Source: Pseudobacteriovorax antillogorgiicola (GTDB taxonomy: Bacteria; Bdellovibrionota_B; Oligoflexia; Oligoflexales; RGVZ01). From it: a stretch of 64,000 bases of DNA. Location of the stretch: assembly GCA_945898195.1 (NCBI GenBank), contig CAMDHM010000007.1, forward strand, positions 1 to 64,000, given 5' to 3'. Below the pieces are notes generated by a model. That model was not told where the DNA came from, did no database searches, and was given only the letters and a program-made list of their open reading frames with translations. This document shows, one piece after another, positions 1-64,000 of the stretch (positions are counted from its first letter, which is position 1; the number at the start of each line of letters is the position of its first letter). Both the position numbers and the translations under genes were made by a program.

Positions 1-2
1 GT

Positions 3-29
3 GGCCGGCAAAAGATGCCGGCCTTTTTC
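3..29 (+). terminator. Rho-independent terminator of an upstream gene
   Basis: A perfect 8-bp stem (GGCCGGCA at 3-10, TGCCGGCC at 16-23) with a 5-nt loop is followed by TTTTTC. It probably ends a plus-strand gene lying just left of the window. Confidence 0.75.
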
Positions 30-187
30 ATGCAGATTTGCGGACATTCTGATCGTGTATTTATCAGGGTTTTTTGAACGGGGATCCCGGCAAGGATTGC
101 CGCGCGGTAAGTCACCCGGCGACCCTGTGGATGATGGATCGCTTACGAATCAACGGTTAAACAAAACGAAAATTTGGAGATAAATCT

Positions 188-574
188 ATGTTGAAGGCCA
201 TCAAGAACACCTTAATCATCGCGATGTTCGTCACTTCATTTCAGGGGCAGGCAAATGCTGCTGATGTTGTACCTCCAGTCGTGAAACCCGTAGTGATGGC
301 CCCTGTTCTCGTGCCAGCGGTCAAGCCTGTTGTGGTAGCGCCAGTCGTGAGACTGCCTTTTGTTCCCTTAACGATTCGCGATTGCGATAAATTTAAATTT
401 GCCCAGCAATTATATTTCGCCGCCAGATACGTAGATTGTAGAAACGAAATATTTAAAGGCCTAGCGGCTCATGCAGCTTGTTTGGATAAAGTAGACGTCG
501 AGTTTAAAATAGCCCTTGTTCAAATAAACTTATGCTACGAATTCATCGCCGACAAAAATAAACCGAAGAAATAG
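188..574 (+). CDS. Small secreted protein with a Pro/Val-rich linker and four cysteines
   Basis: A 128-aa protein of unknown function. Residues 1-24 form a signal peptide ending in an ANA-A type cleavage site. It is followed by a low-complexity stretch of V, P, K and A (about 25-60) made of repeated PVV/KPV units, then a roughly 65-residue domain holding four cysteines (in RDCDKF, DCRNEI, ACLDK and LCYEF). The even cysteine number fits two disulfides in an exported helical domain. A TTGGAGA ribosome site precedes the ATG by 8 bases, and a strong terminator follows, so the gene looks monocistronic. No family recognised. Confidence 0.75.
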   Translation: MLKAIKNTLIIAMFVTSFQGQANAADVVPPVVKPVVMAPVLVPAVKPVVVAPVVRLPFVPLTIRDCDKFKFAQQLYFAARYVDCRNEIFKGLAAHAACLDKVDVEFKIALVQINLCYEFIADKNKPKK

Positions 575-632
575 AGAAATCTAATCGCTGGTTTTAGCGA
601 GTGCATCGGAACAAAATCGTGATGAAGAATTG

Positions 633-668
633 GCCGCCTGATCTCGATCAGGCGGCTTTTATTTTTGG
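633..668 (+). terminator. Rho-independent terminator
   Basis: An 11-bp perfect inverted repeat (633-643 with 646-656) is followed by TTTTATTTTT. It ends the transcript of the small secreted protein at 188-574. Confidence 0.85.
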
Positions 669-755
669 CTGCAACGTAATTCCGAGTCATCTATAGCAAG
701 CTCATCTAGTATCTAAAATCCGAATGCAGCAGGGTTGAAAACTTTTAAAATTTAG

Positions 756-1400
756 CTTCGTCAGCTATTCTTCCAAACATACCTCCAGCAAATTCTGGGC
801 AAGAGTAAACCACGTCTCATCAAGTTTATTGAGGCCTGGGATGCAGACGCAAGGGGCGATGGAGCCGCCGCTGGTTTGAGTGCTGGTGCTAAGGGTACGC
901 GGGGTAACGTGATCTCGATCGACCGTGCGAATGGCGCTATCCGCGCAGAATACGCTGACACCTACTGGGGCCGCCGCGCCCGCATTTACGCCAAAGGGTC
1001 TTTTGATGCAACGACCGGCGAATTCGGCACTGTGACTGACATGTCTGGCGCCTTTACTGACGTAGGGGCTAACGGTTCGACTAATATCAATGGGAAATTT
1101 GCGACGGTCAAAGGCACATCTGCCGATGGCTTCAAATACAATTCCGGTACACTCCAGCAAAGCGGCACGACCTTGAGCACCAGCGCGACTTTTGCCAATG
1201 CCAAGGATTCCTGTCAGCCGACCACGGGTTGTACGAGCAATGCTGGAATCACGTTCAGCGCTGTTGCAGAAGACCTAAAGTTTCTTTTGGCCGGCGGGGC
1301 ACTTGATGCCTACAACAGCACACGTGTTGCGTTTGAGACTTGGCTGGCATCTTCCGGTGATCTGACCTTCACCGAATTCAGTAAGGCAGCGTCACTTTAG
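756..1400 (+). pseudogene. 5'-truncated hypothetical gene without a proper start
   Basis: An open frame runs from just after an in-frame TAG (753-755) to a stop at 1398-1400, but it has no ATG or GTG near its beginning. The first usable initiator is a TTG at 876 with no ribosome site. Residues encoded upstream of that TTG (780-875) still read like protein (for example QQILGKSK and KFIEAWDADARGD), so the true N-terminus has probably been lost. The rest is rich in G, A, S, T and D and ends in a small helical segment with two cysteines, resembling the C-terminal part of an exported surface protein. It may instead be a short live gene using the TTG (174 aa). Function unknown. Confidence 0.5.
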
Positions 1401-1510
1401 TTGGCTCTGATTTTTTTTTGACTGCGACGATTTGATCGTGGGGGCTAAACGAGCGGAGCATTGTTTTCTGACATCACACGTTGGAGATATTGCATACCTG
1501 CTCCCCCCGC

Positions 1511-1759
1511 GGTGAGCAAAATCCCTGGCCTTTCGCGGACCGGCTCGAAAGAAATATCGCGGCGTTGGAGCAAGACGGCATCATCGTCTTCGAGCTTTAT
1601 AAAGAGTCACGCTGAACGCGAGCAGGCGAGTTCTTGATTCCAAAAGACCTGATGTGGGGTGGTTGTAGTAACTTCAAGCACACAAACGACCCAACTGGAC
1701 CAGGTGTGGACGAGAAGGGTCAATGGAATTCAGTTAACGGGAGTCGTTCAAAAAATTGA
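1511..1759 (+). pseudogene. Possible decayed gene fragment with an in-frame stop
   Basis: In frame 2 the sequence reads as plausible protein (starting GEQNPWPFADRLERNI) to a TGA at 1613-1615. It then continues in the same frame (EFLIPKDLMWGGCSNF and on) to a second TGA at 1757-1759. There is no start codon with a ribosome site. This would be the degraded 3' end of a gene, overlapping the end of the minus-strand lipoprotein by about 12 bases. The rest of 1401-1747 shows nothing else. Evidence is composition only. Confidence 0.25.
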
Positions 1760-3244
1760 GTGCCAAGGGTCAGCCTGGTCGACGTCCCTGTCTTTAGGAA
1801 GTGTATCACTGGGGCTACAACCGCTACACTCAAACTGAATGAAATTTTCCGCCTTAGGCCCAAAAACATTCAACTTTCCCACCGGCCGCGACTTGCGGTT
1901 ACTGCCTGCGCCAATTTCGGCGGTTGCTGCACCGGTTTTATAAATTTTATTGCCGTCCAAAATCACGGGATCTTTCAGCGTGCCGCCACCACCGACGTTG
2001 ATGCCCTGATTTTGAGTATAAATCTCGTTGTTGCGGAACGTCCCCCCCATCGTGCGCCAATTTGCCCAACCCGTGTCGGGATAAAACCAGGGAAAGATGC
2101 CAATCTGTACGCAAATTTGGACGTGGTAGTTGCAGCGAAAAGTGTTGTCCGACACAACCAGTCCGCGGAAGTCCGCCCATTGAGGGGGGGGAGGGCAACT
2201 CGGATCCTTCGATTGAAGGCAATTCGGATCCGCCTTTTTCCGAAGGCTCCAGTTGGTCAGCATAAATCCGGCAAAGGAATTCAAATTCGGATGATAGATT
2301 ATATTGTTGCTAAAGGTCGTATCGGTCGCCCCGCCGATCACGACATCCACATCTGTGGAATCCTGAAACAGGTTGCCCGTGATGGTCGCGTTGGAAACCG
2401 TACCGATGGTCAGTCCGTCACTCCAGATTGTGTTGTCTGGGTAGCCAATGCCGTTGTTTGCGATGTAGTTGTTCTTTATCTCGGATTTAATTCCGGTCTT
2501 GGCCACCGCCCAACCGACCGCCGTACCGCAAAGAGCGTTTACGGAGGCAGAGTAAAGTAGTTTGTTATCTGAGCCGCCCGCTTCCATTAAATTTCGACCA
2601 CCGCCTCCGGCCCCACAATTCTTGGTGATATCTCCATTTTTGCTCCGAGTGTCCTTGGCGCCATCCAGTGCGATATGATCGAGGGTGACGCGATTCACCG
2701 GTTTTGTATTCGTCCCAATCCGGAGCATTGCCCGCGCGAAAGAGTTGTCAGGCTTCACTGGCTCGCCAAAGTCGTCAGCCGCGAGGAGAACTGCGCATCG
2801 CTTTGAAGTGGTGTTCTTCAGGCAGGTCGTGAGGTCATTGGAAAGGCCCTGCGTCGACAGCGTAATGTCGTCGTGTTGAATTTTGATTGTCGATTTAATC
2901 AGGTAACGACCGGGTGGCAATGCGAGAGTCCTATTCTCGGGTTTCAGAGCGTTTAGAGCGTTCAGACAGGAGTTAATTCCTGGTGCGGCATCGGAACAGC
3001 CACCCGTATCAACGACGGTTCCAAGACAAATTTCTTGGTTTAGAGCGACGCAGTTATTCTGAACTTTCGCCTTCGCAATGGAATCGCCACTGAGACTTTC
3101 TGCACCAGAAGATACCACGTTGGAGCTGGATCGCCCGCTCTGCATGGCAGATCTTTCGCCGCATCCAGTTGAGGCAATGATCGCAGCCGTGGAAGCGACA
3201 TATCGAAGAATTCTCGATGAGCGTTTGATTCTGATGGTTGTCAA
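1748..3244 (-). CDS. Lipoprotein with right-handed beta-helix repeats, TTG start
   Basis: A 498-aa surface lipoprotein. I choose the TTG at 3244 over the ATG at 3328 because GGAGG lies 9 bases upstream of it. The resulting N-terminus is a classic lipoprotein signal: basic head, hydrophobic core and lipobox STGC with Cys28. The ATG would add 28 hydrophilic residues before the signal. The mature part has repeated N-N/G-N strand motifs (ITGNLF, FSNNIIYHP, VVSDNTFRC, FRNNEIY) typical of pectate-lyase-like parallel beta-helices, often seen in polysaccharide-binding or -cleaving proteins. No catalytic site recognised. A short imperfect duplication of coding sequence lies near 2197-2233. Monocistronic. 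Confidence 0.7.
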   Translation of the reverse strand: MTTIRIKRSSRILRYVASTAAIIASTGCGERSAMQSGRSSSNVVSSGAESLSGDSIAKAKVQNNCVALNQEICLGTVVDTGGCSDAAPGINSCLNALNALKPENRTLALPPGRYLIKSTIKIQHDDITLSTQGLSNDLTTCLKNTTSKRCAVLLAADDFGEPVKPDNSFARAMLRIGTNTKPVNRVTLDHIALDGAKDTRSKNGDITKNCGAGGGGRNLMEAGGSDNKLLYSASVNALCGTAVGWAVAKTGIKSEIKNNYIANNGIGYPDNTIWSDGLTIGTVSNATITGNLFQDSTDVDVVIGGATDTTFSNNIIYHPNLNSFAGFMLTNWSLRKKADPNCLQSKDPSCPPPPQWADFRGLVVSDNTFRCNYHVQICVQIGIFPWFYPDTGWANWRTMGGTFRNNEIYTQNQGINVGGGGTLKDPVILDGNKIYKTGAATAEIGAGSNRKSRPVGKLNVFGPKAENFIQFECSGCSPSDTLPKDRDVDQADPWHSIF

Positions 3245-3580
3245 AGTTTGCTTCCTCCGGGATTTTATTTCGCATGACAAATCATTATCCAAAACTTGGA
3301 TTGTATTCGGCTCATTTGTGCAGGCCATTAATTCAATTGAAAAACGGCAATAAAAACGGTCGGATCAACATTCAATAGGCGAGTAGCGCCACAATAGGTG
3401 GAACCGAATTGGGTTGGTTTTCGGGGGCTTAGCATCGTGACGACTGGCGCTGTCAGACAATAGATCGCACATGTCGTGTGCCATCTTAGTTGGCCCGAGC
3501 GTTTTTTACTCCGGAGATTTGGTCGCTGGCCAGGCCTGTGCGAGAATTGAATAAACCCAAATTTTGCGCAGGTTTTTTTT
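3245..3580. other. Divergent intergenic region
   Basis: About 335 bp between two divergent lipoprotein genes, presumably holding both promoters. I could not identify a convincing -35/-10 pair, tRNA or repeat here. Confidence 0.4.
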
Positions 3581-5227
3581 ATGCGTCGACTTTCTCGTCT
3601 TCTGATGTTGGTATTGCCATTTGTCGCATCAGCGTGCTTTCCCAGTCGCCCAAAGGCATCGAATTCTGAGGCGAAGGCGACTGCCTTTGAGCCTCTGCAA
3701 CGTTGTGTTGCTTTGCGTGGGAACGGAACCCACTTTGTCGCTCATACCGCGGCGCTTGCAAAAATTACCAACCGCTGGGGCGAGGTCCAGGCCATGGCGG
3801 GGGGTAGTTCCGGGACCATCACCATCCTCCTGTATGAAAGCATTTTGATGAACCCAGCCGTCAATTTTTTGACGGGAGAAGATCGAAATAGGGCGATATC
3901 GCTCCTGCTCAAGTCCATTACAGGTTATGCCCAAGAGGTCATGGATGCGCCGGAGTGGAAGGCTCTGATCGCGGTAGGAACTTTGGCAGGTCGTCTCAAA
4001 GGTGAGTCGATTTTGGATTTACCGCCGGACGAATTTAAAAAGACGGCGGCCAATCTGCAGCAGATTTTTATGAGCGATGACATCAGAAACCTGATCAACC
4101 CCGAAATTATCGACTCGCTTGATTCTTCAAACAGTCAAAACCCTCAAGACTATAAAAATAAGGTTGAAGAAGTTAAGAAGGCCGCGATTTCCTTGGTCAA
4201 CCTTGATGCGTCAGACGCCGATGTTTTTTTTCGGCCGGGTCTGGTCAACTTTTCGCACTTCATCGGCCTCGTTGGCAGGATAGCTGATTTTTATGCGGGC
4301 TACGGTGGATCGCAGTCCGAGATGGCCGGCTTTATCGCGGCGTGCGGGTCAGGGACCGAAGAAAAAACCTGGAAGGAGCTGGCACCAAAGCTCACTTCCC
4401 AGGGGACCTGTCAGGTCCGCTTCGCTGGGTTGGTTCGTGAATGGCGCAAAAATCGAGAAACGACGACCAAGTCGAGGTTGATGGATGAGCAAGGGTCGCG
4501 CCTCAGGAGCATCACGGTCACTTCGGTAGTAACCTCGCCAGCAACAATCAATATTCTGCGGCAATACAAGGAGAACTATCAACGGGGTGCTGCCCGGCAA
4601 TTGAATGTTAATTTTGACGACATTGGGTTTGGCTATTGGGTATCGTCATCATTTGGGGTCGATCCAGTAAAATTGTGGCGTGAATCTAATGGTGATGGGA
4701 AATCGAAAAAAGCGATTAACCTTGGTTCCGCTAAAACGTGGCGAGAGATTTTGGAAAAGTCGCCGCGCGAGCCGTCACTTGGGTCTTATATGGAATTCGC
4801 AGAAGGTGAGACCATGGCGGGAGCCCTTTCTCTTGGTGGATGGGCCGATTTGCATCCGGTGCAAGTTTTGAAGGCCGCTGGTTGCGGTAAGGTAATCTAC
4901 GTGACCCGGCGGGGTGAAGAAACTCCATTTATATCGGCAGGTGCCCCGTATAACGGCCGGAAAAAGTCCGGGTTGGCCGAACTGCTGGGCATGAATGAGT
5001 CGACCTACAATGATGTTTTCAATGTGGCGTCACCGGAAAGTGGGTTCTCCCGTGCGTTGGCGCAAGCCGATGGGGTTTGGTGTACCGATTGGAACAGATT
5101 CGCGGCATCTGAACAGGAAGGAATTTCGGCGGATGCGTGGTCGGCACCGCTGGTCACTCGTGATCCGTCGTTGAAGCAGTGGGCTGAAGCCGATAGCAGT
5201 GGATCACAAATTGTCGGTTGTCGATAA
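3581..5227 (+). CDS. Patatin-like lipoprotein, possibly catalytically impaired
   Basis: A 548-aa lipoprotein: signal peptide with lipobox ASAC and lipid-acceptor Cys19. Patatin-fold marks are a Gly-rich oxyanion-type loop (GNGTHF, 47-52), a nucleophile elbow G-G-S-S-G (74-78, candidate Ser76), and near residue 418 the pattern LGGWADLHP followed by VLKAAGCGKVIYV, which matches the patatin DGG-x-x-DN-P segment and the strand after it. In patatins the first residue of that motif is the catalytic Asp; here it is Leu418. The fold assignment is reasonable, but phospholipase activity is uncertain. About 350 residues between the two motifs are lineage-specific. The amidotransferase gene follows after 23 bases. 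Confidence 0.6.
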   Translation: MRRLSRLLMLVLPFVASACFPSRPKASNSEAKATAFEPLQRCVALRGNGTHFVAHTAALAKITNRWGEVQAMAGGSSGTITILLYESILMNPAVNFLTGEDRNRAISLLLKSITGYAQEVMDAPEWKALIAVGTLAGRLKGESILDLPPDEFKKTAANLQQIFMSDDIRNLINPEIIDSLDSSNSQNPQDYKNKVEEVKKAAISLVNLDASDADVFFRPGLVNFSHFIGLVGRIADFYAGYGGSQSEMAGFIAACGSGTEEKTWKELAPKLTSQGTCQVRFAGLVREWRKNRETTTKSRLMDEQGSRLRSITVTSVVTSPATINILRQYKENYQRGAARQLNVNFDDIGFGYWVSSSFGVDPVKLWRESNGDGKSKKAINLGSAKTWREILEKSPREPSLGSYMEFAEGETMAGALSLGGWADLHPVQVLKAAGCGKVIYVTRRGEETPFISAGAPYNGRKKSGLAELLGMNESTYNDVFNVASPESGFSRALAQADGVWCTDWNRFAASEQEGISADAWSAPLVTRDPSLKQWAEADSSGSQIVGCR

Positions 5228-5250
5228 TGTAATGACGGTGGAGGTTGCAT

Positions 5251-6111
5251 ATGTGTCGATTCCTTGCCTACAAAGGCCAGCCCGTCGTCATGGACAAGCT
5301 AATTTATCAGCCGTCAAATTCACTGGTGAAACAAAGCATCAATGCCCATGAAATCGAAGAGCCCCTCAATGGCGATGGCTTTGGGATTGGATGGTACACG
5401 CACCATATTGATCCCAGACCTGCGGTTTTTGTTTCGGTAAATCCCGCATGGAGCAATCGAAATCTTCGCAATATCGCACCGAAGATTGAATCGCATTGTA
5501 TGTTCGCCCATGTTCGCGCGGCGAGTTTTGGGGAGACGTCTGAATCGAATTGCCATCCCTTCCACTTTCGCGAATTCATGTTTATGCACAATGGCAGTAT
5601 CGAAGGATTTGATGCAATCAAGCGTGAGGTCCGCCATCGTTTGTCAGATGATACTTATGCGTGGGTCCATGGTCAGACGGACTCGGAGCATTTTTTTGCC
5701 CTTTGCGTCGACCGGCTTCGAAAGATTCCGATGGGCAAGGCGACGGGGGAAAAGATGGCAGACATTGTTCAAGACGTCATTCGTGAGATCAAACAGGTTA
5801 AGTTGGCCAAGAACATCACCGACGGCACGTGGTTGAATATGGCTTTGACGGATGGGCATTGGCTTGTTGCAGCACGCTATGTGTCGGATCCGAAAGAGGA
5901 GCCTCTTACGCTTTATTATTCGTCGGGGTCTCGCTACGCCGTGGAAAACGGGGAATGCCGCATGGAACACGCCGATTCACATAACGCATCGGTGCTGGTT
6001 GTGTCCGAGAAGCTGACTAAGATTGAGAAGGACTGGACCCTGGTCGCACCGAATCACTTTGTTATCGCGAGTCCCGGTGGCGACGTCGAGCTTCGAAAGA
6101 TTGAAGACTGA
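5251..6111 (+). CDS. Class II glutamine amidotransferase (YafJ-like)
   Basis: A 286-aa Ntn-hydrolase amidotransferase. The ATG at 5251 is chosen because GGAGG lies 6 bases upstream and because it places Cys at position 2 (M-C-R-F-L), the N-terminal nucleophile exposed after Met removal. Further family marks are NGDGFGIGW, AHVRAAS, the conserved CHPF and FMHNG segments, and GQTDSE. Such stand-alone YafJ proteins hydrolyse glutamine or related amides; the physiological acceptor is generally unknown. It may be cotranscribed with the patatin-like lipoprotein. Signature motifs are complete, so the enzyme is probably active. Confidence 0.9.
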   Translation: MCRFLAYKGQPVVMDKLIYQPSNSLVKQSINAHEIEEPLNGDGFGIGWYTHHIDPRPAVFVSVNPAWSNRNLRNIAPKIESHCMFAHVRAASFGETSESNCHPFHFREFMFMHNGSIEGFDAIKREVRHRLSDDTYAWVHGQTDSEHFFALCVDRLRKIPMGKATGEKMADIVQDVIREIKQVKLAKNITDGTWLNMALTDGHWLVAARYVSDPKEEPLTLYYSSGSRYAVENGECRMEHADSHNASVLVVSEKLTKIEKDWTLVAPNHFVIASPGGDVELRKIED

Positions 6112-6151
6112 GGTCGGGGTCCAATGGCGTTATCTCGCGAATGGCGCTGCC

Positions 6152-7072
6152 CTAGGCAGCCTGCCTTGGCTCGATTGATACTGGCGATCCAGATTCCAAG
6201 AGGTCTTCGCCTGAGAGTGGCAGCAAGTTCGAACCGTCCCTGCCATCCAGGCTTTCAGCGCCCAGGCTCGACACGGCCTCAATGTCGGAGGAGGCCCCCG
6301 CGCGGGCATAGGCTTGACGTGCGAGGGCATTACGGACCGTAAGGAGAACCCCAATGACGACCAGAAGAACACCGGCCAGGGCCGCAATTTGAATTGGTCC
6401 AGCAAATCGCTCCGGATTTTTGCCCGGAAGTTGTGCCGTAGTCATCGCAGCCCAGGCGATACCGAGTGGGGTGTCGCTTGCATTTGAATTAAAATTATCG
6501 GCAAGGTCCGTAAAAGTCACGACGACATGCTGATCGGCACTGCTAATTAAAAGGTGGGCCTGCAGTAAGTCTACGCCATTCATGTTGAATCCGGTGTAGA
6601 CCAGTAGCGCGTCGCGGCCATCGTCGATTTTGACAGGCTCGGCATTACGAACCGTAAAATCACGTAGGCTGCCTCCTGCGCGACCAAGTTTTTCCGTAAT
6701 TTCTTCCTGGAAATCAGAAATGCCCAGTGAATCAAAATAACGCGAACCTTGTACAACCTGCACCTGGATCGTGCTGCGATATTTCATGGATTTTTCTTCT
6801 GGCAGTTCAACCACAAGAGAAAGTCCCGGAACATCGGTTCTGACCTTCCATCCTGTGGGAATCACCATCGAAAATCCTGTTGATCCGGCTTGAATGCGAC
6901 CGTCGTCATCGCGGACGACTTGGTTGGCGTGGTCTCCTGCTCCGGAACTTGCCGCTTTCACAGCCGGCGGGGGCGCCTGAGTCTTTCCTGCAGCAACAGC
7001 TGAAATTGCGCCAACAAGGGTTCCACTTAAAAGCCCCAATTTGAAAGCCGTTTGTTTTACGGATGACATCAT
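6152..7072 (-). CDS. Secreted DcrB/DUF1795-like protein with a C-terminal membrane anchor
   Basis: A 306-aa protein. It has an N-terminal signal sequence (to about residue 28), a P/A-rich linker, and a domain (about 60-215) beginning with GFSMVIPTGW, a pattern common to DcrB/PsbP-type domains of envelope proteins. One hydrophobic helix follows (about 226-248), then a 55-residue acidic, Ser-rich cytoplasmic tail. The topology suggests a periplasmic sensor or binding domain anchored in the inner membrane. It starts 2 bases after the stop of the 503-aa gene, so the two form an operon. The DcrB-like call is tentative. Confidence 0.6.
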   Translation of the reverse strand: MMSSVKQTAFKLGLLSGTLVGAISAVAAGKTQAPPPAVKAASSGAGDHANQVVRDDDGRIQAGSTGFSMVIPTGWKVRTDVPGLSLVVELPEEKSMKYRSTIQVQVVQGSRYFDSLGISDFQEEITEKLGRAGGSLRDFTVRNAEPVKIDDGRDALLVYTGFNMNGVDLLQAHLLISSADQHVVVTFTDLADNFNSNASDTPLGIAWAAMTTAQLPGKNPERFAGPIQIAALAGVLLVVIGVLLTVRNALARQAYARAGASSDIEAVSSLGAESLDGRDGSNLLPLSGEDLLESGSPVSIEPRQAA

Positions 7073-7074
7073 GC

Positions 7075-8586
7075 TCAGATCGCCTTGTGGCTTGAGTTTT
7101 CGTTATTGGTTGTGACCCGGTTGTCACCTTGCTGGTGCTGTCGGATTGCTTCCTGAATTAAATCAAGCGCCCCTTCTTCCAATTGAAAGACGCCAAATCG
7201 AAACGGGTGATCTTTTGAAAGTTTCGTCGTTTTTTGAGGTTTTTTGCCTTTGGTCCCGTGCGGAGCGTCCATAATCTTGACGTCGACGGAGATTAGCTTT
7301 TTCGGCATCGAAATTAGCTGTAGCGCGGACTGTTGACGCCAGTACGGGTGCCACACCGGCTGAGAGTCCACGGTATAGATGGCTGCAATTTTCCAGGCAC
7401 CGTCTTCCTTGCCTTTCGTTTCGTCGATCGCAAAAAAGCACAGGTCGCCGGGTTGGGCTTCGCCGCCAAGAGGGCGGACCAAGTGTTCCACCGCTGATTC
7501 GCGACTCATGCGCAGCTCTTGATAACGCCGTGTCGAAAGCTTAACCAGCCACGCTTTGGTTGGTCGAAATAGTGACTTGGACTCGGCTGGTGTCTCTGGC
7601 GTCTCGTTCAGTGCCTCGTTGATTTCCTGGATTAGGAGCTCTGCGGGCATTGGACTGATGCCCTCACGACTTAACAGCTTGCTTGCTCTGGCAAGGCTTT
7701 TTCGTGCTTTTTCAAGGATTTTTGAATCCTGTTTTTGCATGCCGATTTGTTTCCATGCTTGTCCATGCAATAACGATGCATCCGGATCCGTTTCAAGGCG
7801 GATCGATTTTGCACCTTCCAAGGTCGTGATCGTTTGATTAAAGCGATTCAATTTAAAGGATGCATGGGCAGCATAAAAGGCATGGTCTGGATGCGCTGTG
7901 AAGGTGCTTGCCAAATGAGTGGCATGCTCTAGAGCCGACGTCCAGTCTGCAAGTTCACTCGTCCAGTGATAGTAACAAATGTCCCGCATTGGATTACCAG
8001 CAAATATCGAATCAACGATATCAAGGCATGGTTCGGCGCGATGGCGTTGATTCATTGCTACGAAGTTTCGGACGAGGCTTTGCCAGACGATATAGTCATC
8101 GAATGGAATGGTCATTTGAACAAGCGCTGGAAGTTCGACCGGCTCAATGTCCCTGGTAAGAACGGCTTGGTTGAGTTCCATGGCATACGGGTTATTGGTC
8201 TGGTTAGAGATCGCTCTCAGCATGAGCTGCGCTGCATGGGTGCGATCCAGCTCCATGTGAATGATGCCCCGAAGGGCCATATAGGTGATGCGGTCTTCTG
8301 GCGAAGCCTCTCCCCGCATGAGCAGGTGCTCCTGCAAAGCATGGAGGGAAAGTTTTTCGCCGGAATCGGCTAAAGCCTCAATCCAAAGGCGGTAGACAGC
8401 AAACCGCATGGGGTGGTCTGGGTTTGCGCTGATGATGGCGGAAGTTTGCTCGATAACGGTGCCGTTCTGAGCATTCCAAAGGCCATTGAGGCAGGCGACA
8501 TAGTCACCAAATCCTGGCTTCGACTGAATTGCCGTTACAGCGGACTGGGAAAACCGATCGACAAATGATTGGACCAAAGGATTCAT
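7075..8586 (-). CDS. Helical-repeat (TPR-like) protein with a PUA/EVE-like C-terminal domain
   Basis: A 503-aa cytoplasmic protein with no signal peptide. Residues 1-330 are almost wholly alpha-helical with TPR-like periodicity (for example ALEHATHLASTFTAHPDHAF). Residues 344-482 are different: AWLVKLSTRRY, then QPGDLCFFAID, then WKIAAIYTV. This order (W-L-x-K opening, PGD before a hydrophobic strand, then a strand ending in an A-x-I-Y turn) resembles the EVE/PUA-like fold that reads modified nucleotides. The match is by eye and weak. It heads a two-gene operon with the secreted DcrB-like protein. Confidence 0.55.
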   Translation of the reverse strand: MNPLVQSFVDRFSQSAVTAIQSKPGFGDYVACLNGLWNAQNGTVIEQTSAIISANPDHPMRFAVYRLWIEALADSGEKLSLHALQEHLLMRGEASPEDRITYMALRGIIHMELDRTHAAQLMLRAISNQTNNPYAMELNQAVLTRDIEPVELPALVQMTIPFDDYIVWQSLVRNFVAMNQRHRAEPCLDIVDSIFAGNPMRDICYYHWTSELADWTSALEHATHLASTFTAHPDHAFYAAHASFKLNRFNQTITTLEGAKSIRLETDPDASLLHGQAWKQIGMQKQDSKILEKARKSLARASKLLSREGISPMPAELLIQEINEALNETPETPAESKSLFRPTKAWLVKLSTRRYQELRMSRESAVEHLVRPLGGEAQPGDLCFFAIDETKGKEDGAWKIAAIYTVDSQPVWHPYWRQQSALQLISMPKKLISVDVKIMDAPHGTKGKKPQKTTKLSKDHPFRFGVFQLEEGALDLIQEAIRQHQQGDNRVTTNNENSSHKAI

Positions 8587-8660
8587 CCAGAGTCTCCTTT
8601 AGAAAAGACGGATATCGTTTGATCGGTGGCTGTCCCGCGTAGCCTTAAATCGGGATGTCA

Positions 8661-8687
8661 AAAAAAAAGACCCGCGTGGTGCGGGTC
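8661..8687 (-). terminator. Rho-independent terminator (minus strand)
   Basis: A 7-bp stem (8669-8675 with 8681-8687) with loop GTGGT is followed on the minus strand by eight T residues. It ends the zinc-ribbon gene at 8760-9257. Confidence 0.85.
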
Positions 8688-8759
8688 TCTTTATCGATTG
8701 GTCTAAAAGGCGGATTTTGTGAATGTCCAAAAATACCTTCCCAAGGAAGGGCTGGCAGA

Positions 8760-9257
8760 TTAGCCCGCCATCTTTCCCGATTTCTTGCCTTTCGTGGTGG
8801 GTGTAGCAGACGCGACTGGCTTGGCCTCTCCGGCCTTTACGGCCGCTGGTTTGATCCCGCTAGCGTGGTCGGCAAGGGCGGCATCAATGTCATCAGTGCG
8901 GTCAATCAGGACGTAACGGAGCTCGTTGTAGCACGATTCACAGATGGGTTGGTCGACGGTCTTGGTGTCGATCTCGCCCCAGACCATGAGGACGGTCCAA
9001 GTTTGCTCAGAGAAGTCGCGTCGGCGTGCTTTTGTTTCAGCCTGACAGTGGAAACAGTGGTTTGACGGTGTGTTTGAAGGTTGTGGATGGTCTTCGCTAT
9101 CAATGGTTTCTGCCACGGAATTATTACCGGAAGCCCTGTCGATTGCTTTCAAGGCGAACTCCTGTATTGAGCATCCTGATCCGACGTAAGCCATACTGGC
9201 CTGGTCGCATCTGTTTTGCAAAAATGACCGCGCATCCATGCACGGCTTGTTATTCAT
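8760..9257 (-). CDS. Small zinc-ribbon protein with two CxxC pairs
   Basis: A 165-aa soluble protein of unknown function. Two knuckles, CFHC and CESC, about 35 residues apart form a treble-clef or zinc-ribbon-like four-Cys site, followed by a helical segment and an A/K-rich tail ending in repeated basic residues. The basic tail suggests nucleic acid or ribosome contact, but this is inference. It has its own promoter (9280-9307) and terminator, so it is an independent unit despite lying downstream of the large TPR gene. Confidence 0.7.
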   Translation of the reverse strand: MNNKPCMDARSFLQNRCDQASMAYVGSGCSIQEFALKAIDRASGNNSVAETIDSEDHPQPSNTPSNHCFHCQAETKARRRDFSEQTWTVLMVWGEIDTKTVDQPICESCYNELRYVLIDRTDDIDAALADHASGIKPAAVKAGEAKPVASATPTTKGKKSGKMAG

Positions 9258-9279
9258 AAAATCTATTTTCTGTTTAGGG

Positions 9280-9307
9280 ATTGTAGAGGCGGCTTGCTGG
9301 AAGTCAA
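9280..9307 (-). promoter_or_regulatory. Sigma-70-type promoter for the zinc-ribbon gene
   Basis: On the minus strand TTGACT (9307-9302) is followed after 16 bases by TACAAT (9285-9280), a near-consensus -35/-10 pair. The start would fall about 15 bases before the ATG at 9257. An inverted repeat (TCAACCC at 9304-9310 with GGGTTGA at 9336-9342) overlaps the -35 and could be an operator or the tail of the upstream transcript. Confidence 0.6.
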
Positions 9308-9369
9308 CCCCTAATTGGCCGGTTAGCCAGTCAAAGGGTTGAATAGGGCGGTATCTGCTTACTTATTAA

Positions 9370-11751
9370 TCAACTCACGTTTTGCATCCCGTCATTTTTT
9401 AGGTAAGGCGAGCCCTCGAAATAATAACGGAGGATTTCCTGCTTTATGTTGTGGAAACGCAGGCTTTCACTGCGGACCGTGATCAGTGGTTTCCATATTT
9501 GATTGGCATTTAGGCGTGCGCCATTCCGGTAGTGGAGAAGCCCTAACAGAAAGGTCGCTTCAACGTCTTTGGAGTGATCCACCTGATCTAGGTAAGTTTG
9601 CGCCTGCCGGATATTCCCCAGTTTTAGGTAAGCATGGGCCAGAACAGTGATGGCCCGTCCATTTGCGCGCTCGCCCAATTCGATGGCCAATTTCGCAAAC
9701 TCGATCGCCTTTTTAAGATTCACATTGCGCCAGATGTAAGAATCGGCGAGCTCCAACAGCGCCCGGCGGCGGGTGATATCGTCCAGATTTGGGTTCAATA
9801 GCGCTTGTTCGAGCCACATTCCAGCCGTTTCCAGTTGCCAGAGTTCCTTAAAGAGAAGTCCGAGGGCCCAATAAAGACTTGGGCTATCGTAGTTGGTGTT
9901 GAGCAGTCGAATGATTTCGTACGTTGCGACCTCAGGATTGTGCCGGCAGGAAGTCCTGATGAGTTCGATTAGACATTCGCCATTGCCGTTGCTGTAAAGA
10001 AAACGAAGTTTTCTGCGGGCGTAAGCTAGATCGTAAGAATGAGCCTTTTCCGTCAAGCGAGTCCGTCGATCAAAGTCCCCCCAATCAACGCTGGCCTCCC
10101 CGCCAGAACTTAAGCTGATTAAGGCCGGATCGCGCGTGGCATCGTCATTAATTTCCGTCGGGTCTTTTTCTCGGACGATTTCCTGCAAATTAATGCTTAA
10201 CTGCAGCAAATAGGAAACGTTCCATGGATCAAGGGCTAGGGCTTTTTGTAGGATCGCCGTCGAAGCCTTGAAGTCTGTCTTGCGCGCAAAGTAGTTGGCC
10301 TTGAGCCAATAGATTTCTGGCTTTTCAGAATGGGATCCCGAGCTGGAACCTGCCTTCTGGTCTGCCATCTGCTCCAAAATCTTCATCGCGGCATCAGGGT
10401 CACCATATTGCATCATAAATCCAGCATATTTTATGGCCGTCGCCCGGGCTTTCCCATCCAATTGATGCATGCGCTCGAAATATTGCGTCGCTTTCGTTAT
10501 GTGTCCCATCTTCAAGTACACGTCGGCTAAGTTTCCAAGCACATCCGGATCGCCTTGAAACTTAGCCATCAGGCTGTGTAACAAAGACAAGATCTCGACC
10601 TTATCCCCCGGCGCATCTACCATCTGTTTTAAACGCTCGCGGGAGATCAAATATTCTTCAACGTTAACCTCTGCGACTTTCAACCTTCCAACGAGCAGAC
10701 AAAAACGTATTTCCGGACTGTCTGGCAAGGTGTTGTAGGCATCCTCAAACAGGTCACAAGCCATTTTGGCCTCGCCAGCCGAAAGAAACTGACCGCCAAT
10801 TCGCTGGACTAGTTTTGGATTGCAATCATTGCGCTTAAGAACCTGACGATAAACCTCAAAGGCCAGTTCTGGTTCGTTAAATTCATCGGCCGAACGGGCA
10901 ACGAAATATAGTGTGTTTTCTTCGGTGTCACGTGATTCCATCATTGAGCGGGTCAGTTGTCTGGCCTCTCCAAAGCGCCTCTCAAATTCTGCGGTCTCGC
11001 CCTTGGCTTGGGCTATGCGCCCAAGGGCAAATGATTCGTAAACAAGAATCTCATCAGCCGTTTTGCCGCGATTTTCACGCCACCACGATGAAAGGGACAG
11101 TACCGATTCAGCTGCTTTTTCTAATTGCTCGTCGTCAAAAAATTCCATGTAGAGTTTGCGGTGCGTTTCAAAATTTCCGTAGACGTTGTAGGGTGCAGCC
11201 TGTTCAAACTGGAAGAAATATTCATCGCCACGCTTTTCATCGCTCTTCTGGTAGTGCAGCTGACTAAGTGCGAAATAGCTTGGATACCATTCTGGATCAA
11301 TCTGGATGGATTGCTCGTAGTGCCAAATGGCGCGGTCATTATTGCCCAGACCTTCCAGGGCGAAGGCTAGTCCATAGTGAATTGCCGCGTGAGGTTTGTG
11401 GATTTTCAACAATTCCTGAAAGCGGTTCATCGCATCCGTGGGACTCACCGTTCCGCTGTGCTGATCGGCTAAGGCCATCGTGAGTTGAAAGACCACTTCA
11501 GACTCTTCGCTGGCTTCCGGTTGAACCGTTGCTGCATTGCGAGTGAATGTTTGGAGCATGGCTTGACGCAGATCGGGCAGAGTTCCTAACATTTGGGACA
11601 GTTCAATGCGGCGTAAGTGAACGAGAATATCGAGACGCCCTTTTGGATCACGCGCAACGCGCTCCAAGACGGCCTCGGCCTCGCTGTAGGCCTTTACAAA
11701 AATAAGTTTGTTTGCGTAGAGCAATTGCTCTCGAACCCGATCATTTGCCAT
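9370..11751 (-). CDS. Large TPR protein
   Basis: A 793-aa protein made almost entirely of tetratricopeptide repeats. Typical TPR spacing is visible in AIHYGLAFALEGLGNNDRAI, the following IHYEQ/DPEW stretch, VLGNLADVYLKMGHITKAT and AITVLAHAYLKLGNIRQA. There is no signal peptide or membrane segment, so it is probably a cytoplasmic scaffold or adaptor. An unusual feature is an acidic linker near residue 550 between two TPR blocks. It is transcribed alone or with the downstream zinc-ribbon gene, which also has its own promoter. The partner is unknown. Confidence 0.8.
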   Translation of the reverse strand: MANDRVREQLLYANKLIFVKAYSEAEAVLERVARDPKGRLDILVHLRRIELSQMLGTLPDLRQAMLQTFTRNAATVQPEASEESEVVFQLTMALADQHSGTVSPTDAMNRFQELLKIHKPHAAIHYGLAFALEGLGNNDRAIWHYEQSIQIDPEWYPSYFALSQLHYQKSDEKRGDEYFFQFEQAAPYNVYGNFETHRKLYMEFFDDEQLEKAAESVLSLSSWWRENRGKTADEILVYESFALGRIAQAKGETAEFERRFGEARQLTRSMMESRDTEENTLYFVARSADEFNEPELAFEVYRQVLKRNDCNPKLVQRIGGQFLSAGEAKMACDLFEDAYNTLPDSPEIRFCLLVGRLKVAEVNVEEYLISRERLKQMVDAPGDKVEILSLLHSLMAKFQGDPDVLGNLADVYLKMGHITKATQYFERMHQLDGKARATAIKYAGFMMQYGDPDAAMKILEQMADQKAGSSSGSHSEKPEIYWLKANYFARKTDFKASTAILQKALALDPWNVSYLLQLSINLQEIVREKDPTEINDDATRDPALISLSSGGEASVDWGDFDRRTRLTEKAHSYDLAYARRKLRFLYSNGNGECLIELIRTSCRHNPEVATYEIIRLLNTNYDSPSLYWALGLLFKELWQLETAGMWLEQALLNPNLDDITRRRALLELADSYIWRNVNLKKAIEFAKLAIELGERANGRAITVLAHAYLKLGNIRQAQTYLDQVDHSKDVEATFLLGLLHYRNGARLNANQIWKPLITVRSESLRFHNIKQEILRYYFEGSPYLKNDGMQNVS

Positions 11752-11848
11752 AGGACACCTTCAGTGAAAGGCTTCTCCTATGGCTATCGACTATCTGCCG
11801 GTCATCCTGAGTCTTAGCACTTCAACCGCATGATTTAACAAGGTTTAA

Positions 11849-12802
11849 TTATAGCTTAAGGGCAGGGCCGCGCTGGCTTCCACAGACGGCACGGAGGCTG
11901 TCATAGCGACTCGCATTGAGGTTGTCCATTCGGCCACCACTGGCACAAGCCTCCCAGGACGATGGCGAGTCCTTCACCCGGCACTCCCAAATAACTGCAT
12001 TGCCTGCGCAATCTGGTTCGCGCACAAGGGAGACAATGCGCTGATCGGCGCTGTCGCGGTCTATCCGGGCCATCAAAGCCTCATAATTTTCCGGGACGCC
12101 GTACCACTGAATTCGCAACAGCGGTCCGCTAAGGTCGCCACAACTTGCTTGGGCAAAAAGCGTTTGAGCTCCATTCGCCATTAATACCGTCGGAATAATC
12201 CGGCGTCGCTCTTTCACATCGCACAGAGACCAGATGCCAGAAGTCGAATCCATCGCACAACGCAGCACTGGGCTTTCACAGGGTGGCATCTGGGGAAAGG
12301 CAAAGTTAATGGTCAAGGGACGTGTCACTGGAATCGGAGTGCCATTTACAAAATCGGCATTAGATACAATGAGTGCCAGTGGATGTGAATGATCGCCGGA
12401 TCCAATGGTGTCGACCTCGTTGATGCCGGGAGAGATTGTGAATTTTGCAATAGCGGAATCAATGATATTGCCGCTTCGTTTTGCCGTTACCGTAATCCGA
12501 TGTTCGCCAGGTGATGGACGGTCGAAACGGTCGCCGTGGTGGCAAGGAGCAGGTTCATGCTCGTCAATTCCGCAAAAAAGATCGGCGTCACTAGGTATGT
12601 TGTAAATACGGATGGTGACGCCATTGGAATCGAGGTCTAGGTAAATTTTTAAAAGAGATAAATCGGCGTTTCGACTTTCAACGACGTCGACAATTTCTGG
12701 CGCATGGCGTTTGCCGTTAATCAATTGGCCGATGCGTTCTTGGCTGCACGACGTCAGCAGGGTGAGGGCTGCAGCCAAAGTGGCGAAATAGCGCTCGCTC
12801 AT
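11849..12802 (-). CDS. Lipoprotein of unknown function
   Basis: A 317-aa lipoprotein with lipobox LTSC (Cys19). The mature part is beta-rich with many cysteines spaced through it (for example FCGIDEHEPAPC and CRVKDSPSSWEAC), suggesting disulfide-bonded beta-sandwich modules. Its ATG overlaps the stop of the transglycosylase gene (ATGA, 12799-12802), so the two are translationally coupled and the lipoprotein may act with or near the murein enzyme. No family recognised. Confidence 0.75.
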   Translation of the reverse strand: MSERYFATLAAALTLLTSCSQERIGQLINGKRHAPEIVDVVESRNADLSLLKIYLDLDSNGVTIRIYNIPSDADLFCGIDEHEPAPCHHGDRFDRPSPGEHRITVTAKRSGNIIDSAIAKFTISPGINEVDTIGSGDHSHPLALIVSNADFVNGTPIPVTRPLTINFAFPQMPPCESPVLRCAMDSTSGIWSLCDVKERRRIIPTVLMANGAQTLFAQASCGDLSGPLLRIQWYGVPENYEALMARIDRDSADQRIVSLVREPDCAGNAVIWECRVKDSPSSWEACASGGRMDNLNASRYDSLRAVCGSQRGPALKL

Positions 12803-14253
12803 GGTTTAATCCCCGTCGATGCCGAACGTGCCTGCGTATCTGGGACCGCGGCGAGTTCTGCGGGTGGAGCCGGCGGAACCTTCAATATGTATCCGCGAGG
12901 CAACATTCCGCCAGTTTTTGCATAGCTGCGCTGGATGTCGCGGTTGAGTGCTAATAGGTCATCAAACGTTGCACCATTCGTCTTTGCGGCGGTGGCAAGG
13001 GTCTGAGCCTTAAGAATTTTTACGGTTTGAAATTTTATTGGCGTCGCGATTGCCACATCCGGAAAAAGCTTCTCACTTTCCTGCAGGGTTGCGAGGATCG
13101 CGACAAAACCACAAAAGAAATTTTTCGAGGCGAACTGAAATTGCGGGTTCGAATAATGTTGAACCATGTAGCCGAGATCATTGCTGCCGGTTTTTCGCAC
13201 GGCCCGCTGCAAGCCTCCGACTCCGTGGTTGTAGGCGGTGACGGCAAGAGGCCATGAACCAAGGATGTCGTGATTCAATTTGAGCAACCGTGCTGCCGCC
13301 TTGGCAGCCTTTACCGGTTCATTGCGTTCGTCGATTCCAGGGATCATGCGTAAGTACTGGCGTCCCGTGTCTGGCATAATCTGATAGACGCCCGAGGCAC
13401 CGACTTTTGACAGGGCCAGAAGATTAAATGACGATTCAATGTAGGCGAGGCGGGAGAGTTCCTTTGGAACACCTTGCTCTTCAAAGACGGCTTCGATGGC
13501 CGGCAGATACTTCGGCCCAACAGTCAGTCCATTGGCAATAAAGTCACGCTGGCCACGTTGAAATCTCAGGGTGCGTGCTGCTGTCGCATATTTCATGGGG
13601 TCTTGGATGTGATCAAATAATGCAGCAATTCTTTGGAGCGATGGAGACAGCGTTTTCACATCTTTTTTACGCTGACGGTGCAATTGCATCAGCTGGTCAC
13701 GGTAGCTTGCGCGGCGCAGGGCACCAATGCCTGCAACAAAATGTTCGGCTTGTGCTTCGCGGCCTAGAAAATCACTTTTGTAAATTTTGCTGGCATCGAT
13801 GATCTCGAGGATCACTTCCGGGTATTCAGAGCTATGAAGAACGTACTGGTCTTTGGCCCATAAACCATAGACGCGACGCCAAAAATTGAAGCGCCGAGCC
13901 AGTTCGTCAGGCACCGTGAAATTTTCGGTGACCTTTCGTCCTTTGGAATCTTCTTTTAGCGCTTCTGCAGAACAATGCATATACAGGATGCGCAGCTGGG
14001 CAATTTGCCGCACAAAAAGAGGAAGGCAATCGTCCGCAGTGGCGACGGTCTTACGCTGCGTTTCAAATTGATTGGAATCTTGAATCATGCTCTCGGCAGA
14101 AATCGATAGGCGGACTTCTTCGCGGGTTTTGGCGTCAAGTTTTGGGGCTTCCGCGGTGGCCTCATTGGCATGGGCGACCGCGCTCAGGGTAGAGGACAGG
14201 GTCAGGACCAAGCCAAATGCAGCATGGCAAATCGTTTTCTGGTTCAGCAACAT
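12799..14253 (-). CDS. mltD: Membrane-bound lytic murein transglycosylase D-like
   Basis: A 484-aa periplasmic transglycosylase. The ATG at 14253 is chosen because it gives a signal peptide ending AHA-N and has GGAG about 10 bases upstream; the frame is open 30 codons further but that adds a non-signal sequence. An N-terminal helical domain is followed by a goose-type lysozyme/SLT core: LAYIESSFN with catalytic Glu273, GASGVYQIMP, and AVTAYNHGVGG. A LysM-like segment lies near the C-terminus (VKILKAQTLATAA). The enzyme cleaves murein glycan strands to 1,6-anhydro products. The lipobox Cys of E. coli MltD is absent, so it should be soluble in the periplasm. Confidence 0.88.
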   Translation of the reverse strand: MLLNQKTICHAAFGLVLTLSSTLSAVAHANEATAEAPKLDAKTREEVRLSISAESMIQDSNQFETQRKTVATADDCLPLFVRQIAQLRILYMHCSAEALKEDSKGRKVTENFTVPDELARRFNFWRRVYGLWAKDQYVLHSSEYPEVILEIIDASKIYKSDFLGREAQAEHFVAGIGALRRASYRDQLMQLHRQRKKDVKTLSPSLQRIAALFDHIQDPMKYATAARTLRFQRGQRDFIANGLTVGPKYLPAIEAVFEEQGVPKELSRLAYIESSFNLLALSKVGASGVYQIMPDTGRQYLRMIPGIDERNEPVKAAKAAARLLKLNHDILGSWPLAVTAYNHGVGGLQRAVRKTGSNDLGYMVQHYSNPQFQFASKNFFCGFVAILATLQESEKLFPDVAIATPIKFQTVKILKAQTLATAAKTNGATFDDLLALNRDIQRSYAKTGGMLPRGYILKVPPAPPAELAAVPDTQARSASTGIKP

Positions 14254-14542
14254 CAGGGACAGCTCCACATCGTCAGCAACAAGGTCTAGCCAGAAAGGCA
14301 CTTCTAGCCAGTCAGAAGCAAGCCTCGTTCCAGCCCGGCACATTGGCCTTTGATTTGCGGGTTTTTGGTGTAACTATCCGTATTTACATTATTTTATTCG
14401 CGATAGTTGCCGTTTTCTTTAGTGTCTGGAACCGGGGTCTGGGTGACAGGTGTCAACGAGATAGACAGGTTGAATGGTCGGAATCACGCGATTTCGGACT
14501 ACTTCAGGGTAAAATAAAAGGAAAACCAATTGGACGGTGCCC

Positions 14543-15544
14543 ATGGCCAATCAGAAATATACCGGTGCCCAAAAGGCCGCCATCCTGCTGCTCTCTTTCG
14601 GCGAGGAGATTTCAGCCGAGATCTTCAAGAATATGACCGAATTCGAGATCAAACGAATCGGTGCCGCGATGAGTCGTCTTGGACGCATGGAAAACGACAT
14701 TGTTGAGACGGTGATGGGTGAGTTCTATGGGGTGCTTCAACAGAACCGCAAATTCTTTTACGGTGGCAATGATTTCACTAAAAAAGTCATTGGCAGTGCC
14801 TTTAAGGGCGCCGATGGCGACGAACTTATCAATCAACTAGCCCTTGGTTCGTCGTCAAACTTGGATGCTCTTGAGCTCGTGGATGCTCGCACGCTTTCTA
14901 ATTTCATTCGAAATGAGCATCCACAGACGATTGCTTTGATTCTTGCGCATTTGGATCCACGTAAGTGCGGTGACACGATCAAGCTACTGCCTGAGAGCAT
15001 TCGCACGGAAATTCTGATTCGTATTGCGAGTCTGGATGCTGTTGCTCCCGAGATCATTGACGAGATTGATGATGTGCTTCGGGCAGAGATTAATGCCTTG
15101 GGTTCTATTGCGACCCAAAAAATCGGTGGTGTGGAACCCATCGCAGAGATGCTTAATTTAATTGATGGTGCGACAGAGGAAACCATCCTTGATGGCCTTG
15201 AGGAGCGCGACCCAGAGCTGGCAGAACGCATCCGACAGCTCATGTTTACTTTTGATGACTTGATAAAAATCGATGACCGGGGCATCCAGGAACTTGTCAA
15301 AGCAGTTCAAGTCGATAAATGGAAGATTGCCCTTAAGACTGCTTCCGAAGCAGTACGAGAATTGATATTTAAGAACATGTCGGAACGGGCATCGAAAATG
15401 TTACGTGAAGACATGGAGGCCATGGCGGCCGTTAAACTGTCTGACGTTGAGGCGATTCAGTATGAAATTGTGCAGGTTGCGCGCAAGCTCGAGGAAGAAG
15501 GCAAGATCATCATCGCTTCGGGCGGGGATTCGGCTTACGTCTAA
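14543..15544 (+). CDS. fliG: Flagellar motor switch protein FliG
   Basis: A 333-aa protein (ATG at 14543; a GTG at 14537 is also in frame). All three FliG domains are present: the N-terminal FliF-binding part (AQKAAILLLSFGEE), the middle domain with the hallmark EHPQ motif (125-128), and the C-terminal torque domain (LMFTFDDL, then MSERASKMLREDME). FliG links the MS ring to the C ring and interacts with MotA. Here it is not next to fliF or fliH as is usual; it is divergent from mltD and its 3' end overlaps a barrel-like gene. Confidence 0.97.
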   Translation: MANQKYTGAQKAAILLLSFGEEISAEIFKNMTEFEIKRIGAAMSRLGRMENDIVETVMGEFYGVLQQNRKFFYGGNDFTKKVIGSAFKGADGDELINQLALGSSSNLDALELVDARTLSNFIRNEHPQTIALILAHLDPRKCGDTIKLLPESIRTEILIRIASLDAVAPEIIDEIDDVLRAEINALGSIATQKIGGVEPIAEMLNLIDGATEETILDGLEERDPELAERIRQLMFTFDDLIKIDDRGIQELVKAVQVDKWKIALKTASEAVRELIFKNMSERASKMLREDMEAMAAVKLSDVEAIQYEIVQVARKLEEEGKIIIASGGDSAYV

Positions 15545-15998
15545 AATTCGATTTTTATGCTCAGCGGCGGGGCTTATCGGTGCAATTGCACTGCAGGCTC
15601 CGTTTGCTTTTGGCAAGATCGCGGTCGGAGTGGACCTTGGTTATCGGGCCTTGTCGCTACGCTCGGACTTAGATTCGCAGGCGTTCCTTCAAGTTGACAT
15701 TGGTTCTACCTGGTACTCGGACGGCGTCAGCCTCGGCGCGGACTACTGCAAAATTTATCCGCGCAAGAAATCATCTGCGGTGGATCCTGAGGTTTTTTAT
15801 GGAGTTGGCGCCGAGATCGGTGCATGGGGGCACTACAGCTCGGCTGTTGCCGTTCGCCTTCCGTTTGGTGTGAGTTGGGACATAAAAGATACGCCGCTGC
15901 AGATAGGTGCAGCGGCGGTTCCAGTTCTGGCTTTTGCTTCAGGCTTCAGTGCTTTCGGAATTGAACTTTCGATTCCGTTCCGTTGGCGGCTTGATTAA
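15462..15998 (+). CDS. Small exported beta-barrel-like protein overlapping fliG
   Basis: About 178 aa. Alternating hydrophobic/polar strands (VGVDLGYRALSLRSD, AFLQVDIGSTWY, GVSLGADYC) and a C-terminal aromatic-rich strand suggest a small outer-membrane barrel. The hydrophobic signal segment (CSAAGLIGAIALQAPFAFG) has no ATG, GTG or TTG directly before it. The nearest in-frame starts lie inside fliG: ATG 15462, TTG 15468 and TTG 15477. The protein therefore has a long basic n-region of about 30 residues, or starts at an unusual codon. The overlap of about 80 bp implies translational coupling with fliG. Confidence 0.55.
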   Translation: MKLCRLRASSRKKARSSSLRAGIRLTSKIRFLCSAAGLIGAIALQAPFAFGKIAVGVDLGYRALSLRSDLDSQAFLQVDIGSTWYSDGVSLGADYCKIYPRKKSSAVDPEVFYGVGAEIGAWGHYSSAVAVRLPFGVSWDIKDTPLQIGAAAVPVLAFASGFSAFGIELSIPFRWRLD

Positions 15999-16072
15999 GC
16001 CGCGTCCACCGAACGATTCTACTTTCGGTCGCCTCAGCCTCCCTGATCGGGGGGGCAAACCATCACAACATC

Positions 16073-16483
16073 TTATTTATTGAAGATCTTGCAGGTGTAG
16101 TTCCATGTGCCCGTTGCGCTTGTTCCCCATGTTGCTTTAGCAACGTCACCGCTCCCACTTCCCATTTCAACTGTAAGTATGGGAAAATTTTTGGTGGTAC
16201 CCGTAGCTTCAATCTTTATGAATTCGCCCATGTTTACATCAGCAGATGCAGGGACTACGATGCGCTGCACGCGATTTCGTGCGCTCATCTCCAAAAGTAG
16301 GGTTGCGTCTTTTTCACTTCCGCCGACCATCTCAATGAAAACTACGATGTTTTTGGTAGTTACGTCTGGTTGAGGCCTTTGTCCGCTGACCAAGCTGCAG
16401 TTCAAAGATTCTACTTGAACTTCAGCAAATACCTGAGTCGAACATAGGACCAACGCTGAAACCAAAAGTGATTTTATCATCAT
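16073..16483 (-). CDS. Small secreted protein of unknown function
   Basis: A 136-aa protein with a clear signal peptide (cleavage after VFA) and GGGAG 6 bases before the first ATG. The mature domain is beta-rich with two cysteines (in LNCSLV and NYTCKIF) that probably form one disulfide joining its ends. The size and pattern suggest a compact beta-sandwich in the periplasm or outside. It is monocistronic and followed at 16484-16694 by a featureless stretch. No family recognised. Confidence 0.7.
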   Translation of the reverse strand: MMIKSLLVSALVLCSTQVFAEVQVESLNCSLVSGQRPQPDVTTKNIVVFIEMVGGSEKDATLLLEMSARNRVQRIVVPASADVNMGEFIKIEATGTTKNFPILTVEMGSGSGDVAKATWGTSATGTWNYTCKIFNK

Positions 16484-16694
16484 ATAAAACTCCCTAATAA
16501 ATACGCTGTAGAGGAAAAAATGAGCTATGTGATAGCCCCGATTGCAGCGTTGATATGCCTTTTCTTTTAAAATTCATAATAGTTTTAATCTATACCATGA
16601 TAGCTTTTTCTTATATTGGCCCCCTGAAGCGAACTGCCTTGTCGACAATTTTTGTTGCCCAGAGTTTACGCCCGGCCATCAGCCAAATCGATTC

Positions 16695-17873
16695 TTACGG
16701 CACTTCCGGTATTGCCGCAAATAATTCTCCAAGGCGCAGGTGTAGCTCGCAGAATGAAATGACATCAGGTGAGACCACTTCAGTATTGCCAGGTGTGACA
16801 ATCCAGCGCCCCACCACATTGATTTTGAGAGAGTCCAAAAGACTATGTTGAGCTGGTGAAAAATTCTGCGGCGTAGCTTTTACTTCCATAGCTATGAACT
16901 GCTGATTTGGCAGCTCGACGAGAAAATCAACTTCTACCTTCTCCTTGCTGCGTAGATGAAAGATTTGTGCTCGCTCACCACGACTCGCAAAAAAACGTGT
17001 GACCTCACCCAATGCAATCGACTCGAGAAGAAAGCCAAATTGAAGACTCAGTATCAATGGCTTGATGTCACTCCACCCTTGAAGGCGAACCGCCAAAGCA
17101 ACATCTTCAAAATAGACCTTGGGGGTTTTTGTGAGGCGCTTATTTAAATTAGAGCTGTAGGGCTCGATTTTCCTCAAAATACCATTTTCTGACAGCAGTC
17201 CAATCCAAGCTTGGATGGTTGTAACATCAACGCCACATAAACTTGCGATTTCGGAATAATTCATCAACATGCCCTGTCGGGCGGCGGTGAGCGCAAGGGC
17301 TTTTGAAAAGGCCGATTTACGTTCAATCCCGGCTGCCGTGACAATGTCTCGATCAATAAATGTGCCGATAAAATCATTTAGGTATCTGACAAAGGATAGA
17401 TCTTTGGATACCAGTAGCTCAGGCCATCCCCCACGCATGAGGTGGCGTTCCAAATTAAACTCACCAATTTCATGCAACGACAAGGTATTAAGATCAAAAT
17501 AACTGGCTCGTCCTGCTAGGCTTTCACTCGTGTTCTGGCGAAGTAGCGTTTGATTTGATCCCGTGAGCCAGTAATCAAGGTTCCGATGACCAAGCCTTCT
17601 ATCTTCATCGACCCTTCGCTTTAATTCTGAAAAAACGACCCCAGCCAACGGGGCTTCATCAATCAAGACAGTACCTTTAAACTGATCTAAGAATAGTCTT
17701 GGGTTTTGGTCGAGGAAGTTTCGAGTTGCTAAATCATCAAGACGAATGACGGTTATATTGGGAATTTTTTCTAATAAAGAAGTCTTTCCCACTTGGCGGG
17801 GTCCTTTTAGGACCTTAACCGGAAGTGCGGACTTGGCGAGGGCGATTGGATCAAAATCTCTTCTATACCACAT
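16695..17873 (-). CDS. AAA-family ATPase with DUF4143-type C-terminus
   Basis: A 392-aa protein. Walker A GPRQVGKTS (24-32), Walker B TVLIDEAP, and an arginine-containing SLAGRA segment place it in the AAA_14/DUF4143 group. The C-terminal part (RSKEKVEVDFLVE, then FIAMEVKA) matches the PD-(D/E)xK nuclease-like DUF4143 region, with the D and E-x-K retained. These widespread, patchily distributed proteins have unclear roles and are often horizontally acquired. It stands alone without an antitoxin-like neighbour, and its DNA looks more AT-rich than the flanks, fitting recent acquisition. Confidence 0.88.
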   Translation of the reverse strand: MWYRRDFDPIALAKSALPVKVLKGPRQVGKTSLLEKIPNITVIRLDDLATRNFLDQNPRLFLDQFKGTVLIDEAPLAGVVFSELKRRVDEDRRLGHRNLDYWLTGSNQTLLRQNTSESLAGRASYFDLNTLSLHEIGEFNLERHLMRGGWPELLVSKDLSFVRYLNDFIGTFIDRDIVTAAGIERKSAFSKALALTAARQGMLMNYSEIASLCGVDVTTIQAWIGLLSENGILRKIEPYSSNLNKRLTKTPKVYFEDVALAVRLQGWSDIKPLILSLQFGFLLESIALGEVTRFFASRGERAQIFHLRSKEKVEVDFLVELPNQQFIAMEVKATPQNFSPAQHSLLDSLKINVVGRWIVTPGNTEVVSPDVISFCELHLRLGELFAAIPEVP

Positions 17874-17968
17874 AGTTGTCTAATTTAGGATATTGGCCAA
17901 GATTAGTCAAGTCACGTCCAATTGCTTTTTTCCTTCGATCGGTTGAAAAAAAACTTAAACACGCGTCA

Positions 17969-18769
17969 TTAATTGGGTTCCAACTTTCCTTGGACACTTT
18001 TTTGTAGCTCCTCAATGCGGGTGTTTTCTACTCGAATAAATCCCCGCTTTGGTCGCTCTAAATCAATGATCACCAAAAATACGAGAGCCACCATAATGGC
18101 TAAAATCGTACTCGAAGCCGACCTTTGCAAGGATCCAAGGCCAGCGACGTAGCCAGCAAGTCCAAGAGTGAGAACAGAAATAATCAATAATAAAGCGTAG
18201 ATTGGCTCCGGAATATGAAATTGAATGAGATTGAGCCTCAATGAACTCTGGTCAATCATTTCATTAAGTGCCTGCATATAAAGTCCCGTGGGGACCATGT
18301 CATGGTTCGTTCGGGAGATCACGATTAATTCAGACCAAAGTTTTGAACTAAGTTGTGAGAGTTTCTGTCCGGTGGCTTCGGCAGCTTGCGAATTCAATCC
18401 CAATTTATAGTACTCGTCTAAGGCAGTCGCATAATCGGAAAATAAGCCCTTCGCAATTCTTGCATCGTTGGGACCGAGTGCTTGTGAGCGCAAATAGGCC
18501 GTTCCTATGGCGTTGGCTTCACTAACCATTTGTGATTTGGCGGCCTCGTACCTGCTCAAAGCCATGGAAAAACTGAATCCCAGAATCAGGCCCAATAGCC
18601 CGATGGTTCCTGCCAAAATGCCTGATGCGTAAGTGCGCGCCGAATCCGTCGTAGACTTCTGGTAGCGTCGACCCAATGCATTGCCGAGGCCAACGGCGAC
18701 AAGCAATGCCAGTAAAAAAACTGAAATTAGGATCCATTCACTAGTTCTGAAAACAGAACTCAATTCCAT
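17969..18769 (-). CDS. DUF4239-like integral membrane protein
   Basis: A 266-aa protein with four membrane segments, two near the N-terminus (about 12-30 and 48-72) and two near the C-terminus (about 188-208 and 216-236). They flank a helical soluble loop containing SRYEAAKSQMVSEANAIGTAYLR, a pattern I associate with the DUF4239/bestrophin-like family. Possible channel function is known only by analogy. It follows the lipoprotein gene by 22 bases, so the two form an operon and might work together in the envelope. Confidence 0.7.
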   Translation of the reverse strand: MELSSVFRTSEWILISVFLLALLVAVGLGNALGRRYQKSTTDSARTYASGILAGTIGLLGLILGFSFSMALSRYEAAKSQMVSEANAIGTAYLRSQALGPNDARIAKGLFSDYATALDEYYKLGLNSQAAEATGQKLSQLSSKLWSELIVISRTNHDMVPTGLYMQALNEMIDQSSLRLNLIQFHIPEPIYALLLIISVLTLGLAGYVAGLGSLQRSASSTILAIMVALVFLVIIDLERPKRGFIRVENTRIEELQKSVQGKLEPN

Positions 18770-18791
18770 GTTTTAAAAACTCCCGTGGGAT

Positions 18792-19448
18792 CTAAAGTAA
18801 TGATGGCTGAATCGTAGGACCAGGTGTGGCTGGCGGAATTGGATGCTCAAATTCGACGGTAATGATCGCGTCTGCATTGGTTTGCTCGCGCATCATTTTT
18901 AGGGAAAGGCGTGAAGTCTGTGTGCCGTCGAAAATAAATTGTTCAGTTTCGCCTCGGAATCTAACTTTATCGTTTCCGATCAACGCAACTAATTTAAGAT
19001 TTTTCTCTTTTGGCAAATTTTGCACGCTTAAAACGAGGTCTTTGCAGGCTGGATCAAAATGTCCCTCTGCGATGACATTTGTTTCGGTGGCACTGACTAT
19101 TTCGATTAGTTGAGTGACAAACCGTATGTTTTTGATTCTGGCATGTTTCACTGCCGCGCAATCTAAGGAGATTTTTGGTGACTTATCATTCGGATATATG
19201 TCGGCCCTGAAGGGCGTGGATTTTGCAGCGCTGGTATCAAAACTCACCAACTCCGCGGGAAGGCCTACCGCCGCAGCAGCATTGGTTCCAGCCGGCATTA
19301 GAAGGGCGTTAGAATTATCGGATGTGTTCGCAGGCGCTGGCTCCTGTCCATTCTGAAGTTGCGTCACTTCCTTGGAGCAGGCGCCTGCTGTGACAAGTAG
19401 GAGAGTCAGGCCAAAGATTCCCGGAGTCAAACGGTGGATGCCAATCAT
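18792..19448 (-). CDS. Lipoprotein of unknown function
   Basis: A 218-aa lipoprotein. The signal peptide ends in lipobox AGAC (Cys24); a flexible N/P-rich linker and a beta-rich domain follow, ending in a P-rich tail. It leads a two-gene operon with the DUF4239-like membrane protein. No family recognised. Confidence 0.75.
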   Translation of the reverse strand: MIGIHRLTPGIFGLTLLLVTAGACSKEVTQLQNGQEPAPANTSDNSNALLMPAGTNAAAAVGLPAELVSFDTSAAKSTPFRADIYPNDKSPKISLDCAAVKHARIKNIRFVTQLIEIVSATETNVIAEGHFDPACKDLVLSVQNLPKEKNLKLVALIGNDKVRFRGETEQFIFDGTQTSRLSLKMMREQTNADAIITVEFEHPIPPATPGPTIQPSLL

Positions 19449-19548
19449 TTAAACCCCCTCGAAAGTATTTGTAGCTTTACGGCTTTTTCTGTCGGGATCA
19501 TGAGTCGAGTGCGCAAGGTTGTTGTAGCTAGCTGAATTAATTGATATT

Positions 19549-20664
<1,116 letters not shown>

Positions 20665-21585
20665 TCAGACAATCGATTTACCGAGGGCCGACTGCACCAA
20701 CTCCACCAGAAGTTCGGCGGTCTTGTGGGCGACATCGCGCATCGGATTTAGTTCAACGAACTCCATAGATGTCAGCATTCCAGTGTCGGCAATCATTTCG
20801 AGGGCGAGATGGGCCTCGCGATAACTCAATCCGCCAGTAACTGGGGTGCTTACGCCAGGAGCATAAAGAGGATCGATGCCATCAATATCAAATGAAAGGT
20901 GAATTCCTGAGGTTCCCTTTGTTGCTACGGCCACAGCATCCTTCATGATGGCTGCCATTCCGCGCTCGTCTATTTCGCGCATTGTGAAATAACGGATACC
21001 GCTTTCGCGGCAAATTCGCTTCTCTTCGTGATCCAGTGTTCTGATTCCGATCAGAGCCACGTTTTCAGGGCGCAACTTACCAGCAAATCCGCCAAGTTCA
21101 ACGAGCTGCGGAATCCCTTTACCCAATAAAGTCGACAGTGGCATCCCGTGCAGGTTGCCGGTCGGTGAACTTGCCGGTGTATTCATGTCGGCATGGGCAT
21201 CGACCCAGATTAGGCCGATGCTTTGATTTTTTTTTCGATAGAATGAACTTGTTCCACTGATCGTTCCCATCGCGATGGAGTGGTCGCCTCCAATCACAAT
21301 TGGAAGCATGTCGCGGTCTAACGACATTTCAACTTCCATGCGAAGCAGCTCACATACGTCGGTGATTGTGGTCAGGTATTTTTCTTTGGCGGCGCTCTCC
21401 GGAAGGGTCTCCCGGATCGGAACCAAAATGTCTCCGGCGTCTTCGATCTTGTAGCCGAGAACAGAAATTTTTTCATGTAGTCCGGCAATTCGGACTGCCG
21501 ATGGGCCAACGTTGGCTCCACGAATATTGGCGCCGAGGTCCGATGGAACACCGATGATTCTGATGGAATTGAATTTACGAGGCAC
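20665..21585 (-). CDS. rocF: Arginase
   Basis: A 306-aa ureohydrolase making ornithine and urea from arginine. The binuclear manganese site is complete: GGDHS, DAHAD and SFDIDGIDP. The substrate segment around ASSPTGNLHGMPLS is typical of arginase, not agmatinase. Ornithine could feed the aminotransferase and semialdehyde dehydrogenase at 34.5-37.4 kb. First gene of an operon with tgt. Confidence 0.92.
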   Translation of the reverse strand: MPRKFNSIRIIGVPSDLGANIRGANVGPSAVRIAGLHEKISVLGYKIEDAGDILVPIRETLPESAAKEKYLTTITDVCELLRMEVEMSLDRDMLPIVIGGDHSIAMGTISGTSSFYRKKNQSIGLIWVDAHADMNTPASSPTGNLHGMPLSTLLGKGIPQLVELGGFAGKLRPENVALIGIRTLDHEEKRICRESGIRYFTMREIDERGMAAIMKDAVAVATKGTSGIHLSFDIDGIDPLYAPGVSTPVTGGLSYREAHLALEMIADTGMLTSMEFVELNPMRDVAHKTAELLVELVQSALGKSIV

Positions 21586-21674
21586 GGAAAAGCTCCTGGC
21601 AATCGGGGCTTCAGACTACTTCTTAAGTCACGTTATAAACAATCACTTAAATTGGGCTTAAACTGCAAGAAGAA

Positions 21675-21737
21675 GGCCCCTGTCAAGACCCCTGGAATTT
21701 TGGATCGGACAAAATTCCAGGATATTCGACAGGAGCC
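21675..21737 (-). terminator. Large hairpin terminator downstream of flagellin
   Basis: A 12-bp perfect inner stem (21691-21702 with 21710-21721, loop of 7) sits within an outer stem of 10 bp with one mismatch (21675-21684 with 21728-21737). On the minus strand it lies just past the flagellin stop and is followed by a T/C-rich run. Confidence 0.7.
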
Positions 21738-21754
21738 ACTAATCAATGAACGTC

Positions 21755-22675
21755 CTACAGGTTCTGGAGCAATCCCAGAGCCACTTGCGGCTGCTGATTT
21801 GCCTGGGCCAAGATCGAGGTACCTGCCTGTTGCAGGATTTTCGACTGGGTGTACTGCGCTGTCTCGGCAGCAAAATCCGTATCACGGATGCGGCTGCGAG
21901 CGGCGTCAAGGTTCTCTACCTGCGAACCCAAGTTGGAAACAGTGGTCGTCAAACGGTTCTGGATGGAACCCAGGTACGACCGGTAGTCGTTGATCTGGGT
22001 GATGGCACCATCCAAAGTCGAAATTGAATTCTGTGCGCCAGATTTCGTGTCGATGCGGGCGCCGTCGTCTTGCTTCCCAAGACCAAGACCACCTTCTCCG
22101 TAACTGGTGGCATTGAGTCGCTGCAAGTCGATGCGGATGATGTTGACTGGGTTGGCTTCGCCCAGTGAATCAGAGGCTTGAAAATAATCTTTACTGACTT
22201 GGATCTCGAGTGGGAATTCATTGCCGCCTTTGAGGTCGTCATTGATATCGTTCTGGCCGACGAGTAGGCGGGTGCCGTTGAACTCGGTGGACAGGGCGAT
22301 ACGGTCGATTTCACTCTTTAGGGCCTTGAATTCACGGTCGAGAAAGCCACGCTCGGTCATTCCAATCGTGTCACTTGAGGACTGTACGGCGAGTTCGCGA
22401 AGGCGGGCCAACATGTTGGTGGTCTCCATTAGGCCGCCTTCCGCGGTCTGAACGAGAGAAATACCATCGTTGGCGTTTCGGCGTGCCTGGGAGAGAGACC
22501 TAACATCGGCACGAAGGTTGTCAGAGATTGCCAAACCGGCGGCATCGTCGGCGGCACGATTGATTCGCTCACCGGAAGCTAGCTTTGCAGCTGAGTTTCC
22601 CATGGCTTCCGTCGATGATTCCAGGCGACGCTGGGCGTTCAAGGACGAAACGTTTGTACGAATACGCAGACCCAT
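21755..22675 (-). CDS. fliC: Flagellin
   Basis: A 306-aa filament protein. The ATG at 22675 has AGGAGGT 8 bases upstream and gives the canonical N-terminus MGLRIRTNVSSLNAQRRL. The N-terminal D0/D1 helices (ASGERINRAADDAAGLAIS) and C-terminal helices (RIRDTDFAAETAQYTQSKIL, ending GLLQNL) are conserved, with a short central region, so the filament lacks large outer domains. Transcribed alone; upstream and downstream genes diverge or stop before it. Confidence 0.97.
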   Translation of the reverse strand: MGLRIRTNVSSLNAQRRLESSTEAMGNSAAKLASGERINRAADDAAGLAISDNLRADVRSLSQARRNANDGISLVQTAEGGLMETTNMLARLRELAVQSSSDTIGMTERGFLDREFKALKSEIDRIALSTEFNGTRLLVGQNDINDDLKGGNEFPLEIQVSKDYFQASDSLGEANPVNIIRIDLQRLNATSYGEGGLGLGKQDDGARIDTKSGAQNSISTLDGAITQINDYRSYLGSIQNRLTTTVSNLGSQVENLDAARSRIRDTDFAAETAQYTQSKILQQAGTSILAQANQQPQVALGLLQNL

Positions 22676-22931
22676 TTTCAGACCTCCTGTCTTGTGACGA
22701 GCAACTCCATGTCGCTCCAATGTCAGGAGTCGTCAGCCCAGCGAAGATGCTTAGTGGTAGGTCCGGCGGGTCAGCATAAATACCCGTAAATACTGGGATT
22801 TTATTTTTAGGTCGGCATTTTGTGCCCATCAAATCAGGCAAAAAGTGCCGGGGTGGAACCCGTTGGCGGGGATTTCCCGGGTGATTGTGGTACATATTTC
22901 GAGTGCGCTTTTCCCGAACAGGAGTTGCAAA

Positions 22932-24038
22932 GTGAAGAACCATCCGATAGCCAAGCGCCTTCGTGATTTTGGTATCCGGATTGGATCTTTCAAGCCGGGA
23001 CCATTCAACGCCATCACAGATGTTGCAGGAGTTCGTGTCGGGCATGTGACCATTGACCACGGCGAGGGCAAGCTGGTCATTGGTGAGGGACCGGTGCGCA
23101 CTGGGGTGACGGCGATCATTCCAGCGGATGGGGATTTATGGCATCAAAAGCTTGCCGCTGGTTCATTCATCCTTAATGGCACGGGTGAGGCTACTGGATT
23201 GATGTGGGTCCAGGAGTCCGGTATCTTAGAGAACCCGATCTTGTTCACCAACACACTCTCTGTGTCGGCGGCCCATATCGGGCTCCTCGAATGGATGTTG
23301 GAACGTTATCCCGCCCTCGGCATAACCGATGATACGCCGACCCCAATGGTCCTTGAATGTGACGATTCGACACTAAATGATTCCCGCGGAATGCATGTCA
23401 AACCCGCTCATGTGAAGGAGGCCCTGGCGATTGCGGTATCGGGTCCCGTGGCAGAGGGTGCGGTCGGTGCCGGGGCTGGAATGATGACCTATGACTTCAA
23501 GGGTGGTATTGGAACATCGTCGCGGTGTGTCCCCCAAAAAAAATCCGCGTCAGGTTCATCGCCTGATTATAAAATCGGCGTGATTGTGAATTCCAATCAT
23601 GGTCGGCGGCACAACCTGCGCATCAAAGGGCATATGGTGGGCGAGATCATCAGTGATTTGATGCCAACCCGGGGCCAGGAGGGATCGATTACGGTTGTGA
23701 TCGCCACAGATGCGCCGTGTGATGCGCGCCAGTTGTCTCGGATGGCCAAGAGGGCGATGTTGGGTTTGGCGCGCACGGGCGGCATTGCCTATCACGGCAG
23801 CGGCGACATCGCCGTGGCATTTTCCACGGGCAACCGGATTCCGCACTATCCAGATCAGGCCGAATACACAGCGCGCGCGATTTCTGACTTTTGGATGAAT
23901 GACCTTTTTGAGGCAGCCGCCGATGCGACAGAAGAAGCCGTCTTGAACGCGATGCTTGCTGCTAAAACCGTCATCGGACGCGACGGCAATACGGCACATG
24001 CCTTGCCCCACGATCGCCTGGCGACCATCTTGGGCTAG
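22932..24038 (+). CDS. P1/DmpA-family peptidase
   Basis: A 368-aa Ntn-hydrolase related to D-aminopeptidase DmpA and beta-peptidyl aminopeptidases. The GTG at 22932 is preceded by AGGAG at 7 bases; an upstream in-frame TTG gives a poor N-terminus. The self-cleavage site is visible as EGSITVVIATDAP, with Ser252 as the predicted nucleophile exposed after Gly251-Ser252 cleavage. Supporting motifs are FNAITDVAGVRVGH, GAGAGMMTYDFKGGIGTSSR and GVIVNSNHG. It probably removes N-terminal residues from small or beta/D-peptides; the substrate cannot be told. Cytoplasmic. Confidence 0.9.
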   Translation: MKNHPIAKRLRDFGIRIGSFKPGPFNAITDVAGVRVGHVTIDHGEGKLVIGEGPVRTGVTAIIPADGDLWHQKLAAGSFILNGTGEATGLMWVQESGILENPILFTNTLSVSAAHIGLLEWMLERYPALGITDDTPTPMVLECDDSTLNDSRGMHVKPAHVKEALAIAVSGPVAEGAVGAGAGMMTYDFKGGIGTSSRCVPQKKSASGSSPDYKIGVIVNSNHGRRHNLRIKGHMVGEIISDLMPTRGQEGSITVVIATDAPCDARQLSRMAKRAMLGLARTGGIAYHGSGDIAVAFSTGNRIPHYPDQAEYTARAISDFWMNDLFEAAADATEEAVLNAMLAAKTVIGRDGNTAHALPHDRLATILG

Positions 24039-24103
24039 TCGGTGGTTATGGTTGTCGACGGAAAAAAAGACTGTCACATTTCCCCCGATACCTGGTCAAA
24101 ATT

Positions 24104-24157
24104 GCCGGCTGCGTCGTGCAAAAAAAAGCTGTGGAGCCGGCGCCACAATTATTTTTT
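24104..24157 (+). terminator. Possible terminator after the P1 peptidase
   Basis: GCCGGCT (24104-24110) and AGCCGGC (24135-24141) pair around an A-rich loop of 24 bases, followed shortly by a run of six T. The large loop makes this tentative. Confidence 0.35.
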
Positions 24158-24168
24158 AAAGAAAGTTT

Positions 24169-24705
24169 TTAGAGGACCTTTTCCTTCAGCCCTTTCCTGG
24201 GACGGCCGCGCTGCGGCGTCACATGAATCTTCGTATTCTCAGTGTGTGATCGTAACAACGACCGTGTCATGTCAGAATCTAGTTTATTGACTTCAACTAC
24301 TTTGTCTAGATTGCGTTGCCGCTCCGAATCGCTCGCCATCTGGACGAACATGTCGTAGATGGCGTTGATTTTGATGTCTCGCTGCTCGTTGCGAAAACGT
24401 TCTTCCAGTAGGATTCTCTCAATAGACGCAACGCGGACGACTAACTCGTCGACCCGCGCGGTTAATACGTCCACCCGGACGACTAACTCATCCACGCGCG
24501 CGGTTAATACGTCCACCCGGACGACTAACTCATCCACGCGCGCGGTTAATACGTCCACCCGGACGACTAACTCATCCACGCGCACGGTTAATACGTCCAC
24601 CCGGACGACTAACTCGTCCACGCGGCCACTCAGTGGGCTTGACTGAATGATCTCAAGAATAAAAATCTTTAAATCGCACTTGGTCTCAAAAAATCCTGAT
24701 ACCAT
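24169..24705 (-). CDS. Coiled-coil repeat protein with AT-hook-like C-terminus
   Basis: A 178-aa protein. The ATG at 24705 has AGGAGG 6 bases upstream. The central third is about four and a half copies of a 14-residue double heptad (RVDELVVRVDVLTA) with V/L at core positions, predicting a regular coiled coil. A second helix carrying KINAIYDMFVQM follows. Near the C-terminus lies RGRPRKG, the core of an AT-hook minor-groove binding motif. No signal or membrane segment. An oligomeric DNA-associated protein is a fair guess; no family recognised. Confidence 0.7.
   Translation of the reverse strand: MVSGFFETKCDLKIFILEIIQSSPLSGRVDELVVRVDVLTVRVDELVVRVDVLTARVDELVVRVDVLTARVDELVVRVDVLTARVDELVVRVASIERILLEERFRNEQRDIKINAIYDMFVQMASDSERQRNLDKVVEVNKLDSDMTRSLLRSHTENTKIHVTPQRGRPRKGLKEKVL
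24435..24624. repeat. 42-bp tandem repeat (about 4.5 copies)
   Basis: Units begin at 24435, 24477, 24519, 24561 and 24603 (the last partial), each opening GGACGACTAACTC and differing at few bases. The period equals 14 codons, so copy-number change keeps the frame and alters only coiled-coil length. It lies within the gene at 24169-24705. Confidence 0.92.
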
Positions 24706-25148
24706 CGCCAACCTCCTGAATCGAGTTCAGGGCCGATATACTTCAGGCCCATACACATCGCCGAGTGGCATTGAATATCCCCCGGTGCCGTGGAATCACA
24801 AAAATGAAAATGAAAATCCCGGTATCGGCCGCAGTTTACGTCGCTTATCCACAGATATTTAAATTGCGGCGCGATGCTTTGTTTTATCTTCTGTAGTCCT
24901 TGATTTAACGGGGTCCGTGGCAACAAAAAATCGACTAAGTGGCAGTCCATCAAGGCTTAAATCTTGTCGTCCATGTCAAGATCCGCCAAATGATTTGGTT
25001 TTTGAGAAATCTTGCAAGGGGTAAATCCCCAAACAAAATAACTTTATAATGCGGTGACTCGGTTGCTTCCGACCATTTCTTTGCAACATCAGTTAAGATA
25101 GAAAATGAATCGAAATCTTTTTTCAATGAACGACCCGGGGGGGTTTCT
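24706..25148. other. Intergenic region with a DnaA-box match
   Basis: About 440 bp between divergent genes. It contains one perfect TTATCCACA (24845-24853) beside AT-rich sequence, a short GGGG/CCCC hairpin near 25017-25030, and a TATAAT at 25045-25050 that may be the -10 of the protease promoter. No convincing gene seen. Confidence 0.4.
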
Positions 25149-26507
25149 GTGAAAGCTTTTGAGCGTTTTTTGCAAATCGCATTTGGTTGCCTTGCCTCAG
25201 GCATTAGCTTTGGCGCGAGTGCCGCTGTGGCACCTGCTGCGTTTGACCTGCGCGACGTCGCCGGCAAAAATCTCGTTTCCGCCGTGAAGAGCCAAAGCGG
25301 TGGCACGTGTTGGACCCATGCCACGGCTGCTGCACTGGAAAGCAATCTGATGTTGACCGGGGAATGGAACAATCAGGAAGGACCTGGTGAAGCCAATCTA
25401 GCTGAATATCATTTGGACTGGTGGAACGGGTTTAATATGCATTTCAATCTGGATTCGGCTCCAGAAAAAAATGGCCTGACGGTGCATGAAGGCGGCGATT
25501 TTCTGGTGGCTACGGCCTACTTGGCTCGTGGCGGTGCGGTACGCGATATTGATGGTCAAAACTTTAGCAATCCCCCGGAGAATTCTGCCGCAGGATTTCA
25601 TCACTATTATCCGCGTCACGCCGAATGGTTGGCCTCTGAAGATCGCGCAGATGCTCACAAACGCATCAAGGGTGCCCTCATGAACCATGGAGTCGTTGGC
25701 ACGGCCTTGTCATGGGCGAATAAATTTTTCAATCAGACCAACGCCACGTTTTACCAACCGGTCGCAAACACGGACGAAGCAAATCACGCCGTCGCCATCG
25801 CAGGCTGGGATGACAACAAAAAAACCCAGGCGGCAAAGCCTGGGGCATGGCTCATCAAAAATAGCTGGGGCGCTGCGTGGGGTAAGCAAGGCTACTTTTG
25901 GATCTCGTATGAAGATAAGGTGGCGGGGCGACATCCTGACATGGGTGCTGTTGCATTCCGCGATGTCGAACGCTTGGCATACGACCGGATTTATTTCCAT
26001 GATTATCACGGTTGGCGGGACACAAAAAAAGGTGTCCTCCAAGCCGTCAATTCATTCACGGCCAAAGGTCCGGCTCGGCGCAATCCAATGGGGCTTTCGG
26101 CGCAGGAGTACTTGAAGGCGGTGAGTTTCTACACGACTGAGCATGATGGCGACTACATGGTTCGCATTTATAAGGTTTTTGACGGAGAAATACTTGGCAA
26201 TGAGGTAGCCTGGGTTGGTGGCAAAGAGGCCAACAAGGGATTTCATACAGTCGACTTGCCGTGGGAAGTTGCACTTGAGCCTGGCGAGAAATTTCACGTT
26301 AGTGTCGAGCTCGGTAAAGGCGGTCATGCCTTTGACCGGACTTCCGATGTGCCTGTTTTGCTCTGTGGTCCCAAAGTCAAGACAGTCGTGAAGTCCAAGG
26401 CTTCAGCTGGAGAAAGTCGGTACCTGAAGGATGGCAAATGGGTCGATTTGACGAGTGATGATGCCACAGCTAATTTTGCAATCAAGGCGTTGACGGTGCT
26501 ACGTTAG
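25149..26507 (+). CDS. Secreted papain-type (C1) cysteine protease with a C-terminal lectin-like domain
   Basis: A 452-aa exported protease. GTG start; signal peptide to about residue 26 (ASA-A). The catalytic set is complete: Gln49, Cys54 (in GGTCW), His213 (in NHAVAIAGWDD) and Asn238 (in KNSWG). There is no long propeptide: the mature enzyme starts about 20 residues before the Cys. The C-terminal 180 residues (SFYTTEHDGDYMVRIY and on) resemble the beta-sandwich lectin-like domain found after bacterial C1 peptidases. Likely an extracellular or periplasmic nutrient or prey protease. Confidence 0.9.
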   Translation: MKAFERFLQIAFGCLASGISFGASAAVAPAAFDLRDVAGKNLVSAVKSQSGGTCWTHATAAALESNLMLTGEWNNQEGPGEANLAEYHLDWWNGFNMHFNLDSAPEKNGLTVHEGGDFLVATAYLARGGAVRDIDGQNFSNPPENSAAGFHHYYPRHAEWLASEDRADAHKRIKGALMNHGVVGTALSWANKFFNQTNATFYQPVANTDEANHAVAIAGWDDNKKTQAAKPGAWLIKNSWGAAWGKQGYFWISYEDKVAGRHPDMGAVAFRDVERLAYDRIYFHDYHGWRDTKKGVLQAVNSFTAKGPARRNPMGLSAQEYLKAVSFYTTEHDGDYMVRIYKVFDGEILGNEVAWVGGKEANKGFHTVDLPWEVALEPGEKFHVSVELGKGGHAFDRTSDVPVLLCGPKVKTVVKSKASAGESRYLKDGKWVDLTSDDATANFAIKALTVLR

Positions 26508-26535
26508 GCCCAAGATTCATTAGTGGAGTAAAATT

Positions 26536-26775
26536 ATGAATACGCCAAAAGTTGCGCAAAATGGGCCGTATATAATTGAAGAAACTGCAGGAAAGAAAGT
26601 TTGGTGTGGTTGTGGCGTTTCAAAAAAACAACCATATTGTGATGGCTCCCATGCTGGTACAGATTTCTACCCTGAAATCGTTCACTTTGATGAGCCTAAG
26701 AAGGTAGCTTGGTGCGGATGTAAGCAAAGTGCAAATAAACCATATTGTGATGGATCGCATAACAATCTGAAATGA
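26536..26775 (+). CDS. CDGSH-type iron-sulfur protein (double motif)
   Basis: A 79-aa protein with two CDGSH motifs, each C-x-C-x(6-7)-P-Y-C-D-G-S-H (CGCGVSKKQPYCDGSH and CGCKQSANKPYCDGSH). Each binds a redox-active 2Fe-2S cluster through three Cys and one His. Bacterial members act as small soluble electron or cluster carriers. The two-motif architecture in one short chain is typical of bacterial forms. It lies directly upstream of a small exported protein, with 14 bases between its stop and that ATG. Confidence 0.93.
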   Translation: MNTPKVAQNGPYIIEETAGKKVWCGCGVSKKQPYCDGSHAGTDFYPEIVHFDEPKKVAWCGCKQSANKPYCDGSHNNLK

Positions 26776-26789
26776 ATGAAGGAGAATTT

Positions 26790-27089
26790 ATGCAGGTTAA
26801 AAGTATCGCAAAGGGATTGATGGCGTTGGTGGTTGTCGCTGGATTTTCTAGCGGCGTTATGGCGGCTCCGGGCCAAAAGTTTGAGGAACATAAAGCCAAG
26901 ATGCTTTCAGAAATTGATCAGCACATCGCGAAGATGCAAGAACATCGCTCTTGTGTTGCTGGGGCATCTGATCATGACGCTATAAAAAAATGCCATGAGA
27001 CCATGAAGGCTTTTCATCAAGTAGAGCGTCAGAAACATGCTGAAATGGAAAAGGGCGAAAAAGAAGGTCACGGCGCTCCGGGAAAATGA
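26790..27089 (+). CDS. Small exported His/Met/Glu-rich protein
   Basis: A 99-aa periplasmic protein. The ATG at 26790 is chosen for the AAGGAG about 5-6 bases upstream. Signal peptide ends VMA-A. The mature 75 residues are helical and highly charged, with spaced H, M and E residues (EIDQHIAKMQEHRSC, MKAFHQVERQKHAEM) and two Cys. This recalls small periplasmic metal- or stress-binding helical proteins (Spy/CpxP-like in style only). Cotranscription with the CDGSH gene hints at redox or metal stress. Confidence 0.65.
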   Translation: MQVKSIAKGLMALVVVAGFSSGVMAAPGQKFEEHKAKMLSEIDQHIAKMQEHRSCVAGASDHDAIKKCHETMKAFHQVERQKHAEMEKGEKEGHGAPGK

Positions 27090-27361
27090 TCGTTCGCTGC
27101 GCGCGGACCGACAAGCTAAATAGTAGTGCGCCGGACCAATCCACCGATCTAGGAGCTCAAGGGCGATGGCGTTGCGGGGAACTGCGGCGGGATAGAATGT
27201 GAAGCGTGGTTGAATTGCCACAATCCTTGTGACGGAGGAGTCAATCAGCGTCCTCGCCCCATTTCGGAAAACCCTCCAAAGTCCCTGTATCATTGTGACT
27301 AAATTTTGTTCAGAGCGCGTTTTTTAAAACAAACAGATCTTTAGGAATTTAAGGATGCGCC

Positions 27362-28894
27362 GTGAATCTTCGCCGTCAGGTATCGCAAAGCATAGGTGAG
27401 GAGACCTCCTCCGGAAAACCATTTGTCATCGCCATTCTCGCTGCCACCAGTGGTTCCACATATCACAAATCTGGCACCCGAATGATCGTCAGACAAAACG
27501 GCACATGGACCGGAATGTTAAGCGGTGGCTGCTTGGAGACAGGCATCGCGGAGGCTGCGCTCGCGGCCTTAAGCGCGCAGACGCCAACAACTCTTTACTA
27601 TGACACCACTGACGACGCGGATGTGACGTTGGGATCAGGCTTGGGCTGCAAAGGCTCACTGACGATCGCCTTGATTCCTTTTGACGGGAGTTCAACGCCA
27701 TTAAAAGACTCCGATCTTGATAGTCACATCAAGGATTCGTTGGAGTTTTTGGGCCTTCCCGGAGGCTCCATAAAACCCCTAGCTGAACGGCGGGACCTGG
27801 TTATTTTTGGCGCCGGCGTTGACGCGAAGCCGCTCTGTCAGTGGGCCAGCGATCTCGACTGGAATGTATCCATCGTGGATCCGAGGCCGGCATTCGTGTC
27901 CTATGAGAATTTTCCAGAAGCCACCCAGATATTTCAGGCACATCTGACCCGTGAGCTTGCCGACGAAATTTTTCACGACAAATCAAACCCGGCGTTCGCG
28001 ATTATCATGACCCACAATTTCAACCGGGATATTGATATTCTCAAAATGCTAATCCATTACGATCTGCCCTACATCGGACTGCTCGGACCTGGAAAAAGAG
28101 CTCACGACATCATGAAAAAATTGACCCCACGCGATCGTCACGCTCTCGCGCCCGTGTTGCGCGCTCCAATGGGACTTAGTCTTGGTGGCTATGGTCCGGA
28201 GGCCATCGCGATCGCGACTCTCGCGGAGACACAATCAGAGCGATACAAAACACACCCGGAGACAAGACGTTATGAACCAATTGATCGTAGACCGGACGTT
28301 ATTATCCTGGCCGCGGGAATGTCCTCGCGCATGGGATCACCAAAACAGCTAATAAAAATTAACAATGAAACTTTGATCAGACGGGCTGTCGTCACGGCCG
28401 GGAAATCCAGCGCTGGCAATATATTCGTGGTCGTTGGCCCGTCTTCTCAGGCAATCAGGCGTGAGCTTGATGGTCTCTCTGTGACATTCATCGATAATCC
28501 TGACTTTCACGAAGGTATCGCGTCATCGATTGTCGCCGGCATCAAGGGACTTCCCGCGGACAGCCGCACGGCGTTGATTATGACATGTGACCAGCCACTG
28601 ATTACTGAGCGGGACCTGAATGATCTCATCACTGTTTTTGAGAAGAAGCTTTGCCCCGTCGCCGCGATGACCTACGATGGCATCCTAGGCGTGCCCGCGT
28701 TGTTTGATGTTTATGTATATCCAGATCTTTTGAGCTTAAAAGGCAACGGCGGGGCGAAAACCGTCATTCAGCGTTTCTCCGACGAAGTGGCGACCTGTCC
28801 CTGCCCTCGCGCATCAACGGATTGCGACACTCCGGATGATATTTTAAAAATCCAAGCTGTAATCGAGTCAGTTACAGGAGAGAGGGCGACATGA
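27362..28894 (+). CDS. XdhC-MocA fusion: molybdenum hydroxylase maturation factor
   Basis: A 510-aa fusion with GTG start (AAGGA 6 bases upstream). The N-terminal part is XdhC/CoxI-like ([14 protein letters not shown], then LSGGCLE), followed by its Rossmann domain ([13 protein letters not shown]). The C-terminal part is a MocA-like nucleotidyltransferase: [13 protein letters not shown] (316-328), then TCDQPLI. XdhC proteins bind and protect Moco and aid sulfuration; MocA makes molybdopterin cytosine dinucleotide. The fusion thus couples MCD synthesis with insertion. Its stop overlaps the ATG of the Fe-S subunit (ATGA), so it serves the enzyme encoded downstream. Confidence 0.9.
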
Positions 28895-29352
28895 TTTCAT
28901 TTACGATAAATGGTGAGAGCAAAAGTTCCGATGTTGATCCGGAAACACCACTGCTATGGGTTATCCGTGATCATATTGGCTTACAAGGAACAAAATTCGG
29001 CTGCGGCATGGCCCTTTGCGGGGCATGCACGGTGCACATGAATGGCGATCCAATCCGGTCCTGCTCAGTCCCGTTGTCCGCGGTCAGCGGTCAGAAAATA
29101 ACCACCATTGAGGGGCTCGGTAAAAATGGACTCACCGAGGTCCAAAAGGCATGGCTTGAGCACGGAGTTCCCCAATGCGGCTACTGCCAGTCGGGACAAA
29201 TCATGTCTGCAACGGCGTTGCTCGCCAAAAACCCAAACCCAAGTGATGATGACATTGACACCGCGATGAGCGGCAATATCTGCCGCTGCGGCACCTACCC
29301 GCGGATCAGGGCGGCCATACATACCGCTGCGAAAAATATGAAACATCCTTAA
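28891..29352 (+). CDS. 2Fe-2S subunit of a molybdenum hydroxylase (IorA/CoxS-like)
   Basis: A 153-aa small subunit with two clusters. The plant-ferredoxin type has Cys in [11 protein letters not shown] with a later Cys; the helical-bundle type has CGYCQSGQ and CRCGTY. It passes electrons from the molybdenum centre. It has no signal peptide and would leave the cell by hitchhiking on the Tat signal of the large subunit. Coupled to the XdhC-MocA gene. Confidence 0.93.
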
Positions 29353-29391
29353 TTCGACTTTGAATGCCGTGCCGAACACAAGGAGCACAAC

Positions 29392-31599
29392 ATGCTTGAT
29401 CAGAATATCTCACGCAGAAACTTCCTCCAGGGAACAGCCGCGACCGCGGCCAGCCTTATCGTTGGCATCGATCTGGTGACCGATAAAGCTTTTGCCTCAG
29501 AGACTTTGGTCATGTCGTTACCGAACCCCTGGCTAAGAATCGATTCTGATTCCATTACATTTGTTCTGGACAAAACAGAGATGGGGCAGGGCATTAACAC
29601 CGCGCTTGCCATGATTGTCGCCGAGGAGCTCGATGTCGACCTGGAGCAACTGACCATTGAAAACGCCATCGCGGACCGGATTTACACCACGCACAATGAC
29701 CTAGGTGCGCAAATGACCGGTGGAAGCTCAAGTGTGCGCAACAGCTGGCAGCCTCTCAAAAAAATCGCGGCCACCGCGCGGCAGATGCTCATTCAAGCAG
29801 CAGCGAAAGAATGGAACGTCGATCCCGCGGAATGCCGCACCGCGTCTGGAATGATTTACCACGATAAAACGGCGAAAAAAGGGCCTTATGGAACCTTCGC
29901 CGGCGCCGCCCGAAAATTGCCTGTTCCCGCGCCCCAATTCAAAGATCCGGCGACGTACCGCTACGTCGCCAAAGCGACAAAGCGGGTCGACGGCCACGCG
30001 AAAGTCACCGGCCAGACAAAGTACGGAATCGATACCGTTATCCCGGGGATGCTATCAGCCACCATTGTCCGCTGCCCCGTTTTTGGCGGCAACGTCAAAT
30101 CACTTCATGATAAACAGGCCAAAGCATCACCCGGCGTAAAACACATCATAAACACGGGCACCTCCGTCGCGGTACTCGCTGATACATATTGGCAGGCGCG
30201 TCAGGCAGCGAAACTGCTAACGATTACTTGGTATGACGGCGAGCTCGCGGGTCTGTCCTCGGACAAAATTCGCCAGGAATTTATCGAGCTGGCGAAAAAA
30301 GACGGTAAAGTGACGCGTGAAGATGGTGACGTCAAAAATAAAGACAAACTCGCAGTTAAAACAATCGACGCCGTCTATGAAACCCCCTATCTGGCCCATG
30401 CCACCATGGAACCCCAAAATTGCGTCGCCAGGGTGACATCAGACTCCTGCGAGGTCTGGGCCCCAACACAAACTCCTGGTGTCTGCATGGAGGTTGTCCG
30501 TGGTATTACGGGGCTTGCCGCGAGTAAAATCAAGATTCACACGACTGCCATCGGCGGTGGATTTGGCCGCAGGCTCGTCGCAGACTACGTTGCCGAGGCC
30601 GTGACACTTGCCAAAGAGGTGAACGTCCCGGTCAGAGTCCTTTGGTCCAGAGAGGAGGACATGCGGCATGATTTTTACCGCCCCATCAGCTACAACGTCA
30701 TGTCTGGCGGAATCGACCAGACCGGAAATCCACTATTCTGGAAACACCGGGTCATCGGACCCGCGATCCTGGCGCAATTTCTCCCTCACGCCATTGGCGC
30801 CATGATACCTCCCTGGATGCCGCCATCCGTAAGCAAACTGCTGGGAAAATTCACCGGTTTCACCTTCCACGGATTAAAAGTTGACGACACATCAACGGAA
30901 GGGGCAAAAGACATTCCCTATAAAGTTCCGAACATCCTGGTGGATTACCATTACGCCGATCCCGGCGTTCCGGTCGGGTTCTGGCGATCTGTGGGTCATT
31001 CTCATCAGGCGTTTATGGTCGAGAGTTTTATTGACGAGCTGGCGAACCTCGCCGGCAAAGACCCGTATATATACCGCCGTGAACTGCTGGCAGACCAACC
31101 TCGCAACCTCGGTGTCCTTGACCGTGTGGCGAAAGAAATTAATTGGTCATCACCCGCGCCCAAGGGAATTTTTAGGGGAATCGCTCAGCACGCTTGCTTC
31201 GGGAGTTTTTGTGCCGAAGCTGTCGAGGCGAGCGTCAGCGAATCAGGCGACATCAAAGTCCATCGCGTCGTGGCGGCCATTGACTGCGGCCCGGTCGTGA
31301 ATCCAGACGGCGTGAGAGCGCAGTTGGAAAGCGCGATCATATTTGGCCTTTCTGCAGCCCTCAAAGGGGAGATTACCATCGAGAATGGCCAGGTCAAACA
31401 AAGTAACTTCCACGACTATGCCGTGCTGCGGATAAATGAGACGCCCAAAATCGAGACGCATATTATAGAAAGTACAGAGCCTGTTACAGGTGTGGGCGAG
31501 CCCGGTCTGCCGCCAGTGGCACCCGCCCTCGCGAACGCCCTATTCGCTGCGACCGGAAAACGCTTAAGGAAACTTCCGCTCAGCCTAAATAACCTATGA
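29392..31599 (+). CDS. Molybdopterin-binding subunit, isoquinoline 1-oxidoreductase/aldehyde dehydrogenase type
   Basis: A 735-aa large subunit of the xanthine oxidase family. A Tat signal (SRRNFLQG, cleavage near AFA-S) sends the folded complex to the periplasm. Family marks include EMGQGINTALAMIVAEEL, GGFGRR, the Moco-binding segments TGGSSSVRNSW and FWRSVGHSHQ, and the active-site Glu region GVGEPGLPP. There is no FAD subunit gene, so the acceptor is probably a cytochrome c or quinone-linked carrier encoded elsewhere. Substrate (N-heterocycle or aldehyde) unknown. AAGGAG precedes the ATG. Ends 15 bases from the convergent fusion gene. Confidence 0.92.
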   Translation: MLDQNISRRNFLQGTAATAASLIVGIDLVTDKAFASETLVMSLPNPWLRIDSDSITFVLDKTEMGQGINTALAMIVAEELDVDLEQLTIENAIADRIYTTHNDLGAQMTGGSSSVRNSWQPLKKIAATARQMLIQAAAKEWNVDPAECRTASGMIYHDKTAKKGPYGTFAGAARKLPVPAPQFKDPATYRYVAKATKRVDGHAKVTGQTKYGIDTVIPGMLSATIVRCPVFGGNVKSLHDKQAKASPGVKHIINTGTSVAVLADTYWQARQAAKLLTITWYDGELAGLSSDKIRQEFIELAKKDGKVTREDGDVKNKDKLAVKTIDAVYETPYLAHATMEPQNCVARVTSDSCEVWAPTQTPGVCMEVVRGITGLAASKIKIHTTAIGGGFGRRLVADYVAEAVTLAKEVNVPVRVLWSREEDMRHDFYRPISYNVMSGGIDQTGNPLFWKHRVIGPAILAQFLPHAIGAMIPPWMPPSVSKLLGKFTGFTFHGLKVDDTSTEGAKDIPYKVPNILVDYHYADPGVPVGFWRSVGHSHQAFMVESFIDELANLAGKDPYIYRRELLADQPRNLGVLDRVAKEINWSSPAPKGIFRGIAQHACFGSFCAEAVEASVSESGDIKVHRVVAAIDCGPVVNPDGVRAQLESAIIFGLSAALKGEITIENGQVKQSNFHDYAVLRINETPKIETHIIESTEPVTGVGEPGLPPVAPALANALFAATGKRLRKLPLSLNNL

Positions 31600-31614
31600 T
31601 GTGATAATTCAAGG

Positions 31615-32919
31615 TTACATGAATCGGATCGCTCCCAAGTCCTGGCTAGAGACATATCCGCTGTAGGCCCGATTCATCGCTTCGCTGATGGACTGAACAA
31701 GAGCCAAACATTTTTGGAGCTGAGCCTCGTTACTCAGACTGTGCACCAGAACATGCTGGACGCTCGCCCAATGACCGTCTTCGCCACCATCTGTACCGAC
31801 GTGGGACCTGATGAATTTCGTTGCCGAGCGTGGATGGGCAATCCCCCAACCTTCCACACATGTCTCCAGTGCATCGATGAACGTGGGGTCCATAAACGCA
31901 GACAATCCTTCTGCCACCAGCGGAACCGTCAGAAACAGGACGGGGTCTCGTTCGAATGAAACAAGGCTCTGCTGCAGCGTCATGAATTGAAGGATGTCTG
32001 CCGCCGGCGCCATGTGATTTATTACCCAGTCAACATCCCAGCCAATGGCGGTAAGATCCCGTTCAAGAAGCCTCTCGTGATCAATCTCGCCTTTCAGATG
32101 CTCGATGAAGTGGCCGCGCAGGACCGGATCACTGGTAGCTGAAATCACTTGGGCCAGAAGCCTCGTCGTCCAGCGGACATACTGGTGCAAGTTGGCAATG
32201 GCTTCGCCATATTGATTGCGAGTCAGCGTCCCGTCGGCCACACGCTTGAACCAGAGGTTGTCATAGGCAGACTTGATGCCGCGTTTTGCCGCAGCAATAA
32301 TTTCATCTGCCATCAGTTCTCGACAGACAAAATTCCGCAATGTTCTTGTCATCGAGAGGAAGCAACGTTGAGCTAAATAATCAAGGGGACCATAGGTTGC
32401 GATGACGTCGTAGAATTCCCCGTCGGCGCCCTGAACTTTTCTTTTGGGGCAGCCAGGAATTTCTTTGCACCCAAGAATTCTCTGGGCCGCCGATTCACCC
32501 TGCTCGACATACCCAACTCCGTGACGCCTGCCATGCATGCGCCCCCATCGCATTGCAACGTAAAGCAATAAACTGACAATGCCTCGGTTTCTTGCGTGGG
32601 ACGCTACGACGGAACGTGATGAGAGGATCGCATCCCGCAAAAACTCAGGCGGAATTCCCGAATATTCAGAGAAATCGGATTCATCAGCCAACATGACGTG
32701 AGTTGCGGCAAGCAGGACTCCCGCACCGTCGTAAATACCGATATGCGTGCCAAATTCATCATTGGGACCCAACAACTTCGCGTCGGGTAGAAAACCGCGC
32801 TCCTCGACAAATCCCTTGCGCCGAAGTTCAACAATTTCCGCGGGGAAGTTTCGCCCGCTAAAGAACTTCACACCAATGTCGTTCGACCGGTAAGGCTTGT
32901 TGTCAACTTCGATATTCAT
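31615..32919 (-). CDS. GNAT-like acyltransferase fused to a haem-oxygenase-like diiron domain
   Basis: A 434-aa two-domain protein. Residues 1-190 look like a GNAT/autoinducer-synthase-type fold (ELRRKGFVEERGF near 31, SRSVVASHARNRGIVSLLLY near 101). Residues 200-420 are helical and carry possible metal ligands in the style of haem-oxygenase-like diiron oxidases: E278 and H281 (GEIDHE), E338, H373, D377 and H383 (SHVGTDGGEDGHW). Such domains hydroxylate amines, cleave C-C bonds or desaturate. The fusion suggests an enzyme that makes and then oxidises an acylated small molecule. AGGAAG precedes the ATG by 9 bases. Divergent from an orphan histidine kinase. Confidence 0.7.
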   Translation of the reverse strand: MNIEVDNKPYRSNDIGVKFFSGRNFPAEIVELRRKGFVEERGFLPDAKLLGPNDEFGTHIGIYDGAGVLLAATHVMLADESDFSEYSGIPPEFLRDAILSSRSVVASHARNRGIVSLLLYVAMRWGRMHGRRHGVGYVEQGESAAQRILGCKEIPGCPKRKVQGADGEFYDVIATYGPLDYLAQRCFLSMTRTLRNFVCRELMADEIIAAAKRGIKSAYDNLWFKRVADGTLTRNQYGEAIANLHQYVRWTTRLLAQVISATSDPVLRGHFIEHLKGEIDHERLLERDLTAIGWDVDWVINHMAPAADILQFMTLQQSLVSFERDPVLFLTVPLVAEGLSAFMDPTFIDALETCVEGWGIAHPRSATKFIRSHVGTDGGEDGHWASVQHVLVHSLSNEAQLQKCLALVQSISEAMNRAYSGYVSSQDLGAIRFM

Positions 32920-33102
32920 GACTTTTACTTCCTATTTATATTGCGTCTAACACACCACAATCAAACACCAAACCTGCCAGCTAATAGCTACAAACCACCA
33001 ATAGACTCACTGTTTTTAGTTCATTTTTAAGCACCAGCCCGCCGATGGATCAGGCAGTTTGGGAAACGGTGTTTTAATCGACACGCACCAACAGGAGCTT
33101 CG

Positions 33103-34455
33103 ATGCCAGAGACAGTGACAGAGAAAACAACAGGGGGTGAAGTTCCATTTGATGGGACGGCCGTGACTGGAGAGTCCGGCGTTCTCGATTCGCTGGCCTG
33201 GCTAAGCGACGCCGAAATCAACACTGAGGTTGAACGGATCCATAAAACACTCACTAAAAAAGTTGTCATTCCGCTTATGGCAGTCATGACCATTGCTTTT
33301 TATGCAAGTGGATTCCAAAATACGACCTACCACATCGTGATCGTGATCCTGGGCCTCGTGATCGCAGCGCTCAATGCCTGGATATCTAACAAAACTGAAG
33401 AATGGCACTTTCAATCGGGTTGGCGAACCGACAGCTGGGATGCAGGACGGTGGCTCGTGAGCGTTTTGGGTTTTGACCTTTTTCTGCTATATGGCTACAG
33501 CCCGTCCCTAACGGTAACATTTTCGTCGTGGACGATCTTGATTGTCTCTGCCCAATCGGACCTATTCAACAAAAGACTGCGCAACGTCGTCGTCTTTCTT
33601 TGCTGGGCGGCAGGTGCCGTAGCCATCTTGATCTGGTATCCCTTCGACCCGCTCGGTACACGACTTTTTGCGATCCTTGCCATGTTGCTGATCTGTGTTC
33701 TTTTTGAACGCCTGGAATCATACTGGTGCAGCGAATTGGTGCGCAGGCGAAAAATTGAACGGATTCAGAATCACGCCCAAGAGCGGCTTGTGCATGCCGA
33801 GCGGGATGCGCAGATTGGCGCCCAGGTCAGAACCGTGTCCCATGAGTTGGGAAACTTGATTAATATTTTGCAGTTGAGCAATTCACTGGACAGTGAACTC
33901 AATCGGGAGCAACTGACTCGAACGCTGTTCTACATCACGAAGATCAATCGTCTGATCCTCCGCGACATTGATAAGCGCGCACCAAGACAGGAAATCCGAA
34001 TAAAAGAATTGATGTCGGACATTGTCTTGTTGATCCGGCCTGAAGTGATCACCACGCCCTGCCGCTTTCAGATCAACGCGTCCCAGGATGTCCTAGAACA
34101 TCGGATCAACGAACGAACCGGTTCGCTGTTCTTGATCATTCACAACCTCGTAAGAAACGGACTGCACGCCATCAATGATGCAAAGCTGAAGGTCAATCAT
34201 GGAAAAATTGAAATTGGAGCAGAGCTACATGGCAAGGAAATTCGGATGACAATCGCCGACAATGGCGTCGGGATGAGCGAACAAACTCTGGAACAGTTGT
34301 TTTCTGGCCGATCCCGCTCGATCAAGCGGGGTAGGCACGGTCTGGGATTCGGGTTTGTGCTAGACGAATGTGCAAGGAACGGCTTCAACTTATCAGTATC
34401 GTCTGTGCCTAGCGAGGGAACAATCATGACCATGGTTATACCCGTTACAGCCTGA
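33103..34455 (+). CDS. Orphan membrane sensor histidine kinase
   Basis: A 450-aa kinase. An N-terminal cytoplasmic stretch of about 50 residues is followed by several membrane helices (about 53-70, 77-95, 117-131, 142-150, 162-180 and 186-202), a coiled-coil-like linker, then H-box VSHELGN with His247, N-box NLVRNGLHA, DNGVGM and GLGFGF. There is no HAMP, PAS or receiver domain and no response regulator nearby. AGGAG lies 5 bases before the ATG. The divergent 183-bp spacing places it with the GNAT/diiron fusion gene. Confidence 0.9.
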   Translation: MPETVTEKTTGGEVPFDGTAVTGESGVLDSLAWLSDAEINTEVERIHKTLTKKVVIPLMAVMTIAFYASGFQNTTYHIVIVILGLVIAALNAWISNKTEEWHFQSGWRTDSWDAGRWLVSVLGFDLFLLYGYSPSLTVTFSSWTILIVSAQSDLFNKRLRNVVVFLCWAAGAVAILIWYPFDPLGTRLFAILAMLLICVLFERLESYWCSELVRRRKIERIQNHAQERLVHAERDAQIGAQVRTVSHELGNLINILQLSNSLDSELNREQLTRTLFYITKINRLILRDIDKRAPRQEIRIKELMSDIVLLIRPEVITTPCRFQINASQDVLEHRINERTGSLFLIIHNLVRNGLHAINDAKLKVNHGKIEIGAELHGKEIRMTIADNGVGMSEQTLEQLFSGRSRSIKRGRHGLGFGFVLDECARNGFNLSVSSVPSEGTIMTMVIPVTA

Positions 34456-34485
34456 TGATCCCACTCGGTCAGGGAGGTTGACGCC

Positions 34486-34599
34486 ATGAATTTACAAGTA
34501 ATCAGTATCAGACGGGCACCGGACTTTATTTTGAAGTCAGGTCAGATGCACCGTGCAAGGCATCGGTCCAGGATTTCAAGGGCGATGGCGATTTCGTGA
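34486..34599 (+). CDS. Possible 37-aa ORF with a good ribosome site
   Basis: AGGGAGG lies 8 bases upstream of ATG 34486, and the frame runs 37 codons to a TGA at 34597-34599. It is basic (many R) and has no recognised motif. Its 3' half is antisense to the end of the aminotransferase gene, so chance is likely. Confidence 0.2.
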   Translation: MNLQVISIRRAPDFILKSGQMHRARHRSRISRAMAIS

Positions 34600-35855
34600 G
34601 GCCCACAAATCAAAGGTGGTGCAAAACGAATGGTCGAGGCGCCGCAGCCCAGGAGCAAAAGACCTTCGCGAAACGCCATTTGTTCCAGTTCTGCCATGGC
34701 GTTGGGGATCGATTGTTTGGTGACCGGGTCTGCCAATTCCATACCAATCATGAATCCAGGTCCACGCACATCGATGATGCAGGGGTGACGTTCGGCGAGT
34801 TTCCTTAGGCCGCTGGTCAGGAGCTCGCCGTTCTGGCGAATCTCTGGCAGGATTTTTTCGACGACTTCCAACGTGGCAATCGCCGCGGCACAGCTGACGT
34901 TGTTGCCACCGAAAGTGCTGCCGTGGCTGCCGCGGGTCCAGTCCATGACTTCCTCGCGGGCGATGATGGCTCCAATTGGAAGTCCCGATCCCAACCCCTT
35001 CGCCGTCAGCAGGATGTCCGGAGCAACGTCGAAGTAGTCTGCCGCATACATCTCGCCCGTCCGCCCCACGCCACTTTGAACCTCATCAAATACCAGCATG
35101 ATGCCGTGGCGATCACAAAGTCCGCGGAGGCCCTTTAAAAAGGATTTTGGCGGGACTACGTATCCGCCTTCGCCCTGAATTGGTTCGACAAAAATTGCGG
35201 CCAATTCATCGGGGCTGACCACGCGATTGAATAGCTGCTTTTCAATTTTATGGATTGCTTCAAGTCCGCAATCTTCTGGTGTCATCCCTTCCGGACGGCG
35301 TAGGACATCGGGATATTCAGCGTGAACAACGCCAGGCAGGAAGGGGCCAAAGTGCTCCCGTTGGCGGATCTTGGAGGCTGTCAGCGACAAGGCCCCCATC
35401 GTCCGGCCGTGGAAGCCACCGTAAAAAGACATCAGGCCTTTGCGCTTTGTGTGAAAGCGCGCCAACTTAATCGCACCTTCGATGGCCTCGGTTCCTGAGT
35501 TGGTCAAAAACACTCGCTTTTTACCCATACCCGGGACGTAGCTGGATAACTTTGTGCAGAGGCGTGAAAAAGATTCCGTATAAAAATCAGTGCCGCAAAT
35601 GTGCCAGACCTTTTCCAAAGATTCCCGTACGGCTCCCATAACATGGGGGTGTGCGTAACCAGTGGAGCTGACGGCAATCCCTGCCATCATGTCCAGGAAT
35701 CGATTGCCATCGACATCGTCGATGAAACAACCTTGGCCGCGGTCAGCAACCAGCGGGTATTCCTTGATGTAGGAGGGGGACGTGCAGGACTCGTCCTGTG
35801 CAATGATCGCTTTTCCGCGTGGTCCAGGCAGTGCTGTCTTGATTAATGGGCGCAT
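34542..35855 (-). CDS. Class III aminotransferase (4-aminobutyrate/ornithine type)
   Basis: A 437-aa PLP enzyme. Family marks are TNSGTEAIEGAIKLAR, FHGRTMGALSLT, FVEPIQGEGGY, the PLP-phosphate/Asp segment VFDEVQSGVGRTG, and the Schiff-base Lys in TAKGLGSGLPIGA. It transfers an omega-amino group (4-aminobutyrate, ornithine or similar) to 2-oxoglutarate. Last gene of the operon that starts at 41163, 4 bases after the dehydrogenase. With the dehydrogenase and the arginase at 20.7 kb it could complete arginine to ornithine to glutamate; this is inference. Confidence 0.88.
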   Translation of the reverse strand: MRPLIKTALPGPRGKAIIAQDESCTSPSYIKEYPLVADRGQGCFIDDVDGNRFLDMMAGIAVSSTGYAHPHVMGAVRESLEKVWHICGTDFYTESFSRLCTKLSSYVPGMGKKRVFLTNSGTEAIEGAIKLARFHTKRKGLMSFYGGFHGRTMGALSLTASKIRQREHFGPFLPGVVHAEYPDVLRRPEGMTPEDCGLEAIHKIEKQLFNRVVSPDELAAIFVEPIQGEGGYVVPPKSFLKGLRGLCDRHGIMLVFDEVQSGVGRTGEMYAADYFDVAPDILLTAKGLGSGLPIGAIIAREEVMDWTRGSHGSTFGGNNVSCAAAIATLEVVEKILPEIRQNGELLTSGLRKLAERHPCIIDVRGPGFMIGMELADPVTKQSIPNAMAELEQMAFREGLLLLGCGASTIRFAPPLICGPHEIAIALEILDRCLARCI

Positions 35856-35859
35856 GGAT

Positions 35860-37374
35860 TCACCTCATCCTTGTGCGAGATTGTTCCCGCATGAATTGCT
35901 CGACATAATAGGGGCCGCATCCACCTTTGCCAGTTGCACCACTGGCCTTCCATCCACAAAACGATTGCACACCTGGCCAGGCACCGGTGGTAGCCCCGGT
36001 CTTCCGATTGGCATAGAGTACGCCCGCCTCGGCCTCATCAAAGAAACGTGTGATGTCGCGGTCGTCACGGGAAAAAATTCCTGCCGTCAGGCCAAAGTCC
36101 GTCTGATTTAGGATGGCAAGGGCCTGATCCAGCGAACGGACCTCAGTCAGCCCGGCAAAGGGCAGAAAAAGTTCTTGCTGCATCAAATCATGATTGGGAT
36201 CCAGCTCGGCAAAGGTCGGCATCACATAGTGACCGGCCGGCAAACGGTCTGCGCAGTATTCATGGCGGTAAATGATCTTTCCGCCATTGGACGACGCCAA
36301 TGCGATAGCGCGTTCATTGCGCGCAACGCCAGCGGCATTGATCACTGGTCCAAGGCCGCAGTCGGCTGTCGAGGCTTCCGCGACTTTCAATGCCGCAGCG
36401 CGTTCAAGAAGTTTGGTGGTGAATTCTTTCCTGATGTCGGCATGGACCATAATCCGGGAGAGGGCGCTGCACTTTTGCCCGGTGAGGCCAAAGGCTGATT
36501 TGACGCAGCCCTCCGCTGCCTCGTCCAAGTTTGCGCTAGGCATGATGATGGCGCCATTTTTTCCACCGAGTTCCATCAAGCAAGGCTTGATCCAACGGCC
36601 ACTGCCGCAGGCGCGATGGATTTCCATGCCGGTTTTCACGCTGCCAGTAAAGGCAACGCCGGCGATCCCGCGGTGGGAAACAAGGGCTGCGCCAATGGAC
36701 TGGCCGCGACCCTGGCAAATTTGGAAGACCCCTTCAGGCAGCCCGGAGTCTCGCATCACGCCGAGCAACAGTTCACCGGTCCAAGGTGTCTCTTCGCTTG
36801 GTTTTAGGATGACAGAGTTTCCACCGAGGATTGCAGCACCGGACATGCCAGCTGCCAATGCAGCTGGGAAATTGAAGGGCGAGATTACGGCAAAAACCCC
36901 GTAGGGCCTCAGAAAACTTCCGGTTTCCTCGTTGGGCAGCAAGCTCTTTAGTGGACGAAAATGGCCCCCGGCAGCCACCACTTGATCCGCATAGTAATCG
37001 AGCAGATCGGCTGACTCGTCGACATCGCCGAAAGATTCAAGGCGATTCTTGCCGGCTTCAAGGCAGACCGCAGCAGAAAGTTCCATCCTGCGGCTGCGGA
37101 TGATCGCTGCCGCACGACGAACAACCGTAATGCGATGTTGCCACGATTGCGCGGCCCAAGATTTTTGAGCTTTTGCCGACAGGTCCACCATTTCGTCAAG
37201 GGCCGCAAGTGGAAATGCGCCAAACCGATGCAGGAGCTCGGAAGTGTTTGATGGATTGATCGAATCAATATGATCAACAGATCCGATTTTTTTTTCGTAT
37301 CCAATGACTGCCGGAAATTCCCTTCCAAGATTTTTGCGTTGGGCTGAAAGTACTAATTCAAAGGCGTTTTCCAT
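35860..37374 (-). CDS. Aldehyde dehydrogenase, probable glutamate-semialdehyde (P5C) dehydrogenase
   Basis: A 504-aa NAD-dependent enzyme. The ATG at 37374 has GGAGG 6 bases upstream and overlaps the thiolase 3' end by 17 bp. Family marks are SPFNFPAALAAGM, the catalytic Glu in MELGGKNGAI, and the catalytic Cys in GLTGQKCSALSR. The long N-terminal part with LEAGKNRLESFGDVDESADL resembles stand-alone P5C dehydrogenases (RocA/PutA-like), not simple succinate-semialdehyde enzymes. Product would be glutamate if that assignment holds. Confidence 0.85.
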   Translation of the reverse strand: MENAFELVLSAQRKNLGREFPAVIGYEKKIGSVDHIDSINPSNTSELLHRFGAFPLAALDEMVDLSAKAQKSWAAQSWQHRITVVRRAAAIIRSRRMELSAAVCLEAGKNRLESFGDVDESADLLDYYADQVVAAGGHFRPLKSLLPNEETGSFLRPYGVFAVISPFNFPAALAAGMSGAAILGGNSVILKPSEETPWTGELLLGVMRDSGLPEGVFQICQGRGQSIGAALVSHRGIAGVAFTGSVKTGMEIHRACGSGRWIKPCLMELGGKNGAIIMPSANLDEAAEGCVKSAFGLTGQKCSALSRIMVHADIRKEFTTKLLERAAALKVAEASTADCGLGPVINAAGVARNERAIALASSNGGKIIYRHEYCADRLPAGHYVMPTFAELDPNHDLMQQELFLPFAGLTEVRSLDQALAILNQTDFGLTAGIFSRDDRDITRFFDEAEAGVLYANRKTGATTGAWPGVQSFCGWKASGATGKGGCGPYYVEQFMREQSRTRMR

Positions 37375-38566
37375 GGGATTCCTCCGCTGTGATAAATTCA
37401 CAAAGCATGGCGATTCCTTGACCGCCGCCAATGCAAAGGGTGGCTATCCCCAGATTTGTTGCGCTTCTTTCCGGTGTCTGGCGTTTAAGGCGTTCGTGCA
37501 GGGACATCAGCAGGCGCAGGCCGCTGGCTCCCAGAGGGTGTCCCAAGGCCAGGGCTCCACCCATTGTGTTCACAATGTGCGGCGGGATTTTTAGTTCGTC
37601 GATGCAGGCCATGGATTGAATGGCAAAAGCTTCGTTCATTTCTACAGCCGCGATTGAGTCGACTGTAATTTTATTTCTTGCGAATAATTTTTGGACCGCA
37701 TGCACGGGACCCATGCCCATGATTTCCGGTGCGACATGGGACGTGACGGTATCGATGATTCTCAAGAAACTTCGAGCGCCGCTGGCCCGGGCAAACCGTT
37801 CTGATGTGACAAGGCCTGCAGCGGCTCCGTCGCTCATTGGCGAACTGGTGGCAGCCGTGATCATTCCTTGCGGGTGAAATGCTGGAGGCAGGGACGCCAT
37901 TTTTTCAAGATTGACTGGAAACCGGATGCTTTCGTCGCGGCGAAGGCCACAAATGGGCAGGACGTGATCGTCGTAAAACCCAGCATCCCACGCCCGATGA
38001 GATGCGGCGTGGCTTGCAGCAGTAAATTCTTCTTGAGCGGCCCGGCTGATGCGCGGGAATCGTCGCGCGACATTTTCTGCGGTTTCTCCCATCGTGACAT
38101 AAGCCTGGGGCGCCGCGGCCTTTACCAGTTCCGATTCAGAGAAATTGGCTCCGCGACGCGGCACACGAGACATGGATTCTACGCCAGCCACCAACCATGC
38201 ACTGGTCCTGCCACAGGAAACGCCCGCTGCAGCGATTGCAGCCGCCTCCAAGGCCGATCCACAAAGGCGGTTTACCGTCATTCCGGGAACTTCAAGGCTG
38301 GCACCAAGGCCAGCGATGCGGGCAATGTTGTAGCCCTGTTCCCCTTCTGGGTAGGCGCAGCCCACGACTAAATCCTGTGGCCCGCCGTCGTGCTGGTATG
38401 CGGCTAAAAACTTTTTCCGGTGTTCCTTCATAAGCATCACCAGCAATTCGTCTGGACGGATGCCTTTGAAGGAACCGCGCTGAGCGACGGCGAAGGGGGT
38501 CCTCATGCCAGCCCAGAAAACGGGTTGGATGGATTCAGCGGTCATTTCAGTAAGGGGCTGGCGCAT
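37358..38566 (-). CDS. Thiolase (acetyl-CoA C-acetyltransferase family)
   Basis: A 402-aa thiolase. Catalytic Cys in NRLCGSALEA, His in GHPLGASG and the second Cys in CIGGGQG are all present, as is NEAFA. GGAGGAA precedes the ATG at 38566, which lies 20 bp inside the upstream CoA-transferase gene. It would split acetoacetyl-CoA, formed by that transferase, into two acetyl-CoA, or act on another 3-oxoacyl-CoA. Confidence 0.92.
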   Translation of the reverse strand: MRQPLTEMTAESIQPVFWAGMRTPFAVAQRGSFKGIRPDELLVMLMKEHRKKFLAAYQHDGGPQDLVVGCAYPEGEQGYNIARIAGLGASLEVPGMTVNRLCGSALEAAAIAAAGVSCGRTSAWLVAGVESMSRVPRRGANFSESELVKAAAPQAYVTMGETAENVARRFPRISRAAQEEFTAASHAASHRAWDAGFYDDHVLPICGLRRDESIRFPVNLEKMASLPPAFHPQGMITAATSSPMSDGAAAGLVTSERFARASGARSFLRIIDTVTSHVAPEIMGMGPVHAVQKLFARNKITVDSIAAVEMNEAFAIQSMACIDELKIPPHIVNTMGGALALGHPLGASGLRLLMSLHERLKRQTPERSATNLGIATLCIGGGQGIAMLCEFITAEESHGKRL

Positions 38567-39218
38567 GCATTTCCTCCATATTGAGCAGGCTGGAGGAAAG
38601 TTTTAGGTCGTCAATGCTGACTCCAGGTGCCAATTTCTGAACCCGGAAAATTCCGCCTTTTGGAGCGAAAATGCCGAGTTCCGTGATCACGAGGTTAACG
38701 CAGTTCATGCCGGTTAGGGGCAGGCTGCATTTTGAACGTAATTTTGGTGCGCCGGATTTGTTGAAGTGAGTCATGACGACGATCACGTGCTTTGCCCCAT
38801 GAACGAGATCCATTGCACCGCCCATGCCAGTGACCTTTTGGCCTGGGACAATCCAATTGGCTAGGCTGCCCTCTGAGTCCACTTCCATCCCGCCAAGGAC
38901 GCAGAAATCGATGTGGCCACCGCGGATCATGCCAAAGCTCAACGCACTGTCAAAAAAACTGGCCCCGGCGCGAATCGATATGGTCTCCTTGCCGGCGTTG
39001 ATCAGGGTGGGGGATGCTTGTCCAGCGTCGGGTCGTCCCAAAACACCGAGCACACCGTTTTCTGATTGAATAAAAATATCAAGATCTGCTGGAATCCTCT
39101 CGGGAATCATGGTTGGCAACCCAATGCCGAGGTTGACACTGCAGCCTTGATTGAACAGTCCGATGACCTCGTCCAACATCTCTTCTTTTGACCACGGTTG
39201 TTTTTGTATGGTCATCAT
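38547..39218 (-). CDS. scoB: 3-oxoacid CoA-transferase subunit B
   Basis: A 223-aa beta subunit. It opens with the NLGIGLPTMIPE segment and carries the catalytic Glu in the SENG motif (QSENGVLG). It ends in a typical GIFRVQKL region. Together with subunit A, whose stop its start overlaps (ATGA), it moves CoA from succinyl-CoA to acetoacetate or a similar acid. Confidence 0.94.
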   Translation of the reverse strand: MMTIQKQPWSKEEMLDEVIGLFNQGCSVNLGIGLPTMIPERIPADLDIFIQSENGVLGVLGRPDAGQASPTLINAGKETISIRAGASFFDSALSFGMIRGGHIDFCVLGGMEVDSEGSLANWIVPGQKVTGMGGAMDLVHGAKHVIVVMTHFNKSGAPKLRSKCSLPLTGMNCVNLVITELGIFAPKGGIFRVQKLAPGVSIDDLKLSSSLLNMEEMHAPAPY

Positions 39219-39937
39219 TTTGAATCCTTCGGAATATCAATCAGGATTTCAATGTCGTTGCGGTAATTTTTGCCTTGATAGATACGCTGAACAAAGATCC
39301 CGGGCAGGTGAACATCCTCCGGGCGAATTTCCCCCAGGGGAACGAGCTCCTCGACTTCAACCACCGTAATTTTTGCCGCCATAGCCATCAGCGGCGAAAA
39401 ATTTCGCGCAGATTCCTGAAACCAAAGGTTGCCATAGGTGTCACCGCGCTGGGCCTTGATGATTGCGAAATCAGCATTTAGGGGGAGTTCCAGGATGCAC
39501 GGCTTATCGAACATCCGAACCTCCTTGCCTTCTGCGACCATGGTGCCGGCACCTGTTGGGGTGAAGAAGGCACGGATGCCAAGGCCAGCGGCACGAATTC
39601 GCTCGCTAAAAGTTCCCTGCGGAACCAACTCGACCTTCACTTCGCCGGCGAGCATCTGTTTTTCAAGGTCAGGATTGCCCCCAACATAAGTACAGATCGC
39701 ATTTTTAATCTGACGATTTTGAAGCAATTTGACGAGTCCACGTCCAGAGTTTCCGATGTTGTTGGAAACGACGGTTAGCCCCTCTACCGGCATCGCAAAA
39801 ATCGCATCGATACTATTTTCAGGGATGCCGCAGAGTCCAAAGCCACCGCTCATGACCGTCATGCCGGAGGTTAGTCCCTCAAGGGCTTCGATGGCGTTTT
39901 CGTAAACCTTGCTTCTGGCCTTTGTTCTACTGCTCAT
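39215..39937 (-). CDS. scoA: 3-oxoacid CoA-transferase subunit A
   Basis: A 240-aa alpha subunit with the CoA-binding segment MSGGFGLCGIPENSI and the conserved IRAFFTPTGAGT and GDTYGNLWF stretches. Its start overlaps the stop of the upstream aminotransferase (ATGA, 39934-39937), showing tight translational coupling along the operon. Confidence 0.94.
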   Translation of the reverse strand: MSSRTKARSKVYENAIEALEGLTSGMTVMSGGFGLCGIPENSIDAIFAMPVEGLTVVSNNIGNSGRGLVKLLQNRQIKNAICTYVGGNPDLEKQMLAGEVKVELVPQGTFSERIRAAGLGIRAFFTPTGAGTMVAEGKEVRMFDKPCILELPLNADFAIIKAQRGDTYGNLWFQESARNFSPLMAMAAKITVVEVEELVPLGEIRPEDVHLPGIFVQRIYQGKNYRNDIEILIDIPKDSK

Positions 39938-41163
39938 GTCAGATGGCCTCCACCCAAAATTTTTTCAAGGGCATGAAATAAAAGTTGATTGTCTTTGGAT
40001 GTCATCACAAAGGGCGGGGCGAGGATGATTGAGTTTTCTTTGATCGCGAAATGAATGCCATGTTCCAAACCATGCTCCCAGGTCATTTTTGGTGGGTCAT
40101 TTGCATTATTTTTGAGATCTATGGCGGCCATGAGGCCCACGTTCCGTATTGCTTTTACTCGCGGATGCCTTTTGAGATCGAACAACCCAGCCGAGAACTC
40201 TCCGGTGAGGGCAACTTTTGCTGATTGAAAGCCTGCATTGTTGAGGAGATCCAGAACGGCATCGGCAGCGGCGAGCCCGAGGGGATGGGCATAAGCGGTA
40301 AGCCCTGATGACAGCATGTTGTCGGCGTAAAATTGCGCAGAACCCTCTTTTACCCACAGGGCGCCAAAAGGTATGTAACCACCAGAAATGGCCTTTGCCA
40401 TGCACACAAAATCAGGTTTGATACCGTAGTGATGCATGGCAAGATTTTTGCCCGTCCGACCAAACCCGCAGCTGACCTCATCGATGATGAGTAGAATCTT
40501 GAATTCATGACACAGGGCTTCAATTCCGCGCCACCACGCCGCGTCCGGGATGATGACTCCGTTCATTCCCGAAATGGTTTCCAGGCACATTGCAGCGATG
40601 TTGTTTGCACCAGACGATTCAATAATGTGGCGCGTCAGGCTCAAATCAGGATCTTCGAAGGGCTCGGGGATTTTTAGGGTGGCATCCTGAACACCGAAAT
40701 GGCCTTGCCCGCGCCAGTCTCCGGTCACCGACATGGCCCCCATAGATGCGCCGTGATAACTTTTTGTGCGAGCCATAACGAGATTTCGACCGGTGATCTG
40801 ACGAGCCATTTTCAGTGCATTTTCAACCGCCTCGGCACCAGAAAGCGTATAAAAAATCCGCCCAGGGCCCGCGTCCACAAAGGCGCATAATCTTTTACTC
40901 ACACGATTTTTTAATTCAAACTGGTGCTTTGGGTTAGCCACCGGCATGGCATCCAATTGCTCGTGAATGGCTTGTTTAATCGGGGCGCACGAGTGACCAA
41001 ATGCAACTTGGAAATTAGTGGAGATCGCATCTAAAACATGATGACCCCCGGAAGTCCTGAAGTAGCAGTCGTGGCTTCCAGTCACAGAAAGGCGCGCGGC
41101 GTGGCGCTGTGTGGTCCAGGTCCAAAAGAAGTTGTCATTATTTTTGTGATTCATGGTTTTCAT
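39934..41163 (-). CDS. Class III aminotransferase heading a catabolic operon
   Basis: A 409-aa PLP enzyme, distinct from the second aminotransferase in the same operon. Motifs: YTLSGAEAVENALKMAR, SYHGASMGAMSVTG, LIIDEVSCGFGRTG, and the PLP Lys in MAKAISGGYIPFGA. Being directly coupled to the CoA-transferase pair suggests that its product is a 3-oxoacid, for example acetoacetate from 3-aminobutyrate or a longer beta-amino acid; this is inference. Two start codons are possible (41163 and 41154), neither with a clear ribosome site. Confidence 0.85.
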   Translation of the reverse strand: MKTMNHKNNDNFFWTWTTQRHAARLSVTGSHDCYFRTSGGHHVLDAISTNFQVAFGHSCAPIKQAIHEQLDAMPVANPKHQFELKNRVSKRLCAFVDAGPGRIFYTLSGAEAVENALKMARQITGRNLVMARTKSYHGASMGAMSVTGDWRGQGHFGVQDATLKIPEPFEDPDLSLTRHIIESSGANNIAAMCLETISGMNGVIIPDAAWWRGIEALCHEFKILLIIDEVSCGFGRTGKNLAMHHYGIKPDFVCMAKAISGGYIPFGALWVKEGSAQFYADNMLSSGLTAYAHPLGLAAADAVLDLLNNAGFQSAKVALTGEFSAGLFDLKRHPRVKAIRNVGLMAAIDLKNNANDPPKMTWEHGLEHGIHFAIKENSIILAPPFVMTSKDNQLLFHALEKILGGGHLT

Positions 41164-41239
41164 GTATACTAAATAATCAGAATTTTCGCACCGGAGAACC
41201 TTTTTTTAATTTTTGTGTAGAAAGATAATGAGGGTGTGA

Positions 41240-41941
41240 ATGATGGTGTCGATTCGCGCTCTGCTCAGAAAAACTGCCTTATTTGCGGCTTACGCAGCCA
41301 CACCAAATTTTTTTTTGCCGGCTTTTGCGGGGGCTGATAGCCAATCGATCTCGGCCTCAGAAGTTCCAGGCCTAATTCATATTCCGATCACACGACAAGC
41401 CACCTCCTACACCTGCGGTGCCGCAGCCCTGGCATCCGTATTGCATTGGATTGACCCTTCGTTGGATTTCACGGAGGACATGCTTTCGCGTCAACTCAAG
41501 TCCAGCAGCAAGCATGGTACAAAAATTAGAAACATTGATCGATTGGCGACAAGCAAGGGACTGTCTGTCTCTTGGCGTGACGGATGGACCATGGAGGATC
41601 TGGAAAAATCCCTGCACATGGGTAGGCCGGTGATTGTTTTGATTCAGGCATACGCCAAGGCAGAGGTTGTAGGATCGGTTTCTGATTGGAAGTTCGATTG
41701 GAAGAATGATTGGAAAGATGGCCACTACGTGGTCGTGAACGGCATTGATACAAATAATATTTACATGATGGACCCAAGTTCTAGGGGCGCCTACACATAT
41801 ATTCCTCGCCAAGAATTTTTGGACCGATGGCATGACGTGGATGTTGAATCCCGTCATGTTCACTTTGGTATGACGATATCTGATCCAAGAAAAACAGGTG
41901 TTTCGGCTTATGATCGAGATGAAATAACGAGGTTGCGCTAA
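41240..41941 (+). CDS. Secreted C39-like cysteine peptidase
   Basis: A 233-aa exported protein: signal peptide to about residue 30 (AFA-G). The papain-like C39 core is complete: Gln53 and Cys59 (QATSYTCGAAAL), His162 (GHYVVVNGID) and Asp178 (YMMDPS). An unusual insertion just before the His is a short W/D/K repeat (DWKFDWKNDWKDG, 149-161). There is no ABC transporter domain, so it is a stand-alone peptidase, not a bacteriocin exporter. The M28 gene begins 4 bases after its stop, so both are exported together. Confidence 0.85.
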   Translation: MMVSIRALLRKTALFAAYAATPNFFLPAFAGADSQSISASEVPGLIHIPITRQATSYTCGAAALASVLHWIDPSLDFTEDMLSRQLKSSSKHGTKIRNIDRLATSKGLSVSWRDGWTMEDLEKSLHMGRPVIVLIQAYAKAEVVGSVSDWKFDWKNDWKDGHYVVVNGIDTNNIYMMDPSSRGAYTYIPRQEFLDRWHDVDVESRHVHFGMTISDPRKTGVSAYDRDEITRLR

Positions 41942-41945
41942 GATT

Positions 41946-43766
41946 ATGAGCCAACTTAAAACAAAGTTCATATTGACCTCCTTTTTTATTTTAACGTCGG
42001 TAGCATCTGCAGCACGGCAGTATGATCGGCCAGTCGAGTGCCCGTCGCCGGCCGAACTTGGGATTTTTTCGGAGCCGAAATGGCTCGAGCATGACTCGTT
42101 GGCGTCAATTGCTCCAGTTTCGACGGGGTCGGCGGTGCCTCACGCAAATTCAGAGCGTACCCCTCCATTTGAAATTGGTGTGAAGGTGATGCCTCATTTG
42201 CGCAAGTTCAATCATTCGGGGACTGCATCAAGGCCAAGTCTGCGTCTGGATCAGATTGATTTAGGTGTGCGTCAAATTAAAGCGCTCGCCGAAAAAAAAG
42301 GCCTCTCAACAGTCGAATTTGAAGGTTGGCCGACCAGGAATGCTCGTGGCGTTGACTCATGGACCTGGGCGCGGTTCCGTCGGACTCCGACGGAGGCATG
42401 GGTATGGCTTGTGTTTCCATCGGAAAACCCTGTGGTCGGTATTTTGGATATCGACGTCGATGATTCCGCACCTCTGCTTCCACTGGTTCGCGATGCGGAA
42501 GGAAATCCGAAGGACTACGATGAGATTTTCCGTGACTTTCTGGACTTTCGGTTTTTGACGATGAAACCGATTTTCGGCGACGTGATTTGGACCACTCAAT
42601 TAGGTGGTGGAGCCTTGATGACCAGCTGGTTCAACCCAGATTTACGTCCAGTCTATGAACAGTGCGCACCGCAAGCCGCTCGGAGCTTCGGAATTGAATT
42701 ACCGCAGCCAGCCCGGTTCCATGATCGTCCCCTGACCTTTATCGCTACCTATGACGGAAGTCGTGTTCATTGGAGTCCAGACTTGGATGCTGCTCCAGCA
42801 ATGCCAGGTTCGATTATGCCGAAGCCCGAAAAAGTTCAGGTGACAGATTGGTTGCCAAATTTTTTCGATATTTATCGCGATGCTATTGCGGTGATCTCCG
42901 GTGCGGAGGTGGCAAGATTTCCAATTTCTGGATCCGAAATGCGGTTTACACGAAAGAACAACGCCCAAATCGATCACCACTTGGAATATTTGAATGATTA
43001 CCTGCAAGAGCGCTACAAGGAACTTGGTATTGAAACGCGGCGCCTTCCATTTGATTGGCGGCGGATGACGCACTCCAATCTTGTGGCAGTCATCCCTGGT
43101 CTGATGCAGGGACGAGATCCCAATCCAGTCATGATGATGGATCATATCGACACAGCATTTGCGAAGGATATTTTTTACAGTGCAGGCCTTCGCATTTCGG
43201 TGCCTGGTGCTGATGACAATGCCACGGCCGTGGCGGCGTTGATACTTGCTGCGGAGCAGCTTCGGGGGCGCAATTTTAAACATGATATTTGGTTGGTGCA
43301 TCTGACTGGTGAAGAGTTTCCTGCGGATGATCTGGGAGCCCGTCACTTTATTCAGTCGCTCGATCTTAATCGCATCGAGCCAAGTGCAATGATTCAACTT
43401 GATATGATTGGCTATTCAAAAACCTCGGTAACGGAATTTCAAATTAATCCCGGCGATTCGCTTGCATCCATCGAGCTGGCTCGATTGGCGATGGGTGCTG
43501 CGGCGGACGTGGCTCCGAATATGCGGGGACTCTACCGTCCCTATGGGTCGCCCGAAAGCTACTTATACAATACGGATGGAATTGTTTTTGCAGACTATGG
43601 CCTGCCGGTTATCCTAATCAATGAAGTGGTCAACAAGACCAACTACCATTTAAGAGACGGCGATTATCATCAGATGGCCGACAATATGGATAATGTTGAT
43701 TTTAACTACGCCAGCAATATTTCTAAAATTGCGATCGAAACCGCTGCGCGTGCCGCCGTCGAATGA
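41946..43766 (+). CDS. Secreted M28-family zinc metallopeptidase
   Basis: A 606-aa exported protein: signal peptide ends ASA-A. An N-terminal lineage-specific region of about 370 residues precedes the M28 core with zinc and catalytic segments MMDHIDT, PGADDNATAV, LTGEEFP and QLDMIGY, and a late His in the RDGDYHQMADNMD segment. Likely an aminopeptidase or carboxypeptidase working on extracellular peptides, possibly after the C39-like enzyme cuts them. Confidence 0.88.
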   Translation: MSQLKTKFILTSFFILTSVASAARQYDRPVECPSPAELGIFSEPKWLEHDSLASIAPVSTGSAVPHANSERTPPFEIGVKVMPHLRKFNHSGTASRPSLRLDQIDLGVRQIKALAEKKGLSTVEFEGWPTRNARGVDSWTWARFRRTPTEAWVWLVFPSENPVVGILDIDVDDSAPLLPLVRDAEGNPKDYDEIFRDFLDFRFLTMKPIFGDVIWTTQLGGGALMTSWFNPDLRPVYEQCAPQAARSFGIELPQPARFHDRPLTFIATYDGSRVHWSPDLDAAPAMPGSIMPKPEKVQVTDWLPNFFDIYRDAIAVISGAEVARFPISGSEMRFTRKNNAQIDHHLEYLNDYLQERYKELGIETRRLPFDWRRMTHSNLVAVIPGLMQGRDPNPVMMMDHIDTAFAKDIFYSAGLRISVPGADDNATAVAALILAAEQLRGRNFKHDIWLVHLTGEEFPADDLGARHFIQSLDLNRIEPSAMIQLDMIGYSKTSVTEFQINPGDSLASIELARLAMGAAADVAPNMRGLYRPYGSPESYLYNTDGIVFADYGLPVILINEVVNKTNYHLRDGDYHQMADNMDNVDFNYASNISKIAIETAARAAVE

Positions 43767-43769
43767 TCA

Positions 43770-44480
43770 TCAGCGGCAATGATCTAGAAAAGCTTTAACC
43801 AGCGTCCAGCCGTCCCGGGTGCGGGTGGCTGATTCCGGTTTAGACACGGCGGCTGTGACTGGCGTGTCGATTCCTTGGTTTACTAAAAAACCAGATGTGG
43901 CCTCGGGGTGAGTTTGCAGGCTCCATATTGGTAGCGAGTCGTGCTCAAGGCCATCAACGGCAACTTCAGAGCTCGTTGCAATGACGCTGAATCCAGCAGG
44001 CGCTGCTATGACAGCCTCCCGATGGGAGCGCAGCAAGGAAAGTGAACCCGCAGAAGCAAGGCGGGATTGCTTCATCTCAACGGGATAAAAACCCGTAAGC
44101 TTTTCTTGATCGTGTCGAACAAATCCCACTTTTGCGCCGTGCATGTGGGCGAGTAGTTGATGTCCGAAGCAAAAGCCGAAAAATGGAACACCGTGTTCAA
44201 TATGAGGCCGCAGCCATTTTGCGAGTTCAAGTTGCCAAAGAAGTTGATCGTGAACGCTGGAGGCGCTGCCTAGAACAATAATTCCGGCGATTACGATCTG
44301 CCCTTCTGCGGCACGCTGATTTGCGAGGGCCAGGGTTGCCGGGCCGCAAATACCAGGAAGATGATAACTGGCACGAATGGGAGAAAGCCTGGAGATGTGA
44401 TTGAAACAATCGGTCTCAGGAGTGTGCGCTGCCGGATCCACCACAATCAGTTCGCGATGGAGGGGGTCCAAAACCATCAT
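43770..44480 (-). CDS. Class I glutamine amidotransferase (GuaA-like)
   Basis: A 236-aa stand-alone amidotransferase with the full triad: Cys104 in GFCFGHQ, His191 and Glu193 in QTHPEAT. Stand-alone proteins of this group hydrolyse glutamine or gamma-glutamyl compounds. It is the last gene of the HIT-ManA operon, overlapping the zinc-motif gene (44477-44480). It ends 3 bases from the convergent M28 gene. Confidence 0.85.
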   Translation of the reverse strand: MMVLDPLHRELIVVDPAAHTPETDCFNHISRLSPIRASYHLPGICGPATLALANQRAAEGQIVIAGIIVLGSASSVHDQLLWQLELAKWLRPHIEHGVPFFGFCFGHQLLAHMHGAKVGFVRHDQEKLTGFYPVEMKQSRLASAGSLSLLRSHREAVIAAPAGFSVIATSSEVAVDGLEHDSLPIWSLQTHPEATSGFLVNQGIDTPVTAAVSKPESATRTRDGWTLVKAFLDHCR

Positions 44481-44776
44481 GTCAGTCTGACGTCGGTGGA
44501 ATCAATTGGCTTGGTGGATTCACCGGTTTTGGTATTTCGGAACGGGTCCTTGAAATCACACTTTTTGGTCAGTCGCATGGAAAGAGCTGTGGTTTTGGTA
44601 AGGTTTTCCTCGCGGGCCAGGGCTACCCTTGGATGGTTGTCTTCCGCGAAAACCACGATATTGCAAAAGCTGCAGCGAACTTCCGTATGAGCTACCGGTG
44701 CGGCATCACTATCAAAGGTGATGTGAAAACGACGGGAGCAAACCGGATTGTCGACGAGCAACTTCGTGTACGACAT
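44477..44776 (-). CDS. Small Cys-containing (zinc-motif) protein
   Basis: A 99-aa protein. The ATG at 44776 is chosen because AGGAG lies 6 bases upstream; the longer frame lacks a ribosome site. A CSFC knuckle (in VRCSFCNIV) with an earlier Cys (PVCSRR) and a later one (KKCDF) suggests a treble-clef zinc site. Function unknown. Its stop overlaps the amidotransferase start. Confidence 0.65.
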   Translation of the reverse strand: MSYTKLLVDNPVCSRRFHITFDSDAAPVAHTEVRCSFCNIVVFAEDNHPRVALAREENLTKTTALSMRLTKKCDFKDPFRNTKTGESTKPIDSTDVRLT

Positions 44777-44830
44777 GAGAACTCCTTGCAAAATACAGCG
44801 CAAAATTAGCCAGCCGGATCATAGACCGGT

Positions 44831-45925
44831 TCACGGGGTTACGGCAATATCCAAGGCGGCGTGACTGACCAAGGTGAAGTCGGCGCCAAGGCTGGTTTCC
44901 AGACAAGCGGGAAAGGCCGCCCAAGGCACAAAGGCGGATTGTCCGGTTGGAATCCTGGTGGCGGTAATGGTGAGGCTGCCGTCAAGAACTGTTATCGCAG
45001 CAAAACCTTGTCCGGAGGCTGCTCTGAGGCCGCATTTGGCCCCGGGCATCATTTGAAGGCGATGAACTGTATAATTTTCATTGGATGGATAAGTCAGCAG
45101 GTTGGTGTCCTTGGCTGGGTGGCTTCGGGTGCCGTGCCGAATCGTGGAACGGGCAAAATCCCGCCCGTGCTGCATCGCCGGGTCAAAAAGTTTCAGGGCT
45201 TGATCAATATGGAGGTCTCGGGGCGTGCCATCTATCAGATCTTCATTCCCATTTGAGTCGTAACGCCGATTCCAATCCCAAACACGATAAGTTTTTCCGC
45301 TTTTGCCAAATTTTATCCGTTGCGGTTCCAGAAGTGTGATTCCCGGACCGATGGCATGTAAAACCCCAGGGGTTAGTTCAAAGTAGTCGCCTTCCTGCAC
45401 TGGCACAAAGTGTAGGTCTGCGGCTAAAAACTTCCCCGTGGTAAGCGCTTCGCGCAAGTAACTCTTGGTCCAGGGGCGTTGTAAGCCGATGTAGATTCCA
45501 GAACCTGGCTGCGCATGCAAAATAAGCCACGATTCTGGTTTGCCGCATTCGTTTGGTTTCAGGTCTTGGTTGTCGTCGGTTGGGTGTACTTGAACCGAAA
45601 GCGGTGATGCCGTGTTGATTAGTTTCACCAGGATCGGGCAGCTAGCATCCTTTCCCCAATTCTGGGCCAGGAGAGGCGAGATCAGGGCCTCAGGGTTGGC
45701 AGAAATGGCTTGTTGCAGGGTCTGGTGGATAGGATCGCCCTTTGGGCTGACCACTTGTGATGGAAAATCAGGGTCGCAGGATACTTCCCAGGATTCCCCA
45801 ATCCATGTTTCGGTGGTGTGAAGTTTTTTATACCGCGAATGAATATCCTGGCCGGCCCAGGGAGTGCGTCGACGGGATGTGAAATTGTCGGGGGCAAGAA
45901 GCAGTGGATTTATGGTCATCATCAA
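44831..45925 (-). CDS. manA: Mannose-6-phosphate isomerase, class I
   Basis: A 364-aa enzyme interconverting mannose-6-P and fructose-6-P, feeding sugar-nucleotide and LPS/capsule synthesis. The zinc site is visible: VQVHPTD (Gln and His), GKPESWL (Glu) and PGVLHAIG (His). Class I length and cupin layout are normal. Its ATG overlaps the HIT gene stop (45922-45925). Confidence 0.92.
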   Translation of the reverse strand: MMMTINPLLLAPDNFTSRRRTPWAGQDIHSRYKKLHTTETWIGESWEVSCDPDFPSQVVSPKGDPIHQTLQQAISANPEALISPLLAQNWGKDASCPILVKLINTASPLSVQVHPTDDNQDLKPNECGKPESWLILHAQPGSGIYIGLQRPWTKSYLREALTTGKFLAADLHFVPVQEGDYFELTPGVLHAIGPGITLLEPQRIKFGKSGKTYRVWDWNRRYDSNGNEDLIDGTPRDLHIDQALKLFDPAMQHGRDFARSTIRHGTRSHPAKDTNLLTYPSNENYTVHRLQMMPGAKCGLRAASGQGFAAITVLDGSLTITATRIPTGQSAFVPWAAFPACLETSLGADFTLVSHAALDIAVTP

Positions 45926-46272
45926 ATTCCAAAAGTCCCCAGGGGTTCACCGCCTAGGATGTGTGCATGAACATAAAACACGGTCTGTCCAGCATTAGCT
46001 CCGCTATTTAATACGACACGATAACCGCCTTCCACCAGGCCCAAGTGTTCCGCTGCCTTCGCCACGCCAATCATGAAGGCGCCAAGGTTTGAGGCGGGCT
46101 GGTTTTTCAAGTCATTGAGGTTCGTGGCGCGACGTTTGGGGATCACCAAAACGTGGATCTTGGCCTGAGGCTGGATGTCCTTGAAAGCGAGCACGTCATT
46201 GTCCTCATAGACGATGGCTGCTGGGATCTGGCGGGCCAGAATCTTGTCAAAAATGGTGTCGGAATCCTGCAT
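45922..46272 (-). CDS. HIT-family nucleotide hydrolase (HinT-like)
   Basis: A 116-aa protein; ATG 46272 has AAGGA 8 bases upstream. The core is DIQPQAKIHVLVIPKR, then NSGANAGQTV and YVHAHILGG. In the usual H-x-H-x-H triad the first His is Tyr here, while the two later His, including the catalytic one, remain, so phosphoramidase activity is probable but unproven. First gene of the HIT-ManA-zinc-amidotransferase operon; divergent by 54 bp from a lipoprotein gene. Confidence 0.9.
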   Translation of the reverse strand: MQDSDTIFDKILARQIPAAIVYEDNDVLAFKDIQPQAKIHVLVIPKRRATNLNDLKNQPASNLGAFMIGVAKAAEHLGLVEGGYRVVLNSGANAGQTVFYVHAHILGGEPLGTFGI

Positions 46273-46326
46273 CGTTCCCGTCCTTTTGGTATGATTATCC
46301 CGATCATAGCAGCGAGCGGGGTTCTC

Positions 46327-47307
46327 ATGAAACTGATTCATCTTGGGCTTGTGGGATTGACGGGGATTATGGGGTTTCTGTCCACGGGATGTCGCGACCG
46401 CGGAAGTGCGTCGGCCCGGGTCAAATCTTATGAGGAAAACGGAGTTGTCTGGGGCTGGGGAGATATTCGACTTATTTCAGCACCTGTTACGACGGGAATT
46501 TTTCTGGACCGTTTGCCCGAGGCGGCCCCCAACGGGCAGACTTTAAAGGTTGTTGGAGCAGACTCCAGCTTGGGAAGTGTCAGCGATTTATTTTATGCGG
46601 ATTGGCATCCGGTTTTGGACCCTGCCGTACCGGTGATTTTTGCCTCTCAGTTTTATCTGCAAGAACGTGCTGGGGCGGCTGGCACCATGGATGTTTACAT
46701 CAAATTGAAAAAGCCTGGGCGCACATGGCCGGAGGCCTTTACCCTGGCCGTCGGTACCGCAGACGTTCGCAAAACGGCACTAAACCGTTACCCGCTCCGT
46801 TTGACTGAGGGGCTCAGGGTTTCATTGATTGGCGCGGGGCAACAGCGTGGTGCCATCGCCCTCCATTATGCTGACCTGCCCTATGAGACTGGTAATCCAG
46901 GAGTGGCTAATAGTCCGCCGCCAGAAAAGCGGCTTGAGGCGGAGGGTTTTGCGACCACTCAGCGCGCCGGACAAAACTTTTGGTCTCTAGCGCCGGGAGC
47001 GCAAGGCAAGCTAACTTTTATCTCGCGGAGTATTGAAGCGAGGCCAGACGAACATCCTCGCCTTTGTCATGATAAATTTTTTGCGGGTGCGCGCACCTCT
47101 GGCAATCAAGTTAACAAAAACTGCAAGTTGACTCTGGCTCCTGCTGATGGAACGACAGGCTGGCTAACTTGCGCTCTTTTTGTCCAGTTTGAGAATCCGA
47201 CGACGGCTGCCGAAAAGACTTGCCTCGTGATTGGGTCGTTTTTAGGTGAAAATGATCAAACAGATCAGCTATCTACCTCGATTATTCAGGCGGGGGCAGC
47301 CCAGTGA
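46327..47307 (+). CDS. Lipoprotein of unknown function
   Basis: A 326-aa lipoprotein; the ATG at 46327 gives signal MKLIHLGLVGLTGIM and lipobox STGC, whereas the frame upstream is antisense to the HIT gene. The mature domain is beta-rich (AIALHYADL, WSLAPGAQG) with four later Cys that may pair. Its stop overlaps the GTG of the FliG-C-like gene, so both are translated together. Confidence 0.78.
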   Translation: MKLIHLGLVGLTGIMGFLSTGCRDRGSASARVKSYEENGVVWGWGDIRLISAPVTTGIFLDRLPEAAPNGQTLKVVGADSSLGSVSDLFYADWHPVLDPAVPVIFASQFYLQERAGAAGTMDVYIKLKKPGRTWPEAFTLAVGTADVRKTALNRYPLRLTEGLRVSLIGAGQQRGAIALHYADLPYETGNPGVANSPPPEKRLEAEGFATTQRAGQNFWSLAPGAQGKLTFISRSIEARPDEHPRLCHDKFFAGARTSGNQVNKNCKLTLAPADGTTGWLTCALFVQFENPTTAAEKTCLVIGSFLGENDQTDQLSTSIIQAGAAQ

Positions 47308-47831
47308 ATGAGGCGCCAAAAAACAATGGTAAACCGCCCGGGGAGCTTCGTCCGCCGAGGCGTTTTTACGGGCTTGCCTTGGCAGTGGCCACTTTGCGGG
47401 AGTTGGACCCCATGACCCGCCGAAGCATTATGGAGGGTCTTCAGGAACGGATGCCGCACCTGGCGCTACTTGCGGATCACTGTGAATTCATCTTTAGGGA
47501 TTTTCAACTTTTGGACGATCCAAGCCTATTTGATGCTTTTAACCGTTTTGGTGACAAAGAGTGGGCTGTCGCGTGGAAATTAATGGAAGAGCCCCTGAGG
47601 GCGAGGCTTTTGGCCCTGCTGCGGGAGGATCGACGCAAAGAGTTCCTTGACTTTGCCGCTGCACAGCCCAAAATGCCGCGTTCTCAGGTTATTGCTGTCC
47701 AGTTTCATCTGGCTCGGCAAACAAGAGATTTATTGCGTCTTGGAAAGCTCAGGATGCATAGCCGGACGGTTGCACGCCGTGCGGAATTTCGCAGTAAACA
47801 TAAACAGCCGACCGGCGGGAGTAAATTGTAA
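47304..47831 (+). CDS. Stand-alone FliG C-terminal-domain-like protein
   Basis: A 175-aa cytoplasmic protein. By hand alignment residues 40-149 follow the FliG C-terminal torque domain of the full-length FliG at 14543-15544: SIMEGLQERMPHLA with ETILDGLEERDPELA, EFIFRDFQLLDD with LMFTFDDLIKIDD, and EEPLRARLLALLREDRRKEF with SEAVRELIFKNMSERASKML. The N-terminal and middle FliG domains are absent. Of the charged torque residues only some seem kept. It might modulate the rotor or be a repurposed armadillo-like adaptor. Sits between a lipoprotein and a small acidic protein; GTG start. Confidence 0.65.
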   Translation: MNEAPKNNGKPPGELRPPRRFYGLALAVATLRELDPMTRRSIMEGLQERMPHLALLADHCEFIFRDFQLLDDPSLFDAFNRFGDKEWAVAWKLMEEPLRARLLALLREDRRKEFLDFAAAQPKMPRSQVIAVQFHLARQTRDLLRLGKLRMHSRTVARRAEFRSKHKQPTGGSKL

Positions 47832-48037
47832 TGGTGCCATTTCGTGTTTTTGATCGGGAAAAGAAAGAGATGTGGATTGTTCTTAACTACCAAAATGGTG
47901 GGACAACAGGCAGCTACCTGATGTCACGCGAGGACGATGGCGACGGAGATGGCGAAATGCGCCTCGTTCCCGCTGAAGGCATGGTTAAGTATCGTCTAGT
48001 GGACTTTTTGGAAGAGTCGGACGAATACCAGAGTTAA
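47831..48037 (+). CDS. Small acidic protein
   Basis: A 68-aa protein whose ATG overlaps the previous stop (TAATG), with GGGAG upstream. It is compact, with a basic start (FDREKKEMW), a middle DDGDGDGEMR loop of EF-hand-like charge but too short to be a real EF-hand, and an acidic end. It ends at a strong terminator. Function unknown; the conserved coupling suggests a role with the FliG-C-like protein. Confidence 0.6.
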   Translation: MVPFRVFDREKKEMWIVLNYQNGGTTGSYLMSREDDGDGDGEMRLVPAEGMVKYRLVDFLEESDEYQS

Positions 48038-48040
48038 AAG

Positions 48041-48082
48041 AACCCCCCGTAAGCTCGAAGCTTGCGGGGGGTTTCTTTTTTA
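48041..48082. terminator. Bidirectional rho-independent terminator
   Basis: A 13-bp stem with one G-T wobble (48043-48055 with 48059-48071) is followed by TTTCTTTTTT on plus and TTCTTTT on minus. It ends both the plus-strand operon and the convergent HU gene. Confidence 0.9.
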
Positions 48083-48097
48083 AATGGGATCGCTGAA

Positions 48098-48370
48098 CTA
48101 GCGAACCGATTCTTTCAACTCTTTACCTGGGCGGAATACCGGAACTTTGCGAGCCGGGATTTGGATTTCTTCACCGGTTTGCGGGTTACGGCCAACACGG
48201 GCCTTGCGGTCAGAAACACCGAAAGTACCGAAACCAACGAGTTTCACGCCGTCTTTTTTCTTGATGTTTTTCGAGACAGTGTCAACGAAAGCATCAAGTA
48301 AACGCTCGGTTTCAGCCTTTGTAGCGCTGGTCATCTTCGAAATTTGATCGATCAGATCTGCCTTGTTCAT
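48098..48370 (-). CDS. hup: HU-family DNA-binding protein
   Basis: A 90-aa nucleoid protein; ATG 48370 has GGAGG upstream. HU marks are MNKADLIDQIS, GFGTFGV, and the DNA-clamp arm RKARVGRNPQTGE with the conserved Arg-Asn-Pro tip. It bends and wraps DNA as a dimer. A perfect TTGACA lies about 90 bp upstream (48461-48456) but I see no good -10. Monocistronic. Confidence 0.96.
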   Translation of the reverse strand: MNKADLIDQISKMTSATKAETERLLDAFVDTVSKNIKKKDGVKLVGFGTFGVSDRKARVGRNPQTGEEIQIPARKVPVFRPGKELKESVR

Positions 48371-48533
48371 GGACCCCTCCAAGGAACTTGTAACTAATCT
48401 TGTGACTCTTGAGTTCACACTTGATTGAGCAGAGACTTGCAGGGGGGCGGGATCTTGTCAAGAGTTTGTCTTTTGAGGCTATTAATTTCCTTTGTTATTT
48501 GCGCTGGTAATCAATTTTTGGGATGTCATTTAA

Positions 48534-49187
48534 ATGAAAAAGTACTTGCCAAAGGAATTTGATCAAATGGCGCTGTTTTTATTGCTGCTTATTTCCTGCT
48601 CACCTGTCTGGGCTGCTGAACCAGAAATCGCAGATCGGCTTGTGGTAGCGGTTAGCGGTTCTTCTTATTCACAACGCCACATCGAAGTTTGGTTTGTGGT
48701 CCGTGAATTATTACAAGAAGCAACTCCGGTTCAGAAACAAAAACCAAAGACGTCCCTCCTTGCAGAGGTTGCAGCCGACTGGAAAACCGTTCTAGAAAAA
48801 TTCAGTGAAGATATGACCATTCGTCAAGAGGCCTCTCGCCTCGGCAGTTTTCAGCCTTCTGCCAAGGCTCAGGTCAAGGCCAATGAACGAATTAGCCATC
48901 GCCGCAGTGTTGACCCAGAATTGGTGGCAACGATCGCATCTCTTGCAATATCAGATGATGAAATTTCGCGATTCACTGCGACAATTTTGCAGGTCGAGGG
49001 TTTTCGTAAGAGTCGCGATCGTCAAGGCCCAGGCTCCAAAGATGCTGGAAGTAGCAGTTGGCTTCAGGAGTTGAAATCAAGGGCTGTCACTCGAATTTAT
49101 GATGGCGGAGATACTTGGGTGCCCTTGGTCTATTCTCATCGGGTCGCCCCTGCACCTCAAAAGGGAAAGGAATCCCAAGGTGGTTGA
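48534..49187 (+). CDS. Exported SurA/PpiC-like chaperone N-domain protein
   Basis: A 217-aa exported protein: signal ends VWA-A. The segment VVAVSGSSYSQRHIEVWFVVRELL matches in spacing the start of SurA-like chaperones (V-N-G-x-x-I-S, then a long helix). No PPIase domain is present; the remainder is helical and basic. Possible periplasmic folding helper or cryptic paralogue. Its 3' end overlaps the GNAT gene by 8 bp, implying an operon of three genes to 50768. Confidence 0.5.
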   Translation: MKKYLPKEFDQMALFLLLLISCSPVWAAEPEIADRLVVAVSGSSYSQRHIEVWFVVRELLQEATPVQKQKPKTSLLAEVAADWKTVLEKFSEDMTIRQEASRLGSFQPSAKAQVKANERISHRRSVDPELVATIASLAISDDEISRFTATILQVEGFRKSRDRQGPGSKDAGSSSWLQELKSRAVTRIYDGGDTWVPLVYSHRVAPAPQKGKESQGG

Positions 49188-49674
49188 ATCTTCAACTTTC
49201 GAAATCTATCGCAAAACTCCAGAGCACGTGGCTGGTTTACGGGAGATTTCCGCTTTGTGGCGGCACGAGCCTGGCGGATTTTGGACGTTTGATCAGGTTA
49301 TCGGGGCCCTGCAACGCCCCGCTGTTAAACTTTTTTTTACCTCTGCACCCAGCGAAAACCGCTGGCAGGCTGCCGTCTTGGCTGATGTTGGCCCGTATTC
49401 GGCGGACCTTTTGTATATTTACGTGCGACCCGAACTCAGGCGCACCGGCATCGGCCGCAACGCCATGGAAAACTTATTCACTTGGCTTAGCAACAATCCT
49501 GGCGATCAACCAGGATCAGCCCCCAAGGAAGAATTGCTTTTGGAAGTTCGCCTATCCAATAAACCCGCCATTGCCATGTATGAATCTTTCGGTATGAGCC
49601 GGGTTTGTGTACGGAAACGTTATTATGCAGATGGCGAAGATGGGCTGGTCTTCAAACGCAAGGTCAAAGCATGA
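49180..49674 (+). CDS. GNAT acetyltransferase, RimI-like
   Basis: A 164-aa GNAT enzyme; GTG 49180 has AAAGGAA upstream, overlapping the previous stop. Acetyl-CoA site RPELRRTGIGR (the R/Q-x-x-G-x-G/A loop), followed by a RimI-type end: LEVRLSNKPAIAMYESFGM and VRKRYYADGEDG. RimI acetylates the N-terminal Ala of ribosomal protein S18 in other bacteria. Overlaps the heptosyltransferase start (ATGA). Confidence 0.88.
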   Translation: MVESSTFEIYRKTPEHVAGLREISALWRHEPGGFWTFDQVIGALQRPAVKLFFTSAPSENRWQAAVLADVGPYSADLLYIYVRPELRRTGIGRNAMENLFTWLSNNPGDQPGSAPKEELLLEVRLSNKPAIAMYESFGMSRVCVRKRYYADGEDGLVFKRKVKA

Positions 49675-50768
49675 ATCGTTTGCCATTAATTCATGGAAAT
49701 ACCGTTACGGATCTAGTTTGGCTACAGACCAGCTTTATCGGAGACATGATTCTGACGACGGCCGCCATGGCAGCGGCGCAAGAGGCCTGGCCGGATGTCC
49801 GCCAATCGGTGATCACCACGGCGACGGGTGTCGCGGTTTTTCACGATCTCCCCTTTGTGGACCGGACGTTTTTATTTGCCAAACGGAAGGGCTCTTTCTT
49901 GGCCGCACTTCGTGCGACGTCGGGAGCGGTACGTGCATGGAGTAAACACCTTCCATCTGGTTGCAGTGCGGTCATTCTGCAGGCCCATAAGAGTTTTCGT
50001 TCATCGATGGTGTCTCGCCTTTCAGGACTGCCTGTGGTGACCTATCGGGAATCATCGCGTTTGCCTTTTTTGGGAATGACCACACTCAACCTGGTAGATC
50101 GGGTAATTCCATTTCACGAGGCGAGCCGCATTGCGATGCTACTTGAACCGCTCGGTATGGTGCGTGAAAAGATTCTGGAAGTCCGTCCTCACATTGCTGT
50201 GGATCAGACCAATGCAGCTAATACACAGCGTAATGGTCCCCGCATTGCAATCGCACCAGGTAGTGTTTGGGGTACCAAAAGGTGGCTGCCAGACCGGTTT
50301 GCCCATCTTGCTGTTGAACTTTTATTGAAAATTCCAGATTCGCGTATCATTTTGACGGGCAGTCCCGATGAAACGGCCTTGTGCGAGGCGATCGAACGCA
50401 AAATCGGTGATCGCTCCCGGGTCGAGAACCTGGCGGGAAAGACTGCCCTTAAAGATTTGCCGGCACTTTTTGCGGGGTTTGATTTGGTCGTGACGAACGA
50501 TAGTTCGCCTGTTCATTATGCTGCCGCAGTAAATACGCCAACGGTCGCAATTTTTGGTGCGACAATTCCCGAATTTGGCTTTGCGCCATTGGCAACAAGG
50601 AATATCGTCGTTGATGCCGGGGCTATGGTGTGTCGCCCATGTAGCGATCATGGGCCCCAGGTTTGCCCCGAGGTTCATTTTCGCTGCATGAAAGATATCA
50701 CCGTGGAAAAGGTTCTAGATGCTTGTCTCACCCTTTTTGGTATTCGGCAAATACAGCCCTTGAGATGA
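49671..50768 (+). CDS. Glycosyltransferase family 9 (heptosyltransferase-like)
   Basis: A 365-aa GT-B enzyme of the LPS core heptosyltransferase family: TSFIGDMILTTA, then GSVWGTKRWLPDRFAHLA (nucleotide-sugar pocket) and NDSSPVHYAAA. It probably adds heptose or a related sugar to lipid A-core. Start coupled to the RimI-like gene. The last 41 bp overlap the convergent acyl-CoA dehydrogenase. Confidence 0.9.
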   Translation: MNRLPLIHGNTVTDLVWLQTSFIGDMILTTAAMAAAQEAWPDVRQSVITTATGVAVFHDLPFVDRTFLFAKRKGSFLAALRATSGAVRAWSKHLPSGCSAVILQAHKSFRSSMVSRLSGLPVVTYRESSRLPFLGMTTLNLVDRVIPFHEASRIAMLLEPLGMVREKILEVRPHIAVDQTNAANTQRNGPRIAIAPGSVWGTKRWLPDRFAHLAVELLLKIPDSRIILTGSPDETALCEAIERKIGDRSRVENLAGKTALKDLPALFAGFDLVVTNDSSPVHYAAAVNTPTVAIFGATIPEFGFAPLATRNIVVDAGAMVCRPCSDHGPQVCPEVHFRCMKDITVEKVLDACLTLFGIRQIQPLR

Positions 50769-51882
50769 TCAGGCGCTGGATTTGTTGTGTGCCCTCATAG
50801 ATTTGAGTGATTTTGGCATCGCGGTAAAGTTTTTCTACTGGATACTCGTTATTGTAACCGTAGCCCCCAAAAATCTGGACTGCATCTTGGGTTATGCGCA
50901 CTGCAATATCACCTGCAAAGCACTTCGCAAATGAAGCGAATTTAGTGTTTCTTCCGCCGCCATCCAATTCAGAAGCAGACTTCCAAACCAAAAGCCGGGC
51001 TGCCTCAATGTCTTTCGCCATATCGGCAATCATGAAGGCTATGGCCTGATGTTCCGCAATGGGTTTACCAAAAGTTTTGCGTTCCAAAGAATACTTTACG
51101 GAATGGTCCATCGCACACTGCGCAATTCCAACGGCCAGTGCCGCCACTGCAGGACGCGAGAGATCAAAGGCTTTCATCGCAATTTTGAAACCATCGCCTT
51201 CATTGCCCAGCAAATATTTTTTCGAGACCTTCACGTCGTTGAAGTGAATGCCTCGGGTGTCGCTGCAGCGTTGCCCCATGTTGATTTCTTTTTTTCCAAC
51301 CTTGATCCCGTCGAGGTTCGCTGGAATGACAAAGGCGACCATGGCCTTGTGGCCTGCGGACGGGTCCATCGTGGCAAGAACGAAATACCATTTCGCTTTT
51401 GATCCGTTGGTTATCCACATTTTCTCGCCGTTCAAAAGGTACCCATCGCCGTCTTTTTTCGCTGTGGTTCGAATTCCTGCCACGTCACTGCCAGCCCCTG
51501 GCTCAGTCACGCAGTAGGCGGCCATCTGCGGCTCTATAAACATGGGTTTGATAAATTCCTCGACTTGAGCTGCGTTGGCAGCAACCAGAACGGGTCCAAG
51601 TGCCAGGTCATTAGTCGTGATGGCCGTGGCCATTCCCGAACAACCATACGAAAGCTCCTCGACGATTACGGTTTGCGTCAGGTGGTCTAGGCCGGGTCCA
51701 CCCATCGCCTCGGGAACAGATAAATTCATCAGACCATTATCGTGAGCCTTTTTTATGATTTCATCAGGATATTCCATCGTCCGATCGTGTACGGCTGCAT
51801 GAGGCATCATTTCCTTGCGTGCAAATTCCCGCGCTGCATTTTGGATAGCCTGCTGGTCGTCACTAAGTCTGAACATGGACAT
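50728..51882 (-). CDS. Acyl-CoA dehydrogenase
   Basis: A 384-aa FAD flavoenzyme of beta-oxidation or branched-chain acyl-CoA degradation. ATG 51882 has GGAGG 7 bases upstream. Marks: YCVTEPGAGSDVAGI, NGEKMWITNG, FGGYGYNNEYPVEKLYRD, and the catalytic Glu in IYEGTQQIQRL. The C-terminal Glu position suits short-chain or glutaryl/butyryl types. Convergently overlaps the GT9 gene. Confidence 0.95.
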   Translation of the reverse strand: MSMFRLSDDQQAIQNAAREFARKEMMPHAAVHDRTMEYPDEIIKKAHDNGLMNLSVPEAMGGPGLDHLTQTVIVEELSYGCSGMATAITTNDLALGPVLVAANAAQVEEFIKPMFIEPQMAAYCVTEPGAGSDVAGIRTTAKKDGDGYLLNGEKMWITNGSKAKWYFVLATMDPSAGHKAMVAFVIPANLDGIKVGKKEINMGQRCSDTRGIHFNDVKVSKKYLLGNEGDGFKIAMKAFDLSRPAVAALAVGIAQCAMDHSVKYSLERKTFGKPIAEHQAIAFMIADMAKDIEAARLLVWKSASELDGGGRNTKFASFAKCFAGDIAVRITQDAVQIFGGYGYNNEYPVEKLYRDAKITQIYEGTQQIQRLIISRAVFAEYQKG

Positions 51883-52013
51883 TTTCGATCCTCCTGATGG
51901 CAAGTGCGGCCCGGGTTGTTAAGGAACATCTTAGCAGACGGGCTGCCCAGGCTAAAAATATTTTCTGCCGATGATAGACCCATAGTTTTCTCAATTTACG
52001 ATGAACCGCCTGG

Positions 52014-53189
52014 TCATGGGCCAGCGCTAGAGCTAGAGCCAGCGCTAGAGCTAGAGCCAGAGCCGATCTGGAGGTCCAGTTTAACGTCGCTGCGATGATC
52101 GTCGTAACTGCTAACGATGACGGCAGCAAGCGCGTTGGGGTTAAGGTTAAACTCCGCCACGATCGTTGAGATGAATGGGTACGAAATATCTCCCGAAGAA
52201 AGATAGACACTATAAATATCGAAGATGGCGACACTAAGATCGGCGGCAATAATTGTAATGGCCTTCCAGGCTTCAATTCCACTTGATCGGGCATAGATGT
52301 CCGAATTTTCTTTGATAGTTCCCGGATGTAACAACGAATTTACGAAGGCTTTACAAACATGGTCGTTGAAGTCTAGACCGGGACTGCCGAGTGTGCTCGT
52401 GTACATCCCAGAGTAGATCAGTGCGTAGCTTGTCGCGGCGCTTACCAGATTTTTGGTGCTTGCCGCGGCGAAGTGCATCAGGTCGGGAACGTTCAAGTTG
52501 CGAAGTGCTACTTGAGCGCCTGAATTAGGGGATGCTAATCCAGGGTCTGCCTGTTTAAGCAATTCTAGCATCAGGTCTGCTGCACCGGTAGTCAGCGCAT
52601 CCGCGATCAAAGTGAATTGAGCGTTGCCATTTCTGCAGTCGTCGTTGATCGGTGGTAACAGGACTTTATATTCTGTGACTGTATTTTGAGAATTATCAGA
52701 GACCACACCCAGTGTCGCCACATACAACGTGTTCAATGTGATGCCCGAAATTTTGAAGTAAAATCCGGTTGCGGGCGAACTTAGAGGCTGGCAGGCGACG
52801 TTTTGACTAGAGACGACGTCGGATATCGTGAAATTATCAAGATTTGCTTTGCTGACGGTAATGCTGCATTTAAAGGTTTCAGGAGAGACAAGGTTAAATG
52901 AACCCAGCGCCAAATTTGCCCCTGTAACTGGAGTTGCCAGTCCGGCGATTTTGAATTCATCTTCGGCAGTGGTTTTCCCATAGGCATCAACAGATATCTT
53001 TCCATCTCCAGGAATCGAGGCCTCGGCAGCGATGCTGGGGATTTGGCCACTAGTCGAATCTGTTTCTACGGTGTCATTCGGAGACGCCGCGAGTTTTTCA
53101 TTCGGAGTTGCTTTGCATGATACAGCAGCAACCCTTAACGAAAAGGCGAGCAACATGATTGTTAAAAGTCCTGAAATGAACCTGGTCAT
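52014..53189 (-). CDS. Exported or lipid-anchored hypothetical protein with Ser-rich tail
   Basis: A 391-aa protein with a signal sequence reaching VAAVSC; the lipobox is atypical (A at -3), so it could be lipidated or simply secreted. A domain rich in S/T/A/V follows, then a helical part and a C-terminal low-complexity S/G/A tail ending in short repeats (SSSSAG). The tail is encoded by an 18-bp direct repeat. Function unknown. Transcribed toward the acyl-CoA dehydrogenase. Confidence 0.7.
   Translation of the reverse strand: MTRFISGLLTIMLLAFSLRVAAVSCKATPNEKLAASPNDTVETDSTSGQIPSIAAEASIPGDGKISVDAYGKTTAEDEFKIAGLATPVTGANLALGSFNLVSPETFKCSITVSKANLDNFTISDVVSSQNVACQPLSSPATGFYFKISGITLNTLYVATLGVVSDNSQNTVTEYKVLLPPINDDCRNGNAQFTLIADALTTGAADLMLELLKQADPGLASPNSGAQVALRNLNVPDLMHFAAASTKNLVSAATSYALIYSGMYTSTLGSPGLDFNDHVCKAFVNSLLHPGTIKENSDIYARSSGIEAWKAITIIAADLSVAIFDIYSVYLSSGDISYPFISTIVAEFNLNPNALAAVIVSSYDDHRSDVKLDLQIGSGSSSSAGSSSSAGP
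52021..52065. repeat. 18-bp direct repeat in the gene tail
   Basis: Two identical 18-bp units (52021-52038 and 52039-52056), each opening CCAGCGCTAGAGC, then a partial third. They encode the Ser/Ala/Gly tail of the hypothetical protein on the minus strand. Confidence 0.8.
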
Positions 53190-53275
53190 ATAAACCTCTG
53201 TATGTCTTTCGGAGGGTTTCAGGAAATTTTGAGGCCATCTCGGATCTTGTAAAAAAAGTCAGTAATTACAGCCGG

Positions 53276-55282
53276 TTAATTGCTTCGTTTCCAGTCAATT
53301 ACAACGGCGGTGGTGTCATCAGCGGGGGGTTCGGCTTGAAGGTGACTCGAATAAGCCTGGATCACCTTAGTGAGAAACTCTGAGGCTGGTAAATGACGAC
53401 TTGCAATCAAGACGTCGTAAAGGCGCTTTTTACCAAACGGATTTTTACCAGCAGTAGAATAGTTTTCAATCAGTCCATCGGTATAAACGAATAGCCGGTC
53501 TCCTGGCCTCAGTTCAATTTCCTGGTCTACAAAGACCGACTCAGAATCAAGTCCTAAAAGATTTCCCGGCGCTGCCAAATTCTTCAGCGGCAATCGTCCT
53601 TGAATGCGCGAATCGTCTTTGGATATCGGCAGTAATGCTGGCGGCAAATGTCCGGCATTAGAATAAATTATTTTTTTTGCATTGAGATCTAAGAGGCCAA
53701 TGAAAAACGTCATAACCCCAGTCTGATTGCCAAGATCAAGCAAGACCTTATTCATCATTTGGAGTAGTTCTGACGGTTTTGGCAGGGTTCCGTGAGGATT
53801 TTCAGAATCAGAACCTCCATCCTGAGAATTTGCAATCGTTAACGACTCGATTGCCGAGATGGTTGCGAAGGAAACAGCAGTCACCAGGGCGGCAGCAACT
53901 CCATGTCCAGTTGCGTCGCCAATGAAGATATACTCTTTGTCCTGGCCCGCAGGGCAATGGCCCCACCAATCACCACCGCATTCGCCCGCTGGATAAAATT
54001 TTCCAGTAATCTCTAAATCTGAGTGGCAGGTTTTTTTCTCTGAAAAAAATGATTGTTGGACAATCTGAGCCGTGGCCAGTTCACCTTCAATTCGCGTCTG
54101 AGATATCTGTGCCCGCCGGGATCGTTCTCCAAACATGATTCCCGCAGCGATCACATAGGCCGAGATCGGAATGGCGAATGGAACGAGGATGCCCGCCGCT
54201 GAAAAAAGAAAAATGCAGACGAGGATGTTTCCGACAAGCAATGCCAAAGAGATCATACCGATTAGCAGCGGACTAAGAGCGACAGCGACCCATGCTCCCA
54301 ATAAGCCATTGGCAATAATTAACGGAAGGCCAGCGTCCCAGGTTCTTAGCCACCCGCCGGTCAGCGTGCTGTTGACCATTGCTGCAACGAGAAATCCGCC
54401 AGGCATAGATCCGTGCGCCGTCTCTCGAAAATCAGTGTTGCCGGTATACATCATCGGCAGCAGGATGACGATGTCGCCCTCTTCAACGACCGAAATAGGC
54501 TTTCCTGAACGGGCTCGGCGGATCAGAGCAGCCATACCATAGGATTTGGCTGCGTAGATTGAGTCCTTGTCAACATTGACGAGAATTCGACCATCGATCG
54601 TCGTTGGGACTTCATATTCGCCAGAAAAAATCCGTTGGTTTTTGATTTTTAAAGCATGGCTTGCGACGAGGGAAACATGCGGAACAAAGGCGTGGTCACT
54701 AATTTTGTAAATGGATTGTAGGTAGCCATCGAGTTCATAAACAGCATGCCCTATTCCAGAGAAAACGCCCTGTGATACCGCGGTCAGAGATTGTGGGGCA
54801 CCATAAAAGTGTCGCGGTTTCATGTTCGATAGCCAGTAGGGCAAGTTATGTGGGCCGTCAGGGGCGATGGTATCAAGCTGGTGCTCGGGGCGATCTCCCG
54901 GAATTTCGATCCGGTAGGGGACTTTTTCTGGCGTTACGAATGAGATGATGTTGATGGATGTGTGCCATTCACGACTCATACGTTGGAAGGCAAGGATGTC
55001 TTCTGGAGAATTGGCCTTGTCGAAAATTTTATCGACAATAATGCCTTCTGGGTTTCGTTCTGCCAGGGCTTTGAAGACCAGTCCCCAGTCAGTCAGCGGA
55101 ATATCAAATCCGCCTTCACTGGCTGCGGTCTCGTCATCGTAGGAAAAGATTTTGATTTTCTTATGAAGGCCTGGCCCCTGGCCGATTTTAGACCGGGTCC
55201 AAAAAAGAAATCGGTGTTCGACCTGTTTTTCAATCCCAGTTCCGCCTGGCGAAAGGTAAACGGCTCCCAGTCCAACCGTCAT
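53276..55282 (-). CDS. CHASE2-like sensor with PP2C/RsbU-type serine phosphatase
   Basis: A 668-aa membrane protein. Extracytoplasmic CHASE2-like region (about 40-310: IFSYDDETA, WGLVFKALAERNPEGIIVDKI, GRILVNVD), three membrane helices (about 325-390), then a PPM phosphatase with metal-binding Asp in GGDWWG, GDATGHG and YTDGLIE. Such proteins dephosphorylate anti-anti-sigma factors in partner-switching pathways. The start is uncertain: open coding sequence continues upstream of the ATG (at least to CTG 55336), and those codons complete an N-terminal membrane helix (ALIALTAMTVGLGAVYL). Confidence 0.85.
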   Translation of the reverse strand: MTVGLGAVYLSPGGTGIEKQVEHRFLFWTRSKIGQGPGLHKKIKIFSYDDETAASEGGFDIPLTDWGLVFKALAERNPEGIIVDKIFDKANSPEDILAFQRMSREWHTSINIISFVTPEKVPYRIEIPGDRPEHQLDTIAPDGPHNLPYWLSNMKPRHFYGAPQSLTAVSQGVFSGIGHAVYELDGYLQSIYKISDHAFVPHVSLVASHALKIKNQRIFSGEYEVPTTIDGRILVNVDKDSIYAAKSYGMAALIRRARSGKPISVVEEGDIVILLPMMYTGNTDFRETAHGSMPGGFLVAAMVNSTLTGGWLRTWDAGLPLIIANGLLGAWVAVALSPLLIGMISLALLVGNILVCIFLFSAAGILVPFAIPISAYVIAAGIMFGERSRRAQISQTRIEGELATAQIVQQSFFSEKKTCHSDLEITGKFYPAGECGGDWWGHCPAGQDKEYIFIGDATGHGVAAALVTAVSFATISAIESLTIANSQDGGSDSENPHGTLPKPSELLQMMNKVLLDLGNQTGVMTFFIGLLDLNAKKIIYSNAGHLPPALLPISKDDSRIQGRLPLKNLAAPGNLLGLDSESVFVDQEIELRPGDRLFVYTDGLIENYSTAGKNPFGKKRLYDVLIASRHLPASEFLTKVIQAYSSHLQAEPPADDTTAVVIDWKRSN

Positions 55283-55347
55283 CGCAGTTAGTGCAATTAA
55301 CGCCCTGCGGTTTGTTTTTTCCGTTAAAAATTTCAGCTTGAATTTTA

Positions 55348-56274
55348 TTATCTGCTGAATCCCTTGATGGAATTTAGTACGTAAAGCGGCCGGGCACGGG
55401 TCTCCTCGTAGATTCTAGTCAAATATCGGCCTAATATGCCAATTGCCATAAGCTGGAATCCGCCAAATAGGACCACTAATCCCGGAACGAACATCCTTCC
55501 TGTGGTCGCAGATTCTGGATTTCCAAATTCTCCAACGCCTACTGCAGTCACCAGGAAACCCGCGGTTGTGCAGGCAAATCCTGCATATCCGATCAGGCGG
55601 GCCGGTGCGCTGGAAAACCCAAAAATCCCGTCGACAGCAAACGAGAACATTTTCAGCCAACTAAATTTCGTGGCGCCTGCCGTGCGAGCGTGCCTAACAT
55701 AGCTTACTGAGACCTGCCGAAAGCCCACCCATGAAAACATTCCTCGCACATAGCGCTTATGTTCACGCATGGACCTGAAAGCCAGTACCGCCTTGCGGTC
55801 GACCAAGCGAAAATCACCGGTGTCGTTAGGAATTTTGATTTTGGAAATCCGAGTTAGGATCCGGTAGAAGAACGAGGCGGTTAGCTTTTTCAGAAAGCTG
55901 TCCCCATCCCGTTGCAATCTGACACCGTAGACGACTTCAGCCCCTTGGCGCCAAGCCGCAACCATCCGTAGGACGACTTCTGGGGGGTCTTGAAGGTCCG
56001 CATCCATGATGATAACTGCGTCGCCGTCGGCATAATCAAGGCCCGCTGTGATTGCGATCTGATGCCCAAAATTGCGGGAGAATTCAATCAATCTGAAGCG
56101 AGGGTCTGTGTCGACAATGTCAGTCATGAGTCGGGCCGAGTGGTCGGTGCTGCCATCATTGATCAGGATAATTTCTGCGGGCGCGTCAAGCAGTGCGATC
56201 AGGTCGCACATCCTGCCATACAAGATGGGTAGAGATTCCTGCTCGTTGAAAACCGGTATGACAAAGGAATACAT
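55348..56274 (-). CDS. Family 2 glycosyltransferase, DPM1/GtrB-like
   Basis: A 308-aa inner-membrane enzyme that charges undecaprenyl or dolichyl phosphate with sugar. GT-A domain has VFNEQESLPILY, NDGSTD and DADLQDPPE (metal DxD), then RLVDRKAV; two C-terminal membrane helices follow (about 230-252 and 268-290). Works with a multipass GT-C acceptor enzyme, which is encoded directly upstream 9 bases away. Confidence 0.93.
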   Translation of the reverse strand: MYSFVIPVFNEQESLPILYGRMCDLIALLDAPAEIILINDGSTDHSARLMTDIVDTDPRFRLIEFSRNFGHQIAITAGLDYADGDAVIIMDADLQDPPEVVLRMVAAWRQGAEVVYGVRLQRDGDSFLKKLTASFFYRILTRISKIKIPNDTGDFRLVDRKAVLAFRSMREHKRYVRGMFSWVGFRQVSVSYVRHARTAGATKFSWLKMFSFAVDGIFGFSSAPARLIGYAGFACTTAGFLVTAVGVGEFGNPESATTGRMFVPGLVVLFGGFQLMAIGILGRYLTRIYEETRARPLYVLNSIKGFSR

Positions 56275-56283
56275 TAAGTCGCC

Positions 56284-57627
56284 TTATGATAATTGGCCAG
56301 TAATGGATCCCGTCACGCGCGCTTTGATTGAACTCCATATCGCCGTCCATATTATGACCGAAAGAATAATGAACTCCCCGTCAAATGGGATGCGATAGCG
56401 GGATTCTCCTTGAGTGATAAAACTCATGATCCACACCCCGGTGATGGGAACCGCCAACATCATAACCTGCCTCGTCCCAGAAAGATTTGAGGCCACGGCA
56501 TGTAACACCATTGTGCAAGCGGGTACGATTCCCATCAAGAGGAAAAGCGATTCGTAAAGCCTCAGCCAATCAGCGAAGGGTTGCTGGTTGGCTGGCCAAG
56601 GGTCGTTTCCAAAGAAGGCTTCTCCCGCGCTTTTAAAGGACATCATTATGTAGCGAAGGGGATTCTCTTTGAAAGTTTGCCAGGCGCTAGCCATGGCAGC
56701 CTTGTTGTCAACAATGCTGAATGGATAGAGGTATTTTGCCTCTGGGCGACGTTGGTGGACGGCGGGACTTCCGTAAACATGGTAAAAGTTTTTGCCCGGC
56801 GGTTCGAATTTAACCTCAGCCGCGTCGGGCAGATGTCCCATTAGGGCCGTACCGCCAAAGTTAAGTGACGTTAGCATTGGTTGCCCGGCGCGGAGGGAGA
56901 AGAAAACTCCCATTGAAAGAGCGACGAGGACAAATGAGACGAGGGTTGTGGTGAGGGGCTTACGCAGCTGAATTAATAAGTTTTTTTGCGTTATTCCTAT
57001 CCGGCCCAGATCAAAGGCAGAGATGACAAATAACATCAATAATAAGCACAGGGCTTGGCCTCTGAAGAGTAATGATAGCCCCCAAAGCAGCCCAGCAGCC
57101 GCAGCCCATTGAAGTTGCTTATTCTCGGGGCCGGCCACGGTCCGCGCAACACAGAGCCAGCCTGCTGCGACTAAAAAAGTGAATGGGGTTTCCGACATAA
57201 ACATGCTCGCAAATGTGATGCTGCTGAAATGGAAAGAGGTCCAGATCGCCACCACTACCCCAATGCGCGTGCCGAACATTTGTTTTGCGGTAAGAAACCA
57301 GAGGATGGGAGTTAGCGCAGAGATGATGAACCACATGGCATCTGCACCGACTAGACTGCCGGTGAAATAGAGGCTTATGGATAAGAGAAGGCTTGTTCCT
57401 GCTGGTTGGATCAAATCGAGGCCGTCAAGGGTGCGGCCTGGTTGCAGCATTCGCTCCGCAACGCTGACATATGCCGCAATATCACTGAAGATGTTTTCAC
57501 TCGGGCGATAGGCGACATAGACCATGTACCAGCGCCAAATTGCACCCGCAATGATCGCAAAGGTCGCAATCATCGTTGGCATCTTCGGACCCGTCATTTT
57601 TGAATGGGCCATATCCGCCATCTTCAC
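56284..57627 (-). CDS. Multipass GT-C glycosyltransferase (ArnT/PMT-like)
   Basis: A 447-aa polytopic membrane protein with about ten helices. An acidic motif early in the first outer loop ([11 protein letters not shown]) follows the GT-C pattern that uses polyprenyl-linked sugars. Likely transfers the sugar made by the GT2 enzyme to lipid or protein in the periplasm. GTG start overlaps the upp stop by 4 bp. Confidence 0.75.
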
Positions 57628-58256
57628 TGAGTGCCAAATAACCGGTCACCGGCATCGCCCAGTCCCGGAACGATATACTTTTTGTCGTTTAGCTTTTCAT
57701 CAATGGCAGCCGTGTATATTGGGACGTCCGGGTGAAATTCATGCAAATACTCAATGCCCTCTGGGGCGGCCAGGAGGCAAACAAACTTGATACTTCTCGG
57801 GTTGGTTTGCTTCAAGCGGTCCAAGGCAGCAACCGCAGAATGGCCGGTGGCCAACATGGGATCCAGGACTATTGTATCGCGATCTTCGATGTCCCGCGGG
57901 ACCTTAAAGTAATATTCGACCGCAATGTGAGTTTTGGGATCGCGATAAAGTCCAATGTGACCGACGCGGGCCATGGGAACCAGTTTCAAAAACCCATCAA
58001 GAAGGCCATTTCCGGCCCGCAAGATGGATATCAGAACCATGTCCTTGTCTTTCAAAAACGGCGCATTCATAGGTGCGAGCGGGGTTTCAATTGGACGATA
58101 TTCGATGGGCAGGTCTCGCGTCACTTCGTACGCCAAAAGCATCCCGATTTCCGACATTAGCATTCTGAAATCGCCGGTTGACGTGTCTTTTTTACGCATC
58201 AAGGACAGCTTGTACTGCACCAGTGGGTGCTCAATGTGGGTCAGTTTTTTGGTCAT
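57624..58256 (-). CDS. upp: Uracil phosphoribosyltransferase
   Basis: A 210-aa enzyme converting uracil and PRPP to UMP. Marks are the PRPP loop [21 protein letters not shown], and the C-terminal uracil site [16 protein letters not shown]. In URC-type clusters Upp supports uracil catabolism by making nucleotide intermediates. Downstream of URC4 by 51 bp in the same direction. Confidence 0.96.
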
Positions 58257-58307
58257 GCTTAATGTCCTCGTTTGCGATTCAGTTTGCTTGAGGCTTGTTT
58301 TCTGTTC

Positions 58308-59606
58308 CTAAAAAACAGTGCCATCACTTTTGATCTTTAGCGGAGGCGGTGCCAGTGGGCCGCGCTTTTTCGCCGCGAGAATGCGTCCGGCAGCCCAAGT
58401 TCCGCCCTGCAGGATTTGCGCGAGTTTCAAGTCTGGTTGTTCCAATTTTACGCGAACCTGGTCGGCGATTTCATCCAATAGTGCCACTGTCAGGGCTCGC
58501 CATTCAACGATGAGAGGTGCATCGGGCCGATACGCGTCGTGTGTGGCCTTTGGGTCCAGGAGTTCAAGAACGCCGGAGTCGATTAAAAGGCCTCCGTTGC
58601 GGTATTCAGGTAGGCCAGTTAATTCATCAAGTCCGCTGATTTGGATCCCTGTTGCGATGAGCGGTTCTGCCAATGAATAGGTTAACCACTGGGTTAACTT
58701 GTGAAACGGAACATAATCGGGCGCAGGGGTCCCGTGGCCGGCACCGGCAAAGGACCACACATCGCCCAAGGCTGAGCCATCGAGTGATGGCCGTCCCGGC
58801 CACATTGAGCTGAGGCGATTCAGCAACTGGCTGAATATATTTGGGATCGAAATTACACCGGCCTTGGATTGGTCCAGAGCCACCCTGGCAAGATCTCCGG
58901 GACGGACCAAGGGATTCATCTCATAATCAGGACGAAGCAGTTTTTCACCGAAGGAGCGCAGAAGTTCGGCGCGTCCCTCTAGTCCAGCAAGGGGGTTACT
59001 TTCCGAAGTTTGAAAACCTTTGGCGAGGTCGGCAGTATCCAGGGTGGAAAGGCGCAGCGCATCCACACGACAAGGTTCGGCAGATGGATTTGCCGAAAAC
59101 ATTCCCGACTGGAACATCCTTAGGCTGGCGATGCCAAGGCCTTCGGAGCGGCGGAACGTCATTCCTGTGCGCTCGTCGTGATAGGTCCATTGATCGCCGG
59201 CACCAGCATCCAAAAGGACGCTAACCATAACGAGGTCCCATGCGCGCGTAAGCCATTCAAGTCGTGAACCTGCGCCGACAGCACGACGGGGATCACCAAT
59301 AAGTTCGTAGGCGAGATTTCTGGGGCTGTGATCGCTGCTGGTCTTGTCTGCTACTCCGATTTCAAAGTGCCGCCAGCGGCTGTGAAAGGGAATTTTCAGG
59401 TCAGGATAATTATCTCGCGTGATCTGGGCCACTATGGCTGCAGCTTCCGCAATTTTTTCGTCATGAACCCTGAAATTTTTTGACGATCCACCCCTGGCAT
59501 CAGCCAGCATTTGGCGCGCAGTGCTGCGAATTGTTGCAAGATCGCGTAGATGCCGAACGCGCGGCGTAACTTTTGCCATTTGCACACTTTGCGCCATGGG
59601 TGTCAT
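58308..59606 (-). CDS. urc4: URC4/Urg3-family uracil catabolism protein (DUF1688)
   Basis: A 432-aa soluble protein of the URC4/Urg3 family, one of the core proteins of the reductive-independent URC pyrimidine degradation route described in Lachancea kluyveri and found in bacterial clusters. Recognised by RWRHFEIG, a WLTRAWDLV segment, SGMFSANP and a GTWAAGRILA segment near the end. Precise reaction unclear. Coupled to URC1 (ATGA, 59603-59606). Confidence 0.88.
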   Translation of the reverse strand: MTPMAQSVQMAKVTPRVRHLRDLATIRSTARQMLADARGGSSKNFRVHDEKIAEAAAIVAQITRDNYPDLKIPFHSRWRHFEIGVADKTSSDHSPRNLAYELIGDPRRAVGAGSRLEWLTRAWDLVMVSVLLDAGAGDQWTYHDERTGMTFRRSEGLGIASLRMFQSGMFSANPSAEPCRVDALRLSTLDTADLAKGFQTSESNPLAGLEGRAELLRSFGEKLLRPDYEMNPLVRPGDLARVALDQSKAGVISIPNIFSQLLNRLSSMWPGRPSLDGSALGDVWSFAGAGHGTPAPDYVPFHKLTQWLTYSLAEPLIATGIQISGLDELTGLPEYRNGGLLIDSGVLELLDPKATHDAYRPDAPLIVEWRALTVALLDEIADQVRVKLEQPDLKLAQILQGGTWAAGRILAAKKRGPLAPPPLKIKSDGTVF

Positions 59607-60862
59607 TCGTTAAGGTCCCGTCCTTTGACACGTTTCAATTCTTCCGCGGTCGGTTTTTCGTCGTTGCTGAAATAACCTGCGGCAACTTTCGCTTCCATTT
59701 CAACTTTTGCGTCGGCTGGGATCAAGGAATCGGGGATACTCACCCGTTCTAGAATCTTGATTCCGGTTTTTACGATGGCGTCGTGTTTCATGTTGGACAT
59801 GGAGACAAACTTATCGATTTTTGTGATTCCAAGCCAGTGCAATACATCCGGCATTAAGTCTTGGAAACGCATATCCTGGACCCCTGCCACGCATTCCGTG
59901 CGAGCGAAGTACTGATCGGCGCGGTCGCCGCCTTCCTGGCGTTTGCGGGCGTTATAGACAAGAAATTTCGTTACTTCCCCCAGGGCTCTGCCTTCCTTGC
60001 GGTAATAAACAATCAAACCGGCACCGCCTTTTTGAGCGGTGTCGATGCAGACTTCGATTCCGTGAGTCAGATATGGGCGGCACGTACAAATGTCTGAGCC
60101 AAACACGTCTGAACCATTGCACTCATCGTGGACCCGAACGGCGAGGGGAACCTTTGGGTCGGAAGCGGTTTTAATGTCGCCAAAGAAATAAACGGTCATC
60201 CCGCCGATCGGTGGCAATAAGACCTCAAGATCCGGACGGGTCACAAGTTCCGGAAACATACCGGCCGTGTTTTCAAAAAGAACGCGACGCAGTTCGGATT
60301 CTTCAACTCCGAAGCGCTTCGCAACCCCCGGCAGATACCAGACGGGTTCAATGGCTGCCTTGGTCACGACGACGTCGCCGTTAGCCAGCAAGAGATGGCC
60401 GTCGGGTTTAAGGCGACCAGCCTCCATGGCTTCTTTGATCTCGGGCATATTGATATGGGCTTTGGTTACGGCAATCGTAGGACGAATGTCGTAGCCCTTT
60501 TTTAAATAATCTTTGAAAGCCTCGGCAACAACTGCACCAAATGGATCAAGCGATACAATCTTCTCTGGATCAGACCAGGACGGATACGGACCGATTGGTT
60601 CGGCGGGGGCCGTGTTGGTCAGATCCGGTTTGTGATCTGGTTTCAATGCGCCACTGGCCACCGCTAAAGCACGATAAACCGAGTAAGAACCAGAATGCGT
60701 TCCGATGACGTTACGTTGCCGTGATTCCGTCACCGTTCCGACAATAGGGCCCCGCTTAAGTGGGTCATTTTCGCCCCATTTGACTGGGACACAGCCCGAT
60801 CCAGGTTGGCCCGGGTGAGATGTTAGGGTGATATGTTTTACGCGTTTTTTTTCGTCGGCCAT
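59603..60862 (-). CDS. urc1: URC1: GTP cyclohydrolase II-like enzyme of uracil catabolism
   Basis: A 419-aa protein homologous to GTP cyclohydrolase II (RibA) but with a long N-terminal extension characteristic of URC1. The RibA-type zinc site is recognisable in the HDECNGSDVFGSDICTC stretch, with YYRKEGRALG and YFARTECVAGVQDM after it. In the URC pathway it opens a ring in a uracil-ribonucleotide intermediate. GGAG lies 6 bases before the ATG. Follows the mmsA-like gene by 24 bases. Confidence 0.9.
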   Translation of the reverse strand: MADEKKRVKHITLTSHPGQPGSGCVPVKWGENDPLKRGPIVGTVTESRQRNVIGTHSGSYSVYRALAVASGALKPDHKPDLTNTAPAEPIGPYPSWSDPEKIVSLDPFGAVVAEAFKDYLKKGYDIRPTIAVTKAHINMPEIKEAMEAGRLKPDGHLLLANGDVVVTKAAIEPVWYLPGVAKRFGVEESELRRVLFENTAGMFPELVTRPDLEVLLPPIGGMTVYFFGDIKTASDPKVPLAVRVHDECNGSDVFGSDICTCRPYLTHGIEVCIDTAQKGGAGLIVYYRKEGRALGEVTKFLVYNARKRQEGGDRADQYFARTECVAGVQDMRFQDLMPDVLHWLGITKIDKFVSMSNMKHDAIVKTGIKILERVSIPDSLIPADAKVEMEAKVAAGYFSNDEKPTAEELKRVKGRDLNE

Positions 60863-60886
60863 GGTCTCTCCTGCTTAAGACATCGT

Positions 60887-62368
60887 TCAGGACAACCACG
60901 AGGCGTCGCTTTGCAGCGACCACTTTGTGGTGACTTTTTTCAAGTTGCTCCAGAAATCGAGCGAACTTTCGCCCGTGATGTCGCTATGTCCAAATTTACT
61001 TGTCTTTGTGCCGCCAAAAGAAAAAGGCTCTCTTGGGACCGGCACACCAATATTGATCCCGATCATTCCGCTGGTCGCGTTGTCTGCGACGTGCCGGGCG
61101 ACCGCGCCATTCGTTGTGAAGACCGACGTCGCATTACCAAATGGATTTGCGCTTTCCAGGGCCAGGGCTTCCGCCAGGTTTTTTACGCGGACAATGGCCA
61201 GAACCGGGCCAAAAATTTCTTCGCGGGCACATGCCATGCTTGGCTTTGCGTGGTCGATGATCGTCGGGCCAAACCAGAAGCCTTGTTCGCGTCCCGCTGG
61301 GGCTTTCGATTCACGGCCATCGACGATGACCTTTGCGCCGTCTTTTTCTGCGGCATCCACGTGGTGGCGGATTCTGTCCAGGGCACCTTTATCGATGATG
61401 GCACCCATACCGGCACCAATGGGCAGTTCGGCGGCGGTCTTTCGGATTTTTTCAATCAGGTGATCAACGTCGCCCACTGCAATCATGACACTCGCCGCCA
61501 TGCAGCGTTGACCAGCACATCCGGTAAAGGAATCGACCACGCCTCGCACCGTGAGGGCCTCATCGGCATCTGGGACGACAATCAGATGGTTTTTAGCCCC
61601 ACCGAGGCACAGGGCGCGTTTACCGAGGGCTGTCGCACGGGTATAGACGTCAAGGGCCACTGGACTTGAACCAACGAAGCCGACCGCCTTGATGCTGGGA
61701 TGGTCGATCAGTGCTTCAACGGCTTCTTTTGTGCCGTTTAGCAGGGAAAAAACTCCTGGCGGAAATCCAGCCTCCTTCGAGAGGCGGGCCATGATCTGTG
61801 AAGTGAGAGGGACTTTTTCTGAGGGTTTCAGAACGAAGCAATTACCAAGGGCAAGGGCAATCGGATACATCCACATCGGGACCATTGCCGGAAAATTGAA
61901 TGGCACGATGCCCGCGACCACGCCCAGTGGCTCGCGGCGCAGTTCGCACGAAACGCCTCGTGAGACATCCATGATTCCGCCGCTGTCGAGGTTTTGCAAG
62001 GCTAGTGCGAATTCGGTGACTTCGACCCCTTTGAGGACTTCAGCTCGGGCTTCGCCAAAGGTCTTGCCTGATTCCGAGGCGGCGACGTGTGACAGTTCTT
62101 CGAGATTGGCCAGGACGAGATCCCGGAAACGAAACAGCAATTGGGCACGTTCTTTGATCGGCGTTGCGCGCCAAGCTGGGAACGCATTTTGAGCCGCAGA
62201 CACAACGGCATCTGCGTCTGCCTTTCCGCCCAAGGCGACTTTTCCGATAGCCGCGCCCGTATAGGGACTGACGACATCCCGATACTGTCCAGACGCAGGT
62301 CCGCGATGCTCGCCTGCAATCCAATGATCGCAAGTCATGGGCGCTGAATTGATTTTAACCAAACTCAT
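60887..62368 (-). CDS. mmsA: CoA-acylating (methyl)malonate-semialdehyde dehydrogenase
   Basis: A 493-aa aldehyde dehydrogenase; catalytic Cys in CAGQRCMAAS, Glu-region changes typical of CoA-acylating forms, and the signature end PREPFSFGGTKTSKFG. The family converts (methyl)malonate semialdehyde to propionyl- or acetyl-CoA and CO2. In this position it could consume the malonate-semialdehyde-type product of uracil breakdown. First gene of the URC operon, divergent from udk. Confidence 0.92.
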   Translation of the reverse strand: MSLVKINSAPMTCDHWIAGEHRGPASGQYRDVVSPYTGAAIGKVALGGKADADAVVSAAQNAFPAWRATPIKERAQLLFRFRDLVLANLEELSHVAASESGKTFGEARAEVLKGVEVTEFALALQNLDSGGIMDVSRGVSCELRREPLGVVAGIVPFNFPAMVPMWMYPIALALGNCFVLKPSEKVPLTSQIMARLSKEAGFPPGVFSLLNGTKEAVEALIDHPSIKAVGFVGSSPVALDVYTRATALGKRALCLGGAKNHLIVVPDADEALTVRGVVDSFTGCAGQRCMAASVMIAVGDVDHLIEKIRKTAAELPIGAGMGAIIDKGALDRIRHHVDAAEKDGAKVIVDGRESKAPAGREQGFWFGPTIIDHAKPSMACAREEIFGPVLAIVRVKNLAEALALESANPFGNATSVFTTNGAVARHVADNATSGMIGINIGVPVPREPFSFGGTKTSKFGHSDITGESSLDFWSNLKKVTTKWSLQSDASWLS

Positions 62369-62473
62369 AGTTTACGAACCCCGACGCAGCAGCTTAAACT
62401 GATGCAGTCTTGTGGCGAAAATTTCCAAGACCTGATTCTTTCCGCGAGCTTAACACACGACAGAGGCATGTCT

Positions 62474-63097
62474 ATGCAGAAACCACTTATCGTTGCGGTC
62501 ACCGGCGGTTCGGGCTCCGGGAAGTCAACCATCGTCCGTAAAGTCTGCGAATATAGCCCTGATCTGCCAATTTTGGTGTTGCAGCAAGATCATTATTACC
62601 GAGACCTGTCTCACCTAAAGCCCGCAGAGCGGGATGCGGTCAATTTCGACCACCCAGATTCTCTTGATATGGCCCTGATCCGCACTCATCTGGAGGCGCT
62701 GGCGGCTGGTCATGCAATCGATCGGCCAACCTATGATTTTGCCAGCCATACGAGAACCAAAGATATCGTCAGGATGGAGGCAACGCCGATTGTCATGTTC
62801 GATGGGATCCTAGCACTCTTTGATTCGTCGATCCGTCGCCTGTTTGATGTTAGTGTTTACGTGGATGTCCCTGATGATGTTCGTTTCATCCGCCGCCTGC
62901 GTCGTGATGTTCGTGAGCGGGGACGCAGTGTCGAAGGTGTGATTGAACAATACCTTGGCAGCGTGAAGCCAATGCATGATGAATTTGTCGCTCCGACGCG
63001 GCGCATGGCAGACCTTGTGATCTCGTGGGAACGATGGAACGATCGCAGCATTTCAATGTTGGCCAACGCAATGCGTGAGCTACTACACAAGCCTTAA
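62474..63097 (+). CDS. udk: Uridine kinase
   Basis: A 207-aa P-loop kinase phosphorylating uridine and cytidine. Walker A is GGSGSGKST. The ATG at 62474 is preferred (AGAGG 7 bases upstream) over ATG 62468. LQQDHYYRDLS, NFDHPDSLDM, and RRLRRDVRERGR are family motifs. Divergent from the URC operon, so the cluster covers both salvage and breakdown of pyrimidines. Confidence 0.95.
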   Translation: MQKPLIVAVTGGSGSGKSTIVRKVCEYSPDLPILVLQQDHYYRDLSHLKPAERDAVNFDHPDSLDMALIRTHLEALAAGHAIDRPTYDFASHTRTKDIVRMEATPIVMFDGILALFDSSIRRLFDVSVYVDVPDDVRFIRRLRRDVRERGRSVEGVIEQYLGSVKPMHDEFVAPTRRMADLVISWERWNDRSISMLANAMRELLHKP

Positions 63098-63109
63098 ATG
63101 GCTCTACCC

Positions 63110-63745
63110 TTAATCACCTGAGCCTGATTCTGTTGGCGTCGCCGCCTCTGGAAGTTTGAGCAGGTCAGCTTTGGGATGGCTTGCCGGACAGGCTATGCCG
63201 TTTTGATCTTCATGTTTTATCGCGATTTCAATGAAGGATCTTAGGGCTCGTATGCCGCCCGATGTTTTGGTTAGGTCGGATTGGTTTCGTGGTCCATAAG
63301 AGGCATATATTTGATCCTGGGTGAGTTCACTGGCAATCCATATGTTTGCCGTCCTTAGGCTAGAAGTGCTTTTGAAGATATCCCAATATGATGCCGTCTC
63401 ATCATTGAAGCTCTTTCTCTGAATCGCCCTCTCGGTGATCGGTTTGGCAGACTTAAAGAGATTTATTTCGACGTCTTTATTGATCGGCGTCTCGGCCGGG
63501 AATTCAACGCTGTAAACGCAGAATGCGTTTTTGTAATACGCGATTTTTTCACCGGTCCGTGGGTTAACGAAAAATGCCGCGGGGAGATTTGTGTCACGAA
63601 ATCCGTATTCGTAAAGCACGAGGGCATTGGTTTCGTTGTTGAGATAGCCATCTTTTGGGTTAGCAAAGACGCCTTTACTCCCTGCCGTTGGCTTTGTTTT
63701 GCAAGATGATATTAAAGTGATCAAAATGAACGCGATGGTTCTCAT
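63110..63745 (-). CDS. Lipoprotein of unknown function
   Basis: A 211-aa lipoprotein with lipobox ISSC (Cys15). Mature part is mixed alpha/beta with two Cys (AFCVYS, IACPAS) and an acidic Ser-rich C-terminus. Convergent with udk (12 bases apart). No family recognised. Confidence 0.7.
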   Translation of the reverse strand: MRTIAFILITLISSCKTKPTAGSKGVFANPKDGYLNNETNALVLYEYGFRDTNLPAAFFVNPRTGEKIAYYKNAFCVYSVEFPAETPINKDVEINLFKSAKPITERAIQRKSFNDETASYWDIFKSTSSLRTANIWIASELTQDQIYASYGPRNQSDLTKTSGGIRALRSFIEIAIKHEDQNGIACPASHPKADLLKLPEAATPTESGSGD

Positions 63746-64000
63746 CCGTCTGCCTCCTCTCGAAGTGATTTTATTTGTTCCTCCCTTGGAATTGTACCCC
63801 AGAAAAGAACCATGTTGTGCGGATTAAGTGAGGACGGGTAGGACTACCCCCCTCGGTCAGGGAAACAATCAATCAATTAGTCAAATCGGTTAGTCTGACT
63901 AAATCTAAATCCGGACCTGAAAAATATTTTCGAAGTCCATCCTGCCATTGAATGCATCGCACACCTTCTATGATTTGAGGCGTCGGATCGGCCGAGAATA
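63746..64000. other. Right-end intergenic region
   Basis: No gene seen in about 255 bp. Contains a perfect palindrome TTAGTC-T-GACTAA (63890-63902) and AT-rich sequence that may be a regulatory site for a gene right of the window. Confidence 0.3.

Follow-up and report, generated by a model that had tools for sequence, protein, structure and literature searches.

The haem-oxygenase-like dimetal (HDO) proteins, which include UndA, CtCADD, SznF, AetD, PolF and MboA (Pfam PF14518), catalyse unusual reactions; no more than about a dozen of them have been functionally validated (PMC13108848). The valdiazen signal cluster includes an HDO, HamA (PMC5878181, PMC11705231). A different described arrangement places a synthase gene with the gene for a receptor kinase; CqsS and LqsS are receptor kinases of this type, with six transmembrane (6TM) segments, for lipophilic signals (PMC4821796). 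The locus described here lies in a window of 64,000 nucleotides, the whole stretch of Pseudobacteriovorax antillogorgiicola DNA that was analysed, and encodes a GNAT-type acyltransferase domain fused to an HDO domain, beside a divergent gene for a histidine kinase with a 5-6-TM sensor domain (Table 1). The valdiazen (Ham) cluster and the related Mgo and Pvf clusters are comparable in being signal clusters with an HDO, but they rely on an NRPS together with multiple individual enzymes, and no GNAT-HDO fusion has been described there. The CqsA/CqsS and LqsA/LqsS pairs are similar to the fusion and kinase genes in layout, whereas the chemistry of the CqsA and LqsA synthases is unrelated to that of the fusion, and the likeness of the kinases is one of layout. 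Both domains of the fusion belong to familiar types. The fusion itself, its ligand-loop insertion and its near-exclusive kinase link were not found described in the open-access papers searched, where no GNAT-HDO or HDO-autoinducer combination was encountered; absence there is weak evidence of novelty.

Table 1. Positions in the window of the fusion gene, the kinase gene and their parts.
Feature	Position	Strand	Details and basis
GNAT-HDO fusion gene	31615..32919	-	434 aa, ATG start, intact ORF; homologues, model, Foldseek
N-terminal GNAT (FeeM/PF13444-like) domain	32386..32877	-	about residues 15-178; model, Foldseek, motifs, hhalign
C-terminal haem-oxygenase-like dimetal domain	31648..32346	-	about residues 192-424; profile alignments, model, Foldseek
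ExxH ligand pair E278/H281	32077..32088	-	alignment of 13 members
Ligand E337	31909..31911	-	alignment of 13 members; residue 338 is glycine
H373-W384 motif HVGTDGGEDGHW	31768..31803	-	putative ligands H373, D377, H383; three-residue insertion relative to HxxxDxxH
Divergent intergenic region, fusion/kinase	32920..33102	.	183 bp
Sensor histidine kinase gene	33103..34455	+	450 aa; H-box H247 (HELGN), HATPase_c
Kinase sensor domain, 5-6 TM	33250..33717	+	hydrophobic segments; no periplasmic domain

The original prediction had proposed an acyltransferase fused to a haem-oxygenase-like diiron domain, with an orphan kinase alongside. Both the gene and its fused architecture are genuine, because the reading frame is intact and full-length homologues at 29-38% identity occur in more than one phylum; the kinase gene was likewise found at the divergent position and distance given. 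On its 3' side the fusion gene faces a convergent molybdopterin oxidoreductase gene (29392-31599). Since the aminotransferase gene that lies 3' of the kinase gene is also convergent, the fusion and kinase genes form an isolated divergent pair. Promoters, operators, terminators and inverted repeats were sought in the region between them, and none was found above chance. A foreign origin of the fusion gene was considered and rejected, its GC and GC3 matching those of its neighbours. Elsewhere in the window (27362-28894), a fusion of XdhC/CoxI domains with a MobA-like nucleotidyltransferase is encoded upstream of 2Fe-2S and molybdopterin oxidoreductase genes.

On its own, the window protein had no match in Pfam, PHROGs or the PDB sequences, and a single sub-threshold match in NCBIfam (E 0.08). 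An AlphaFold2 model built from the window protein and three relatives (pLDDT 80, pTM 0.81) has an alpha/beta, GNAT-like N-terminal half and is all-helical from residue 179. In Foldseek searches of the PDB, the C-terminal half matched 3dde (E 9.9e-6), CtCADD (8vag, E 1.1e-5; also 1rcw) and UndA (4wwj, E 3.4e-5), with target TM values of up to 0.84. Profile comparison led to the same fold: PF14518 matched four of seven members (best E 1.6e-7), and a profile of stand-alone HDOs aligned to residues 206-422 of the window protein (hhalign probability 99.4). The predicted haem-oxygenase-like fold is thus supported by structure prediction, fold search and profile search. The C-terminal half shares with known HDOs the 3H/3C ligands and their order (ExxH ... 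E ... HxxxD), but differs from them in having three extra residues before the last histidine, in its fusion to an N-terminal GNAT domain, and in forming its own clade relative to the stand-alone HDOs compared.

Six candidate metal ligands had been named in advance. Five of these, E278, H281, H373, D377 and H383, are present as stated, whereas position 338 is a glycine and the sixth candidate is instead E337; the corrected 3H/3C set is invariant in the alignment of all 13 members. The fused family departs from the canonical HxxxDxxH spacing with an HxxxDGxxxGHW motif that is three residues longer. Two alignments treat this difference differently. In a profile alignment against 3dde, all six residues are paired with matching ones, and a three-residue gap falls between D377 and H383. 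In the hhalign alignment against stand-alone HDOs, the motif is crossed without that gap, which sets residue 380 opposite the third histidine. Because residue 380 is variable (E, D, G, V or Q) while H383 is invariant, the preferred interpretation is that a conserved loop inserts three extra residues into the usual ligand helix. The model breaks the helix that bears H373 and D377 at residues 374-382, at lower confidence (pLDDT about 65). If H383 binds metal, the longer spacing would be a variant and not a defining failure of HDO membership.

The GNAT assignment of the N-terminal half, also part of the original prediction, agrees with both the AlphaFold model and Foldseek, where it matched the GNATs 1yvo (E 1.3e-4), 1ghe (E 1.6e-4) and 3dr8 (E 1-2e-4); a separate model of this domain alone was of low quality (pLDDT 48) and was set aside. 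The acyltransferase motifs are conserved, with R33, E40, D54, R102, R110 and G113 invariant in six members of the window's phylum. Their layout, LRxxx(Y/F)xxE, D and [ST]R, is that of the FeeM / PF13444 (Acetyltransf_5) GNATs, and hhalign of the N-terminal domain against PF13444 proteins of these genomes gave a probability of 96.4 (E 1.1e-9), against 0.1 for a reversed-profile control. Unlike those proteins, the domain lacks the conserved E before SR, is fused to an HDO and lies below curated thresholds: no single member passed an acyltransferase family threshold in Pfam or NCBIfam, the best scores being E 0.062 for PF13444 (in two of seven members) and 0.0063 for TIGR03694 (in one). The domain therefore looks like PF13444 by sequence but falls short of filed membership.

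Relatives at 29-38% identity come from genomes of the same phylum and from a Gammaproteobacterial MAG (L003), and a Nannocystaceae MAG (L001) encodes a relative of the C-terminal half. When a profile was run against 58 genomes from the same phylum, it recovered six full-length fusion genes, together with one match to the C-terminal half only (G035) and one remnant (G001). The family is present in three of 36 genomes from the order of L003 and in 4/379 from the phylum of L001 (E < 1e-50); across 369 genomes from the class of L003, only that MAG's own genome was positive, apart from one distant HDO. No relatives were found in viral, plasmid and phage collections. The 13 aligned members belong to Gammaproteobacteria, Myxococcota and bacteria here called Oligoflexia-like, a label for the phylum members inferred from genome grouping. 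In a tree, members of the fused family group together in a single clade, separate from the stand-alone HDOs used as comparison (98/95); the same tree, in which several outgroup branches are long, does not resolve intact from degenerate fused members. At L050:2722-11746, a fused-family HDO shares an array resembling a natural-product cluster with YcaO, another HDO, a TfuA-like ORF and a gene of tryptophan-halogenase type. In six Gammaproteobacterial and Myxococcal members the GNAT half is degenerate and the HDO half intact; the idea that one chain does both reactions is therefore limited to the Oligoflexia-like members.

GNAT-like genes also occur near HDO genes as separate units. Each of three Gammaproteobacterial loci (L003, L038, L039) has a stand-alone gene close by that is GNAT-like by eye, and a GNAT-looking ORF, again by eye, precedes the HDO gene of L001. 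The Gammaproteobacterial stand-alone products had no Pfam family match and resembled the fused N-terminal domain weakly (probability 12), which does not support placing them in the same family. PAS-GGDEF-EAL proteins are encoded at the Gammaproteobacterial loci. Outside the fused family, two loci have an annotated FeeM gene next to another HDO gene. At one, a PilZ-PilZ-FeeM gene adjoins a stand-alone HDO gene (L040:6274-8416, minus strand), a layout that suggests FeeM-HDO pairing under c-di-GMP control. At the other (L052:7542-9998, minus strand), 4 bp separate a FeeM-methyltransferase fusion gene from an HDO gene, and a desaturase-like gene is close by. A further array (L051:7041-12831, minus strand) combines an HDO and a T_hemolysin-family protein with what appear by eye to be an AMP-ligase, an SDR, a histidine kinase and a response regulator.

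The kinase proved to be a recurrent neighbour in related genomes. Its sensor domain was found in five of the 58 phylum genomes, in each case adjoining the fusion gene (G000, G008, G011, G053) or the remnant (G001). Fisher tests gave p = 4e-4 with the remnant scored as absent and 1e-5 with it scored as present; the counts ignore relatedness, and adjacency is the stronger evidence for linkage. The orientation of the pair and the genes around it vary from one locus to another. Within one genus, the pair is flanked by different genes in G000 and G001, and the fusion (or remnant) and kinase have thus stayed together through rearrangement. In G001, a clean in-frame deletion has left an 83-codon remnant that keeps its start and stop (L020:6138-6386, minus strand), beside an intact kinase at 90% identity; this may be a receiver-only state or an assembly artefact. 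A sixth, distant copy of the sensor domain belongs to a kinase paralogue of 40% identity in the organism's own genome, which lies among housekeeping genes (L082:8577-9980, minus strand) with no GNAT-HDO gene nearby. At three loci (L014, L016, L018), NarL/LuxR regulators lie beside the fusion gene, and their closest relatives are confined to these loci. The window's own genome has no close relative of these regulators at E 1e-30, and the description of the kinase as an orphan is correct at this locus. Two loci of the phylum, L017 and L018, have different kinases, and none was seen near the partial locus L019. The association with this kinase is genuine and specific, the sensor domain being near-exclusive to fusion loci. 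At the gene level, the locus links a putative synthase with a putative receptor, as in a quorum-sensing system.

The reading favoured for this locus, to which a probability of slightly under one half (about 0.45) is assigned, is a bifunctional synthase whose oxidised, acylated, lipophilic product is a signal sensed by the 5-6-TM kinase. With acyl-ACP or acyl-CoA as donor, the FeeM/PF13444-like domain would attach a fatty acyl chain to an amine, which is probably an amino acid or a derivative of one. The same molecule would undergo O2-dependent oxidation by the 3H/3C HDO domain, through desaturation, C-C cleavage or N-oxygenation. The lipophilic oxidised N-acyl product would enter the membrane and be read by the neighbouring kinase, which would act through the adjacent NarL/LuxR response regulator at other loci and through a distant regulator at this one. 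The analysis establishes the two-domain architecture, the conserved ligand and acyltransferase motifs and the near-exclusive kinase linkage; catalysis, the substrate, the order and coupling of both reactions, the product class and the role of the product as kinase ligand are what we infer. The signal reading is favoured because both folds match, the ligand set is invariant and the N-terminal domain is FeeM/PF13444-like; because FeeM genes adjoin other HDO genes, and loci with a degenerate fused GNAT have GNAT-like genes in the vicinity of the HDO; and because the sensor domain is so closely confined to fusion loci, three of which carry the regulators. HamA in the valdiazen cluster and the 6TM receptor kinases CqsS and LqsS serve as precedents. 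Counted against it are the failure to pass any acyltransferase threshold and the missing E before SR, the loop insertion, which leaves H383 only a candidate metal ligand, and the irregular partnership with the kinase (other kinases at two loci, none at another, and a paralogue without a synthase). The original interpretation is partly supported: both predicted folds were recovered, the ligand and GNAT motifs proved conserved and the kinase is linked, while its idea of one chain performing both steps applies to the Oligoflexia-like members only. Its suggestion of a metallophore-like product was rejected, as the locus has no supporting gene.

The main rival, which has an appreciable if minority chance of being correct, is an enzyme of stress response or lipid modification that has a dedicated regulator: the fusion would modify a cell-bound lipid or make a stress protectant, and the kinase would sense membrane, redox or oxygen stress and control the fusion, with no signalling pair. 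PF13444 also includes lipid-forming N-acyltransferases, and these genomes often encode such proteins. A precedent is DtpC, an HDO-like protein that protects Acinetobacter from desiccation (PMC13232832), and the kinase adjoins the enzyme, as a regulator and its target should. However, no PAS, HAMP or periplasmic stress domain was found in the kinase sensor region, and the intact kinase beside the in-frame enzyme deletion is more readily explained as a receiver than as a regulator devoted to the enzyme. It is improbable that the halves are independent or that one is inert, with the HDO as the enzyme, the N-terminal domain as a binding or dimerisation module and the kinase sensing something unrelated. 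Such an arrangement would fit the six members that keep all HDO ligands beside a degenerate N-terminal domain, and the lack of any individual sequence scoring above a GNAT family threshold, but not the invariant GNAT motifs of the six Oligoflexia-like members, the recurrence of FeeM-HDO gene pairs outside the fused family, or the GNAT-like genes near Gammaproteobacterial members. That the kinase link reflects chance or passively inherited gene order is very improbable: only five such kinase loci are known in the 58 genomes, but their surroundings vary, and the pair has been kept together within one genus despite different neighbours.

With its distinctive ligand loop, fused acyltransferase and near-exclusive kinase partner, this HDO clade points to acylated amines as a class of substrate, and the kinase suggests itself as a ready bioassay. 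More tentatively, and with considerable doubt, the synthase and receptor could represent a new class of cell-cell signalling, in which a single-chain acyltransferase-dimetal oxidase makes an oxidised, lipophilic N-acyl signal for a dedicated 5-6-TM kinase and NarL-type regulator, and some strains are receiver-only. If the product is a signal, the fusion would provide a new route to a signal in a poorly studied bacterial group, one relative of which appears to be receiver-only.
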